Shown here piece after piece: positions 1-45,419 of a stretch of 45,419 nucleotides of DNA (its first letter is position 1; every line of letters begins with the position of its first letter). A program made the position numbers and the translations under genes. The notes below the pieces were generated by a model. It made no database searches and was not told the DNA's origin. It was given only the letters and a program-made list of their open reading frames with translations. Source of the stretch: a virus; the IMG/VR virus record IMGVR_UViG_3300018083_000051, positions 1-45,419 of that record, one strand, 5' to 3'.

Positions 1-3
1 ATG

Positions 4-44
4 CAGAGGGGGTGGTGATTTTGCGAGACCCCCCTCCCCCTCTG
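4..44 (-). terminator. Candidate terminator or genome-end hairpin
   Basis: A 9-bp perfect inverted repeat (CAGAGGGGG at 4-12, CCCCCTCTG at 36-44) encloses a G/C-rich loop just downstream of the last minus-strand gene, which stops at 59. No clear U-run follows. It could end transcription of the leftmost operon or be part of the genome end, for example a terminase recognition region. The role is inferred. Confidence 0.4.
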
Positions 45-58
45 ACGAAATTTATTTT

Positions 59-328
59 TTAGCTCACCAAACTTTCTTGTTCATCCCAACCGACAGGAGC
101 TTCAACTTTTCTGTAAATTCCAAGAACATTTTGTTCTACGATCTCATCTATTGCTGCTTCGATCGCATCAGATTGATCAACTTCAGACAAATCAGGTGAA
201 GACATGGTGAGTCGGGCAAGATACTGGGTTGTAAAGTAGCCTGAGCTTTCATCAAACTGAAACCATTCATCGAAGTGAGTGAATGGATCCCAAGGATTGT
301 CCACTGTCGTCAGCATGTGCACTGTCAT
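59..328 (-). CDS. Conserved small acidic phage protein
   Basis: An 89-residue protein beginning MTVHMLTTVDNPWDPF. I chose the ATG at 326-328 over a longer frame because GAGGAGG sits just upstream and the long form would run deep into the RNA polymerase-like gene, which stops at 339. The protein is acidic, with an aromatic N-terminal half (WDPFTHFDEWFQFD) and a helical stretch around residues 45-75. I recognise it only as a type of protein conserved in phages near late or terminase regions. No catalytic motif is visible. It is the last gene of the operon that starts at the promoter element near 3865-3894. Function unknown. Confidence 0.75.
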   Translation of the reverse strand: MTVHMLTTVDNPWDPFTHFDEWFQFDESSGYFTTQYLARLTMSSPDLSEVDQSDAIEAAIDEIVEQNVLGIYRKVEAPVGWDEQESLVS

Positions 329-338
329 CGCATCCTCC

Positions 339-2978
339 TCACACGACAGTCTTGAGTGTAGAGAGTGACACACCCAGTTGATCCGCAATCTCTGCCTGAG
401 TGTAGCCAAGAGCAACCATAGCCTTGGCACGGCTAGTCTTAGCATCAGTCATTACGATCTTGTTACGAGGTGTAGCCAGTTCCTTAACTCTATCTAGATC
501 TGCATGAGTAAGGATCTGTGACAATGTGTTGTTGCTCACAGCACCAGCCTGGATGGCTGCCCATTCCTGGTCAGTGATGTCGATACGCTGCTTGCCTGCG
601 CCTGTACGAATTCGAGCTTTAGTAAGCTCTAGTCCTTTAAGCTTCTTCTGTTCCGATTTGTCCATGTCTGGATTCGCGTCCAGCTTGGCGCGGAAGGCGG
701 CGTTTGCTAGGAGCTGGGCGTTTCTTTCAAGAGGCGCGTTTCGTTGGGCTATTTTTAGTTTGGCACGGAGGGTATTAACCTGATCTTGGTAGGCGACCTT
801 AGCTTGCGGGCTGTATGGAGAAGGCTTGATGTTGAGCGACACCAAGCGTGCCTTGTTAGCCAGATCCTTCAGTCTATTGGAGTGGTCGGCATACACCTTC
901 TCGATGGGTGTACCAGAAGATAGGGCGTGCGCATTGGTTGCTTCAGCCAGCTTACGTACCTGCGTGGTACGAGTTACTGTCTGTCCTTTATCGTTTACAT
1001 AGGTAGCACCAGTGGGCTGATACCTATTCTGACCAGTGATCCTATCGACAGCACCGCCTGCATCAGCGAGACGGGGCTTTCGTTCGGGTACGTACAGCGT
1101 GGACTTGGCACGGGAGATCAGAGTCGAAGCGCCGGCTCTGCTGCCACCTTGGTACTTAGTCTTGAGTTGAGCAATACCATTGTCGATTGCAGACTGACGG
1201 TAGTCGAGATTGTGTTTCTCAGCATCGATGACAACCATGGAGTGACGTACTGCACGAGCAAGCTCCTGAGTATTCGCACCACGAATGGTCATGTCAGTGA
1301 TAAGGTTCGAGACCTCGCCCATTTGAATTGCTTTGGTGCGAGGAGTCATGCGCTTCATACCCTCATATGATGGATACGAACGCTGAGGGTCAAACCCCTT
1401 CAGACCATCAAGAGCAGGCGCCGTTTTGATTTGCCTCTTGTTATTGGGTATAACAAGAACCGTATCGCCATCGAAGTCTGCACCAGACAGTCGTTCAGCT
1501 ACCTTCGAGTTGATACCAACCGCATCTCGAGCCTGACCAAGAGCACGCTTGGCTTCGGGATGACGATTGTTTACTGTGAGTTCTGGGATCTCAAAGACGC
1601 CACCATGAGGATAGCGAACAAGCGCAACACGTTCTCCATCCCTGAAGTTAGGCGCATAGATCTCAGTTTCTTTCAGTGAGTTGATCGGAAGGATGACGTT
1701 CGATCTCTGTCGAGGCAGAGCGGCCGCCTTCAGATGTACTGCTGCGGAATCCACGTCACCAGCAAACGACTCCAGCAACTTCCTCTTGACAGTTGGATTC
1801 GTCAGGCTCATGATGTCGTCGAACTCACGCTGCTTACGCTCGTTCATCATGTCCAGCTGCTGCTTAGCCAGAGTAGGGCTCTGCTTAGACAACAACTGCG
1901 AAGACAGATTCTTGGACCACTTATCCCAAGCACCTTCCTCGTTTACGATGTTCATCGCCGAGATGACTTTACCAGTCTTCGGGTGAATCTTCTGGCGAAC
2001 GATAGACCCAAAAGGATTCTCAGGGTCATCCTTCATCGCTTTCATCGCGTCGAGCTTGTTACCCGTACTCCGCTTGTTGGTATTGAAGACGAGATCCACG
2101 CCGTCAGGCAGGTCGTCTTTGTACATGGCCATACCCTTGAGGTAATGCGTGCCGTCAACAGCAATTCGGACTTGGGCATAGCGGGCGCCACCGAGACTAA
2201 CGTCTTCGACGCCAGGACGAACATGGATAACGCCGTCAGAGTCCGCGCCACCGTCTTCTGCATAACGAACACCAACCCGCTTACTACTCACGGACAGGGG
2301 CTTCTGGATGGCGATGTAAGAACGACCACCATCTTCCGAGAACGCTTGGATCTGTTTGATGTCGGCACGGTTTTTGGAAACCTCAGAGTACGACACACCA
2401 GGTGCAGAGAGAATCTTAAGTGTCGTCTCTTTTCCAGTACCCAACTGACGCACCTTCAAGTAGTGAATCTTGTAGCCTTCTTCTTGAAGCACAGCCACAG
2501 CTGTCGCCAGCTTGGTGTCACTGATATCGAGATGCTGTCCAACGCCAACACCAATATCGATGTACTTCTTTTCGGCAACCTGGTCTTTCAACATTGTCGC
2601 CGTGCTAAGAAGGATATCAGCTTTGTCTTTCACACCAGGAGCGAGCAAAGCTCGAACCGACGATTCCGGAATGCCCATACGTTCGCCAATGGCGACGTTA
2701 GACATTCCCTTGTCTTTCAACCTGGTAACCATGTTGATGTTGGACTGACGCTCTTCGTTCTTTGCAATTGATCTGGCCGCACGGAGCTGGGTTGTGGTGA
2801 TACCCATTCCTTCCGCAACCTGTGCTTCGCTGAGACCTTGCTTCTTCAACTTCTCCGAATAGGCAAGGAAGCCGCTACTACTGGCGAATTCAGGTCCGCC
2901 AGATCCCCAAGGATAACGGCCCGACTTACGGAGGATGCCGTAGTGAGCCAAGTAGTCGTCCTCAGAAACGATTGTCAT
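339..2978 (-). CDS. RNA polymerase-like protein (DFDGD double-psi barrel) with three HTH segments
   Basis: An 879-residue protein. Residues 501-505 read DFDGD inside GADFDGDTVLVIP, the Mg-binding loop of beta-prime-type, YonO-type and RdRP-type polymerases. A basic segment just before it (446-498) and the following SNLITDMTIRG (557-567) fit the same fold. Residues 235-300, with YLKGMAMYKDD, could be the partner barrel supplying the catalytic lysine, but that is inference. Helix-turn-helix segments lie at about 40-70, 85-112 and 848-878. The N-terminus carries HYGILRKSGRYPWGSGG, a motif recurrent on phage virion-associated proteins. The start (GGAGG upstream) overlaps the exonuclease stop as ATGA. 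It is probably a single-chain phage transcriptase. Alternatives are a polymerase-fold protein with another enzymatic role, or a structural protein. The DFDGD loop is seen directly; the function is inferred. Confidence 0.7.
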   Translation of the reverse strand: MTIVSEDDYLAHYGILRKSGRYPWGSGGPEFASSSGFLAYSEKLKKQGLSEAQVAEGMGITTTQLRAARSIAKNEERQSNINMVTRLKDKGMSNVAIGERMGIPESSVRALLAPGVKDKADILLSTATMLKDQVAEKKYIDIGVGVGQHLDISDTKLATAVAVLQEEGYKIHYLKVRQLGTGKETTLKILSAPGVSYSEVSKNRADIKQIQAFSEDGGRSYIAIQKPLSVSSKRVGVRYAEDGGADSDGVIHVRPGVEDVSLGGARYAQVRIAVDGTHYLKGMAMYKDDLPDGVDLVFNTNKRSTGNKLDAMKAMKDDPENPFGSIVRQKIHPKTGKVISAMNIVNEEGAWDKWSKNLSSQLLSKQSPTLAKQQLDMMNERKQREFDDIMSLTNPTVKRKLLESFAGDVDSAAVHLKAAALPRQRSNVILPINSLKETEIYAPNFRDGERVALVRYPHGGVFEIPELTVNNRHPEAKRALGQARDAVGINSKVAERLSGADFDGDTVLVIPNNKRQIKTAPALDGLKGFDPQRSYPSYEGMKRMTPRTKAIQMGEVSNLITDMTIRGANTQELARAVRHSMVVIDAEKHNLDYRQSAIDNGIAQLKTKYQGGSRAGASTLISRAKSTLYVPERKPRLADAGGAVDRITGQNRYQPTGATYVNDKGQTVTRTTQVRKLAEATNAHALSSGTPIEKVYADHSNRLKDLANKARLVSLNIKPSPYSPQAKVAYQDQVNTLRAKLKIAQRNAPLERNAQLLANAAFRAKLDANPDMDKSEQKKLKGLELTKARIRTGAGKQRIDITDQEWAAIQAGAVSNNTLSQILTHADLDRVKELATPRNKIVMTDAKTSRAKAMVALGYTQAEIADQLGVSLSTLKTVV

Positions 2979-3544
2979 CCGTAAACCTCCGCTTCCATCT
3001 CTCGGATCCGCTTGTCATACACGATGATTTGCGACATGATTCGCGTAACTTCGAGAACGATGACTTCCTGGTTATCCTCGATGAAGATGTCATCATTCTG
3101 GTAGATCCGAAGTTCTGTCTCGATCTCGACAGGCTTGACACCATATTCGAGACAGAACAGAGCGACGTAGATAAGCAATTGCATCATGCTAGTTTTGTTG
3201 ATGCCGGTCTTGAGATCGAAGATGCGAAGCTTGCTGGACCTGAACCCAATCGCATCGGCCGTACCAAAACAATTGCTGGAAAAGTAAAGCGTCTGCTCCG
3301 GAGTCATGCGGAAACCGATGCAGTCGTTCACATATGCGTTGATCGTCTCTTGCGTGTCAGGAAGTTTAACGCCGAGCTTGATGAGCCTCTGCGCCACGTC
3401 ATGAAGATCTGTTCCGCGACGAGCAGCGAAAGACGCGTAGATACGTGCGTCCATCTTCTGTTCGTCGTAGTTCACCCAGCTATAGGAGCTAGGGCTCATG
3501 AACGCGTGGCTACCCGCATGCTTCGAATGATCGTTGAAGCGCAT
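2975..3544 (-). CDS. PD-(D/E)XK exonuclease, RecB/Cas4-like
   Basis: A 189-residue protein with the RecB/Cas4-like nuclease pattern: a helix with RGTDLHDVAQRL, then FGTADAIGF (acidic metal ligand), IFDLKTG (the D-x-K core) and a following QLLIYVALF helix. This family resects DNA ends in phage recombination, replication or host DNA breakdown. I start it at the ATG at 3542-3544 (MRFNDHSK) because AAGAGG precedes it; an upstream ATG at 3562 has a poorer site. It overlaps the end of the VRR-NUC-like gene by 35 bases and its stop overlaps the polymerase-like start, so the three are translationally coupled. No iron-sulfur cysteine cluster is obvious, unlike true Cas4. Confidence 0.75.
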   Translation of the reverse strand: MRFNDHSKHAGSHAFMSPSSYSWVNYDEQKMDARIYASFAARRGTDLHDVAQRLIKLGVKLPDTQETINAYVNDCIGFRMTPEQTLYFSSNCFGTADAIGFRSSKLRIFDLKTGINKTSMMQLLIYVALFCLEYGVKPVEIETELRIYQNDDIFIEDNQEVIVLEVTRIMSQIIVYDKRIREMEAEVYG

Positions 3545-3815
3545 CGAGTACCTCTTCTTCATTTTCCGGGTAAATGACGAAAGCGATGCCGCCCATTCGA
3601 GTCACGTAATCCAGGTACCATTCCTGGTTAGGCTGGAAAGAAGCGTTCGCGTTTCGCTTTACCTCAAGCACTGCGTACCAAGGCCCGTACAGGATCGTCA
3701 TGTCGAAGATCCCTTGGAGAAGTTGTTCGTCGTTCTTCAGGACGAGGCAGTCGGGGAAGCGAGCCTCGATACGCTTCTTCAACCCTCTTTTGTAATCATT
3801 CTCGAGCTTACCCAC
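3510..3815 (-). CDS. VRR-NUC-like PD-(D/E)XK nuclease
   Basis: A 101-residue protein fitting the compact VRR-NUC or phage resolvase type: an N-terminal helix LENDYKRGLKKRIE, then GIFDMTIL (Asp38) and AVLEVKR (Glu51, Lys53), giving the D...E-x-K active site, followed by a helix that packs against the core. Phage members of this family cut branched or flap DNA, or process recombination intermediates. It is the first gene after the 30-bp promoter element at 3865-3894 and overlaps the next gene (RecB-like exonuclease). The whole domain is present and no residue is missing. Confidence 0.75.
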   Translation of the reverse strand: MGKLENDYKRGLKKRIEARFPDCLVLKNDEQLLQGIFDMTILYGPWYAVLEVKRNANASFQPNQEWYLDYVTRMGGIAFVIYPENEEEVLDALQRSFEACG

Positions 3816-3864
3816 AACACCTCCCTAAAATCAAAGGGTCTGTAAACGACCACATTCTATCCCT

Positions 3865-3894
3865 CTTCATTATAATCCATGTTTTTGTTGCGAG
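3865..3894 (-). promoter_or_regulatory. Phage promoter element, copy A
   Basis: One of six copies of a 30-bp element. On the minus strand it reads TCGCAAC, then AACATGG, then TATAATGA. It sits about 50 bases upstream of the VRR-NUC-like start at 3815 and directly follows a 16-bp repeat at the HNH gene stop. The TATAAT core is -10-like, but no TTGACA lies 17 bases upstream. This copy would drive the operon that encodes the RNA polymerase-like protein itself. Confidence 0.65.
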
Positions 3895-3910
3895 ATAATA
3901 CCTTGTTTTC
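3895..3910. repeat. 16-bp direct repeat at the HNH gene 3' end
   Basis: ATAATACCTTGTTTTC occurs here and again identically at 4467-4482; 15 of these bases occur inverted at 4508-4522. This copy overlaps the stop codon of the HNH gene and abuts promoter copy A. Together the copies bracket the HNH endonuclease gene, as expected for an inserted homing cassette. Confidence 0.8.
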
Positions 3911-4397
3911 ATTCAACCCACTCATACTTCTGCATAGAGGGAAATACGCGTGTTTCGTTGTGAATGGAAATGATCAAACCCATATATAGTAGTCCGAACA
4001 GAAGTACTGGCTCCCACACATTCTCGTAAATCCATCCACTATCGAGTTCTCGGACTGCTTTCTTATACTCGGGCAACCTCCTTCTGAACTGCTGCGCATG
4101 TTTGATGGCGAACCAACGTGGACGCCAATCAAGGTTCTCGACTTTGCAGTTCCACAAATTACCGTCAAGGTGGATTGAAGTATCCCACCCTTCATTCGGA
4201 GGTATGAACGTTTCGCATACCAACTTGGATAGACTTCGCGTAACTTGCGTAGGGCCAACGTATAACTTGACGAACGGTCGGGCGTCTCGTAGGGCGACGG
4301 GTGTAAGGACGTGGAGTCGCTTGTCGTTTCGCACTCTCCCGTAGGTGCTAGCCGAGTAACCTGGATACCCCAGCAGTGGAGCCCACACTTCAGGCAT
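3909..4397 (-). CDS. NUMOD4/HNH homing endonuclease, free-standing
   Basis: A 162-residue protein. The N-terminal part (PEVWAPLLGYPGYSASTYGRVRN) is the NUMOD4 DNA-binding module typical of HNH homing endonucleases. The catalytic region follows: SIHLDGNLWNCKVENLDW, the H...N...N pattern with His as the expected general base. The residue before this His is Ile rather than the usual Asn. The C-terminus is unusual, with a hydrophobic stretch (VLLFGLLYMGLIISI). The start has GGAGG upstream. The gene stands between the SF2 helicase and the nuclease-polymerase operon and is bracketed by 16-bp repeats and a large palindrome, so it probably arrived as a mobile unit. Confidence 0.8.
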   Translation of the reverse strand: MPEVWAPLLGYPGYSASTYGRVRNDKRLHVLTPVALRDARPFVKLYVGPTQVTRSLSKLVCETFIPPNEGWDTSIHLDGNLWNCKVENLDWRPRWFAIKHAQQFRRRLPEYKKAVRELDSGWIYENVWEPVLLFGLLYMGLIISIHNETRVFPSMQKYEWVE

Positions 4398-4427
4398 CTT
4401 GCCTCCAAATTTTCATGATCAACAATT

Positions 4428-4561
4428 CCAAGATTTTTCGTAAAAACTTTCTTAAAAAACGTTTTAATAATACCTTGTTTTCTCTATACGCGCGTAAGAG
4501 ATATAGTAAAACAAGGTATTATCAAACGCGTTTTTAAGAAAGTTTTTTGCAAAAATCTTGG
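4428..4561. repeat. 134-bp imperfect palindrome
   Basis: Two arms of roughly 60 bases face each other around a centre near 4491. Perfectly matched blocks include CCAAGATTTTT (4428-4438) with AAAAATCTTGG (4551-4561), the block with CTTTCTTAAAAA, and the 15 bases at 4467-4481 with 4508-4522. The region is A/T-rich, unlike its surroundings, and contains no gene. It lies between the end of the SF2 helicase (4576) and the start of the HNH gene (4397). It may be a strong terminator, an RNase III-type hairpin, or the end of a mobile unit. Confidence 0.85.
4467..4482. repeat. 16-bp direct repeat upstream of the HNH gene
   Basis: Identical to 3895-3910 (ATAATACCTTGTTTTC) and inside the left arm of the large palindrome. 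The pair flanks the HNH endonuclease gene. Confidence 0.8.
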
Positions 4562-4575
4562 AAAAGGACGGTGGA

Positions 4576-5754
4576 TCAGGCCAAAACGGACATATCGGCA
4601 ATATTGAAGTCCCTTTTCTCCTTCCAAGCCCTCCGAACGGCCCTATCGATGTATGAATTTGACATCGGCAAGTAGTAAAACAGGTTTCCGTACGGAGTGT
4701 TCATGCGGTCGATGCGTCCGTACGCTTGCTCGGTTCTCTTATACGAGTAGTCCTGCGACCAGAAGAATGTCGCATTTGTCTCTATACACTCCCACCCTTC
4801 CGCCCCCGCGTTGTACTGCACAAGGTACAACCAACGCAATCCCGATGGCACTTCTTCATGTTTTTGCCCGTTCCACTCGGCTATTTCGATGTTTTCGATA
4901 CTCCTCAGCATCTCTAATTCGTAGTTAAAGTTGTAGAAAACGATCAATCGAGGGTGTTTTTCCATGATCATCTTCAGAGAATTCATGCGACTAGGGTGCT
5001 CTGAGACCACTCTACGCATCAAAGAATGTAGCTCAGCGGACTGTCGAATCGGCCTTTCTTCGTACGGATTCCACCGATCTCGCATCACTTTCTTCATCAA
5101 AACCTCGTCGTGATCCACGTCAAGCAGAGTCACAATCCGAGTCGTATGCCTCTCGTACGGCATTCGCACCAGGATCTGGTTGCGGCACCTTACGAGTTCT
5201 CCCACGTTTGTGTAATGGTCCACCGAAGGAAACTTAGAATAAGATTTGTAGACGACGTGTCGAGCTTTAAACTCGGTTCGATTTCGATAGAAACCGTTCG
5301 CGAGGAAGACCGGAATGTAATCGAGCCAATTGTCCCCGGGGGTGGCGGAGAGTAAGATCCACTTATTTTCCTTGGCGATACGGAGAAACGACTTGACCCA
5401 GCCACCAGAACCAACCAGACGCTGTTCGTCGAATATAAAGAAAGCTCCCTTAATGTTCTCGAACTTGTGCACATTGTTCCAAGAATCAATCGTGAGGATT
5501 CCCGCTGCCGTCGCGCCTTCGTCCATGCCGACCGCAAAACGCGCAAACTCTCTTTGCCAGTCAAGACTGTCCCTCTTCTTTGCCGTCGTTATCACGTATA
5601 CATCGCGATCGGCATGATGTGAAGCATAATAAGCTGCGGCGACCATACTTTTGCCCGTACCCACACCACCCGCCAGGATCGAGCCGTTCTTCAGCTTCGA
5701 CAGTGCCTCCTTCTGGTGAGGTCTCAGCTCGAAGGAATTTCGCAGGTCCTCCAT
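4576..5754 (-). CDS. SF2 DNA/RNA helicase
   Basis: A 392-residue helicase with both RecA lobes. Lobe 1 has RPHQKEAL (11-18), Walker A GGVGTGKS (29-36), Walker B variant FIFDEQR (DEQR at 109-112) and LLSATP (135-139). Lobe 2 has motif [10 protein letters not shown] (343-350), with the arginine finger. The whole protein is core with no long accessory domain, as in phage SNF2- or UvsW-like helicases that remodel forks, D-loops or R-loops. The start at 5754 is set by AAGGTGAGG four bases upstream. It overlaps by 194 bases a zinc-binding ORF in another frame. It ends just before the 134-bp palindrome, which may terminate its transcript. Confidence 0.85.
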
Positions 5755-5920
5755 CGTACCTCACCTTGAACTCGATATCGTCGACAAAATAATCGGACAG
5801 ATCACCACAACTCGGACACACAAGACTGGTTCGAGAGTTGAAAAAGAACACACGGCACTCGTTATGCATACAACACCGCATGGGCGGAAGGTTTTGCATC
5901 TTCATTTGAGGCTGAGTCAT
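5561..5920 (-). CDS. Small zinc-binding protein overlapping the helicase start
   Basis: A 119-residue ORF with a good start context (GGAGG upstream of the ATG at 5920). Residues 1-57 look like a real protein: a four-cysteine zinc-ribbon-like pattern (CCMHNEC, then CPSCG) followed by an acidic stretch. From about residue 58 the frame overlaps the helicase gene by 194 bases and becomes Arg/Gly/Cys-rich, which looks like an out-of-frame reading. Either the true product simply has an uninformative tail, or a +1 shift fuses the zinc ribbon to the helicase; no clear slippery site is visible. A sequencing error is also possible. It is the first gene after the terminator at 5948-5977. Confidence 0.55.
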
Positions 5921-5947
5921 TATTCCTCCGTTAACTAAAGGACAGGA

Positions 5948-5977
5948 AAGCCGGGAGCCCCGAAGGACCCCCGACTT
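5948..5977 (-). terminator. Rho-independent-type terminator
   Basis: A 13-pair stem (with G-T wobbles) closed by a TTCG tetraloop on the minus strand, ending in TTT and then a pyrimidine-rich stretch. It lies directly after the stop of the gene at 5981-6250 and before the zinc-binding gene. Confidence 0.75.
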
Positions 5978-5980
5978 CTG

Positions 5981-6250
5981 TTAACTACTACCCCGCTCCA
6001 GAAGATCTGCAGCGTCGTGAATCGCGGTCTCGTACTCCAGACAGGAGGCCGTTGCGGCTGAGAGGTGACTGTTGATCTCAGCAGCCAGAGCGCCGATGCC
6101 GTGGTAGAATCCGTGTCCTTCGCCGAGAATAGAGGCCACTTCGGAGTTCAACTGAAGTAATCCCTCTTGGATCATGGCGATGAGTTCTACCGGAATCCTT
6201 TCGGAAGAAGCGAGTCGGCGAAGTTTCTCGATGTCATCCTGAATGGACAT
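5981..6250 (-). CDS. Hypothetical helical protein, paralogue-like to its upstream neighbour
   Basis: An 89-residue, almost wholly alpha-helical protein without cysteines or a membrane segment. It contains SILGEGHGFYHGIG, resembling TLLGEGHAATQ in the upstream protein (6253-6774); in both, the motif is followed by a long amphipathic helix. This suggests the two arose by duplication or form a helical-bundle pair. The start at 6250 lies just past the upstream gene stop, so it is translationally linked, and a terminator follows at 5948-5977. Function not recognised. Confidence 0.7.
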   Translation of the reverse strand: MSIQDDIEKLRRLASSERIPVELIAMIQEGLLQLNSEVASILGEGHGFYHGIGALAAEINSHLSAATASCLEYETAIHDAADLLERGSS

Positions 6251-6252
6251 GA

Positions 6253-6774
6253 TCAGCCACCCATGGCCTGCTGGCCAGCGGTACGCATCGAGTCTCCATG
6301 AGCGAGAATCAGCGCGTCCACCGCCGTGATGTTCTCACGAAGCGCTTGGGCCTGACCCATCAATTCCTCGATCTTCTGCACAACCACAGAGGCCGATCCG
6401 GTAACTGTCTGTGTTGCGGCGTGCCCCTCGCCCAACAAAGTGGCCGCGGTCTGAGACGTGTTTTGAATGATCGCCTGCACCTGCGCCAAAGCCTGCGTCG
6501 TGGCGTTCAGCGATTCTGCGGCTGCAGTGCTCACTCCGACGGCTTCACTGCCAACTGTGTCGGCGGTGGCGATCAGCTGTTGGGCGTTCTCCATGATGCT
6601 CACAGAAATCTTCTTTCCGTCCCGATCGGGACATTTGTATTTGCGATGAACTTTCATGACCAAACGAGCGACCAGTGGGGTACTAGCGTGGGTAGTGTCT
6701 CCACATTTCGGGCACATCATATTGTGTCTTGACGGTACGGCATTGTTCAGGAAATCGCCTAGACGATCGGGCAT
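6253..6774 (-). CDS. Hypothetical zinc-knuckle plus helical protein
   Basis: 173 residues. Residues 20-55 carry MMCPKCGDTTH and later KYKCP, a zinc-knuckle-like cluster in a basic region that could bind nucleic acid. Residues 60-173 form long alanine- and threonine-rich helices, with heptad-like spacing resembling signalling coiled coils, and the LLGEGH motif shared with the next gene. The start is fixed by AAGGAG eight bases upstream of the ATG at 6774; an internal Met at residue 61 is possible but lacks such a site. No function can be assigned. It heads a two-gene unit ending in a terminator. Confidence 0.7.
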   Translation of the reverse strand: MPDRLGDFLNNAVPSRHNMMCPKCGDTTHASTPLVARLVMKVHRKYKCPDRDGKKISVSIMENAQQLIATADTVGSEAVGVSTAAAESLNATTQALAQVQAIIQNTSQTAATLLGEGHAATQTVTGSASVVVQKIEELMGQAQALRENITAVDALILAHGDSMRTAGQQAMGG

Positions 6775-6879
6775 CTTACTTCTCCTTTATGTGCAGGCCT
6801 AACCCCATACCTGCTCGACGACTCCATGTCCTGGGGGAATGAGTACAGGTAGCTGTCGTCTTCCAACGTTCTTACAGAA
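6775..6879. other. Intergenic spacer
   Basis: About 105 non-coding bases between two minus-strand genes. It contains the ribosome binding site of the downstream gene near 6780. I see a weak 5-bp inverted repeat (GCAGG...CCTGC) but no copy of the 30-bp promoter element and no convincing terminator. Confidence 0.5.
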
Positions 6880-7377
6880 TCAGAGGCCCTGGAATGGTTC
6901 CTTCAGAAGACTACCCTGTAAAGGTCCCTGGAAGGGCTCGTCGAGAGGCAGATCGCCCTCGACGAGCTTCACGCCTTCGGCCGAATGCCTGTAGTCCGGT
7001 GCGTATCCGTCATCCGAAGTAGCCTTCTCCCACGCCTCGCGCCCAGGCGTGAAGTCCACCTCGAAGGTGAGGTGGAACTCGCGATCTCGGTAGACGTACA
7101 GCTGACCACGAAGCGGGACGATCCAGTCGGACACTCGGGCGTACTGGAGTCGCTTGGTCTTCTTTCCTTCTTCGGCAAGGCTGTCACGCTCCGCCGAGAA
7201 CGTGAAGAATGGCCGACCGTTCGGGTCGTACATCAGCTCCTCGTCGAACTCGAGGGCCAGTTGTCCGACGTTGTCCGGTGTGACGCAGATGGCTTCGGTC
7301 TTGATGACCTTCGGGGCGTAGCTGGCGGTCACCGGATTGAAGTGGTGCAGGTCGAGTGTTTCGGCGTTGAAGATCAT
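6880..7377 (-). CDS. Hypothetical early protein
   Basis: A 165-residue soluble, mostly beta-rich protein of acidic character. The C-terminus contains a short internal repetition of phenylalanine-glutamine motifs (EPFQGPLQGSLLKEPFQGL). No catalytic motif is visible. It is preceded by AGCAGGAAC at the ATG and lies 12 bases after the stop of the next upstream gene, in the run of small genes between the ssDNA-binding candidate and the helicase. Such genes are usually early and variable. Function unknown. Confidence 0.75.
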   Translation of the reverse strand: MIFNAETLDLHHFNPVTASYAPKVIKTEAICVTPDNVGQLALEFDEELMYDPNGRPFFTFSAERDSLAEEGKKTKRLQYARVSDWIVPLRGQLYVYRDREFHLTFEVDFTPGREAWEKATSDDGYAPDYRHSAEGVKLVEGDLPLDEPFQGPLQGSLLKEPFQGL

Positions 7378-7389
7378 GTTCCTGCTTTC

Positions 7390-7896
7390 TTAGTTCTTCT
7401 TGTTGTCGGAGTCGAAGCTCGCGAAAGCTTCGTCCACGGTGAGTGCGTTGGTGTGGTTCACCGTGTTCTCGACCGGATCCTGGAGCTGGCCGGGCGACAG
7501 GGGGATGAACTTCTCCGGGTCCCAGGGCTCTTCGTCGGTCATCTTGGAGTTGTTCGAAATTCCCTGCAAGTTTTCATCCAGCGTTTCGAAAACCTGCGAC
7601 GACTTGGCCTCCTCGAAAGCCGCCCAGAACTGCGGGGCCTTGTAGACCCGGAAGCGTCCCTTGGACTCGACGATGAAGTTCCCGAGACGAGCGACGAGTT
7701 CCTTGCCGCGGTCCTCGCCCTGCCCCTGCAGCTTCAGGACCGGCAGGTCGACGTCGGCACCACCCAGCACACGAGTCGACTCGCTGCCCACCTTGCCCTT
7801 GCACCACTTGGCGAGTTCGTCGACGTTCTGGAAGTTCACCTCAACCGCTCGGACAGTGAAAGTCTTGCGGTTGTAATCGTGCAGCTCGAATTCCAT
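7390..7896 (-). CDS. Small phage protein of a repeated early family
   Basis: 168 residues. The first ~85 residues match a pattern common in small actinophage proteins: a start strand (FTVRAVEVN), a short helix with ELAKWCKG, then a strand-rich stretch with GNFIVESKGRFRVYK. The same layout (ELADWCGG...GDTIIRKADGSFQIFKG) forms the whole of the 70-residue protein at 8730-8942, so the two are paralogues. The C-terminal half is acidic and probably disordered. The start has GAGG upstream. Family function is unknown to me. Confidence 0.75.
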   Translation of the reverse strand: MEFELHDYNRKTFTVRAVEVNFQNVDELAKWCKGKVGSESTRVLGGADVDLPVLKLQGQGEDRGKELVARLGNFIVESKGRFRVYKAPQFWAAFEEAKSSQVFETLDENLQGISNNSKMTDEEPWDPEKFIPLSPGQLQDPVENTVNHTNALTVDEAFASFDSDNKKN

Positions 7897-7937
7897 TGTT
7901 CCTCTTTCGGTGAAAGTCTTGCGATGGAGAAGGCTGA

Positions 7938-8174
7938 TCAGTTGCTGACGGGCTTGTTGTCCGGCTCGGGAGCGATGGGTTCCTCACTCGGTGCTGCGCG
8001 GTAGATCTTCTTCGGCTCTTCCTTCTCGGCCGGCTCGCGGATGAGCAGACCGGCCTCCCGCAGACGCTCGATGGCGGCGTGAGCCTCGTCGAAGCTCATC
8101 TTGTCGCCCAGCATGAGCGCCTTCAAAGCCCGGAACAGCGTGAAATCGTTGACGGACGTGACCTGGTTGGGCAT
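7938..8174 (-). CDS. Hypothetical small protein with a short helix-turn-helix-like segment
   Basis: 78 residues, taken from the ATG at 8172-8174 (MPNQVTSVNDF) because GAAAGAGG precedes it; the longer frame would overlap the upstream gene and reads as low-complexity Ser/Thr. Helices at about 10-45 (FRALKALMLGDKMSFDEAHAAIERLREAGLLI) resemble a small winged or bi-helical domain. The tail is acidic and proline-rich. It could be a small DNA- or protein-binding regulator, but this is only inferred from shape. Confidence 0.65.
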   Translation of the reverse strand: MPNQVTSVNDFTLFRALKALMLGDKMSFDEAHAAIERLREAGLLIREPAEKEEPKKIYRAAPSEEPIAPEPDNKPVSN

Positions 8175-8184
8175 TGTTCCTCTT

Positions 8185-8712
8185 TCAGAACTTGATACTG
8201 AGTTCGTTGTCTTCGATGTAACTGACGACCTTGACGTTGTCGTCAATGGTCTGCTTGGAAAATTCCACGAGCCGTCCATGGAGGTAGTTCGGCGACAGGA
8301 TTATCTCCCATGCGTTGTCGTCCATGAACCTGCGAACTACCTCGAAATCACGGAATTTGTCCGTCTGCGAGAAGTACTCGTGCATCCAATCGGCGCACTG
8401 GAAAATGAGTTCTCCCAACTGAACATCGAACGTCGGCTCGAGCTTCTGAGCGTCCTTCACAGCCTGACTGTGGCCCCAGAAGGTCGCTAAGCGGTTGGTG
8501 ACATTCTCGTGGGTCAGTTCCTTGTCGTTGTTCACAGACCAGTAGAACAGCCCAGGAGAGACGCCGTGACCCTTGACAACGATGCTGTAGATCCAGGTCC
8601 ATCGCCTGTCGATAACTCCGTAGGCCTGCACCTGGATCGAGAAACGGTTACCGGCGATCATGAAAGCTTTTTCGAAATCAGGCGTGAAGTTTTCCGGCAG
8701 TTCGAAACTCAT
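8185..8712 (-). CDS. Hypothetical early protein
   Basis: A 175-residue soluble protein rich in tryptophan and tyrosine, mixed alpha/beta, with one cysteine and no recognised motif. It is densely packed between its neighbours (10 to 17 bases either side), and the start at 8712 has AAAGGAA upstream. It belongs to the early run of small genes. Function not recognised. Confidence 0.7.
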   Translation of the reverse strand: MSFELPENFTPDFEKAFMIAGNRFSIQVQAYGVIDRRWTWIYSIVVKGHGVSPGLFYWSVNNDKELTHENVTNRLATFWGHSQAVKDAQKLEPTFDVQLGELIFQCADWMHEYFSQTDKFRDFEVVRRFMDDNAWEIILSPNYLHGRLVEFSKQTIDDNVKVVSYIEDNELSIKF

Positions 8713-8729
8713 ATCATTCCTTTCTAAAT

Positions 8730-8942
8730 CTATCCCTTGAAAATCTGAAATGATCCGTCGGCCTTACGGATGATGGTATCACCCAAGGAAGCTCGCTGTA
8801 CATCGTCCCCTACGGGAACATTGATGCCGGGGGAAGTCTTGTTGTCATCCAGAGCATCGTACTCCACAACAGCATTCCCCCCGCACCAATCAGCAAGCTC
8901 CCAGACGTTGTCTTCCGTCAGAGTCCTTGCTTCCGAAGACAT
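8730..8942 (-). CDS. Small phage protein, paralogue of the 7390-7896 gene
   Basis: 70 residues from the ATG at 8940-8942 (MSSEARTL), which overlaps the upstream stop as TGATG; a much longer frame is Arg/Gly-rich noise over the upstream gene. It has the ELADWCGGN helix, followed by a strand with GINVPVGDD and the closing GDTIIRKADGSFQIFKG. This is the compact form of the family seen in the first half of the protein at 7390-7896. Many actinophages carry one or more such proteins. Role unknown. Confidence 0.7.
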   Translation of the reverse strand: MSSEARTLTEDNVWELADWCGGNAVVEYDALDDNKTSPGINVPVGDDVQRASLGDTIIRKADGSFQIFKG

Positions 8943-9226
8943 CAGACCGTCGGGGCGTACAGCAGCTCGAAGACTTCCTTGGATGCGGCACGAAGCTCCG
9001 AGCCGTCCCACACGATGTAGTGATAGGTGCCGGTCTGCAGGTAGAAATCGTCCAACCGCACGACGATCGAGTAGCGGTTCATCGGCGTGGGAACCTGAAC
9101 GGTGAAACCGGGCGCCAGTGTGCGCACCCATGCCCGAGCGTTCTCCACGTCCTCTTCGGAGTTTCCTACGAGCCACGCCTCCACCGTGTTGGGTTCCCTG
9201 GTCGTGAACGAAACGGGCTGGGTCAT
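8942..9226 (-). CDS. Hypothetical early protein
   Basis: 94 residues with alternating strands and helices (EAWLVGNSEEDVENARAWV helix, then beta-rich stretches), a ferredoxin-like layout. No catalytic motif. Coupled at both ends: its ATG overlaps the stop of the ssDNA-binding candidate at 9223, and its own stop overlaps the next start. Function unknown. Confidence 0.7.
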   Translation of the reverse strand: MTQPVSFTTREPNTVEAWLVGNSEEDVENARAWVRTLAPGFTVQVPTPMNRYSIVVRLDDFYLQTGTYHYIVWDGSELRAASKEVFELLYAPTV

Positions 9227-9768
9227 CGTGCTCCTTCGATCTGTCGTTGTTCACCTTCGAAGAACTCCGCGTCGATGTATTCCGGAGTGCCGGCGATCTG
9301 CTTCCGGCTTTCCTCGACGATCGCAGTCCACTTCAGTTCGAGGTAGTCCTCGAGGATCTTGACGAACATGGTCGCCAGGTAGGCCTTCACGCCGGTCTTA
9401 CCGTTGACGGCCCACTCGTACGGATTGAGTGTGACATCACAGCGATCGATGTCGACCCAATCCAGAAGCGCGACCATGTCTTCGGTGTAGTAGTTCAGAC
9501 CCTTCGAGGTGACCACACCGATCTTCGGGGGCTTGGCCTTGTACGAGACGGCCACCTGGATGTACGGCTGACCTTCGTCATCATCGTCATCCCGCGGCTT
9601 CAGACGCTTGACGTTCCATCCGTCCCGCAGCATCTGCTGGGCCCGCTTCTCGTCGAGCAGGATCGCGAAGTTCCTGTCGCCGGCGCGGTTGTACGTGTCT
9701 TCCTTACCCTCGAAGTTTCTGAACGCAATCGTCACGTTCTCGAGAATCAGGTTCCTGTCATTCGGCAC
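9223..9768 (-). CDS. Putative phage ssDNA-binding protein
   Basis: 181 residues. The N-terminal stretch (a strand ENVTIAFRNFEG, then GDRNFAILLDE and the DGWNVKRLKP segment) resembles the OB-fold ssDNA-binding proteins common in actinophages; a central acidic DDDDDE loop and a strand with YIQVAVSY follow. The C-terminus is acidic in part, as expected for a tail that recruits replication partners, but not strongly so. The GTG start has GGGAGGTGAG upstream and overlaps the preceding stop (TAGTG). Near the polymerase fusion, it is a plausible replication partner. Family assignment rests on pattern memory. Confidence 0.55.
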   Translation of the reverse strand: MPNDRNLILENVTIAFRNFEGKEDTYNRAGDRNFAILLDEKRAQQMLRDGWNVKRLKPRDDDDDEGQPYIQVAVSYKAKPPKIGVVTSKGLNYYTEDMVALLDWVDIDRCDVTLNPYEWAVNGKTGVKAYLATMFVKILEDYLELKWTAIVEESRKQIAGTPEYIDAEFFEGEQRQIEGAR

Positions 9769-10268
9769 TACTCACCTCCCAAATGTTCACCGAACTTGTG
9801 GTCCCGAAGAGTGCAACCACAAGAAAGCTTCTTGTCCAGGTTCTCTTTCGGCGAGCCGCAGTCTTCGATTTCGCAGTACAGCAGACCACAACCGCCGCAC
9901 CTGTCGCTTTCGATCTGCTCTTTCTTGCCCGGCACCTCGACACCGAACTCCTGCATCAGGTAGAAGAACTGTTCCGCAGTGATCTTGTGTTCTGGGTCGA
10001 CCAGTTTGGCACCGTCCTTGTACTTCCAGTGCCGACCGAGTCGATCCTGCCATTCTTTCGGCGTGAGGATCGTGTCTTTCTTGAATTCGTACCCCTCGGG
10101 AGCAAGATGCTTGTTCAGCTCCTCCAGGGCGTTCTTCTCGTTCGTCTGGGCGATCTTCGCGAAGTCCACCAGGTTCTGGTTGATCGTCTTGAAGATCGGT
10201 ACGAGCTGCTTGACGTACCGTTCGATCCCTTCGAGTGCCTTCGCCTGTCGTGCTTCTTCGTTCGGCAC
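9768..10268 (-). CDS. Hypothetical cysteine-cluster protein
   Basis: 166 residues. The N-terminal ~60 residues form a helical, possibly coiled-coil region; a central segment has TPKEWQDRLGRHWKYKDG. The C-terminal ~45 residues hold six cysteines (CGGCGLLYCEIEDCG, then CGC) with nearby histidines, likely one or two zinc sites. It uses a GTG start at 10266-10268. It lies directly upstream of the ssDNA-binding candidate and is coupled to it, so a role in nucleic acid metabolism is plausible but not shown. Confidence 0.7.
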   Translation of the reverse strand: MPNEEARQAKALEGIERYVKQLVPIFKTINQNLVDFAKIAQTNEKNALEELNKHLAPEGYEFKKDTILTPKEWQDRLGRHWKYKDGAKLVDPEHKITAEQFFYLMQEFGVEVPGKKEQIESDRCGGCGLLYCEIEDCGSPKENLDKKLSCGCTLRDHKFGEHLGGE

Positions 10269-10269
10269 G

Positions 10270-10644
10270 TCAATCCTTCCTCAACGACGCAGGGATGACG
10301 CCTTTCATTCGCGCAAATCCCGAAATGTTGTCGGTTTCCACCGAGTAAGCCCCGACGAGCGTGATGCGAAGATCGATACTCCCGTCGTGCTGCTTGCTGT
10401 ATTCGCCGAAACCGATTTCCATTCGATTTTCTTTGATGACCAGCTTGGGCGAAAGGTTGTCGTCGAAGCTCACACTGGCGCTGATCTGCTCCAAGATGTG
10501 TTCCTGTTCGACGATGAAGATCGAAACCCGCTTTCGTTCGTACGCCTGAGCGCCGTCCAAGATACCCTTCGGTTCCTTGATCACGTTCAGTTCGTTGTTC
10601 ATTCCGTCTTCGATGAACTTCCGGAGCTGTTCTCGATCTACCAT
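10270..10644 (-). CDS. Hypothetical early protein
   Basis: 124 residues from the ATG at 10642-10644 (MVDREQLRKF), chosen because it overlaps the previous stop as TAATG and has GGAG upstream; the longer frame runs into the neighbour. It starts with a helix, followed by alternating charged strands; no membrane segment or metal site. Function unknown. Confidence 0.65.
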   Translation of the reverse strand: MVDREQLRKFIEDGMNNELNVIKEPKGILDGAQAYERKRVSIFIVEQEHILEQISASVSFDDNLSPKLVIKENRMEIGFGEYSKQHDGSIDLRITLVGAYSVETDNISGFARMKGVIPASLRKD

Positions 10645-10883
10645 TAGCTCGTCTCCAATCTCCTGAACGAAGGGTTGCCGGCCTTGGCGGTGATACCAAG
10701 CGTGAACGAGTAGATCAAGTCCACCGCGGCCCAATCAGCAGCACAGTCGGTCAACTCTTTGGAGTCGATGAAGATTCGGATCTCGTTGTTGTGGATCTCC
10801 GCTCGTCCGATCACCGTCTGGTTGTCGGTGTCACAGACGACTGGTATTTGTTTGATCTCTCTGGACCACGGCCCTCGCGTCAT
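10644..10883 (-). CDS. Hypothetical small protein
   Basis: 79 residues, beta-rich N-terminal half (KQIPVVCDTDNQTVIGRAEIHNN... broken by turns), then DCAADWAAVDLIYSF. It overlaps the preceding gene by four bases and the next by TAATG. No recognised motif. Part of the early run between the ssDNA-binding candidate and the replication fusion. Confidence 0.6.
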   Translation of the reverse strand: MTRGPWSREIKQIPVVCDTDNQTVIGRAEIHNNEIRIFIDSKELTDCAADWAAVDLIYSFTLGITAKAGNPSFRRLETS

Positions 10884-11083
10884 TTCGGTTCTCCCAACTG
10901 AGCCAGGTACACGCCAGGCTCGATCTCCTCGACTCGTATCTCGTCGGCGCTGAGATCGTTGACTACCAGCGTAATCGAGATGGCCTTACCGTTTTCTGCC
11001 CAAGCGCATTCGATCAGCATGTTGAGAATGAATTGTAGGCGTCTCTTTTCGCTCAACATTCGAGCGAGCAATCTCGCTATCAT
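10880..11083 (-). CDS. Hypothetical small protein
   Basis: 67 residues with a basic N-terminal helix (RLLARMLSEKRRLQF) and a short strand-rich C-terminal half. The start lies just after the stop of the short gene at 11085. No recognised domain. Its small size and packing suggest an early accessory protein. Confidence 0.55.
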   Translation of the reverse strand: MIARLLARMLSEKRRLQFILNMLIECAWAENGKAISITLVVNDLSADEIRVEEIEPGVYLAQLGEPK

Positions 11084-11084
11084 G

Positions 11085-11264
11085 TCACGAACTCGTCTCT
11101 TTGTCGTTCCTTGCGAACTGTTCTTTCGACAGGATCTGCACGTCGTTGTGGTAGAGGATCCGAACGTGTGTGTACCACCGAGTTTCCTTCAGAATCACAC
11201 CGACTCGTCCGTACATCTCATGATGAGGATCTGTCACAGTCACTGTTTTTTGAGGGATGCTCAC
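11085..11264 (-). CDS. Small protein coupled to the replication fusion gene
   Basis: 59 residues starting from GTG at 11262-11264, which overlaps the stop of the replication fusion gene as GTGA. The protein (SIPQKTVTVTDPHHEMYGR...) is a compact beta-rich domain; the segment MYGRVGVILKETRWYTHVR resembles an SH3/KOW-type fold. Translation is expected only in step with the upstream gene. Function unknown, but coupling suggests a partner of replication. Confidence 0.65.
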   Translation of the reverse strand: MSIPQKTVTVTDPHHEMYGRVGVILKETRWYTHVRILYHNDVQILSKEQFARNDKETSS

Positions 11265-14200
11265 GACACAAACTCCTCAAATGATCCGAATTTTTCGATC
11301 GTTGCTTTTGCTTCCTCGACCAGACCCTCGAAGTAATTGAGATCGACCTCGGGCTCGATACCAGCAGCCCTCACGGCGTCCGACTCGAGCCAGCGGAATC
11401 CCTTCGTTCCGGTGACCGCGTACTGCTTGTCTTTTTCCTTGTCGTGACGGAAAAGCTCTCCGCCTCCACTGACCACCGGGATGAATCGTCCGGTCTTACC
11501 CACGAAGTGCGGACCGCTGTCGAAGTGCAGGTACATATAGCCCTTCGCGACCTGCTTGGTTTCAGCGAGATCCTGCGGGAGGATAGGTTCACCGTTGAAC
11601 AGAGTCTTGAAGACGTACGGCACCTTGAACTGTGCACCAGTGGCCGACCAGTGCGAATCCTTGCCACCGGTCTTGGCGACGTAAACTGCATCGTTCACGA
11701 GACAGAACTTCTCGTAGATGTCTTTTTCGGGGTCGTACGTGAAGTCGTACCCGTATTTCTTGCCGAACTCAACAACGAGATTGATGATCTCGTCATCGAA
11801 ATTGGCAATTTTGATCGAGTCGGTCTTGATGTGCACGACCTTGTAGCCGAGTTCCTGAACGTACCGCTTCAGCTCGATCATGAACAGAGCACCGCGTTTC
11901 GCTGCGATGTTATCCTTGTTACGCTTGTCTCGGAACGGGCTGTCGAACGTGGCCGAGGTCAGACCGTACACAATGTTGATGACGATCTTCAGAGCCCAAG
12001 CCAGATCTTTAGCCTGTCCTTCGTCCGTAAGGTAGCGCGCGAGCTTTCCGGACAGCATCTCACGAGCCGATTGATAGTCTCCCGACTTGATTGCCAGGCG
12101 CGCATCCACCAAACCCTTGAAATTTCGGGTGTACTCACCGAACATGTCGAGTTCGATAATAGATGTTGGATGCATCGAGGCGACGTCGAGCAATGCCACG
12201 TTCTTGTAGATTCCGGGTTCGGCGTAGACATACCCACCCTCTCCGACCTGCTCCCCCATGTACGTCGACTTACCTGCGTCAAACGTATACCCATCGAACT
12301 CCTCGGCCAGTTTCGTGTAGACGAATTTGCTCTGCGGGTTGCGATCTCCTTCAAAGATGATCTGCGCGGTGTGCTTCGCGGTGGGATCGTTGACTGTCAG
12401 ACCACTGAGCTCCGCGAGAATCTGCCTCGCAACGAAATCCTGTTGACGAGCGATCCACGTTGCTTTGGTTGCTCGAACATCGTTCGCACAGTAGTCAGCG
12501 ACGTCCATCCACTTTTCCTCGGGAACGTCTTCGTCCCAAGGGTGCTCGAATTCCTGGTGAGGAATCCCGAGTTCGATCTCCCACTTCTTGAGCGACTTCT
12601 TCTCGCTCGCAAAGTCCCAGATGTCCGCGTAGGACAGGGAGTACGCCGCAGCGAATGCGACGTTGGGGGCGTTGCCGATGAGCTTTTGGCTCAATGCGAA
12701 CAACTGGGCGTTGTTGTAACCCATGTATCGTCCGTAGATGATGTGGTTGTCGTACCTACGGTTGTAGAACCCGACCAACTTCATCTTGAACAACTGCTCC
12801 ATGTCCTGAGCAGTCGGGTTGATCATCTTGACAACAGTGTCCGAGTTCTCGTACATCCAGCAAACGACGAAGAGATTCGGGAAGACCTCTACGTCATAGA
12901 AAGTGACGGGAATGTCGGGGTTGAAACTGTCGACTGTAACGGCGTCAGGGAGCGGATCATGTGCTGGCTCGGACGAGAACCGCATTCGCTGAACGATCTT
13001 GAGGCATGCCATGGATTGGTTCGAACTGTTGTTGGCGAATGCCACCAGCTTGGGACGAAGGTCGCTGACGTCGTAAGTAAGGCCTTGGGCGTAGGCGTCG
13101 TCGAGAATCTTCGCGATGAAGTCAATCGATGGCTTAGTTCCCGGATGGATCTCCTTACGGAAATTGCGCGCGATGAGATCACGAAGACCACGCTCGGATT
13201 TGATTCGTTCGTCGGTGAGCACCTTGCTGGTCTCCTTGAGGGGAAGGCCACTCGAGATCGTGGCGATCGGAACAGTATTACACCGGGTGAGCTTTCGACG
13301 GAGCGAGGCTTTGCCAGTGAATACCTTGACCTCGATCCCCTCCGAATAGATCCGGGAGAGCTGAGCAACATCCCCATCGTAAAGATAATGAAGATGCACA
13401 CCCTCGCCACTCTTTGACAGTTCCCCATACGTTGGGGGCCAGGCGGAAGCGGCTTCGAGATTGCGAGCGAGTGCTTTCCCACCATCTTCTCCCTTCAAAT
13501 CGAAGTCGATCACAATGTGTTGTTCGGGGACCATGACGAAGTGTTCCTTCGCCGTGTCCAAATCTTTCAGAATCGTCGTGACCTTGGACCACGATAGAAC
13601 AGGTGTACCTTTGTCACTAGAGTACTGTGCTCTTCCCTCAGCCAGTTCAGTATCCAGTAGCGAGATCTTGTCCTCGAGAACAAGCGAGAACACGACAGTG
13701 TCTTCGTCGGTGGACTGCTTGAACTTGGTGGCAGTGAAGCCCGAATAGACGCTCCGTAGAATCTGACCATCCCGTTCGACCTTGTCCTTGAATTCGTCGA
13801 AGTAGTTCCGAATCTCTTCACGAAGCTTGTACTGCGGGAGCGGCTTCTCGATACCTGTGCTCTTGCAGTAGTCTTCGTACATTGAGTAGACGCGCTTCAG
13901 TGTGACAAAATCCGCCATCTTGAACTCGTCGTAGTAGTACTCGACGAAGTTGAAAATGATGTCGGTCTGAAGCTGCATCTCAGTCGGTCGGTAACTGTTG
14001 TAGTAGTTCTTACCCAAAGAACGATAGACGTCCAGACAATGGGCTGCAATAGCACCGAGCTCGAAATCGATCCTCGACGTTAAGGTGTTGTACTGGTTCG
14101 GGGGAATGAGAGCACCGGTCGGGAGAATATCGATCAAGCGTCGCAAGATCCCAGATTTCCCATCGGAGATCTTCACAGGCTTGTTCGTACCCATGAACAA

Positions 14201-15004
14201 GAGAGCATTCACCCGACCGTTGTAGCTGGGCTTGTACTTCTCGTTCATCCTGATTTCCTCGTGCGCTACGATAGAGTTCAGGAGTGTGTTGTCGTCGATG
14301 CGAGACAAATCGCCATCGTGCTGAATGGCAACCAGTGGGTTGGACTTGAAAGCCTCGGTGGCGAAGGAGTTGTTCGCCGAGCCTAATGCCTTCGCTTCGA
14401 ATTTCGTCGCGTAGCCTTCGAAGAGCTTCTCCACTATAGACATGATCGTCGACTTCCCAGTACCCGGAAGGCCATAGAATACTAGGAACTTCTGTATCTT
14501 CATGGAGTCCCCAGCGACGATCGAACCAATCGCCCATTCGATCTTCCTCCTTTCTTCAACCGAGTACAGCGTTCCGACAATTTCATCCCACGAAGAACAG
14601 TCGCCATGCTCCAAAGAATACGGAAGACGACGGCTAATGTAGTCTTTCTTCTTGACTTCTTGGTTCGCGAATGTCAGATGCTCATCCAGCTGATGGAAGC
14701 TGTCGCTGACGTTTCGCAAGAACATCCGGTAGTTGATCCAGGACTTGCTGTTGTAATTCCGCATCGACCGGATGGTGACGCCGCTACCGGGGTATTCTTT
14801 CTCGGCGTACTTACGCATCTCATCGTCGAGCAGCCGACCGACGTCGTACTCGTCCGTAGACCACACGCCGGCTTCTTCGTCCCAGATGGCATAGAACGAA
14901 CCACCCCGGACCATCAAGTCTTTAGATCTACCTACTACGAAATTGGGGGTTAGGACAACGCCTCCGTCTTTCTTCTCGTCAACCTGAATGGTGTAGAAGT
15001 CCAT
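11261..15004 (-). CDS. SF3 helicase - AEP primase - family B DNA polymerase fusion
   Basis: A 1247-residue replication protein with three enzyme modules. Residues ~150-330 form an SF3/D5-type helicase: Walker A GLPGTGKS (178-185), a Walker B-like segment near 225-232 and motif C ALLFMGTN (267-274). Residues ~435-600 look like an archaeo-eukaryotic primase: IDFDLKG (Asp500, Asp502), SGEGVHLHY (His537) and GIEVKVF. Residues ~695-1230 are a family B polymerase: exonuclease sites FYDVE (Asp704, Glu706), FYNRRYD (Asp752) and YCANDV (Asp842); motif A LLDVASMHP (Asp940), motif B KIVINIVYG and motif C HIKTDSI (Asp1062). Proofreading residues are intact. In motif C the first of the usual D-T-D aspartates is Lys1060. 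ATG has AGGGGG upstream. One chain could unwind, prime and copy the genome. Confidence 0.88.
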   Translation of the reverse strand: MDFYTIQVDEKKDGGVVLTPNFVVGRSKDLMVRGGSFYAIWDEEAGVWSTDEYDVGRLLDDEMRKYAEKEYPGSGVTIRSMRNYNSKSWINYRMFLRNVSDSFHQLDEHLTFANQEVKKKDYISRRLPYSLEHGDCSSWDEIVGTLYSVEERRKIEWAIGSIVAGDSMKIQKFLVFYGLPGTGKSTIMSIVEKLFEGYATKFEAKALGSANNSFATEAFKSNPLVAIQHDGDLSRIDDNTLLNSIVAHEEIRMNEKYKPSYNGRVNALLFMGTNKPVKISDGKSGILRRLIDILPTGALIPPNQYNTLTSRIDFELGAIAAHCLDVYRSLGKNYYNSYRPTEMQLQTDIIFNFVEYYYDEFKMADFVTLKRVYSMYEDYCKSTGIEKPLPQYKLREEIRNYFDEFKDKVERDGQILRSVYSGFTATKFKQSTDEDTVVFSLVLEDKISLLDTELAEGRAQYSSDKGTPVLSWSKVTTILKDLDTAKEHFVMVPEQHIVIDFDLKGEDGGKALARNLEAASAWPPTYGELSKSGEGVHLHYLYDGDVAQLSRIYSEGIEVKVFTGKASLRRKLTRCNTVPIATISSGLPLKETSKVLTDERIKSERGLRDLIARNFRKEIHPGTKPSIDFIAKILDDAYAQGLTYDVSDLRPKLVAFANNSSNQSMACLKIVQRMRFSSEPAHDPLPDAVTVDSFNPDIPVTFYDVEVFPNLFVVCWMYENSDTVVKMINPTAQDMEQLFKMKLVGFYNRRYDNHIIYGRYMGYNNAQLFALSQKLIGNAPNVAFAAAYSLSYADIWDFASEKKSLKKWEIELGIPHQEFEHPWDEDVPEEKWMDVADYCANDVRATKATWIARQQDFVARQILAELSGLTVNDPTAKHTAQIIFEGDRNPQSKFVYTKLAEEFDGYTFDAGKSTYMGEQVGEGGYVYAEPGIYKNVALLDVASMHPTSIIELDMFGEYTRNFKGLVDARLAIKSGDYQSAREMLSGKLARYLTDEGQAKDLAWALKIVINIVYGLTSATFDSPFRDKRNKDNIAAKRGALFMIELKRYVQELGYKVVHIKTDSIKIANFDDEIINLVVEFGKKYGYDFTYDPEKDIYEKFCLVNDAVYVAKTGGKDSHWSATGAQFKVPYVFKTLFNGEPILPQDLAETKQVAKGYMYLHFDSGPHFVGKTGRFIPVVSGGGELFRHDKEKDKQYAVTGTKGFRWLESDAVRAAGIEPEVDLNYFEGLVEEAKATIEKFGSFEEFVS

Positions 15005-15013
15005 GCAACCCCC

Positions 15014-15541
15014 TTAGAACTCTTGAAGTAGGTATTCACTGAGCTGATACCAGATTTCTACTTGACGTTGATCGTTATCGGTGCGGTTGAGAGGGAACAG
15101 TCCTCCAAACCCATTCTTGTCATATGTCCTGAATATGACCATGTGCGTTGAATCTTCGACTTGATCAGGATCAAAATCACTTCGGTCGTGGCAACCCAGA
15201 AGCTCCAAGTTGACGATCAAATGCCAAAACCAAGACGGCCCGTCGCTACCACCTTCGAACGCGAGCCGTCTTGACAGGCCGATCAACAACTCAAGAAACG
15301 AACATCCTGTTTCCAACCAAGCAGGATCCACGTCCTTACCGGTGATGGTCATCCATTCGCGCCGAAGCTCTCTACCGTCAGCCGCGCGGTTATCGTCGTT
15401 GGGAACGAACCACACGAACTCGGTAGCAAGCAACTGTCTGAACAAATTCCAGTATGTCGTGGAGCTTCTCCGGGTCCTGACGACCTTTACCTGACTGTAG
15501 AGCCACGTCAGATATAGATCGTCAGGAGGCCCGGGAGTCAC
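15014..15541 (-). CDS. Conserved actinophage protein of unknown function
   Basis: 175 residues, GTG start overlapping the upstream stop as GTGA. The protein has a recognisable conserved core seen in many phages: LLATEFVWFVPNDDNRAADG, then WLETGCSFLELLIGLSRR and WFWHLIVNLELLG. Its acidic and Trp-rich motifs suggest a defined fold, but no catalytic site is known to me. It sits nine bases before the replication fusion gene. Confidence 0.7.
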   Translation of the reverse strand: MTPGPPDDLYLTWLYSQVKVVRTRRSSTTYWNLFRQLLATEFVWFVPNDDNRAADGRELRREWMTITGKDVDPAWLETGCSFLELLIGLSRRLAFEGGSDGPSWFWHLIVNLELLGCHDRSDFDPDQVEDSTHMVIFRTYDKNGFGGLFPLNRTDNDQRQVEIWYQLSEYLLQEF

Positions 15542-16200
15542 CTACCCTCGAGCCGAACGCGCTTGTGCGGCGGGACGGAGTCGTCCGTCATCCCGAGAAC
15601 TTCTGCCTCGTACGAACCGAAGGAACGCACGACTTCGAAGTCCATGTGGAGTCCGGAGTTTCGGATGTGGACGACGTTCTCGTCGCTCGAGCCATCACCG
15701 AAATGGGTCTTGAACGCCGTGCCCACGACGATCTCTGAGTTGTCGATCGGCTCGTCTCGCTCACCGCAGACTTGATCACTCTTCTCGTAGTACGTCAGAG
15801 TCGCCTGCTGGTGGTCCAGCTCGTTGGTCATGAACTCATCCTGATCAATGATGACCGGACCCATGTCGGACACGTTCTGGACAATCACGCCCGGTTCTCC
15901 AGCGACGACTACCGTCTCAGGCGAGACGTACTTTTCCTCCGAGACCAGTTTGTTGTACTGGGTCCTCTGCTTTTTGACCCGGGGGTCTTCCAGATCGGGA
16001 ATGAGCTCCTTGACCGCTGCTTCCGGAGTGGCATACGGCTTCTTCACGTTCGTGTAGAACTCCCGCATGTCCTTGGTTTCTTCGGTCAGACGCTCCTCGA
16101 ACCGAGCCGCCAGCTTCTTCTCGGCGATCTTGTATCCGATGGCGAAACCGATACCGGCGCCCAGGATCCCGACGCCGGCCGTCTTCAGCGAGTTGTCCAT
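15538..16200 (-). CDS. Membrane-anchored protein, unknown function
   Basis: 220 residues. A glycine-rich hydrophobic segment at 7-25 (AGVGILGAGIGFAIGYKIA) anchors the N-terminus in the membrane; a charged, coiled region follows (26-90), then a mostly beta domain. The start overlaps the upstream stop as TGATG. It is coupled to a DUF6353-like membrane protein, and this arrangement recurs in actinophages. Role unknown; a membrane-associated early function is inferred from position. Confidence 0.7.
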   Translation of the reverse strand: MDNSLKTAGVGILGAGIGFAIGYKIAEKKLAARFEERLTEETKDMREFYTNVKKPYATPEAAVKELIPDLEDPRVKKQRTQYNKLVSEEKYVSPETVVVAGEPGVIVQNVSDMGPVIIDQDEFMTNELDHQQATLTYYEKSDQVCGERDEPIDNSEIVVGTAFKTHFGDGSSDENVVHIRNSGLHMDFEVVRSFGSYEAEVLGMTDDSVPPHKRVRLEGR

Positions 16201-17120
16201 CAGAGTCCACGACCGATCAGGTGGTTGACGGCACCGTCAACGTTGAAGTCGAGCAGGATGGCACCTTCACGACCGTTGACGAAGTCGCGAGCCTTCTCGT
16301 TGTTGCCATCGTAGATCCCGAAGTCGACATAGCTGTCGCCGTTCCCGTGGACCCAACCGACGACCGAGCCCGCGTAGCTGCGTTCGATACCGAGAGCGTC
16401 GTAGACGTCGTTCAGCAGAAGGTGCCCGCGGGCCAGAAGCATGTCGTTCGCGTACTGCTGCTGAGCCCGGAGGAACGCCAGGTTGTACTCGGGCTCACGC
16501 TGCCAGTTCTTCTGGGTCTCGTCGAAGAACCGCGCGTACTGGGACGGGGCACCGTCGCCGACCAACTTCTTCTTGAGTGTCTTCGTCTTGCCGTCGTCGG
16601 TGACAACCTTCTCTTCGACGATCCGCGTACCGTAGCGCATCTCGTCGTCGACGTCCTTACCGAGTTGGTCGCGGACGCGCTCCCGGTACTGGTTGAACGC
16701 CTGGTCTGTGGCAGCGTAGGCCGCGGCGAGACCGGTGTTCCGCTTGTTCAGCGTGACGTGCGAACCGGTCAGCAGACTCACCGAGATCAGCAGAAGCCCA
16801 GCGGCCGGGGCGTACAGCTTGGTGACGGCGAGAATCGTCTTGACCTTGATGACGGTCAGGTCCTTGGCGTAGGCTTTCTCGTCGTAGTGCTCACCTTCGG
16901 GGAGAAGCTCGGGGTTCCCATGGAGAACTTCGGCCTTGAGCTTCAACTCCTCGAATTCCTCGAGAACTCCGCTGAGCTTGAGCGTGGAGCGGCAGGCCAG
17001 AACGACGCCAGCAGCGCCGGCGACGATACCACCGCCGAACATGATCTGAGGCGAAGCCTTCTGCAGGTGGAGCAGTGGACGGGCGACCTTGTTGGCCACC
17101 GCGGCGGGCAGGATTTTCAT
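16200..17120 (-). CDS. DUF6353-like phage membrane protein, copy 1
   Basis: 306 residues. Two hydrophobic stretches (about 27-45, MFGGGIVAGAAGVVLA, and 98-120, YAPAAGLLLISVSLLTG) form a membrane hairpin; a charged segment between them is probably on one face. The long C-terminal part is soluble and contains WVHGNGDSYVDFGIYD near the end. The same plan and several motifs recur in the protein at 18846-19592, so the two are paralogues. I recognise the type as DUF6353, function unknown. The start has AAAGGAA upstream. Confidence 0.65.
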   Translation of the reverse strand: MKILPAAVANKVARPLLHLQKASPQIMFGGGIVAGAAGVVLACRSTLKLSGVLEEFEELKLKAEVLHGNPELLPEGEHYDEKAYAKDLTVIKVKTILAVTKLYAPAAGLLLISVSLLTGSHVTLNKRNTGLAAAYAATDQAFNQYRERVRDQLGKDVDDEMRYGTRIVEEKVVTDDGKTKTLKKKLVGDGAPSQYARFFDETQKNWQREPEYNLAFLRAQQQYANDMLLARGHLLLNDVYDALGIERSYAGSVVGWVHGNGDSYVDFGIYDGNNEKARDFVNGREGAILLDFNVDGAVNHLIGRGL

Positions 17121-17159
17121 CGAGATTCCTTTGGTTGAAGAAGTGTGGTTTGGATGAAG

Positions 17160-17807
17160 CTAGTCGATCGGTCCGGCCTTGGGAAGTTCGAGAATGTAGC
17201 CGCTGTTTCGATCGCGGAAAATCCGACAACCGTGAAGATTCGTCCATCCCCACTTCTGGTCGGTGTAACTCGACGACCTGCTGATGAGGCTGTTGAGATC
17301 CGCGATGCTGACAGTCTCGTATTCCTTCAGCAGGTCGTACATCCGTTCGAGAGTAGTCTCTGCTTCTACCCGGGTGGCGAAGAGTAAGTCGTCGACGTCA
17401 TGCCCTCGTGCGACATGTACTTGACGTTCGTCGACAGAACCTGCCCGTCCGAGCGGATTGTTACCACGAACGGCGTATCGGTTGTAAGCGGTGGGTCCTC
17501 CTGCGCCTGCATTTCGCGAACCCATTCGGCGATGGCCCGGGCGAGCTTCTCCATAGATCATCCTTTCCACGCCGGAGCTTGCGGCATCGGCGATCATTTC
17601 CCTGGCTTGCGGAAGGAGAACGTCCATCAGGACGTAGTTGACGACGGTCTTGGAGTCTCCGCCGATGAAGACGTTCACGAACCGCTTCAGCAGAGATTTC
17701 TTCCGGGTCGTGACTGCGTTGGTGACGACCGACTCGATCTTCTTTTCGTCTTTGGGTTCGGAAGCCTGAGGGCGAGGCGCTTTGGCATTGCCCGGGAACT
17801 CTGTCAT
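17160..17807 (-). CDS. Conserved phage protein with a long internal overlap ORF
   Basis: 215 residues in two conserved parts: an N-terminal part (basic helix then FVNVFIGGDSKTVVNYVLMD and the segment through ERMIYGEARPGHRR) and a C-terminal part (HDVDDLLFATRVEAE, YTDQKWGWTNLHG). The linker between them (residues ~85-145) is low in recognisable conservation and coincides with an ORF in another frame (17366-17554). The family is widespread in phages of Gram-positive hosts; its function is unknown. It starts 24 bases after the terminator at 17831-17867. Confidence 0.75.
   Translation of the reverse strand: MTEFPGNAKAPRPQASEPKDEKKIESVVTNAVTTRKKSLLKRFVNVFIGGDSKTVVNYVLMDVLLPQAREMIADAASSGVERMIYGEARPGHRRMGSRNAGAGGPTAYNRYAVRGNNPLGRAGSVDERQVHVARGHDVDDLLFATRVEAETTLERMYDLLKEYETVSIADLNSLISRSSSYTDQKWGWTNLHGCRIFRDRNSGYILELPKAGPID
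17366..17554 (-). CDS. Candidate overprinted ORF inside the 17160-17807 gene
   Basis: A 62-residue ORF wholly inside another gene, same strand, different frame. It has a plausible ribosome binding site (GGAAAGGATG upstream of the ATG at 17554) and a protein-like sequence: an amphipathic helix MEKLARAIAEWVREMQAQ, then a strand-rich segment. It covers the least conserved part of the host gene. It may be chance. Confidence 0.3.
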   Translation of the reverse strand: MEKLARAIAEWVREMQAQEDPPLTTDTPFVVTIRSDGQVLSTNVKYMSHEGMTSTTYSSPPG

Positions 17808-17830
17808 GACCCTCTATTCTGAGAAATGAG

Positions 17831-17867
17831 AAAACCTAAAGCCCGTGTTGATGGGCTTGTCGGTTTG
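17831..17867 (-). terminator. Terminator of the nested-stem family
   Basis: A nested stem: AAACC and AAGCCC paired with GGGCTT and GGTTT around an 8-base loop. It lies a few bases after the stop of the small membrane gene at 17872 and is closely similar to the copies at 20814 and 21217. On the minus strand the outer stem ends in GGTTTTC. Confidence 0.75.
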
Positions 17868-17871
17868 ATTG

Positions 17872-18120
17872 TCATTCGGCGGACTTGCGGTCTTTGATCT
17901 TGTACCAGAATTCCACCGCTTCGTCGATCATGTCGTCGGTGTACTCTCCAGCAATCTTGCCAACAGCACCGCCGATAGCAATGCTGGCGACCGGGACGGC
18001 CATCTTGTCGATGGTCTTCACGGCTTCAACGTTGTTTTCGATGATCTGTTTGACGATTGTGGAGGCACCAATTCCAATCACGAGTTTGACGGTGTTCTTC
18101 AGGACTGCAATCTTGTTCAT
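17872..18120 (-). CDS. Small membrane protein in a promoter-terminator cassette
   Basis: 82 residues from the ATG at 18118-18120 (MNKIAVLKN), set by GAAGGAGAA upstream; the longer frame would start inside the promoter. A hydrophobic segment (KMAVPVASIAIGGAVGKIAG) is flanked by helices, ending in a charged tail with DDMIDEAVEFWYK. The gene is a self-contained cassette: the 30-bp element at 18141-18170, a short leader, the ORF and a terminator at 17831-17867. This type is common in actinophages, where it is called a membrane protein. Function unknown; strong independent expression is implied. Confidence 0.75.
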   Translation of the reverse strand: MNKIAVLKNTVKLVIGIGASTIVKQIIENNVEAVKTIDKMAVPVASIAIGGAVGKIAGEYTDDMIDEAVEFWYKIKDRKSAE

Positions 18121-18140
18121 GCATTTCTCCTTCAATGGGG

Positions 18141-18170
18141 TCTCATTATAGGCCATGTATTTTTTGCGAG
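18141..18170 (-). promoter_or_regulatory. Phage promoter element, copy B
   Basis: A minus-strand copy of the shared element (TCGCAAAAAATACATGG, then TATAATGAGA), 21 bases upstream of the ATG at 18120. The leader is therefore very short and holds only the ribosome binding site. It matches copies D and F almost base for base. Confidence 0.7.
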
Positions 18171-18300
18171 TGAAGGGCGCATTTCCTTTGGCGTAACGCA
18201 GCTGTCGTTTAAGGTTGGCGTCTGGAATAAGGTGGAGACCCCGGCCGAGCCGCAAGTACGGCCTGGACACCTTCGCGGACCCCCTCCACTCACGGGGTTG
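18171..18300. other. Non-coding structured spacer
   Basis: 130 bases without a gene between the stop at 18301 and promoter copy B. It can fold into a domain closed by GTGGAG/CTCCAC, with an inner GGCCG...CGGCC stem, and has GACCCC/GGGGTC repeats. I see no tRNA T-loop. It could be a terminator for the tail-chaperone-like gene or a small structured RNA. Confidence 0.4.
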
Positions 18301-18837
18301 CTACAGACCGTTCTCTTCGCGCCACCTCCAAGCCTCGTTCATCTGGGGCTGCGTCATGTCACGCATCTCTTGCGAGGTCGGCAGACGGTGCTCTTTCTGG
18401 TACGCCGGACGACCATCCTCGACTCCCGGGTCCTTGAACGGGTCGACAGCCTGCTGGTCGACGAGTTCCTTGATCTGGTTCTGCTGGCTCTCCGGGACCA
18501 GCTTGCTGAAGAACTCGACCGCGTTCTTACCCACGAAGAGCTCGAACAGAAGCGCATCGAATGCCGGCGAGTCGAGCAGCTCGCTCTGAGCCTCCGGGGT
18601 CTTGATGAACCGCTCGCCGTCCTCGGACCGGATCCCGCAGGCCAAACTCACCAGATTGCGGAGCTCGTGCAGGATGGCCAGGTTGTCGTTCGCCTTCATG
18701 ATGCGTTCGACACGAGCCTTCATGTCGTCGGCACCGGCTGACAGCAGAGCGAGTTCGGCGTTGGACAGGTGGAAGTAGAAGTCCTTCTCCCGGTCCTCTC
18801 CGTCAAAACCCTTGAATTTGATGGTCTTCTTGAACAC
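18301..18837 (-). CDS. Tail assembly chaperone-like protein outside the tail module
   Basis: 178 residues. The opening (MFKKTIKFKGFDGEDREKDFY... then FHLSNAELALLS) and the later KTPEAQSELLDSPAFDALLFELF match a family widespread in phages of Gram-positive hosts and often annotated as a tail assembly chaperone. The C-terminal third is charged, proline-rich and ends in a helix with NEAWRWREENG. A separate chaperone candidate lies in the tail operon (33094-33624). Here it sits among membrane protein genes, which is unexpected. The annotation is by family resemblance only. Confidence 0.5.
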   Translation of the reverse strand: MFKKTIKFKGFDGEDREKDFYFHLSNAELALLSAGADDMKARVERIMKANDNLAILHELRNLVSLACGIRSEDGERFIKTPEAQSELLDSPAFDALLFELFVGKNAVEFFSKLVPESQQNQIKELVDQQAVDPFKDPGVEDGRPAYQKEHRLPTSQEMRDMTQPQMNEAWRWREENGL

Positions 18838-18845
18838 AATACTCC

Positions 18846-19592
18846 TTACTGACAGCGGTCGAAGCCCTTGATGGGGTCGTTGTTGTAGCCGATCATGATG
18901 GCCGGCTGGTCCTTGTAGATGGTCGTCGAGTAGTGAACGTCGAGAAGTTCATCGCTGTTCCAGCCGATGGCGTCCGAAATGCTCGTGGCGGTCAGTCCGA
19001 TCAACTCGTAGAAGTCAGACAACGATGCACAGAAGTAGTTGTTGACCTTGTGATTGATCTCGTTGACGGCCTTCATGACGGCTTCCATCGTGTTGTGGAA
19101 GTAGCGTCCCGACAGTTCGTCGTAGAACAGAACGTTCGAACCTGCGATGATCAACATGTTTCCTGTCGGCGGGTTCTTCTCCATGCGATCGGTCGCCAGT
19201 TCCGCCCGCATCTTCTCTTCCTTCTGGAGTCCGAGCGTCTCCAGAACCTTCTTCTTGTAGTCCTCGCCGAGCTGCTCGGACAGTTTGAAAGCCGCTGCGA
19301 AAGCCGCTGCCCGACGTGCTCCGATCTGGTTGGCTCCTATGATTGCGGCGACGGTCACAATTCCGACAGATCCCGCCGGAATGTAAAACTTCCAAGTCTG
19401 CTTGACGTTCTCTTTCAGATCATTCATCTGATTTGGATCCGTCTCCACCAACCACGCGGATGCTTTGAAGCCACCCTTGGCGGCCAAGATGGCTGTCGTC
19501 ACCGTGCCGGCAACCCCGAGGCCCGTCAGAATCCCAGGGGAATTGTCGATGACGAATTTCTCAGCTACTTTCAGAATCGTCTTTACGGTCAT
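18846..19592 (-). CDS. DUF6353-like phage membrane protein, copy 2
   Basis: 248 residues. Hydrophobic segments at about 17-35 (SPGILTGLGVAGTVTTAILAA) and 70-88 (YIPAGSVGIVTVAAIIGAN) form a membrane hairpin; a helical linker (95-130) and a soluble C-terminal domain follow. The layout and the tail motif (AIMIGYNNDPIKGFD) parallel the 16200-17120 protein, so these are diverged duplicates. It starts with AGAAGGAACG upstream and overlaps the 3' end of the 57-residue gene by 32 bases. Confidence 0.65.
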   Translation of the reverse strand: MTVKTILKVAEKFVIDNSPGILTGLGVAGTVTTAILAAKGGFKASAWLVETDPNQMNDLKENVKQTWKFYIPAGSVGIVTVAAIIGANQIGARRAAAFAAAFKLSEQLGEDYKKKVLETLGLQKEEKMRAELATDRMEKNPPTGNMLIIAGSNVLFYDELSGRYFHNTMEAVMKAVNEINHKVNNYFCASLSDFYELIGLTATSISDAIGWNSDELLDVHYSTTIYKDQPAIMIGYNNDPIKGFDRCQ

Positions 19593-19734
19593 TCGTTCCT
19601 TCTTTCCGCATTTTTTCGATCTCGAGGTCGTATTGCTTGGTCTTGATCGATGCGTTCGCTAACGCCTTTACGGTGGCGACAAGCGTTGCGCCGATAACTA
19701 TCGCCAAATAAATGGCAAATGAAAAGCCGCTCAT
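19561..19734 (-). CDS. Small single-pass membrane protein
   Basis: 57 residues: one transmembrane helix (FSFAIYLAIVIGATLVATV), then a charged cytoplasmic-type helix (KQYDLEIEKMRKEG). The ATG at 19732-19734 overlaps the upstream stop as ATGA and the 3' end overlaps the next gene by 32 bases. Tight coupling to both neighbours supports it as real. Function unknown. Confidence 0.7.
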   Translation of the reverse strand: MSGFSFAIYLAIVIGATLVATVKALANASIKTKQYDLEIEKMRKEGTNDRKDDSESS

Positions 19735-20186
19735 CGCGTCATCGCGATGTTCTTGGAGAAGCCCAGGGCCGAGAACTTGAAGACCAGTTCGTTCTGATTG
19801 ATCGTGAATTCCTTGGTCGGATCCTGCGACAGGACGATTTCGTCGGGCTGCTCCGTCTTGGACGAGACGACCTTACTCCCTGCGGCTTCGGCGGTTTTGA
19901 ACGTACCGTGCCAGTAGAGTGCACTCGTGTCGCCACCCAGCGACAGCTGGATCTCGATGTTTTCGCCGGTGACCGTGGCGACGAAAGTGTTCTCGCCGTC
20001 CTTCGCGAACCACTGGCCCTCGAGCTGTACGAGCGGAAGAACGATGCCGGCTGCGGGGGCCGGGTTGCTCTGGGCCGTCGTGTTCTCCTGGTGAGGAGCG
20101 AAGAGGCCGACGAGCAGGATGGCCAGACCGACGAGCAGGACGATACCGATGAGAGAGGCGTTGTGAACTCGGGTACGAGTGGACAT
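19731..20186 (-). CDS. Membrane-anchored surface-domain protein
   Basis: 151 residues. A transmembrane anchor (ASLIGIVLLVGLAILLVGLF) follows a short basic N-terminus; residues 50-151 form an exported beta domain with LEGQWFAKDGENTFVATV, then ALYWHGTFKTAE and a C-terminal FKFSALGFSK. No lipobox cysteine is present. Many actinophages encode similar proteins, function unknown. The gene is reached from promoter copy C through a 146-base leader and is coupled to the following small membrane gene. Confidence 0.7.
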   Translation of the reverse strand: MSTRTRVHNASLIGIVLLVGLAILLVGLFAPHQENTTAQSNPAPAAGIVLPLVQLEGQWFAKDGENTFVATVTGENIEIQLSLGGDTSALYWHGTFKTAEAAGSKVVSSKTEQPDEIVLSQDPTKEFTINQNELVFKFSALGFSKNIAMTR

Positions 20187-20332
20187 TGTTCTTTCCTTTC
20201 AGATTTTGGACAAATTAAAGAAGAGGTGATAGTCCAGCGAAAACTATCCGTTAAGCAGCTGACTTATGCTGCCACTCCGGGTGGGGGTTTCACCCACGCA
20301 TTCGTGTCTCGGAATCCTTTCGGATCTCTTCT
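20187..20332. other. Long leader between promoter copy C and the surface-domain gene
   Basis: About 146 bases of leader. It contains two inverted repeats on the minus strand: GTGGG...CCCAC with a 7-base loop, and GATAGT...ACTATC with an 8-base loop. A 24-codon ORF begins inside the promoter core and is probably not translated. The gene ribosome binding site GAAAGGAAAG is at its end. It may hold translational or attenuation control. Confidence 0.45.
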
Positions 20333-20362
20333 CTTCATTATAGTGCGTGTAAATCTTGCGAA
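20333..20362 (-). promoter_or_regulatory. Phage promoter element, copy C
   Basis: Minus-strand reading TTCGCAAGATTTACACG, then TATAATGAAG. It abuts the stop codon of the 44-residue gene upstream (20363). This copy diverges most (ACACG instead of ACATG) and has the longest leader. Confidence 0.6.
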
Positions 20363-20497
20363 TTAACCGAAAATGGCAAACAAGAAACAAGCGATCATGA
20401 TCCCGATGAACGGCGACAAAAACAGGAATACGATCGCTGTTTGATTTTTGAAATCGTCGACGTTGTTCTTCCGAGGATCTTCGCATCCCTTGCACAT
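20363..20497 (-). CDS. 44-residue single-pass membrane protein
   Basis: 44 residues: an N-terminal CKGCEDPRKNN segment with a CxxC pair, then one hydrophobic helix (TAIVFLFLSPFIGIMIACFL). GAAGGGATC precedes the ATG at 20495-20497. One of several tiny membrane proteins in this block. The stop abuts promoter copy C. Function unknown. Confidence 0.65.
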   Translation of the reverse strand: MCKGCEDPRKNNVDDFKNQTAIVFLFLSPFIGIMIACFLFAIFG

Positions 20498-20507
20498 GTC
20501 GATCCCT

Positions 20508-20618
20508 TCAGAGAATTGACAGAACGATCCCGATAACGCACGCGGCCATCAATATCAACAGCAGCGGTAGACCGATGAAGAGGAGCACGATTTCGGCGGC
20601 AGTAAATTTTCTACGCAT
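20508..20618 (-). CDS. 36-residue single-pass membrane protein
   Basis: 36 residues: a basic start (MRRKFTAAE), then a continuous hydrophobic helix (IVLLFIGLPLLLILMAACV). Its start lies within the end of the upstream zinc-like gene (20611-20802), implying coupling. The neighbouring 44-residue gene starts 11 bases later. Function unknown. Confidence 0.65.
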   Translation of the reverse strand: MRRKFTAAEIVLLFIGLPLLLILMAACVIGIVLSIL

Positions 20619-20802
20619 ATCGTGCTCTTTCTTCTTCGGTCATTTCTTCCCAGACCTCACAGAAAAACTCCGGAGTAATGGGACCAAGAGCTACGTGATA
20701 ATGCTGCGACACGTAGCTGTCGTACGGGCAATTTTGCACTTGAGAGTGGCTAGTTCCACAGTCTTCGCACAGCTCGACAATATATACTTGCGGATCCATC
20801 AT
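20611..20802 (-). CDS. Small soluble protein with a Cys/His cluster
   Basis: 63 residues. An N-terminal cluster (ELCEDCGTSH, then NCPYD) and QHYH could bind zinc; the rest is an acidic helix (EVWEEMTEEERARY). It has a strong start signal (GGAGG) directly after the terminator at 20814-20848 and overlaps the 36-residue gene. Function unknown. Confidence 0.65.
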   Translation of the reverse strand: MMDPQVYIVELCEDCGTSHSQVQNCPYDSYVSQHYHVALGPITPEFFCEVWEEMTEEERARYA

Positions 20803-20813
20803 TAGACCTCCAG

Positions 20814-20848
20814 AAAACCTAAAGCCCTTGCGGGGCTTGTCGGTTTGA
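20814..20848 (-). terminator. Terminator of the nested-stem family
   Basis: Same nested stem as at 17831 and 21217: AAACC and AAGCCC pairing with GGGCTT and GGTTT around a short loop. It follows the stop of the 20854-21078 membrane gene. Confidence 0.75.
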
Positions 20849-20853
20849 GTTGT

Positions 20854-21078
20854 TTACTTCAGTTTGGCTTGTGCGGCAACAACAGCGATTTCGCAAATGG
20901 TCTTCAGTACACGGTTCGCGGCAATGGCGGCGCCGACGACGGTGATGGTCTTGATCGTGTAGTCCGTGGCGATCTTGGCGATCTGCTCGGGGTCAACGAC
21001 CAAGACCTCAGGCGTGTCGGTGTCGTTCTCGGCGTCCTTGACGATTTTCATCTGGATGGAGCGGTTCTTGAGGAACAT
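20854..21078 (-). CDS. Small membrane protein in a promoter-terminator cassette
   Basis: 74 residues: a polar N-terminal ~35 residues, then a hydrophobic C-terminal half (TITVVGAAIAANRVLKTIC, EIAVVAAQAKLK). AAGGAGAAG precedes the ATG. It is fully packaged: promoter copy D at 21097-21126, an 18-base leader, the ORF and the terminator at 20814-20848. The plan matches the 17872 and 21254 cassettes although the proteins differ. Function unknown. Confidence 0.75.
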   Translation of the reverse strand: MFLKNRSIQMKIVKDAENDTDTPEVLVVDPEQIAKIATDYTIKTITVVGAAIAANRVLKTICEIAVVAAQAKLK

Positions 21079-21096
21079 GGCTTCTCCTTAATGGGG

Positions 21097-21126
21097 TCTC
21101 ACTATAGGCCATGTATTTTTTGCGAC
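21097..21126 (-). promoter_or_regulatory. Phage promoter element, copy D
   Basis: Minus-strand reading GTCGCAAAAAATACATGG, then CCTATAGTGAGA. It overlaps the stop codon of the 26-residue membrane gene by one base and lies 18 bases upstream of the ATG at 21078. Confidence 0.7.
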
Positions 21127-21206
21127 TAGCGTCTGCTGAACAGATACGCGCCGAGAAAGAAACCGAGTATTAGTGCAACGACGGCAAACAAAATAACTTC
21201 GAACAT
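21126..21206 (-). CDS. 26-residue membrane peptide
   Basis: 26 residues, nearly one transmembrane helix (MFEVILFAVVALILGFFLG, then AYLFSRR), with a positively charged end. GGAGGCGAG stands directly before the ATG at 21204-21206, and the terminator at 21217 lies just upstream of that site. Its size and context fit a small phage membrane peptide; function unknown. Confidence 0.6.
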   Translation of the reverse strand: MFEVILFAVVALILGFFLGAYLFSRR

Positions 21207-21216
21207 CTCGCCTCCG

Positions 21217-21249
21217 AAAACCTAAAGCCCTTGCGGGCTTGTTGGTTTG
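21217..21249 (-). terminator. Terminator of the nested-stem family
   Basis: The tightest of the three copies: AAACC-TA-AAGCCC, a TTGC loop, GGGCTT, then TTGGTTT. It follows the stop of the 21254-21409 gene by a few bases and precedes the 26-residue gene. Confidence 0.75.
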
Positions 21250-21253
21250 AGTG

Positions 21254-21409
21254 TCAGTTCTTCTGTTCGGCTTCTTCGGCGGCCTTCAGGTTCTTCTTCA
21301 GCTTGCGGTCGTACTTCACGTCTCGCACGATCACGACAGTTGCTTCAGCAACGGTGGCGACGGCGACGGCGACGTACAGACCGAAAGCGATCTTTTCCTT
21401 GAGGGTCAT
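21254..21409 (-). CDS. 51-residue membrane protein in a promoter-terminator cassette
   Basis: 51 residues: one hydrophobic helix near the N-terminus (IAFGLYVAVAVATVAEATVV), then a strongly basic and acidic tail (RDVKYDRKLKKNLKAAEEA). GAAAGGAAAC precedes the ATG. It has promoter copy E upstream and a terminator downstream, the same module as the 20854 and 17872 genes. Function unknown. Confidence 0.75.
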   Translation of the reverse strand: MTLKEKIAFGLYVAVAVATVAEATVVIVRDVKYDRKLKKNLKAAEEAEQKN

Positions 21410-21434
21410 TTTGTTTCCTTTCAGAGTTAACGGG

Positions 21435-21464
21435 TCTCACTATAGGGCATGTAAATCTTGCGAG
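21435..21464 (-). promoter_or_regulatory. Phage promoter element, copy E
   Basis: Minus-strand reading CTCGCAAGATTTACATG, then CCCTATAGTGAGA, 25 bases upstream of the ATG at 21409. In the opposite direction the core resembles part of the T7 promoter (CTCACTATAGGG), but no gene lies in that direction. Confidence 0.7.
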
Positions 21465-21484
21465 CAAAAAATTAAATCCCCGAA

Positions 21485-21526
21485 AACCATACGACATGTA
21501 CGGGGAGGTGTACATGTCGTATGGTT
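21485..21526 (-). terminator. Strong hairpin terminator with a 17-bp perfect stem
   Basis: AACCATACGACATGTAC at 21485-21501 pairs perfectly with 21510-21526 around an 8-base loop. On the minus strand TTTT follows directly, and a second T-run lies a little further downstream. It follows the stop of the 21549-21827 gene by some 20 bases and precedes promoter copy E. Confidence 0.75.
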
Positions 21527-21548
21527 CGAGGTCTCTTGGTGCGGATGA

Positions 21549-21827
21549 TCAGGCGATCTTCTTCAGGAGTCCGAATGCTTTCGAGGCGATGATGTGCGTT
21601 CGCTCGTGCGTGAGGATGATGACGATGCCGGCGAGGTTCGCACCGATCGTCGCCCAGGTTTCCTTGCTGATTCGGTCCGTGGTTCGGAGTTCTTTCAGCT
21701 TGGTGGCCTGGGCGATGATCGACTTGTAGTCTTCGGTATAGCCGTTTTCCTCACGTGCGAGCTCAAGCAGATGCAAGAGCTGTTCGTCGTAGGCGGACTC
21801 GATCGGGTCTTCACGCTTCTTGAACAT
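21549..21827 (-). CDS. Small conserved phage protein with a C-terminal hydrophobic helix
   Basis: 92 residues: acidic coiled N-terminal part (KREDPIESAYDEQLLHLLEL), then a helix and a hydrophobic segment (TIGANLAGIVIILTHERTHI) ending in a basic SKAFGLLKK. The HERTHIIASKA motif recurs widely in actinophage proteins near the lysis genes. It is a full cassette: promoter copy F, a short leader, the ORF and a 17-bp hairpin terminator. Function unknown; a membrane-bound partner is plausible. Confidence 0.75.
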   Translation of the reverse strand: MFKKREDPIESAYDEQLLHLLELAREENGYTEDYKSIIAQATKLKELRTTDRISKETWATIGANLAGIVIILTHERTHIIASKAFGLLKKIA

Positions 21828-21846
21828 GGCGTATCCTTTCGAGGGG

Positions 21847-21876
21847 TCTCACTATACGCCATGTATTTTTTGCGAG
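21847..21876 (-). promoter_or_regulatory. Phage promoter element, copy F
   Basis: Minus-strand reading CTCGCAAAAAATACATGG, then CGTATAGTGAGA. It abuts exactly the stop codon of the holin gene (21877) and lies 19 bases upstream of the next ATG (21827). It therefore marks the switch from late, lysis-side genes to the membrane block. Confidence 0.7.
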
Positions 21877-22242
21877 TTACTCCTGATCGACTTCGCGCAC
21901 CACGGTCAGATAGAGCTTGGAACCCACGTTGAAGACCGGATTTTCCTGACTGATCTTCACCGTCTTCATGTACGTACTGCCGTCAGGGTCCTGTCCGAAC
22001 ACGAGATCGCCGACGGACTTCGGATCGTTCTGCTTGTAGTTGCTCGCGCTCTTCCCGAGCGTCAGGCCCAGGAACGTATCGACCGCAGTGATGACGCCGG
22101 CCGTTGTCGTGGCGCCGTCCCAGTGCAGGAGCGCCCCGAGCGTGATGACCAGCGCCGCGGCGAACGGCAGCACGGCGAGTGCGATCCACTTGAGGAAGTC
22201 GTACAGTTTCGGGGGAATGATGAAGCCGGTATTGTCAGTCAT
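21877..22242 (-). CDS. Holin, r1t type
   Basis: 121 residues: a short N-terminal helix, a first transmembrane segment (IALAVLPFAAALVITLGALL), a loop with HWDGATTT, a second hydrophobic helix (AGVITAVDTFLGLTLG) and a charged C-terminal domain. This layout matches r1t-type holins, which form holes in the inner membrane and release the endolysin. The catalytic lysis enzyme is not adjacent but 22 kb away at 43851-44564. It overlaps the coiled-coil gene by eight bases. Confidence 0.75.
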   Translation of the reverse strand: MTDNTGFIIPPKLYDFLKWIALAVLPFAAALVITLGALLHWDGATTTAGVITAVDTFLGLTLGKSASNYKQNDPKSVGDLVFGQDPDGSTYMKTVKISQENPVFNVGSKLYLTVVREVDQE

Positions 22243-22606
22243 TGTTACCTTCTTCCCACAGTTTTTCCAGACGGGCTACTTTCCGTCGGAGTATGGCATT
22301 TTCTTCGTGAAGAACGCGATTGTCTTCACGAAGCTGCACGTTTTCGAGTTTCAGCTCTCGGATATTTTCGCGAAGCTTCCTAGCGTTTTCTCGAACCTCT
22401 TCGAGGTCGTGTTTCTGTCTATCAAGGGTTTCGACATCCATCTGTCTAGCACGATTATAGGCTTCTGTTTCGGCTGTCGTTCTGGTATTCATCACCGAAG
22501 CAGTCGTGCTATATTCCGACGCCTTTTTCGCTGCCCTGCCGGCTAAAGCGGCCGACAACGCGCTTATTGCTCCCACGATTACCACAGGCCAGTCAGATGC
22601 GGCCAT
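22235..22606 (-). CDS. Membrane-anchored coiled-coil protein
   Basis: 123 residues: an N-terminal membrane segment (VVIVGAISALSAALAG), then a long parallel coiled coil from about residue 55 with many Leu, Arg and Glu (a leucine-zipper-like LENVQLREDNRVL). It is coupled to the holin and to the upstream membrane protein, a common arrangement in actinophage lysis cassettes, and may be a lysis regulator or second holin-like protein. Confidence 0.7.
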   Translation of the reverse strand: MAASDWPVVIVGAISALSAALAGRAAKKASEYSTTASVMNTRTTAETEAYNRARQMDVETLDRQKHDLEEVRENARKLRENIRELKLENVQLREDNRVLHEENAILRRKVARLEKLWEEGNND

Positions 22607-23033
22607 GTTCAGTCACCGCCGTTTTGTCAGGATTGAGTAGCCCAGAGATAGCCCACCACAAAAAGGCCAGAATACCCCACAGGATCGCTTGTGTGATATT
22701 TGTTGCCCAGGGCGCATGAAAGAAGAGACTACTCATTAAATATGTTGCGGCCCACCCAGACGACATGCCGGTAAGGACCATATAGCCCCACGTAGCTGTC
22801 AAGGGTGGCCATCGAGACGAAATCATTGCCATCGCGCCAGTTGTGATGAATAAGCTACCCCAGAATTGAATTGGAGCAACCTCGAGAATGACAGATAACG
22901 CTATTTCCCGCCCCCTAGAAGGGGGAGCCGTCATATACCCGATCCCGATAAGCACATACATGAATCCCACTACCATGAGGATCGTGCTGTGACGCTTCCA
23001 TGGTCGAAGTCCCCACCATCGCGAGGCCTTCAT
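22593..23033 (-). CDS. Four-helix membrane protein
   Basis: 146 residues with about four hydrophobic segments. The start at 23031-23033 (MKASRWWGL) overlaps the stop of the FN3 tail protein as CTATGA, so I chose it over a longer frame. Such proteins often lie between tail and lysis genes in actinophages. No motif indicates the function; a membrane role in entry or lysis is possible. Confidence 0.65.
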   Translation of the reverse strand: MKASRWWGLRPWKRHSTILMVVGFMYVLIGIGYMTAPPSRGREIALSVILEVAPIQFWGSLFITTGAMAMISSRWPPLTATWGYMVLTGMSSGWAATYLMSSLFFHAPWATNITQAILWGILAFLWWAISGLLNPDKTAVTEHGRI

Positions 23034-24022
23034 AGGGAGGTCTTCTTCCAGACCCCCGCTTCCTTGATCCATGGCTCTGCCACCTTCCATACTCCGCCTA
23101 CCTTCATATATGGAATTGCACGCTTCCACTCACCCGAAACGAGAACTCTAGCTCCCGCGATAAGCATTAGCGTATACGGTCCTGACCAAGGGCCCCAGCC
23201 TACAGGATTCCTTGCGCGACCCCAGAAATAATATGTACCTCCTGGCTCCAAGTTGTACACATATTCGACGTATTCACTGAACGTGATGATGTCATCGATA
23301 ACGGCGCCGCTTGAATCTTGCCCATATTTGAATTCAGACTCTTCATTGTACGGACCTTCGCCACGCCACGTAAAGGGGAAGGAAATGCCAACAGAAGTCT
23401 GTGTTACGTTGTAGAATGTCGGTGGATCAGATACAGGTGGGACTTGCCACGTTGTTACTTCCCCGCGATTTGACCAACCGCTCCACCCAATCGCGTTTCG
23501 TACACGAACCCAACAGTAAATATGCTCGCCAGGACTAAGACCAGTGAGCGTGTCATCGTCCCCGCTAATTCCTGTAAAGTAGATCGGACCATTGGACGAC
23601 GATCCCCAACCCAATTGATACTCAACAACTCCGGATCCACCATCATAGTTAAGATGCCACGAAACAGTGATAGTGCTCGACGAGTTCGCTTCTACAGACA
23701 TAATTGTTGGAGCCTGCGGAGTAGTCGAACGTTGAATATGCGCGTAAATGGTATCGGTCGGGAATCCGACGCCAGAGCTATATAGAGTGAACGAAATATC
23801 TTGGTCGTACGTGACGTAAACGTGGTCGACATACTGCCAATTGCCGCCACGCAACATGCGGAATTTTCGAGTCCCTGATCCGCTATTATTTGCGTAAAAC
23901 GAGTATTGCTGGTCGTTAGCCCAGGTCGACGGGCCTGTTTGAACGAAGAAATCAACCCAGTTTCCGTAGTCACGGATCATCAGGGTTGTGCCATGACCGA
24001 TGTACTTCGTGTAATCAGTCAT
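23030..24022 (-). CDS. Minor tail protein with fibronectin type III domains
   Basis: 330 residues. An N-terminal tail-type beta region (1-100) is followed by two FN3-like domains (about 103-195 and 198-287; WVRVRNAIGWSGWSN and WGRARNPVGWGPWSG). The C-terminus has short Trp repeats (SGEWK, GGVWK, AGVWK), a pattern found in tail adhesins. It lies at the distal end of the tail operon, so it is probably part of the tip or a fibre that touches the host wall. Confidence 0.75.
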   Translation of the reverse strand: MTDYTKYIGHGTTLMIRDYGNWVDFFVQTGPSTWANDQQYSFYANNSGSGTRKFRMLRGGNWQYVDHVYVTYDQDISFTLYSSGVGFPTDTIYAHIQRSTTPQAPTIMSVEANSSSTITVSWHLNYDGGSGVVEYQLGWGSSSNGPIYFTGISGDDDTLTGLSPGEHIYCWVRVRNAIGWSGWSNRGEVTTWQVPPVSDPPTFYNVTQTSVGISFPFTWRGEGPYNEESEFKYGQDSSGAVIDDIITFSEYVEYVYNLEPGGTYYFWGRARNPVGWGPWSGPYTLMLIAGARVLVSGEWKRAIPYMKVGGVWKVAEPWIKEAGVWKKTSL

Positions 24023-24028
24023 ATTTAC

Positions 24029-24268
24029 CTACGGCAGAATCTTGAAGTAGATGTCCCCGTCCGTACCTCCGGTGGGTTCTGCGGTTCCAGAAGTGATCCC
24101 TGCAGACGACCGGAAATTGTCCTTGCTGATGGGGACGGTAGCCTTCACACCCGCGACGTAATCGCGCGTTCGATTGAGCTCACGGGCTCCCCACTTGACT
24201 TTTCCCTCTTCTCCGGTATCAGGAACCAGGGAATATCCTGCGGCGGCCGCCGCATCGCCAATAGCCAC
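24029..24268 (-). CDS. Small tail-tip accessory protein
   Basis: 79 residues beginning MAIGDAAAAAGYSLVPDT, with TGEEGKVKWGARELNRTRD and ending in DGDIYFKILP. I recognise this start as typical of small actinophage proteins in the minor tail region. It may be a short adaptor or fibre base. No catalytic features. Confidence 0.65.
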   Translation of the reverse strand: MAIGDAAAAAGYSLVPDTGEEGKVKWGARELNRTRDYVAGVKATVPISKDNFRSSAGITSGTAEPTGGTDGDIYFKILP

Positions 24269-24283
24269 AACAACCTCCTCTCG

Positions 24284-25549
24284 CTACTGGTTACTCCAGT
24301 ACTCGCCGGAACCCATGTCTGCCCAGTCGACGTCGTACTTCCAAGAACGCCAGGTACCCGGAGTGATGGACGTTTTAGCAACCAACGAAGGATACGAGGC
24401 CTTGCCGGCGGCGTCGAACTTGAAGATTTGTTCTGTGACTCGCATGAAGGCTGCGCCGCCGTTATCTCCACGAACTTCTACGAGATCGCCGAGATAGTAG
24501 TCGCGCTCGTACTGGAAATCGGACTCAGGAGTGATTTCGCCATCGAAGATATTGACAGGCTTCGAATTGTTAAGTTCTTCCTGGGCAAGTCGAACCAAGT
24601 AATCGTGGATTTCGGACGGATCCGTCATGCCTTCGGGCAATTGGGATATAACGAGCACCTTAGACTTCTGGTCAAATCCCCCGGAGGAATATGCCAATTC
24701 CGGATCTGAAGCTACACCCGTAATGGTCAGTTTCTCGGGGTACCCGCCTTCTTCGGGGTTATCGTATTCGTAAACAACGATGACGATGTTGTATTCGGCT
24801 GCGTTGTCGCGATATTCCGTAGTGCTTTGAAGGTTCTGCATGTCGCTGGAGAACACGATAGGAGGATACGTCGTGTTCTCCGTGGTGCGGTCGACACCAT
24901 TGTATCCTTCAAAATATAGTTTCGAAGCGTTCGGGTCTTTGTACAGACGGATGCCGAGATCGTACGCCTTGCAGACGTCTGTCACAGCAGAGTACAAATT
25001 CGCCAGCTTCTGTTCCCACAAGATACCTGCAGGAGCAGGCACGGGAATATTGCTGGCGGGATAAAGACTGCCGGGAGTGGCATGCCAGTCGTTCAGGAAC
25101 GGGATATAGTCTCCGGGCGAATGAATCCATCCACTCGTCGGAATGCAGATACGCCACACCATGTCGTTGATCAGATTAAGCGGAGCCCATCCATTGAAAT
25201 ATGTAACAGCCAACAGCATTCCAACGTTGTCGCCGCCACCGTCTTCCTTCGAAGCCGACACACGCTGTTCAAGGATCGAAATGAGATCGAATCCCTTGAT
25301 GGTTAACGTAGGGCCTTTTTCTTCATCGTCTGTTTCGCTGATGCTACGCACTCGCATGATTCGTTTGGAGTCGCGAATCATGATCATCGTGTCTTCGACG
25401 AACCTTGCACGCATCGACGGGGTGGAGAGAGCGACCAGCTGGAAGTCGCCCTTCTCCGCGTACCGTTCCGTCCAAATGAATGACTCGTACTGATATTCGT
25501 CGATGACGTCGATCTCGCGGAGCAGGGCATCCAAAATGAAGATCTCCAT
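24284..25549 (-). CDS. Minor tail protein, ReqiPepy6 gp37-like
   Basis: 421 residues of the ReqiPepy6 gp37-like family, tail-tip proteins of actinophages: an N-terminal strand-rich domain (EIDVIDEYQYESFIWTERY, then IMIRDSKRIMRVRSI), a central domain with FNGWAPLNLINDMVW and a C-terminal domain with VEVRGDNGGAAFMRVTEQ. The start overlaps the upstream stop as TAATG. It probably builds the distal tail hub with the Dit-like protein next to it. Confidence 0.75.
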   Translation of the reverse strand: MEIFILDALLREIDVIDEYQYESFIWTERYAEKGDFQLVALSTPSMRARFVEDTMIMIRDSKRIMRVRSISETDDEEKGPTLTIKGFDLISILEQRVSASKEDGGGDNVGMLLAVTYFNGWAPLNLINDMVWRICIPTSGWIHSPGDYIPFLNDWHATPGSLYPASNIPVPAPAGILWEQKLANLYSAVTDVCKAYDLGIRLYKDPNASKLYFEGYNGVDRTTENTTYPPIVFSSDMQNLQSTTEYRDNAAEYNIVIVVYEYDNPEEGGYPEKLTITGVASDPELAYSSGGFDQKSKVLVISQLPEGMTDPSEIHDYLVRLAQEELNNSKPVNIFDGEITPESDFQYERDYYLGDLVEVRGDNGGAAFMRVTEQIFKFDAAGKASYPSLVAKTSITPGTWRSWKYDVDWADMGSGEYWSNQ

Positions 25550-26370
25550 TACAGAGCCCCATATCTCACGACATATTCCAGAACGTATGGGATCGGGTCC
25601 CCTTCAGCATAAACCCTGAATTGGTTGAGACCCTCCACGAATTGGATCCAGCTTGACTGAGCTGAGCGTCCATACAGTACCGAGCTTGTGACGGATGCTC
25701 TCGTCCGAGTGATACCCTTGTTCCCCTTGAGGGAACTTACCACCAGAACGTCGCCAGCCAACAAGGGATCGGAGAAATCAAGCTGGTAGAGATTTCCGCC
25801 TTCATCCATGTTGTAGATGGTGAATTCGTCCAAAGCGCGGTTGACATTGAGCGTCAGAACCGTGCCGGCCTCTACGCTTCCGGGATAGTCGATCTCCGTG
25901 TTCGTACCGTCGTCGACAGTAAGGCCTTCGACAGTGACCATCTGAGTGTCGATGAAATCTGGCTGGTAACACATGACGGAAATGGTGACGTTCGGATCTT
26001 GCTCGAACATCGGAGAACTCATGTCCTCCACGACGCCTTCGATGTCCAAATATAGCCCGGACGTATCGTAGAAGCGCATCGTAATTTTGGCTTTGGGCAT
26101 GAAGTATGGATACAGATCCTTGCGAAGATCTGAATAATTCTTCGGATTGAAATCCGGATCAAGATCAAGTTTGATTTTGATGTTTCTCGCGGGGCGTTTT
26201 GCAGATTGGAAAAGCTCCCCGTCACTGCCCGCATAACTGGAGGAAGTCAGCGTTGCCTTGACGGGATCCAAGCCCTCGATATCGTCGACCTGGTAAGGGC
26301 CGTCATCTTCTTCCATTGTCAGAGAGAAAACGTTGCCCCTACTGTTCGTTACATCAACTTGACTGAGCAT
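25549..26370 (-). CDS. Distal tail protein (Dit-like)
   Basis: 273 residues following the tape measure gene, with the N-terminal domain of distal tail proteins: an early strand (SQVDVTNSRGNVFSLTM) and MRFYDTSGLYLDIEG, then a galectin-like C-terminal half (TVLTLNVNRALDEFTIYN). It caps the tail tube and anchors tip proteins. It overlaps the tape measure 3' end by 17 bases. Position and fold pattern support the call. Confidence 0.7.
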   Translation of the reverse strand: MLSQVDVTNSRGNVFSLTMEEDDGPYQVDDIEGLDPVKATLTSSSYAGSDGELFQSAKRPARNIKIKLDLDPDFNPKNYSDLRKDLYPYFMPKAKITMRFYDTSGLYLDIEGVVEDMSSPMFEQDPNVTISVMCYQPDFIDTQMVTVEGLTVDDGTNTEIDYPGSVEAGTVLTLNVNRALDEFTIYNMDEGGNLYQLDFSDPLLAGDVLVVSSLKGNKGITRTRASVTSSVLYGRSAQSSWIQFVEGLNQFRVYAEGDPIPYVLEYVVRYGAL

Positions 26371-29300
26371 CGTTCACTCCCTTCGTCTTCGAGATCAGGT
26401 TGTCCGTTTGGCGATAGATTTCCACCGGAGTCAAAGCCTTCGGGGAGGTGTTGGTCTGGTTGAACGTGTAGGTAGCCCCAGAAGTCGGAGCGTTCCCCTC
26501 GTCCGTACCGTCTGCGCGATTCGCTTCGAACTCGGATCCAGCGTTCTTCGCGTTACTGAGCGCACTCTTCACGTCAAACGCCGGCATGTTCAACAGATCG
26601 CCGATGCTCGCGGCGTCCTTCTTGACCTGTGACAGATCCAGAACTGGCGTAATTGTTGGATCGAAGTCGATCAAATCACTACCAAGGACCTTGCTGAGAC
26701 CATCAAGAGTCTTGCCCATCGAGTCGATCATTCCTTCGCCAAGACTGGCAGCAGCATTGTCTGATTTATCGCTATTGTCGTTCAAGCTATTGACGACGCC
26801 AGCGATCATCATCTGACCGATCCAATAGAATTCCTTGGAAGGCGAGCTAATCTTGAGTGCGCCTAGAGCTGCATTCAGCATACCCTTAGCCATGTTGAAC
26901 GCAGCTGCAGCTGCTCGTCCAGCGAGAGATCCGAGAGCCCTGACCGCACCATCGATCAATGCCTCGGCGAGATCGCCGCCGGCTCGAGACAGTGCTCCGC
27001 TGCTGGCGTGAACTTGCGCGGTCATTGAGTTGATGAAAGCGACAACGGCCATGGCCGCAGCCAAAGTGATCTTGGGAATAGCGTTAGTAACACCCTTGAT
27101 GAAGGCGACAATGACGTCTGCACCCTTATCAATCAGATCGGGAAGTCGCCTGGCAATGCCTTCGAGAATGCCGCTAGCAATTCTGAAACCAGCGTCTACC
27201 ATTTTGGGGATCGAGATGATCATTTGGTTCAAGAACTGGAACAGCAGCGAATTCAGCATCGCCAGGATCTTCGGAGTCAGCCGAACGATCGCATCAATGA
27301 TTGCTTCCAGCACCGTTGTCATAGCCTCGAGCATTGCAGGGCCGGACCTAGCGATGACGGCAGCGAACGCAATGATCGCTTCGCCAATTCTTACCGCAAC
27401 GTACGGAAGCGCGTCAGCAAGACCCTTGACGAGCGCCACGACTGCGACAGTTGCCCCTGTGCCAGCAGCCGCGAGGATTGTTAGTCCGATTGCGAATGCC
27501 AGAACACCGACGCCTGCGGCCAACATTGCTATGCCGAGGAGACCAATCGAAATGGCCAGGGCAGCGATGATTGGTACGATCGGACCGAGGACCAAACCAG
27601 CAATTCCGATAACAAGGAACACGCCAGCCAAAGCGGCCAGCCCAGCGGCGATGTCGCTCCAGCTCATAGCACCCAGCTGTACAAGCACGGGGGCCAGCAT
27701 ACTTAGAGCAACGGCCATGATCAGGATAGCTGCCGAACCGGCCAGTGTTCCTGACGCTACGACGAGAGCTGCACTAATGATGACCAGAGATGCCGCCAAG
27801 ACAACCAGAGACTTAGCGATCTCAATCCAACTCATCCCGCCCATCTTCTTCATGGCATCTGCAAGAATCTCCAGCGCAGAAGCCACGATCAGAATGCCTA
27901 CAGCACTCACGATCGAAGTGGGAGGAAGAAGTCCAATAGCAAGCGCGATCGCTGCAAGAGATACCGCCATGACAGTGAGACCCTTAGCGATTTCGCTCCA
28001 GGACAGACCCGACATCTTCTTGACGGCGTCGGCAATGATTTCCAGTGCTGCGGATACAACTACGACACCTGCGGCCTTCAGGAGGGATCCCGTGGGCAAC
28101 AAATTCATCGCACCGGTGATCAGCCCAAGGCCTACAGCGATTGCCGCCATACCTCGACCGAGTTGTTCCCAGTTGAATTTCGTGAAATCGCCAAGCGCAC
28201 TGGCCAGAATCTTCAAAGCCGTCGCCAGCAAGATGATCCCAACTCCGGAAGCGAGGCCGATTTTTCCTGCTTCGGCGAACTTGGTAAACAGCGCCAGCGA
28301 CCCGAGCAGGACGGCGACGCCGGTTAAACCCTTCGCCAGACTAGCCCAATCCATTCCGCCGAGTTCTGTGACGGAGAGGACGAGAACTCGTACGGCTGCA
28401 GCCAAGAGAATCATACCAGCCCCGGCCCGAATCATACCGGGGGTAGATGTGTCTAGAGCATTCGAAGCGACAACCAGGACCCCGAGCGTTACTGCAAGAC
28501 CGACCAAACCCTTTGCAAGTTCGTTCCAGTCCAATCCCGAAAGCTTTGTGACTGCGCTTGCCAGGATATCGACAGCTACGGCCAGCAAGATCAAACCGGC
28601 AGACATGACGCCGACCTTGAGTGCGCCCGTGCCTGTACTGATCTTCTCGAACACCTTGAACGCGATACCGAGCTGCGTGAACATTACAGCGATCGCCACG
28701 CCGGCTCGCGTTAGCCCAGCCGCGTCGATCTTCGAGAGACCGATGATGGCTAGAGTCAGAACCGCGATTGCAGCAGCGATAGTGAGTAGTGCCGTAGCGT
28801 TCAGGGCATTCTGCATACCCTTGAGCGCACCAGTCAGACCGTCAATAGCGTCCTTGACGCCGTCGAGGAACCCACCGTCGGCCTTGAAATCCTTGATCTT
28901 CGACAGGAACTTCTTGAAGAGCACAACAACGCCCGCGAACAAACCGGTGTTAATTGCGCCCAGGATACTGTCGAAGTCCAGCCCACCAGAGAACACTCCG
29001 GAAATGGCTGTACCGACACCCTTAGCCCAATCGACGAATGCGCGCGATGCACTACTAAGCTTCTCTCCAATCCGGTCAAGGATCTTGAGGAAGCCTTCCC
29101 ACGCCGATTTCAGAGAGCCAATGACCTTCTGAGTAGGAGTTACCGACTCAGTAAAGTTGTTGAAGCTGTCAGTAACAGAGTCGATACTGCTGTCTGACCC
29201 AGAGAACAGACTTCCGAGCAGTTTCGCAAGGTTCCTGAGTAGATTGATCGGGACTTGAAGGATCTTCCCGAGTCCCTGGAAGAACTTACCGAAAGCGTCG

Positions 29301-30799
29301 CCACTCTTGATTGCTTCGTGCAATTGGACCAAGAAGTCGCCGATATTTCCGGTAAACTTCAGGATTCCGCCGGATCCCTTGGTAAAGCTACTAACGAGAT
29401 CAAATATGAACTTCACACCAGCTTTGAGAAGCTCCCAGCCGATGCCCAAGATCGCAAAGAATCCGGCGAAAGTCCTCCGGAGGTTATTTGCGGTTTCCGA
29501 TCCCAACTTCAAACTCGCCATGAAGTCTCGGAATCGAACCGTCAAGTCGTACAGTTGCTGTGCTGTTGCTGCGGGGAATATCTGCCGGAATGCCTGACTG
29601 ATCGGCGTGAGGATGGATAGTAACGCGTGGAATGCGTTAGATATGCCGTCGACCAGCGCCTGGCGTCCTCCGAGATCTTTCCAGCCCTGGAGAAGATTGT
29701 TTCGAGCGTCGGCAGACTTCTGGATCATTCCGCCGAGAACATTACTGACGTCCGTGAACAAGAACTTCGCCTCATCGAAGTTACCGATTAGGATTTGCCA
29801 CGTCTTCGCCCAACCCGAGCCGACACCTTCACGAAGCGTGTCGATCAGCTGTGTGAAAGTCTTGACCTTCGTGGCTGCGTCAGTTGCCGTCTTGGCCATT
29901 TCCAGAATCCCAGCAATCTGCTGCTGGTTATAACCCATCGACTTGAGCTGATCGGCCGTCAGTTCGCCAGTGAATTTACTGAGGGTCTCCGTCAGAATTT
30001 CACTGGTGAGCCAGCCCTTCTGCAAGCTGAGTCGGAATGACCCCTCGTCCTTGACGATCTTGTCGATTGCCACACCGTGAACACGGGCAGTCTCCATGAG
30101 CGAGTCCTGGAAGACCTTACCGCCCATGCCGGCGTTGACAACCGAGTTCCAGTCCTCAAGCGTGACCTTACCGGCCGAGATCGCTTGGGAAAGCTGGTAC
30201 ATCGCAGAAGAAGCCTGCTCGGCATTTGAGCCGGACACAGCCGCAAGGTTCGCAATACCCTTGATCGCCCTGGTAGCAACGTCGAGAGTGACGCCGGCAG
30301 CCGTGAAGGTGCCGATGTTCCGAGCCATCTCGGAGAAGTTGTAAATCGTCTGGTCGGCATAGTGATTCAGTTCGTCGAGCTTTTGGTTGACCTTCGCGAG
30401 GCCTTCCGCGCCCTTCAAACCCGTATTCGCCAGAATCGTCTGGATCGAATTCAGGTTTGTTTCATACTCGTGGAACCCCGCCATGATGGGGTCCAACGTC
30501 AGCGACTTGGCCAGCTGCGTGCCGGCGTTGACCGCTTTGTTGACGATATTCGAGAGAGCTGTGATCGCAGCGATCTGCAGCGCACTGAATTTCGCCGACA
30601 AGGAAGAGACTTGCTCTTGGGCACCGGACGTCGAGAACCGGCCCATGGCGGCGCTGGCCTCACTGAGACCCTGGCCGGCTCCCTCGAGTCGCAAAGCCGA
30701 TTTGAGCTGATCGAGCTGCTTCAAGGTCGAGCTGACACCCGAACCAAACTGCGCATTATCGAATTTCATCCGAACAATGCGTTCGTCGATGCTACTCAT
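26354..30799 (-). CDS. Tape measure protein
   Basis: 1481 residues, starting at the ATG overlapping the previous stop as ATGA (30797-30799); a longer frame begins seven codons earlier. The N-terminal part is helical with DERIVRMKFDNAQF and tape-measure-type coiled segments. Between about 690 and 1070 there are at least six repeats of about 58 residues with a conserved core such as GLSWSEIAKGL, each followed by a hydrophobic helix. The C-terminal part is basic and disordered. It sets tail length and helps genome entry. At about 0.15 nm per residue, a tail of roughly 200 nm would be expected, though parts may be cleaved. Confidence 0.9.
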   Translation of the reverse strand: MSSIDERIVRMKFDNAQFGSGVSSTLKQLDQLKSALRLEGAGQGLSEASAAMGRFSTSGAQEQVSSLSAKFSALQIAAITALSNIVNKAVNAGTQLAKSLTLDPIMAGFHEYETNLNSIQTILANTGLKGAEGLAKVNQKLDELNHYADQTIYNFSEMARNIGTFTAAGVTLDVATRAIKGIANLAAVSGSNAEQASSAMYQLSQAISAGKVTLEDWNSVVNAGMGGKVFQDSLMETARVHGVAIDKIVKDEGSFRLSLQKGWLTSEILTETLSKFTGELTADQLKSMGYNQQQIAGILEMAKTATDAATKVKTFTQLIDTLREGVGSGWAKTWQILIGNFDEAKFLFTDVSNVLGGMIQKSADARNNLLQGWKDLGGRQALVDGISNAFHALLSILTPISQAFRQIFPAATAQQLYDLTVRFRDFMASLKLGSETANNLRRTFAGFFAILGIGWELLKAGVKFIFDLVSSFTKGSGGILKFTGNIGDFLVQLHEAIKSGDAFGKFFQGLGKILQVPINLLRNLAKLLGSLFSGSDSSIDSVTDSFNNFTESVTPTQKVIGSLKSAWEGFLKILDRIGEKLSSASRAFVDWAKGVGTAISGVFSGGLDFDSILGAINTGLFAGVVVLFKKFLSKIKDFKADGGFLDGVKDAIDGLTGALKGMQNALNATALLTIAAAIAVLTLAIIGLSKIDAAGLTRAGVAIAVMFTQLGIAFKVFEKISTGTGALKVGVMSAGLILLAVAVDILASAVTKLSGLDWNELAKGLVGLAVTLGVLVVASNALDTSTPGMIRAGAGMILLAAAVRVLVLSVTELGGMDWASLAKGLTGVAVLLGSLALFTKFAEAGKIGLASGVGIILLATALKILASALGDFTKFNWEQLGRGMAAIAVGLGLITGAMNLLPTGSLLKAAGVVVVSAALEIIADAVKKMSGLSWSEIAKGLTVMAVSLAAIALAIGLLPPTSIVSAVGILIVASALEILADAMKKMGGMSWIEIAKSLVVLAASLVIISAALVVASGTLAGSAAILIMAVALSMLAPVLVQLGAMSWSDIAAGLAALAGVFLVIGIAGLVLGPIVPIIAALAISIGLLGIAMLAAGVGVLAFAIGLTILAAAGTGATVAVVALVKGLADALPYVAVRIGEAIIAFAAVIARSGPAMLEAMTTVLEAIIDAIVRLTPKILAMLNSLLFQFLNQMIISIPKMVDAGFRIASGILEGIARRLPDLIDKGADVIVAFIKGVTNAIPKITLAAAMAVVAFINSMTAQVHASSGALSRAGGDLAEALIDGAVRALGSLAGRAAAAAFNMAKGMLNAALGALKISSPSKEFYWIGQMMIAGVVNSLNDNSDKSDNAAASLGEGMIDSMGKTLDGLSKVLGSDLIDFDPTITPVLDLSQVKKDAASIGDLLNMPAFDVKSALSNAKNAGSEFEANRADGTDEGNAPTSGATYTFNQTNTSPKALTPVEIYRQTDNLISKTKGVNDAQSS

Positions 30800-31176
30800 G
30801 CAGAGGTCACCGCCTTCCATACAGTCTCTGCGATCTCGTCAAATATAGGTCGCATGGCCGGGTTGATGTAGTCTTTTCCTCCGACGTATCCGCCGGTTCC
30901 TGTGCCGTGACCATACTGAATCATCAATGCGACAGGAAAACCGTTTTCTACGTCTGTGTTCGTCCAACCGATGGTTACCGAACTAGCAGTTCTCTCGATC
31001 TTGTAGCCCCATGAACCAGAAGCAAGTCCTGAGTCTTTTGGGGTTGCTCGCGAAAGAGCTACTACGCCTTTTTGTGCGGCTCCAGACAAGATTTTGCCGA
31101 CGTCTAGTTTAGACATTGCATGCAGAAACCGTTCGGTCTTGTCAAACGACCCTTCGGACGAAAAGGAAACACTCAT
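30796..31176 (-). CDS. HK97 gp10-like neck or tail component
   Basis: 126 residues resembling the gp10/neck family: an N-terminal helix, ATPKDSGLASGSWGYK, then a beta stretch and GHGTGTGGYVGGKDYINPA. Family members join head and tail. Normally it lies right after the capsid genes; here it directly precedes the tape measure, four genes later than expected, and is coupled to it by ATGA. Confidence 0.7.
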   Translation of the reverse strand: MSVSFSSEGSFDKTERFLHAMSKLDVGKILSGAAQKGVVALSRATPKDSGLASGSWGYKIERTASSVTIGWTNTDVENGFPVALMIQYGHGTGTGGYVGGKDYINPAMRPIFDEIAETVWKAVTSA

Positions 31177-31188
31177 GGATCCTCCCGG

Positions 31189-32334
31189 TCACAGAGGGCG
31201 GACCCAAACCCATTCGACAGACGAATTTGCATAGGCCAAGTGCTGAATTGTTTGCGACGCTCCACTGTCCTGATATCCGACAGCTTCCATGTAATCACCG
31301 ACGTTCAAAGGAACTAAAGCTGTGAACTTAGCCGTCACATCGCCATGCGATGCCCCACGAGTAGAGCCAGCGCCTAGGTAATCGCCGCCACCGCCATTGA
31401 ACGTGGGTTCAATGAATATCCTCGAAAAGGTCGTACCTGTGACACAGATCTGAATCCGAACGTCGTACCAACCGGCTCGCCGACAATAACACTTCGAATT
31501 CGCCGCAGAACTCCATTGCTCGTTGGCACCGAGAGTGTCCACATTGTTCGAATATGCATGAGTCGGTGCGTCTGCCGCATCTAGACGAAGCGTAATGAAG
31601 CCGGTGTCGGTTAAAGTGTTACTAGCGCCCGTCAGAATGAGCCTCTTCAGCAACGGAGGAGGACTGAGAGTCACATGCGAAACTCGCCACGTATCAGTAG
31701 CAGTCTTGATCAGACGAACTGAACTACCACCGCCATAAACAGGAACGCTACCGTTGATAGTAACACCCCCGCCGGGGGTCAGAATAACCGGACCTTTGTC
31801 GCCAGACAAGATATCCACGAACGAACCAACCGGAATGGCCACGGAAGAGTTCGGAGGAATCGTACCGGCGATATTTGTCGCATAAGATGAGCTGTTGGCA
31901 ACGATCAGCTTACCGACGTCGGTCAAGGCAAGCGTGAACGCCGCCGTCACCGTCCTGCTGATGACCGAACTGGTCAACTGAGAAAGGTTCACGGCGTCAT
32001 CGACAGCAGTACCCGCTACGACCTTAGCTCGCCCATCAGACAGACGCTTTACTACCTTGTCGGCGGTAGCCGCAGTGGTAGCGTCTCCAACCTGAAGGAA
32101 TCCCGCGGAACTGATTCCGTCCAAAAGCTCGGAGTCTGCGGCTTTACCTAGAATGGGCAGGTAATGCGAGTCGAACGCGGGATCCAGTGCGTTCCAGCCG
32201 TTGGACCCGTCGCCGACCTTGATAATACCTGTGTCGGTGGTTACGCCGAGCTCGCCGGCATCCAAGACATAGTTCGACGTGGCCCAAGTAGCCGCGGTGG
32301 CACGCCGCTGCTGCATTCGTGTGCCTACTGCCAT
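31189..32334 (-). CDS. Tail fibre / receptor-binding protein
   Basis: 381 residues. The N-terminus (GELGVTTDTGIIKVGDGSNGW) is a virion-attachment segment shared by phage fibres and also seen in the collagen-like protein at 42503. A central beta-rich stalk (100-225) leads to a C-terminal jelly-roll-like domain (VRIQICVTGTTFSRIFIEP... to YANSSVEWVWVRPL). This resembles C1q-like heads that bind a ligand. It lies between the two tail-tube proteins and the tape measure, so it may be a side fibre. Start overlaps the previous stop (TAATG). Confidence 0.7.
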   Translation of the reverse strand: MAVGTRMQQRRATAATWATSNYVLDAGELGVTTDTGIIKVGDGSNGWNALDPAFDSHYLPILGKAADSELLDGISSAGFLQVGDATTAATADKVVKRLSDGRAKVVAGTAVDDAVNLSQLTSSVISRTVTAAFTLALTDVGKLIVANSSSYATNIAGTIPPNSSVAIPVGSFVDILSGDKGPVILTPGGGVTINGSVPVYGGGSSVRLIKTATDTWRVSHVTLSPPPLLKRLILTGASNTLTDTGFITLRLDAADAPTHAYSNNVDTLGANEQWSSAANSKCYCRRAGWYDVRIQICVTGTTFSRIFIEPTFNGGGGDYLGAGSTRGASHGDVTAKFTALVPLNVGDYMEAVGYQDSGASQTIQHLAYANSSVEWVWVRPL

Positions 32335-33083
32335 TACAGCGCACCTCCATCGATAGTATCTATGACTGATGTGGCGGGTGTTCCCGCATCGTAGGTGACG
32401 AAGACCGGAGTGTATGGGGATCCTGCGTCGTAGATGGAATCTTCGAAAGAGTCGAACAGGAACATCAACTCTCCCGGCGTGGGAAGAGCGGGGTCCGTCG
32501 TGTCGGTTCCGTAAAGAAGGTCTTCGACATCCCGTAGAAGTTCCAGAGGAACATCGCGAGAATCGATGATGAAATGCGTCGTCGGCTTGTATCCGATGGT
32601 CTCTGCAGGACGAGATGTAACTTTCCAGTTGAACGTTGACGGCTCACTTTGATCGGTCAAAGTCTTGTAGCCGTGATCCGAAGGTTCTGCTTTCAGATTG
32701 TACAAGACGTGAATTTTGTAGCCGAGAGAAAGACCGGCGACATCATTACCGACGAGAGAACGGTACACCAGTCCGAAAGTCTTGCGCCTCTGCTGAGTGA
32801 TCCGAAGACCGTTGTCCGTTCGGTATGTACCGTCGCATCGTTCAAACTCAAGGGGATACGTGTAGGCTTCAATCGACGCTTCGAAGTCTTCAGGGGCGGA
32901 ACGATTGCTGATCTTGATTCCGTCTCGGTACTTAGGTTTTGCTTCCCCACCAGACTGACCTTGATTGACACTTACGAGACCAGACCAAGGAACACCAGGA
33001 CTTCCGCCGACATACAGAACACCCCGATCGATCCCGGCCTCGAAGATACGATCTCCAACAGTAGACCAACTGATTCTCGTCAT
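32334..33083 (-). CDS. Second tail-tube protein paralogue
   Basis: 249 residues clearly related to the major tail protein at 33645-34529: matching blocks GVLY, PWSGLVSV versus AWNGLTTV, EAYTYPLEFE versus EAFTYPVEFE, and LGYKIHVLYNLKAEPSD versus YGYKLHLVYGCLAAPSE. It lacks the C-terminal Ig-like domain. It may be a minor tube protein, a tail terminator or a tube variant near the tip; which is not visible from sequence. Confidence 0.75.
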   Translation of the reverse strand: MTRISWSTVGDRIFEAGIDRGVLYVGGSPGVPWSGLVSVNQGQSGGEAKPKYRDGIKISNRSAPEDFEASIEAYTYPLEFERCDGTYRTDNGLRITQQRRKTFGLVYRSLVGNDVAGLSLGYKIHVLYNLKAEPSDHGYKTLTDQSEPSTFNWKVTSRPAETIGYKPTTHFIIDSRDVPLELLRDVEDLLYGTDTTDPALPTPGELMFLFDSFEDSIYDAGSPYTPVFVTYDAGTPATSVIDTIDGGAL

Positions 33084-33093
33084 CGCACCTCCC

Positions 33094-33624
33094 TTAGCCT
33101 CTAGTAGCGTGTTGAGCGAGCCTTGATCTGTTCAGATTCTTTCGTTCAGAAGGGCTCATCTTCTTTTTCGGGCTATTCTTCAACGTGACAACTCGAATTA
33201 GTGTCAATAGACGATTCAGATGCCAGTGCTCGAACTCGACTGGAATGTTCATCGAAATCATCCAGTAGTAAATCAGCTCCGAGGTCTTAACTTCTCTGTC
33301 CTGCGGAGCATTGGGATCATTGTGTAACTTGGTCGCGGACATGTCAGCCGTGATATACGCCTGAACTTCTTGGATATGGTTCTCAACGAGTTTGTGGAAA
33401 ACTCCCGAAGGAAGATCGTCGTTGACGATCATCATTTCGAGGTAGGAAATTGTTTGTTTCTGAGTCTTCTCCTTCTTTCCTAAGAAAGCTTCTTCCCAGA
33501 CAGACTCCCATTTTGACACCGAGACAAGAGAATGCTCGAGCATGACTCGGAACGTTTTGGGTTCGACGAACTTTTCGATCTTTTCGTCGTAAGACTCTTC
33601 CAAAACAACGTCTATCTCAAGCAT
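33094..33624 (-). CDS. Tail assembly chaperone
   Basis: 176 residues between the major tail protein and the second tube protein, the usual place for the chaperone that assembles around the tape measure. Features include DVVLEESYDEKIEKFVEPKT at the N-terminus and the helical MISMNIPVEFEHWHLNRLL segment, typical of these proteins. No second, frameshifted ORF follows, so the common programmed -1 shift is not evident here. Confidence 0.65.
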   Translation of the reverse strand: MLEIDVVLEESYDEKIEKFVEPKTFRVMLEHSLVSVSKWESVWEEAFLGKKEKTQKQTISYLEMMIVNDDLPSGVFHKLVENHIQEVQAYITADMSATKLHNDPNAPQDREVKTSELIYYWMISMNIPVEFEHWHLNRLLTLIRVVTLKNSPKKKMSPSERKNLNRSRLAQHATRG

Positions 33625-33644
33625 TCTCTTGCCTCCTGTCAGGT

Positions 33645-34529
33645 TTAGACGTAGTCGTAGAACCAGTCGGTGTCGATGACATCCGGGAAGTGGTAACCGG
33701 GTTCCGGGTACGCCACGACGATCGTGTCAACGGTGATGACCAGAGCGCCAGCCGCGACAGTGTCACCGTTGACGGTGTAGCGAACGCCGGTGATCGCCGG
33801 GATGGTGATCGTGTGGGTTCCGGAGTTGTAGGCGGGCGCCGTCGGCGTCGCCAGAGTGGTGGTAGCAGTCAGCATCGCGATGACGTCGGCCGGCAGCGGC
33901 ATGGAAGGATCGTTCGACGGATCCCCGTACAGCTGCGTCTCCAGCGTGGCCAGCCTCGTCGGATCGACCTTCGTGCTGTTGATCGTGATGCTGGCCGTGG
34001 GCTTGTACTCGACACTGCCCACCGTACCGACCTGGACCGGGTTGGTGGTCAGCTCCCACGAGAACGTGATGGCCTCAGGGGAGTCGTTGATGGTCGCGTA
34101 CGCCTTCTCCGACGGTGCGGCCAGGCAGCCGTAGACCAGGTGCAGCTTGTAGCCGTAGTCCGCGGCCTGAACGTCGTTGCCCAGACGAGTGCGGTAGCAG
34201 ATACCGAACGGCAGACGATTCTGCTGACCGACGCTGACGCCAGGAGTCGGCGTTGCGTTGCCATCGTACTTCTCGAACTCCACCGGATAGGTGAAGGCTT
34301 CGACCGTGGCGCCGAACTGCTCGATGGAGACGAGGTTCAGGTACTTGATGTTGTCGGCGTACTGGGGGCTCGCTTCGGCACCCGACGGCGACTCGGTGAC
34401 GGTAGTCAGACCGTTCCAGGCCACGCCGGTCGAGTACTCGCCGGCTTCGTCGATCTCGTACAGGACGCCGTGGTCGACGCCAGTTTCGTACGTTCGCTCG
34501 CCCGTCTGGTCCCACGTGAGCTTCGTCAT
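33645..34529 (-). CDS. Major tail (tube) protein with a C-terminal Ig-like domain
   Basis: 294 residues. The tube fold is inferred from the core (about 10-215) and the gene order. Residues ~225-294 form an Ig-like domain (PAYNSGTHTITIPAITGVRY ... YHFPDVIDTDWF) that strongly resembles the end of the major capsid protein. Such domains decorate the tube or capsid surface and may bind host polysaccharide weakly. Its paralogue at 32334-33083 lacks it. Expression is expected to be high. Confidence 0.85.
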   Translation of the reverse strand: MTKLTWDQTGERTYETGVDHGVLYEIDEAGEYSTGVAWNGLTTVTESPSGAEASPQYADNIKYLNLVSIEQFGATVEAFTYPVEFEKYDGNATPTPGVSVGQQNRLPFGICYRTRLGNDVQAADYGYKLHLVYGCLAAPSEKAYATINDSPEAITFSWELTTNPVQVGTVGSVEYKPTASITINSTKVDPTRLATLETQLYGDPSNDPSMPLPADVIAMLTATTTLATPTAPAYNSGTHTITIPAITGVRYTVNGDTVAAGALVITVDTIVVAYPEPGYHFPDVIDTDWFYDYV

Positions 34530-34542
34530 TCGTGAGTTCCTC

Positions 34543-34842
34543 TCAGAAGTAGATGTTGAACACGTCGTGGTTCAGGTTGTCGACGGCGAAGTGCCGCTCG
34601 TGAGTACACATCGGAAGAGCGGCGAGCGCTTCGAATATGACGTCGTCTGGATTTTTGGCGATCAAAGTCATGCTATAGCGTTTTGTTACGGTGTACGGTA
34701 TATCGTCCGCGAATCTTGTGTCTGCTCGATCGCGTTCGTAAACAATGCACGGGTAAGCCATCTGACGATTGGAAGGAGGCTGGAAATACACATTGTCCGC
34801 GATAGTGTTGAGGATCGCGTCCAAATCAAGGCGTTGGCCCAT
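34543..34842 (-). CDS. Tail terminator-like protein
   Basis: 99 residues from the ATG at 34840-34842 (MGQRLDLDAIL), set by GGGAGGAG upstream; a longer frame overlaps the neighbour. The pattern (short helix, MAYPCIVYERDRADTRF, then TVTKRYSMTLIAKNPDDV) is typical of tail terminator or completion proteins that lie between the connectors and the tube gene. Confidence 0.65.
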   Translation of the reverse strand: MGQRLDLDAILNTIADNVYFQPPSNRQMAYPCIVYERDRADTRFADDIPYTVTKRYSMTLIAKNPDDVIFEALAALPMCTHERHFAVDNLNHDVFNIYF

Positions 34843-35149
34843 TGTATACTCCTCCCAGTTGAAGAATGAGGCGGGGGTGCTCCTGGTCGACAACAGTCAC
34901 TTCCCAGAGCGCCCCCGCCCATTCCACGTACCGGATGGCCCGGACATTTTCGTTCGCGTACGAGTCGGACACGATCGAAACTGAGGTAGAGGTGGTGAGA
35001 TTTTTGTTGACCTTCTCACCGTCTTGCAGCCTCCGGAAGTCCCGAATAACGTCACCGAAATATTCCTTCTCGGTGATTACCGTATCCCAGACACTTCCAC
35101 CCTTGTCGACGTCTTGGCCGTACCCAACTTTCCCGAAAAAGCGTGCCAT
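34826..35149 (-). CDS. Head-tail connector (head closure-like)
   Basis: 107 residues just after the capsid gene. A beta-rich domain with a charged N-terminal stretch (KVGYGQDVDKGGSVWDTVIT) and IRYVEWAGALWEVTVV plus IQLGG-type end. Position and size fit the head closure or stopper protein family. No catalytic role. The 3' end overlaps the tail terminator gene by 17 bases. Confidence 0.65.
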   Translation of the reverse strand: MARFFGKVGYGQDVDKGGSVWDTVITEKEYFGDVIRDFRRLQDGEKVNKNLTTSTSVSIVSDSYANENVRAIRYVEWAGALWEVTVVDQEHPRLILQLGGVYNGPTP

Positions 35150-35158
35150 CCTGACCCC

Positions 35159-36457
35159 TTACGCGTCGCGGGTGAAGGTCCAGTCCGCGTCGAAGTTGTG
35201 CGGGAAGTAGTACGTCGCGTTCGGGACTGCCACGACCGAGATCGAAGCACCCGCCGCGATTGCGGTCTGCGCGCCCGGGGAAAGGGTCGCACTGGTTGCC
35301 TGGTTCTTGTACGTGACGCCCGTGACAGTCGGGATCGTCAGAACGCCCGTGGTCGTGTTGAACGTCGGGACGGTCGGAGTGGCCGGCGTGCCCGCACCAC
35401 GGACGATGACCTGGGCCCGCTTCGGCGACGTGAGAGCGCCGGAGATGCGGGTTTCGATCAGGTACTTCCACTGGTTGTAGTCGATGTCGAAGTCGTCGAA
35501 CTTGGTGATCTCGCCACCGGCAGTGGAGCCGACCGAGTAGTCACCCATGTTGACGATGATCATCTGGATCTCGGCGCCGTCGCGCATGGCACCTTCGAGA
35601 ACCTCGACCTCGATGATCTCCGAGACGTTCAGAGCGGCGGCGAGCTCGGCCTTGGTGTTGTAGTAGCGCCGACCGAGAGTGTCCTTCTCGAGCAACATGT
35701 CGATCATGACGCCGTTGGTCATGTAGGCCTTCGGAGCGGTGCCCTTGTAGTTGTTGCGGCCACGGAGCACCGCCTCGATCAGCGCACTCGGGCTGACGTT
35801 GGCCGGCACGATGACCACGTCAGTGTAGAAGGCGTCGTCGTACGCGATCGGACGGATCTTGGTCTCGTCGATCTTGTCGTCGTCGTCGACCTCGCGACCG
35901 TCGCCGATCAGGATCGCCCGAGCGAGCTCCTCGCGGAGCATGAAGTACATCTCGACCCAGAGCCACGACACGACGTCGAAGTCCGTGATGTCGACAATGT
36001 CGTCGCGATCGAGCTTCTGCTTCTTGTAGATGGTCTTCGGGGTCGTATCGCGCCGAGCGATCGCGAAGAACTGTTCCTTCTTCAGGTTGCCCTTGATGTA
36101 ACCCTTGGCTCGGGCCTCGTCGTGCGTCAGGTCCGCGGTGAGCGACTTGATCCGGGAGAACGGCAGCTTGCGGGTGCCGGCGAGAACGCCCTCCACCCAC
36201 TCCATGCGCCGAGTGATCCACTCGGGACGAGTGTCGAGAGCCCGCGCCTCCGGGAAGAGCATCTCGATGTTCGTGATGCCGTAGTCACCCTCAGCGTGCT
36301 CCAGGATGTCGCTGGCGGCGTCACGGAAAGTACTTCCTTCTGCCATCCGCTTGAAGACGTCGCCAGCCAGTTTCTTGACCTGCGAGTGGGACAGGGTGGC
36401 GCCCACACCAGTCCCCGAACCTTCCGGCTTGTTCTGCTCGAAGACGTTGCGCGTCAT
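35159..36457 (-). CDS. Candidate separate major capsid protein from an internal start
   Basis: From the ATG at 36455-36457 (residue 232 of the fusion, MTRNVFEQNKPEG) to the shared stop, 432 residues. The internal start has a strong ribosome binding site (AAGGAG, nine bases before ATG). This would give free capsid protein in excess over the protease fusion, like nested head genes in other phages. It is predicted from the binding site, not proven. Confidence 0.5.
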   Translation of the reverse strand: MTRNVFEQNKPEGSGTGVGATLSHSQVKKLAGDVFKRMAEGSTFRDAASDILEHAEGDYGITNIEMLFPEARALDTRPEWITRRMEWVEGVLAGTRKLPFSRIKSLTADLTHDEARAKGYIKGNLKKEQFFAIARRDTTPKTIYKKQKLDRDDIVDITDFDVVSWLWVEMYFMLREELARAILIGDGREVDDDDKIDETKIRPIAYDDAFYTDVVIVPANVSPSALIEAVLRGRNNYKGTAPKAYMTNGVMIDMLLEKDTLGRRYYNTKAELAAALNVSEIIEVEVLEGAMRDGAEIQMIIVNMGDYSVGSTAGGEITKFDDFDIDYNQWKYLIETRISGALTSPKRAQVIVRGAGTPATPTVPTFNTTTGVLTIPTVTGVTYKNQATSATLSPGAQTAIAAGASISVVAVPNATYYFPHNFDADWTFTRDA

Positions 36458-37150
36458 CTTGTCTTTCTCCTTGTGCTCGAGGTCCGAGTCGCCCTCGGTC
36501 TCCTTGTTGTCTTCGTCCTTGCCCTCGACGACCGTTTCCGTTTCGTTCTCGTCGGAAGACGAGTGCGCCACGGTCTTGTCCGCGAGAGCCTTCGAAACCA
36601 TGACCTCGACCAGCTCTTTCTGCTGCTCGTTCAGAGTGTCGTAGACGTCCTGGTAGGTCGTGCCGTCGGCGTGTTCGAGGCTAAGACCTGTGTGGATGAT
36701 GGCTTCATCATCGAGAACTTCGACTTCGCCGTCGCTGTGCTTGATGTTGACGAAATCGATCAGGGCACCCTTGTTGGCGCCCTTCAGCACGAGACTGACC
36801 TCACAGATCTCACCGTGAAGAACTTCCTTCTTCTTGTTCTCCTTGAGCTGATTGGCGTAGATCGACAGAAACTTGATGTCGCCGTGTTCCACCAACTGCT
36901 TGGAGTTCTTCGCCGACGGCGTCTCGTTGAAGTAACAGTACGCGTAGGTACCGTCGTTCTCTCGATGCTCCAGCTTCACGAACCCGAGGACGTTGTCCGG
37001 ACTGTCGTGCATGTGGTGCCAGACGAGAGGAATTTCTTTCCCGTCCATGTGCGCGAATGCTGCGGACGTGATCGTTCGCCCGTCCGAGCACTTGAGACCG
37101 ACCTTGGTTGCGTAACCACCGAAATCATGCTCGATTACGGTCTTCGTCAC
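35159..37150 (-). CDS. Prohead protease - major capsid protein fusion
   Basis: 663 residues combining two normally separate proteins. Residues 1-165 resemble the HK97-type (S78) prohead protease: HDSPDNVLGFVKLEHR, GTYAYCYFNETPSAKNSKQL and EICEVSLVLKGANKG. An acidic linker (about 195-231) may act as scaffold. Residues 232-585 are the HK97-fold major capsid protein, and residues ~590-663 are an Ig-like domain shared with the major tail protein. A second ATG at 36457 with AAGGAG upstream would allow separate capsid protein synthesis. Autocleavage after self-assembly is expected; the fusion would ensure one protease per capsomer unless the internal start dominates. Confidence 0.85.
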   Translation of the reverse strand: MTKTVIEHDFGGYATKVGLKCSDGRTITSAAFAHMDGKEIPLVWHHMHDSPDNVLGFVKLEHRENDGTYAYCYFNETPSAKNSKQLVEHGDIKFLSIYANQLKENKKKEVLHGEICEVSLVLKGANKGALIDFVNIKHSDGEVEVLDDEAIIHTGLSLEHADGTTYQDVYDTLNEQQKELVEVMVSKALADKTVAHSSSDENETETVVEGKDEDNKETEGDSDLEHKEKDKMTRNVFEQNKPEGSGTGVGATLSHSQVKKLAGDVFKRMAEGSTFRDAASDILEHAEGDYGITNIEMLFPEARALDTRPEWITRRMEWVEGVLAGTRKLPFSRIKSLTADLTHDEARAKGYIKGNLKKEQFFAIARRDTTPKTIYKKQKLDRDDIVDITDFDVVSWLWVEMYFMLREELARAILIGDGREVDDDDKIDETKIRPIAYDDAFYTDVVIVPANVSPSALIEAVLRGRNNYKGTAPKAYMTNGVMIDMLLEKDTLGRRYYNTKAELAAALNVSEIIEVEVLEGAMRDGAEIQMIIVNMGDYSVGSTAGGEITKFDDFDIDYNQWKYLIETRISGALTSPKRAQVIVRGAGTPATPTVPTFNTTTGVLTIPTVTGVTYKNQATSATLSPGAQTAIAAGASISVVAVPNATYYFPHNFDADWTFTRDA
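36455..36473 (-). promoter_or_regulatory. Internal ribosome binding site and start inside the capsid gene
   Basis: Minus strand CAAGGAGAAAGACAAGATG: a near-consensus Shine-Dalgarno sequence with good spacing to an in-frame ATG. It lies at the boundary between the acidic linker and the capsid domain, which is where a second start would be useful. Confidence 0.55.
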
Positions 37151-37185
37151 GGTCGTCTCCTTTCATGTTCAGAGCGAGTTCACGC

Positions 37186-38448
37186 TCACGGCTCTAGCTG
37201 CGGTTGTGTTGCGGGCACTCGAACGGAGGGAACCTTGATCGGAGGGGTTCTTCCCAGCTCACTTTCAGGCATGTTGCTGTTTCGAAGCTCGTCGGCCTTC
37301 TTGTCTTTAGACGGGCCATACCCAATACCCTGGCGAATCTCGTTCGACGAGAGAATTTCGTTTCGAGTGAACTTGTCGGCGATCTCGGCCAACTGATCCA
37401 CCGGGATGTTGGCGAAGGGATCGCGGAAGGCCATAACATCCTGACCCTGGCTACGAGCAGTCTTGGTAAGGAAGGCCCTACGCATTGCTTCAACAACGGA
37501 CTGAACAATCGGCTTGATCGTTCGGTTGTAGTAGTTCTGCATGACTTTCGAGTCTGCGGTACCGTCCATGACTTCTTTGGTAATGCCCAGTTGGCTGTAC
37601 AGAAGCTCAGTCAAGTACTCAACCTGCTTCAGAAGATTATTTTCCGACGGTCGATTCAACTGAGTGATCTTCTCGGTACCATCGGTATATGCGATACCGT
37701 ACTGGCTACCTTTCAGCTGGAACTCGATATCTTTCCGACGTTGCTCTGCTTGGGCCCGTCGGCTCTCCGACTTGATGACGTACGGCAACTGGATGATCAT
37801 ATCCAGCTTGCCAGAGCTGGACTGTTCATCCACAGCATCCAGAAGACTCAACTTCCGAATCAGACGCTGAAGCGTCGAGCTCGGCTCGTTCATCACGGCG
37901 TAGAGAGGGTTCTCCACAATTGCTGTGAAGCTCTTGGCTACAACGACGTCCTCGCGCCGGGCGATTTTATCGTTGTAGAGATGAACACCGACGTATTCTG
38001 GTTCCCACTTGACAATCTTGCCGACACGCATCGTTTGAATATCGAAGTTACCCGAATCGTTCGGGTTCTTTGACGCATCGACCGGGACGATTGCGATAAC
38101 GCCTTCGTCGAACAGCGTCTGTATCATGTCTTGCCGAAAATGCCGTGCTGCCTGATCAATATTGGCTTCAACGGTGAGACAGTTGTTCAGACCGCTCTTG
38201 ATGTCTTCGGAATATCGCCCTTGTTCATCGAGACGAACGTGTTTGATCACAAGATCGGCCACGTCAATCGCAATACGATTGTAAATGGACTGAATGATCG
38301 TGCGATCGTTGCCTGTCCTGAACCGAGTTCGATCAGGACGAGTTCCGTATGACGTTCCTACTGTGTGAAACGGATTGCGTTGGTCCAGATTGACGAATGC
38401 GTTCCAGCCGTGCGAAAGCGCGTTCTTCAAACGTTCTCGGATGCTCAC
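37186..38448 (-). CDS. Portal protein, HK97-like
   Basis: 420 residues, on the short side for HK97-type portals. GTG start with GAGGAGG upstream. Recognisable are the N-terminal helices, IQSIYNRIAIDVADL, the central wing (YAVMNEPSSTLQRLI), LLYSQLGITKEVMDGTAD and the C-terminal crown helices ending in a disordered proline tail. It lies between the large terminase and the protease-capsid fusion, in the standard order. It forms the dodecameric DNA gate. Confidence 0.85.
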   Translation of the reverse strand: MSIRERLKNALSHGWNAFVNLDQRNPFHTVGTSYGTRPDRTRFRTGNDRTIIQSIYNRIAIDVADLVIKHVRLDEQGRYSEDIKSGLNNCLTVEANIDQAARHFRQDMIQTLFDEGVIAIVPVDASKNPNDSGNFDIQTMRVGKIVKWEPEYVGVHLYNDKIARREDVVVAKSFTAIVENPLYAVMNEPSSTLQRLIRKLSLLDAVDEQSSSGKLDMIIQLPYVIKSESRRAQAEQRRKDIEFQLKGSQYGIAYTDGTEKITQLNRPSENNLLKQVEYLTELLYSQLGITKEVMDGTADSKVMQNYYNRTIKPIVQSVVEAMRRAFLTKTARSQGQDVMAFRDPFANIPVDQLAEIADKFTRNEILSSNEIRQGIGYGPSKDKKADELRNSNMPESELGRTPPIKVPSVRVPATQPQLEP

Positions 38449-38464
38449 CCACTACCTCCTCTCG

Positions 38465-40216
38465 TCACTCGAACGCCTCCTTGTTGGCTTTGTAAGCTAC
38501 GTAAGCGTCCATCATGGCCGCGACGTTGTCGATTTTTTCTTCGGATCGCTTCTTCAGGAGTTTCCGGTTGCCGTTCGTGTCTTCGAGAGTGATAGCATTG
38601 CCCATAGTGAAGGTCATCAAAGCCTCGTCAAATATGAGCAGTCGTTCTTCGGCAAGTTTCTTCAATTCCCCAAGAGGAACCGACTCAGTCCTTGCTCCCT
38701 GTGGAACTTTCTCAATTCCGAACGGCCCATTCTCCTGTTCCCAACGCGTCACAAACTCTTTCGCGTTGTACGGGTCGAATCCAAAGGCTCGAACATCGTA
38801 CCGGAGCTCTTGAATATGCCGATCGAGATCATCGTAGACTTCCATCATGTCGAGGACAGTACCTTCCATGATATGCAGGCTGCCCTCTTGTCTGAACTCA
38901 TCGTACTTATAGCGCAGAGCGCCCGGGAGTTTCATCAGCGTTTGGGTAGTGATGTAACTTCGCGTTTTGATTCCGTATCGACCACGAGAGAGCGGGAATA
39001 AGAACGTGAACGCGCAGAAGTCGTCACCCTGAGAAAGGTCTGCGCCGAGGGCGCATGGCATTTCCCAGAAACGCGTGGCGGGATGTGAAACGGTGTCCTC
39101 GTAGGTGAAGAAGTAGGTGTATCCCTCCATGGGAATACCAAACCGCTTCGCCAAAATATCGTTCCGTGCAGCGGGAGCCTTTTCGGCTCGTTCGACGTCA
39201 AGCTGGTAAGTTTCGTATGTGACCGTTTGACCGATGTTGGGCTGAGCCTTGACCCACATCTCGGGGTCGCCGACCTCTGCGAGATCGTCCAGCTTGTAAT
39301 GCCAGATCGACACGTGGGGAGCGAGATACTCGCCCTTCAGAATCTCGGCCAGCTCCATTTTCATCGTATCGCCAGAACCGTTTCGCACAGTTCCTTCTGA
39401 ACTGATAGCAACGATCAACCAGTCGTCATCTGTAAGTTTCGAAGCACCCTGTTCGATAGCACCAATCACGTCTTCACGAAGGTCGCCGGAAAGCCACTCG
39501 TCGACGGTGGACACCAACGGTCGCAGACCCTGCAGTTTAGCGATTGACATCGGACGGATCTCGAGAAGACTTCCCGTGAGGAAGTTCTCAATACCCTTCT
39601 TCGTTGCCGCAAGCTTCTGACGCAGAAAACGGTTTCCTGTTGTATTCTGCATCGAACCCATAGTCAAGAATTTGAACAGAGGACCTTTAGCTCGCGTGAT
39701 GGCAGTTCGAAATGGCGACAGTACTTCTTCGGCCTGCTTCATTGTTGGAGCTGTCGTGATTTGATGCGTTGTGGCTGTGTGTACAGTCAAGAAATATGCT
39801 TGAATACACTGCGCGTACATGGACTTGGCCGCACCACGAGCAACGATCAGAAACTGCTTGTTTGTCAGCCTCTTTTTGATCGTCTTTGTTACGTACGAGC
39901 CACCCTTGCCGTCTTCGTTCGGCGTCCACACAGATCGATCGACGAAGTAGTACCAGCCGAATATCTGCTCTGCCCACAACTTGAACGTGGGGAGCAGACG
40001 CAAGTCGCTGCCATCCGTAAGTGTGAGTTCGCCTTCGCAATACAAAACGAACCCGTTGATCGCTTTGTCGTCGTAGTAAATGTTCGGGTTCGCGATGAGA
40101 TCATCGATCCGGTTCATCTCCGCAGAGATCTCACGGTTTACCGGAATATCGCCCCGGAGGACTGCGTCCCGAAATTGACCGTAGTAATACGGAGTTGCCG
40201 TATTCGACAATGCCAT
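38465..40216 (-). CDS. Large terminase subunit
   Basis: 583 residues. The N-terminal ATPase has VARGAAKS (Walker A-like, 125-132) and LVSTVDEW (Walker B, 234-241). The C-terminal nuclease has LGADLSQGDDFCAFT, AFGFDPYNAKEFV and the final MMDAYVAYKAN, matching the RNase H-like acidic cluster. It packages DNA into proheads through the portal. It sits next to the portal gene; the small subunit candidate is ~5 kb upstream, separated by ten genes. Confidence 0.9.
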   Translation of the reverse strand: MALSNTATPYYYGQFRDAVLRGDIPVNREISAEMNRIDDLIANPNIYYDDKAINGFVLYCEGELTLTDGSDLRLLPTFKLWAEQIFGWYYFVDRSVWTPNEDGKGGSYVTKTIKKRLTNKQFLIVARGAAKSMYAQCIQAYFLTVHTATTHQITTAPTMKQAEEVLSPFRTAITRAKGPLFKFLTMGSMQNTTGNRFLRQKLAATKKGIENFLTGSLLEIRPMSIAKLQGLRPLVSTVDEWLSGDLREDVIGAIEQGASKLTDDDWLIVAISSEGTVRNGSGDTMKMELAEILKGEYLAPHVSIWHYKLDDLAEVGDPEMWVKAQPNIGQTVTYETYQLDVERAEKAPAARNDILAKRFGIPMEGYTYFFTYEDTVSHPATRFWEMPCALGADLSQGDDFCAFTFLFPLSRGRYGIKTRSYITTQTLMKLPGALRYKYDEFRQEGSLHIMEGTVLDMMEVYDDLDRHIQELRYDVRAFGFDPYNAKEFVTRWEQENGPFGIEKVPQGARTESVPLGELKKLAEERLLIFDEALMTFTMGNAITLEDTNGNRKLLKKRSEEKIDNVAAMMDAYVAYKANKEAFE

Positions 40217-40226
40217 CGTTCACCTC

Positions 40227-40730
40227 CTAGTAGTCGAATTCGCTCAGAGAGAAGATCATCTTGTTATCGCCCCAACAAACCGCGAGGCGATCGAAGTAGA
40301 TTGAAGCGGGTAGCGTGTTTCGACGTCGCTGGTTGTAACTGACTTCGTCAGGGTTGACAAGCGGATCGTCTTGCGCGTACGCGGAGCCAGCGGGGCCAAT
40401 CGTGGCGTGAGGAAGGTAGTTGTTTCTGAACTCGCTCTTGTCCCAGCGAGCTGCCACTGAGTTATAAGCGACCAAAAGCTGAGGGGTCGGGAACAACATA
40501 AGTGCGTCGACTTCTTCGCCGGCATCGCCAAGTGTTTCGACACCGACGACGCTCAACGAAAACGACTTGACGATCCGAGCCGCGGAGATAGCGTCCTTGG
40601 CCATCTCATTGAACTCTGAGTCAGGTCGATCCTCGATCTTACCGGCGTAGACGAGTGTCATATGCGGGAAATCTTGCTTACACCACGAACCATTCGTCGG
40701 AAGGAACGCGATCATCGCTGTGTCGCTCAT
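40227..40730 (-). CDS. 2H phosphoesterase (LigT/RNA ligase-like)
   Basis: 167 residues with the two H-x-T motifs of 2H phosphoesterases: PHMTLVY (His23, Thr25) and PHATIGP (His108, Thr110), with spacing normal for the fold. Family members hydrolyse 2',3'-cyclic phosphates or other cyclic or 2'-5' linked nucleotides; phage members of the superfamily include Acb1-type enzymes that destroy CBASS signals. The substrate is not visible here. The gene is coupled by ATGA to the GNAT gene upstream and lies in the packaging operon, where 2H proteins are often found in actinophages. Confidence 0.75.
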   Translation of the reverse strand: MSDTAMIAFLPTNGSWCKQDFPHMTLVYAGKIEDRPDSEFNEMAKDAISAARIVKSFSLSVVGVETLGDAGEEVDALMLFPTPQLLVAYNSVAARWDKSEFRNNYLPHATIGPAGSAYAQDDPLVNPDEVSYNQRRRNTLPASIYFDRLAVCWGDNKMIFSLSEFDY

Positions 40731-41713
40731 GCTGCTCCTCCCGTTACGACCTTCTTGGCGACCGTGGTAGCAACCTTCTTGGCGAGCTGCTGCTGGACCT
40801 CACGCTTACCAATCTCCAACAGAGCAGAAGAAACCCATCGCGTGACGGCCGACTTCTGGTTAACACTGAGACGCTTGAAATCCTGCTCGAGCTGCATTCG
40901 ACGAATAGCTGCCTGCAGTTCGTTGTTCGAGACTGTATGGACGCCTTTTTTCTTGGCTGTTGTCCGCGTTGATGTTGCCTGAGCGGAATCGCCGGATGCC
41001 GGGTTCTTCCGCTTGCCCCACTTCATACCCTTTACGCCGAAGTGTTCGAGCACGTCGTCGACGTCCATGTGCTTCACCTCCGTTCCGAGATTATCGATCA
41101 GCAACGTGCCAAGTTCCTCGGCGAAATCTTCTTCCCACCGATCGAGATTTTGTTCGGCATGCTTGAGCTTCGCCACGTTCATTGCCATTGGAGTGAGGCC
41201 ACCCCAAATATCACTCTTGTCACCTTGGACCGGGCCATCATCCTTAAACCCCAGCTTCTCGTAGATATGACGAGCGTCCGGAGCGTTCCCAGGAACTTCG
41301 AGTGTTAACTTCTTGATGCCTTCATTCTGTGCGTACTTGACCACACCCTTCATCGCTGCCGAAGCATACCCCTTGCCGCGGTACTTAGGCTTGACAGTGA
41401 CGAAGTTCAAATACAGCTCGTCTTTCGACGTACGATTGAAAGAACCGAATCCAACTTTCGAGCCGTCTTTGTCTTTGAAATCGAAGACTTTGAACGAGTC
41501 GATGTCGTATTTCGGATTGACTTTCTTGATTGTCCTTGCAATAGCGGACGGAGGCTTCTGGTAGATCGAGACGGAATCGCCACTCTTAAACTTGTGAGTC
41601 AGAACAAGCTTCGGTTGTGGTTTCCTACTAATCTTCCCGTTGGACGTCTTCCTTACGCCCCACTTCATGCCCTTGACGCCGTGGTGAGCAAGGAATTCTT
41701 CGGTATAGGTCAT
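40727..41713 (-). CDS. GNAT acetyltransferase with two GVKGMKWG motifs
   Basis: 328 residues. Residues ~8-21 (LAHHGVKGMKWGVRK) and ~224-237 (LEHFGVKGMKWGKRK) carry the GVKGMKWG motif, which recurs on phage proteins tied to heads. Between them is a GNAT domain: NFVTVKPKYRGKGYASAAM (acetyl-CoA loop) and ARHIYEKLGFKDDG. The C-terminal part is basic, with a helical EIGKREVQQQLAKKVA. The doubled motif suggests two processed or virion-associated modules fused in one chain. Acetyl target unknown. Confidence 0.75.
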   Translation of the reverse strand: MTYTEEFLAHHGVKGMKWGVRKTSNGKISRKPQPKLVLTHKFKSGDSVSIYQKPPSAIARTIKKVNPKYDIDSFKVFDFKDKDGSKVGFGSFNRTSKDELYLNFVTVKPKYRGKGYASAAMKGVVKYAQNEGIKKLTLEVPGNAPDARHIYEKLGFKDDGPVQGDKSDIWGGLTPMAMNVAKLKHAEQNLDRWEEDFAEELGTLLIDNLGTEVKHMDVDDVLEHFGVKGMKWGKRKNPASGDSAQATSTRTTAKKKGVHTVSNNELQAAIRRMQLEQDFKRLSVNQKSAVTRWVSSALLEIGKREVQQQLAKKVATTVAKKVVTGGAA

Positions 41714-41726
41714 CGGTTACCTCCTC

Positions 41727-42506
41727 TCAGCGAGATACGACCCATTCAGTTCCGTCATACCCAGCCATCGAGGCAGGTACCCACAAACTGCCGTTCCAAA
41801 CCTTTGTTTGGTGCTTGATCCAATCCGTACCGTTCCAAACCTTGGGCATTCCGCTTGGACCGGCCACAATTGGGGTGTTCATCCAATCGACAACTTCCAG
41901 ATTGGACAACGTTCCAGACAGAATTCTTACCCCCGTAAAAGCAACACTCGCGGAGGAATCGCTGTCCGCCATGTTCGAATCTTTTCCACTGACCCACGGA
42001 AAGTCTTCCCAAGACACGGCGCCTGATCCAAACCTCGACGCTTCTTGAATCAGAATGCCGTCAATGAACCAAGCGTACCTGTCATCCGAGTCCACGTTAC
42101 AAATATGGTGCCATCCGAGATCCAGGAATTCCCCACCTGATTCTCGGAAAGCTAACTGGTCCCGCCATCGAGACATGGTAAAGACACTGTTGTCGCTAGC
42201 GTCGATCGAATGCCTTGTTGAATCCGATGCTCGGGTTTTATGAATGAGCTGAGTGAAATTCGAGTGCGACGAAAATAACTTTGCCCAAAGCATGGTGACA
42301 ATTCCACCGGCGGAAGCGACCGGCTCCAGGCCAGCTCGTCCGTATGTGATCGTTTGGCCCGCGCCGGAAAAACGAACACCTCGAGTGCCTGGAGCCGGTC
42401 CATCGACGAACGAGGGGGAGAAGTTCGCCGACGCTGTGATTCCGTTTCCGGAAGTGTCATCAAGATTGTCGAGAAAGCCCCATTCCCCTAAGAGGACATG
42501 GCTCAT
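41727..42506 (-). CDS. LamG/concanavalin-like adhesin
   Basis: 259 residues. Residues ~15-200 resemble a LamG-type jelly roll: GVRFSGAGQTITYGRA, then LDLGWHHICNVDSDDRYAWFIDGILI, the typical hydrophobic-aromatic core. The C-terminus has Trp repeats (VWNGTDW, VWNGSLW, GYDGTEW), as in glycan-binding tails. A role in binding the host wall sugars is likely but inferred. It overlaps the collagen-like gene by four bases. Confidence 0.65.
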   Translation of the reverse strand: MSHVLLGEWGFLDNLDDTSGNGITASANFSPSFVDGPAPGTRGVRFSGAGQTITYGRAGLEPVASAGGIVTMLWAKLFSSHSNFTQLIHKTRASDSTRHSIDASDNSVFTMSRWRDQLAFRESGGEFLDLGWHHICNVDSDDRYAWFIDGILIQEASRFGSGAVSWEDFPWVSGKDSNMADSDSSASVAFTGVRILSGTLSNLEVVDWMNTPIVAGPSGMPKVWNGTDWIKHQTKVWNGSLWVPASMAGYDGTEWVVSR

Positions 42507-43036
42507 GAGCTTGTGTCGATCCAGACATCCCCGACAGCTGGCGAAGAAGGCGCTGAAGAAGAGACAGAAATAGAAGGACCGGTATAGTCAGTTCCATCGG
42601 CGCCAGCAGCACCTGTGTCTCCGGTATCGCCCTTGTCGCCTTTCGCTCCCGGAGCGCCGCCAGCACCGACATTCCCCTGAATGCCTTGCGGGCCGACGTC
42701 TCCGGTATCTCCCTTGTCGCCTTTGAGGAACAGAAGCCAATCATCGACAGTACCGACGAATCCGTTGTCGACCGCCAGATCGTAAGCTGAAGCACCGTCA
42801 ATACCATTGATGCCATCCAGCCCATTAGATCCGTCGGTACCGTCAATCCCGGGCTCGCCTTGCGGACCGGGAGCTCCTTCGCCACTCAGGTAACTGAGCT
42901 GCGACCAATGCTTGACCCCATCGCCAATCTTGAGTTTCATGACGTCGAGATTGACGCCAGGCTCTCCGGATTTTAGGATGGGATCTGTCGCTAGCCACTC
43001 AATGGTGGTTCCGCGTCGAAACCTGAACGTGATCAC
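42503..43036 (-). CDS. Collagen-like tail or head fibre
   Basis: 177 residues. The N-terminal attachment part (GEPGVNLDVMKLKIGDGVKHW) is shared with the fibre at 31189. Then two Gly-X-Y blocks (GAPGPQGEPGIDGTDG and GDKGDTGDVGPQGIQGNVG) separated by a common non-collagen insert (AYDLAVDNGFVGTVDDWLLF). It should form a trimeric rod and probably carries the downstream LamG-like head, with which it is coupled. Confidence 0.75.
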   Translation of the reverse strand: MITFRFRRGTTIEWLATDPILKSGEPGVNLDVMKLKIGDGVKHWSQLSYLSGEGAPGPQGEPGIDGTDGSNGLDGINGIDGASAYDLAVDNGFVGTVDDWLLFLKGDKGDTGDVGPQGIQGNVGAGGAPGAKGDKGDTGDTGAAGADGTDYTGPSISVSSSAPSSPAVGDVWIDTSS

Positions 43037-43434
43037 GGACCACCACCATCAAGGATCGAACCTTGCAACGGCCGGAGGGTCTCGGGGTCGACCCATTCCG
43101 TGTCTTCTCGCTGAACGTTCATCCGCCACTCGAGCTGTTCGATCTGCTTCTCGATCGCGGTCGTGTGGAAACCGGTCGAAGGAGGATCGAACAACAGTCG
43201 GACTCGAAGAAACACGTAGGTCTTGATGTGGTTCAGCCGAGGGTCGCTTCCAAGGAAGGCGTCCCAGGTCGGGGTCTCGTCTTCGATCATGAAGCCGTTG
43301 ACTGGCCCCACACCCAACTGGTTCAGCGTGCTGAAAGCCGAGTTGATGTGCATGATGACGTCCTGGTCGAAGGCCTCGTAATTTTCAGCGAGGTTCAGCG
43401 ACTTCTTCGTACTGGTGAGAATGCTGGCGATCAC
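43033..43434 (-). CDS. Connector-like phage protein
   Basis: 133 residues with a conserved pattern seen in many Gram-positive phages: ILTSTKKSLNLAENYEAFD, INSAFSTLNQLGVGPVNGF, YVFLRVRLLFDPPSTGF and IEQLEWRMNVQRE. The type is usually annotated as a head-tail adaptor or connector. Here it is upstream of the terminase, well away from the other connectors. Coupled by ATGA to the next gene. Confidence 0.65.
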   Translation of the reverse strand: MIASILTSTKKSLNLAENYEAFDQDVIMHINSAFSTLNQLGVGPVNGFMIEDETPTWDAFLGSDPRLNHIKTYVFLRVRLLFDPPSTGFHTTAIEKQIEQLEWRMNVQREDTEWVDPETLRPLQGSILDGGGP

Positions 43435-43470
43435 TGGTCACCTCCCTTGAAAGCTACCATTTTGACTGCT

Positions 43471-43827
43471 TTAGTCGGACAGTCGCTTGACCTCGGCTCG
43501 TACCGCCGCGAAGTTCCAGCCGGCGCCTTCGAGAAGACGTTGGCATTCCTTCTCGTCGTCCCCGTAGTGCCCGTCGATGACCTGCTGAGCGATCTCGGTG
43601 ATCGAAGACCGGTAGGCTGCCGGGGCGCCAGCACCGACTCGTTTGTTGACGGCCAGTTGGACCTTAGCGTAGTCGAGGCCCTCGTCTTCGAGACGGGTCT
43701 TCCGATCGTCACCGGTCCCCCATTGACCCGCAAGGACCTCGTTGACGATCCGGTCGTTGTTCGTGGGCGAGGTCGCAGAACGCTTGGCCGTCGTCTTGGC
43801 GGCACGCTGCGAGGGTTTGGTTGGCAT
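43471..43827 (-). CDS. Cpl-7 type cell-wall-binding protein
   Basis: 118 residues with two CW_7 (Cpl-7) repeats: IVNEVLAGQWGTGDDRKTRL at about 27-46 and IAQQVIDGHYGDDEKECQRL at about 79-98. The N-terminal ~25 residues are a basic linker. CW_7 repeats bind peptidoglycan and normally sit on endolysins. Here they are on a separate protein directly after the M15 peptidase gene, which lacks a binding domain, so the two may act together. Confidence 0.8.
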   Translation of the reverse strand: MPTKPSQRAAKTTAKRSATSPTNNDRIVNEVLAGQWGTGDDRKTRLEDEGLDYAKVQLAVNKRVGAGAPAAYRSSITEIAQQVIDGHYGDDEKECQRLLEGAGWNFAAVRAEVKRLSD

Positions 43828-43850
43828 GTTCTGTCGCCTTTCAGAATTGC

Positions 43851-44564
43851 TTACGGGCGGGAAGCCGTGATGGCTTCGATCAGACCATCGATCTTTTCGA
43901 TCAGCGTGTCCAACTTCTCGTTCGTTTCCTCGCTCTTGGTCTGCAGGTCGACACCGGAGTTGCGCAACTGCGAAATGAGGTCTGCGAAGTTACTGCCGGC
44001 GAAACGCACTTCGTCGCTGGAGAGGTACCGATACAGTGCCTTGAAGAAGGCGGCTTCTGTCGCGTCTTGGACTTCCTGCTTGGTGGCCATGTCGATCCAA
44101 TCTGTCTGCGAGTTGAGGATGTTGAGCGCAGAAGCACAGCGTGCTTCACTAGCGACGATTTCGAAATGCATACCGTCCTTGCGGCCGGTGTAGTCTCCAC
44201 CCCAGCGAACACATCCATTGGTGCGACCGATGATTGAGTGAATCGCGCCAATCTTCGCGTTGGAAAAGTTCGCCGGCGGTTCGGTGGCAAGCGGGTGCGA
44301 TGTCGCATTGAGGTCGATCGCTGTACCAGACGCGTGATTCGACAAAACGGTGCCGCCACGGATTGGTCGCTCGGCGTACCCCCAATCATCGAGGATGCCC
44401 TGCTCGATGTCCTCGACCAGCTTGTCGAACTGCGATGCGACCCACAACAGCAGATCGCCGGCGGGACCTTTGCGAACGGTCAGCTTGCGTGTGGTACCGG
44501 GCACGAGTCGACTGGACACCAGTGCCGCGTTGTTGGCCGGATAGCCATTCTGACTGTTGACCAT
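43851..44564 (-). CDS. Endolysin: M15-type D-Ala-D-Ala peptidase
   Basis: 237 residues. The catalytic pattern is SNHASGTAIDLNA (His77, Asp84) and DGMHFEI (His133), the zinc ligands of M15 (VanY-like) peptidases, which cut cross-links in peptidoglycan. Residues ~165-237 form a helical, coiled-coil-like tail (SEETNEKLDTLIEKIDGL) that may oligomerise. There is no cell-wall-binding domain; the neighbouring Cpl-7 protein could supply it. It could also be a virion-associated lysin, as it lies in the head operon. Confidence 0.85.
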   Translation of the reverse strand: MVNSQNGYPANNAALVSSRLVPGTTRKLTVRKGPAGDLLLWVASQFDKLVEDIEQGILDDWGYAERPIRGGTVLSNHASGTAIDLNATSHPLATEPPANFSNAKIGAIHSIIGRTNGCVRWGGDYTGRKDGMHFEIVASEARCASALNILNSQTDWIDMATKQEVQDATEAAFFKALYRYLSSDEVRFAGSNFADLISQLRNSGVDLQTKSEETNEKLDTLIEKIDGLIEAITASRP

Positions 44565-44573
44565 TACTGATCC

Positions 44574-44990
44574 TTACCAGAGCTTCGTGTCACCAGGTCT
44601 CCTCGGTTCGTACGGCTTCGGAAGAAGACTCGCATCCCCGAAGTGAATCGCGTTGTGCGTATCGTGCGTAGTGCAAATCAGAAACTCAAGATCGAGTGCG
44701 TGCCGAGTTCCGTGAGTGATGTCCTCTTCTGTGAGAGGGTTCATGTGATGGACAATCAACTTATGGTGAATATCGTAACCGTCCACGCCGAGATCACACG
44801 CTTGGTCTCGAAGAATTGCTTTCTGACGAAGCTGACGCCATTCGCGAGAGGTGTAGAACTGTTGGTTAACCCAACGGTTGAATCCGAACGTCTCGCAACC
44901 AACGTCGCCTCTCAACGAGAGGTATTCGAATCTTTCTTCGAATGTTTCGAACTGAACAAGCTCCGAATACGACCTACTCCTGGTAGTCAT
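44574..44990 (-). CDS. HNH endonuclease, packaging-associated type
   Basis: 138 residues from the ATG at 44988-44990 (MTTRSRSYSEL), inside the end of the terminase small subunit candidate. The fold is FYTSREWRQLRQKAIL, then LIVHHMNPLTEEDI with the HNH His, and TTHDTHNAIHFGD. HNH proteins next to the terminase genes often take part in DNA cutting at the packaging site. The binding site upstream is weak, suggesting translation by coupling. Confidence 0.8.
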   Translation of the reverse strand: MTTRSRSYSELVQFETFEERFEYLSLRGDVGCETFGFNRWVNQQFYTSREWRQLRQKAILRDQACDLGVDGYDIHHKLIVHHMNPLTEEDITHGTRHALDLEFLICTTHDTHNAIHFGDASLLPKPYEPRRPGDTKLW

Positions 44991-45336
44991 CGTGCTCAGG
45001 ACCTTGTTCCGGATCATCCAGGCCTGCATAGCCTCGCATAGCATTGAACGCATCTCGAACAAGCTCTTCAGTCCGCATCTCAGAAGCCATGTGCTCTTCC
45101 TTGATCTTCATGAGAGTTACTTCGCCCTTCAAACGCTCTTGTTCCAAGCGTTCTCTGGACGAACCAAGCTTCAAATAATGTGTGATCACCTGAGCCGAGG
45201 CTTCGCCGCTTCGAAGTTGCTTTTCAGCGAGGTCTGTAGCAGCTTCGATGAGCTGGTTCTCTCGATCGTCAGGAGTTCTTGCCGGGGGACGAGGAGTTCC
45301 ACTTGTGTTCGAACCGCTTACGCGGTGGGTAACCAT
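44974..45336 (-). CDS. Small terminase subunit candidate
   Basis: 120 residues, the first gene of the late operon, with AAAGGAGG upstream. A disordered Pro/Thr-rich start leads to helices (LIEAATDLAEKQLRSGEASA, then LKLGSSRERLEQERLKGE), a coiled coil and an acidic end, like many small terminase subunits or terminase-linked proteins. No helix-turn-helix is obvious, so DNA binding is not shown. Position at the genome end and just before an HNH gene supports the call. Confidence 0.6.
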   Translation of the reverse strand: MVTHRVSGSNTSGTPRPPARTPDDRENQLIEAATDLAEKQLRSGEASAQVITHYLKLGSSRERLEQERLKGEVTLMKIKEEHMASEMRTEELVRDAFNAMRGYAGLDDPEQGPEHDDYQE

Positions 45337-45419
45337 ACTTCAGACCTCCTTTCAAGTTACTTCTAGAGGCCTCCGGGGCAAAACATTGAGGGGAAAATTC
45401 CCCCGGGGCATTTTTGGGG
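45337..45419. other. Right-end non-coding region, candidate packaging site
   Basis: 83 bases with no gene. It contains the imperfect palindrome GGGGAAAATTCCCC (45390-45403), the adjacent CCCCGGGG and the small terminase ribosome binding site. No promoter element is visible. It may be part of a cos or pac site if the window is the whole genome. Confidence 0.4.

Follow-up and report, generated by a model that had tools for sequence, protein, structure and literature searches.

A HelPrimPolB-type replicase with helicase, primase and family B polymerase modules in one chain, encoded by an uncultivated virus

The window (the whole stretch of viral DNA analysed, 45,419 nucleotides) carries a long gene which raises the question of whether a phage may entrust the unwinding, priming and copying of its genome to a single polypeptide. 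The initial annotation had described a protein with helicase, primase and polymerase modules and proposed that it could be a self-contained replisome of one chain. The gene is very probably a tailed-phage replicase belonging to the HelPrimPolB family, of which GP55 of Lactococcus phage 1706 is the type member, working through the four steps set out below. The coordinates of its modules and motifs, and of two companion genes, are shown in Table 1.

The open reading frame (ORF) begins with ATG and was located on the minus strand, which the initial annotation had left out. The AAGGGGG ahead of the ATG is a strong, Shine-Dalgarno-like match to a ribosome site. The predicted protein matched the PHROGs family phrog_4210 over its full length (1883 bits), as well as 280 GenBank phage records, 252 of which covered at least 80% of it in one place; the ORF is therefore not a product of chance. 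These phages were chiefly those of Arthrobacter, Gordonia and Streptomyces, and the protein was annotated in them as 'DNA primase/polymerase'. The partial matches that were looked at corresponded to one domain only, as in the separate family B polymerase (PolB) of Listeria phage P35.

Table 1. Location of the replicase gene, its modules and motifs, and related features in the window.
Feature	Position	Strand	Basis
HelPrimPolB-type replicase, 1247 aa	11261..15004	-	ORF; full-length phrog_4210 match; alignment with GP55
Shine-Dalgarno-like AAGGGGG, 5' of replicase ATG	15009..15015	-	Read directly in sequence
Long ORF opposite replicase gene	11444-13417	+	ORF only, apparently not a gene
N-terminal region, residues 1-125, no known domain	14630..15004	-	Conserved in family; GP55 aligned from residue 1
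SF3 (AAA+) helicase core, residues 126-335	14000..14629	-	Pfam DUF5906; P4-type primase helicases in PHROGs
Walker A GLPGTGKS, residues 178-185	14450..14473	-	K184 corresponds to GP55 K189
SF3 motif C / sensor 1, residues 267-274 (N274)	14183..14206	-	N274 invariant in 212/212
Pox_D5-like domain after helicase, residues 347-413	13766..13966	-	Pfam Pox_D5, 2e-5, above cut-off
Archaeo-eukaryotic primase (PriS-like), residues 451-600	13205..13654	-	AlphaFold2 model; PDB matches; Prim-Pol matches
AEP motif I DFD, D500 and D502	13499..13507	-	Both invariant in 212/212; D502 corresponds to GP55 D509
AEP motif II SGEGVHLH, residues 532-539, H537	13388..13411	-	H537 invariant in 212/212
aHD alpha-helical module, residues 601-676	12977..13204	-	Helices only in model
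3'-5' exonuclease domain, residues 698-880	12365..12913	-	Invariant catalytic residues; GP55 D712/E714 aligned
Family B polymerase domain, residues 881-1247	11264..12364	-	Model and PDB fold matches
Phage ssDNA-binding protein, likely partner	9223..9768	-	Pfam PF24083, 1.4e-58
RNA-polymerase-like protein, 879 aa, phrog_4291	339-2978	-	phrog_4291 label 'RNA-dependent RNA polymerase'

The chain is composed of a superfamily 3 (SF3) helicase module (residues 1-425), an archaeo-eukaryotic primase (AEP) domain (451-600), a helical module (601-676) and a PolB with exonuclease (698-1247). The placing of the helicase before the primase, the reverse of common fusions, had been pointed out in the initial annotation, and was borne out by motifs, domain matches and models alike. 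In the helicase module, no family-library match confined to residues 1-125 was obtained. Pfam DUF5906 matched residues 176-288 above its curated cut-off (2.7e-11), the C-terminal helicase parts of P4-type PHROG primases matched residues 110-434 down to 1e-24, and TIGR01613 matched at 2e-15, below its cut-off. The Walker A motif begins at residue 178 and motif C reads ALLFMGTN, both at the residues previously annotated. Residues K184, N274, R288 and R289 were invariant in 212 of 212 family sequences and D230 was kept in 208 of them. With Walker A, Walker B, the motif C asparagine and the arginine finger all recognizable in the sequence, the module is predicted to be an SF3 helicase.

The primase region was modelled with AlphaFold2 with the help of 60 relatives, and the model had a mean pLDDT of 91.6. 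All ten Foldseek matches in the PDB with E < 0.001 were the AEP primase-polymerases of pRN1 (ORF904) and phage NrS-1, and the first match after them had an E of 0.1. A PDB sequence search with the profile of the domain gave chance matches only, so that a structure model was needed. The TM-scores against known AEPs were low (0.26-0.42), indicating a divergent AEP domain; at sequence level, weak matches to Pfam Prim-Pol were obtained for 39 and to AEP-TOTE for 13 of the 61 family members. The IDFDLKG motif of the initial annotation was found at residue 499, and its His537 within SGEGVHLHY. Residues E558, R569 and R570 are likewise invariant in the family, and E558 would be the acidic third motif. 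The modelled fold, DxD, xxH and the putative third motif place the domain in the AEP superfamily; an AEP fold was thus obtained for the very region on which the initial annotation had staked its reading.

Those low TM-scores, the Prim-Pol match of E = 0.1 for the window protein itself and the RNA-polymerase-like gene that is always present would also suit a degenerate AEP domain incapable of priming, in a fused helicase-polymerase that takes its primers from transcripts or from a phage-encoded RNA polymerase. We consider this very unlikely, as D500, D502, H537, E558, R569 and R570 are invariant, the aHD residues needed for priming in GP55 are conserved (Y644 and F656, aligned with Y655 and F667), and GP55, which is 38% identical, does prime (PMC12205980). 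The aHD is itself required for priming in that protein (PMC12205980).

The complete proofreading family B polymerase claimed for the C-terminus was recovered in full: Exo I-III and Pol motifs A-C were found, a PolB fold was modelled, and residues 881-1247 were assigned to PolB by fold search. The exonuclease residues D704/E706, D752 and Y838/D842 were invariant in 212 of 212 sequences. Motif A contains D940 (GP55 D949), motif B comprises K1006, Y1013 and G1014, and motif C begins at residue 1060 and is KTDS in all 212 sequences instead of the usual DTDS, with the second, metal-binding aspartate retained. Standard Pfam PolB models gave no match on the single replicase sequence, and the assignment was settled by fold search and PHROGs: the C-terminal model (pLDDT 94.4) had only PolBs or variants of them among its best 50 PDB matches (E from 9e-15 to 2.5e-12), and E. 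coli Pol II was the best sequence match of solved structure (2.9e-7). Fold and motifs together point to a family B polymerase with a predicted 3'-5' exonuclease activity.

Relatives were drawn from viral contigs and bacterial genomes, the latter mostly of gut Bacillota. They gave 248 loci, which are not a census, as complete copies are favoured by the search and some contigs came up in more than one scan; 238 have one uninterrupted ORF with the same domain order, eight run off the contig end and two are interrupted. A misassembly of an ordinary primase-helicase was ruled out, since the single ORF recurs in these 238 loci on independent contigs. Every module keeps its catalytic residues unchanged, or almost unchanged, throughout the 212 distinct sequences, and conservation is lowest at residues 76-100, 426-450 and 676-700, coinciding with domain borders. 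The window protein is 50-77% identical to most relatives and groups in the tree with contigs 70-77% identical to it. The nearest cultured relatives infect Actinobacteria, such as Rhodococcus phage ReqiPepy6 (60%).

In one of the interrupted genes, on a Clostridia contig (L244:7998-12735), the gene is split between the exonuclease and polymerase domains by a predicted Bro-N ORF and an HNH-type ORF, and the polymerase half starts with an ATG of its own; neither an intron nor any other RNA family was found in this insertion with Rfam. In the other (L242:7971-12033), the frame is broken near residue 955, just past motif A, and the frames overlap; sequencing error, a pseudogene or frameshifting would each account for it. 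A single chain is therefore not strictly required. The split gene, a linker (676-700) that is the least conserved stretch, and the cooperation in trans of the GP55 primase and polymerase (PMC12205980) are consistent with processing or partial translation of the chain into helicase-primase and polymerase polypeptides acting in trans. This arrangement is judged highly improbable for the window protein, given the one ORF in 238 of 248 loci, with all exceptions but two being contig-end cuts, and the activity of the full-length GP55 chain.

Two further loci contain, about 2 kb upstream of the replicase, short ORFs whose similarity to it is confined to the SF3 helicase part (L061:3185-3682, with Walker A retained, and L078:3180-3761). 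They could be decoys or regulators, and were dismissed as part of the replication system because they are too rare.

To the replicase as a single working chain a likely partner can be added. All 37 HelPrimPolB phage records, the window included, contained the PF24083 ssDNA-binding family. Profiles of DnaB_C, DnaG_N, PolA and the bacterial beta-clamp each found none in the 37 related records (window included, some of them maybe fragments), with positive controls. On these counts, replication probably rests on the replicase chain and the ssDNA-binding protein. Other genes of the window code for a helicase of SF2 type, a small endonuclease and an exonuclease whose PD-(D/E)XK match is weak, and the phage may use a host polymerase, ligase, RNase H or clamp, or other host factors. 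The self-contained replisome of one chain is only partly supported: several activities do reside in the GP55 chain, but GP55 is mainly a dimer and every genome checked encodes its own ssDNA-binding protein.

The RNA-polymerase-like protein contains SGADFDGD around residue 501, in which ADFDGD is presumably the motif typical of multi-subunit-type RNA polymerases, and has helix-turn-helix matches at both ends; its relatives are usually annotated only as HTH protein. The phrog_4291 gene likewise accompanies the replicase in each of the 37 records, and 249 GenBank phages match the protein with at least 80% of its length covered. Judged by genus counts, which are the same for both proteins (95 Arthrobacter, 55 Gordonia, 54 Streptomyces, 13 Lactococcus, among others), it occurs in practically the same GenBank phages as the replicase. 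On the same evidence it hardly ever occurs where the replicase is lacking. It is conceivable, though rather doubtful, that the replicase and the ADFDGD protein of about 880 residues form a fixed core for replication and transcription, together with the dedicated ssDNA-binding protein, and that the two polymerases cooperate. Transcription would then start replication, for example, or late genes would be read from replicating DNA. This companion is possibly more interesting than the replicase itself. YonO of phage SPbeta is a known single-chain RNA polymerase, perhaps of a distantly similar type (PMC5467207).

Several paralogous pairs were observed elsewhere in the window, all on the minus strand. 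Two DUF6353 / phrog_2152 paralogues (16200-17120 and 18846-19592) stand upstream of the replicase within a series of genes that also includes phrog_4678, 4695, 4079 and 4282; elsewhere in the phage group, genes of similar size occupy this position, and one of them is annotated as a membrane protein. Two nearby genes (32334-33083 and 33645-34529) match the major tail protein family phrog_2645. Tandem phrog_14977 paralogues are located at 6880-7377 and 7390-7896, the latter also weakly matching a nucleotide pyrophosphohydrolase family.

From the module folds and families observed, their order and the conservation of the residues essential in GP55, the following mode of action is proposed for the HelPrimPolB-type replicase. 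The N-terminal SF3 helicase would open the duplex, probably as an oligomer, at least a dimer like GP55. The AEP domain and the alpha-helical module would lay a short primer (RNA in GP55). The C-terminal PolB would take the primer over and extend it while the helicase powers strand displacement and the exonuclease domain proofreads. The phage-encoded ssDNA-binding protein would cover the displaced strand. By homology with GP55, similar activities, RNA primers, nucleotide preference and dimeric state may be expected of the window protein. One-chain replicases test the minimum of protein needed for copying a genome, and might lend themselves to isothermal DNA amplification in which no primers are supplied.

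The architecture is real but already known, and no new class is opened by it. Kazlauskas and colleagues (2020) named the HelPrimPolB group, which has an SF3 helicase and PrimPol N-terminal to PolB and a divergent motif C, and cited a survey of 2016 as their source (PMC7544198). The window protein is an ordinary member of this group and of PHROG 4210, with the same fusion and divergent motif C. GP55 of the dairy phage 1706 (Lactococcus) has been purified, and helicase, primase, polymerase and exonuclease activities were demonstrated in one chain in 2025: the helicase depends on UTP/dTTP, the primase makes RNA primers, M13 ssDNA is copied de novo and the protein is mainly dimeric by SEC-MALS (PMC12205980). 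A literature search for further work on GP55 returned the original article only. The initial observation was confirmed, and its reading was right in mechanism but not in its implied novelty, and so is partly supported.

Both proteins align end to end with 38% identity, and share domain order, the KTDS motif C and the ssDNA-binding protein family. All seven mutationally tested GP55 residues named in PMC12205980 are identical in the window protein (K189, D509, Y655, F667, D712, E714 and D949, corresponding to K184, D502, Y644, F656, D704, E706 and D940). Module order, essential residues and motif C are those of a GP55-type HelPrimPolB protein. The window protein is 70 residues shorter, mainly without an insertion near the C-terminus, and comes from an uncultivated virus, its likely activities following from homology. 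It confirms the wide spread of the design, in soil and actinobacterial phages, beyond the human-associated phages stressed in PMC12205980.

The primase-helicases of NrS-1, pRN1 (ORF904), P4 (alpha) and D5 have AEP and SF3 modules in common with the window protein, whose AEP fold matches NrS-1 and ORF904 and whose helicase matches P4-type primases. In that type the primase is N-terminal to the helicase, an order not found in the window protein, in which the helicase is N-terminal and a proofreading PolB is added. Listeria phage P35 has a related PolB, gp33 (25%, E = 2e-17), and beside it the primase gp34, with a related SF3 helicase (20%, E = 2e-4) in its C-terminal half; two genes in P35 thus hold what is joined in one chain in the window.
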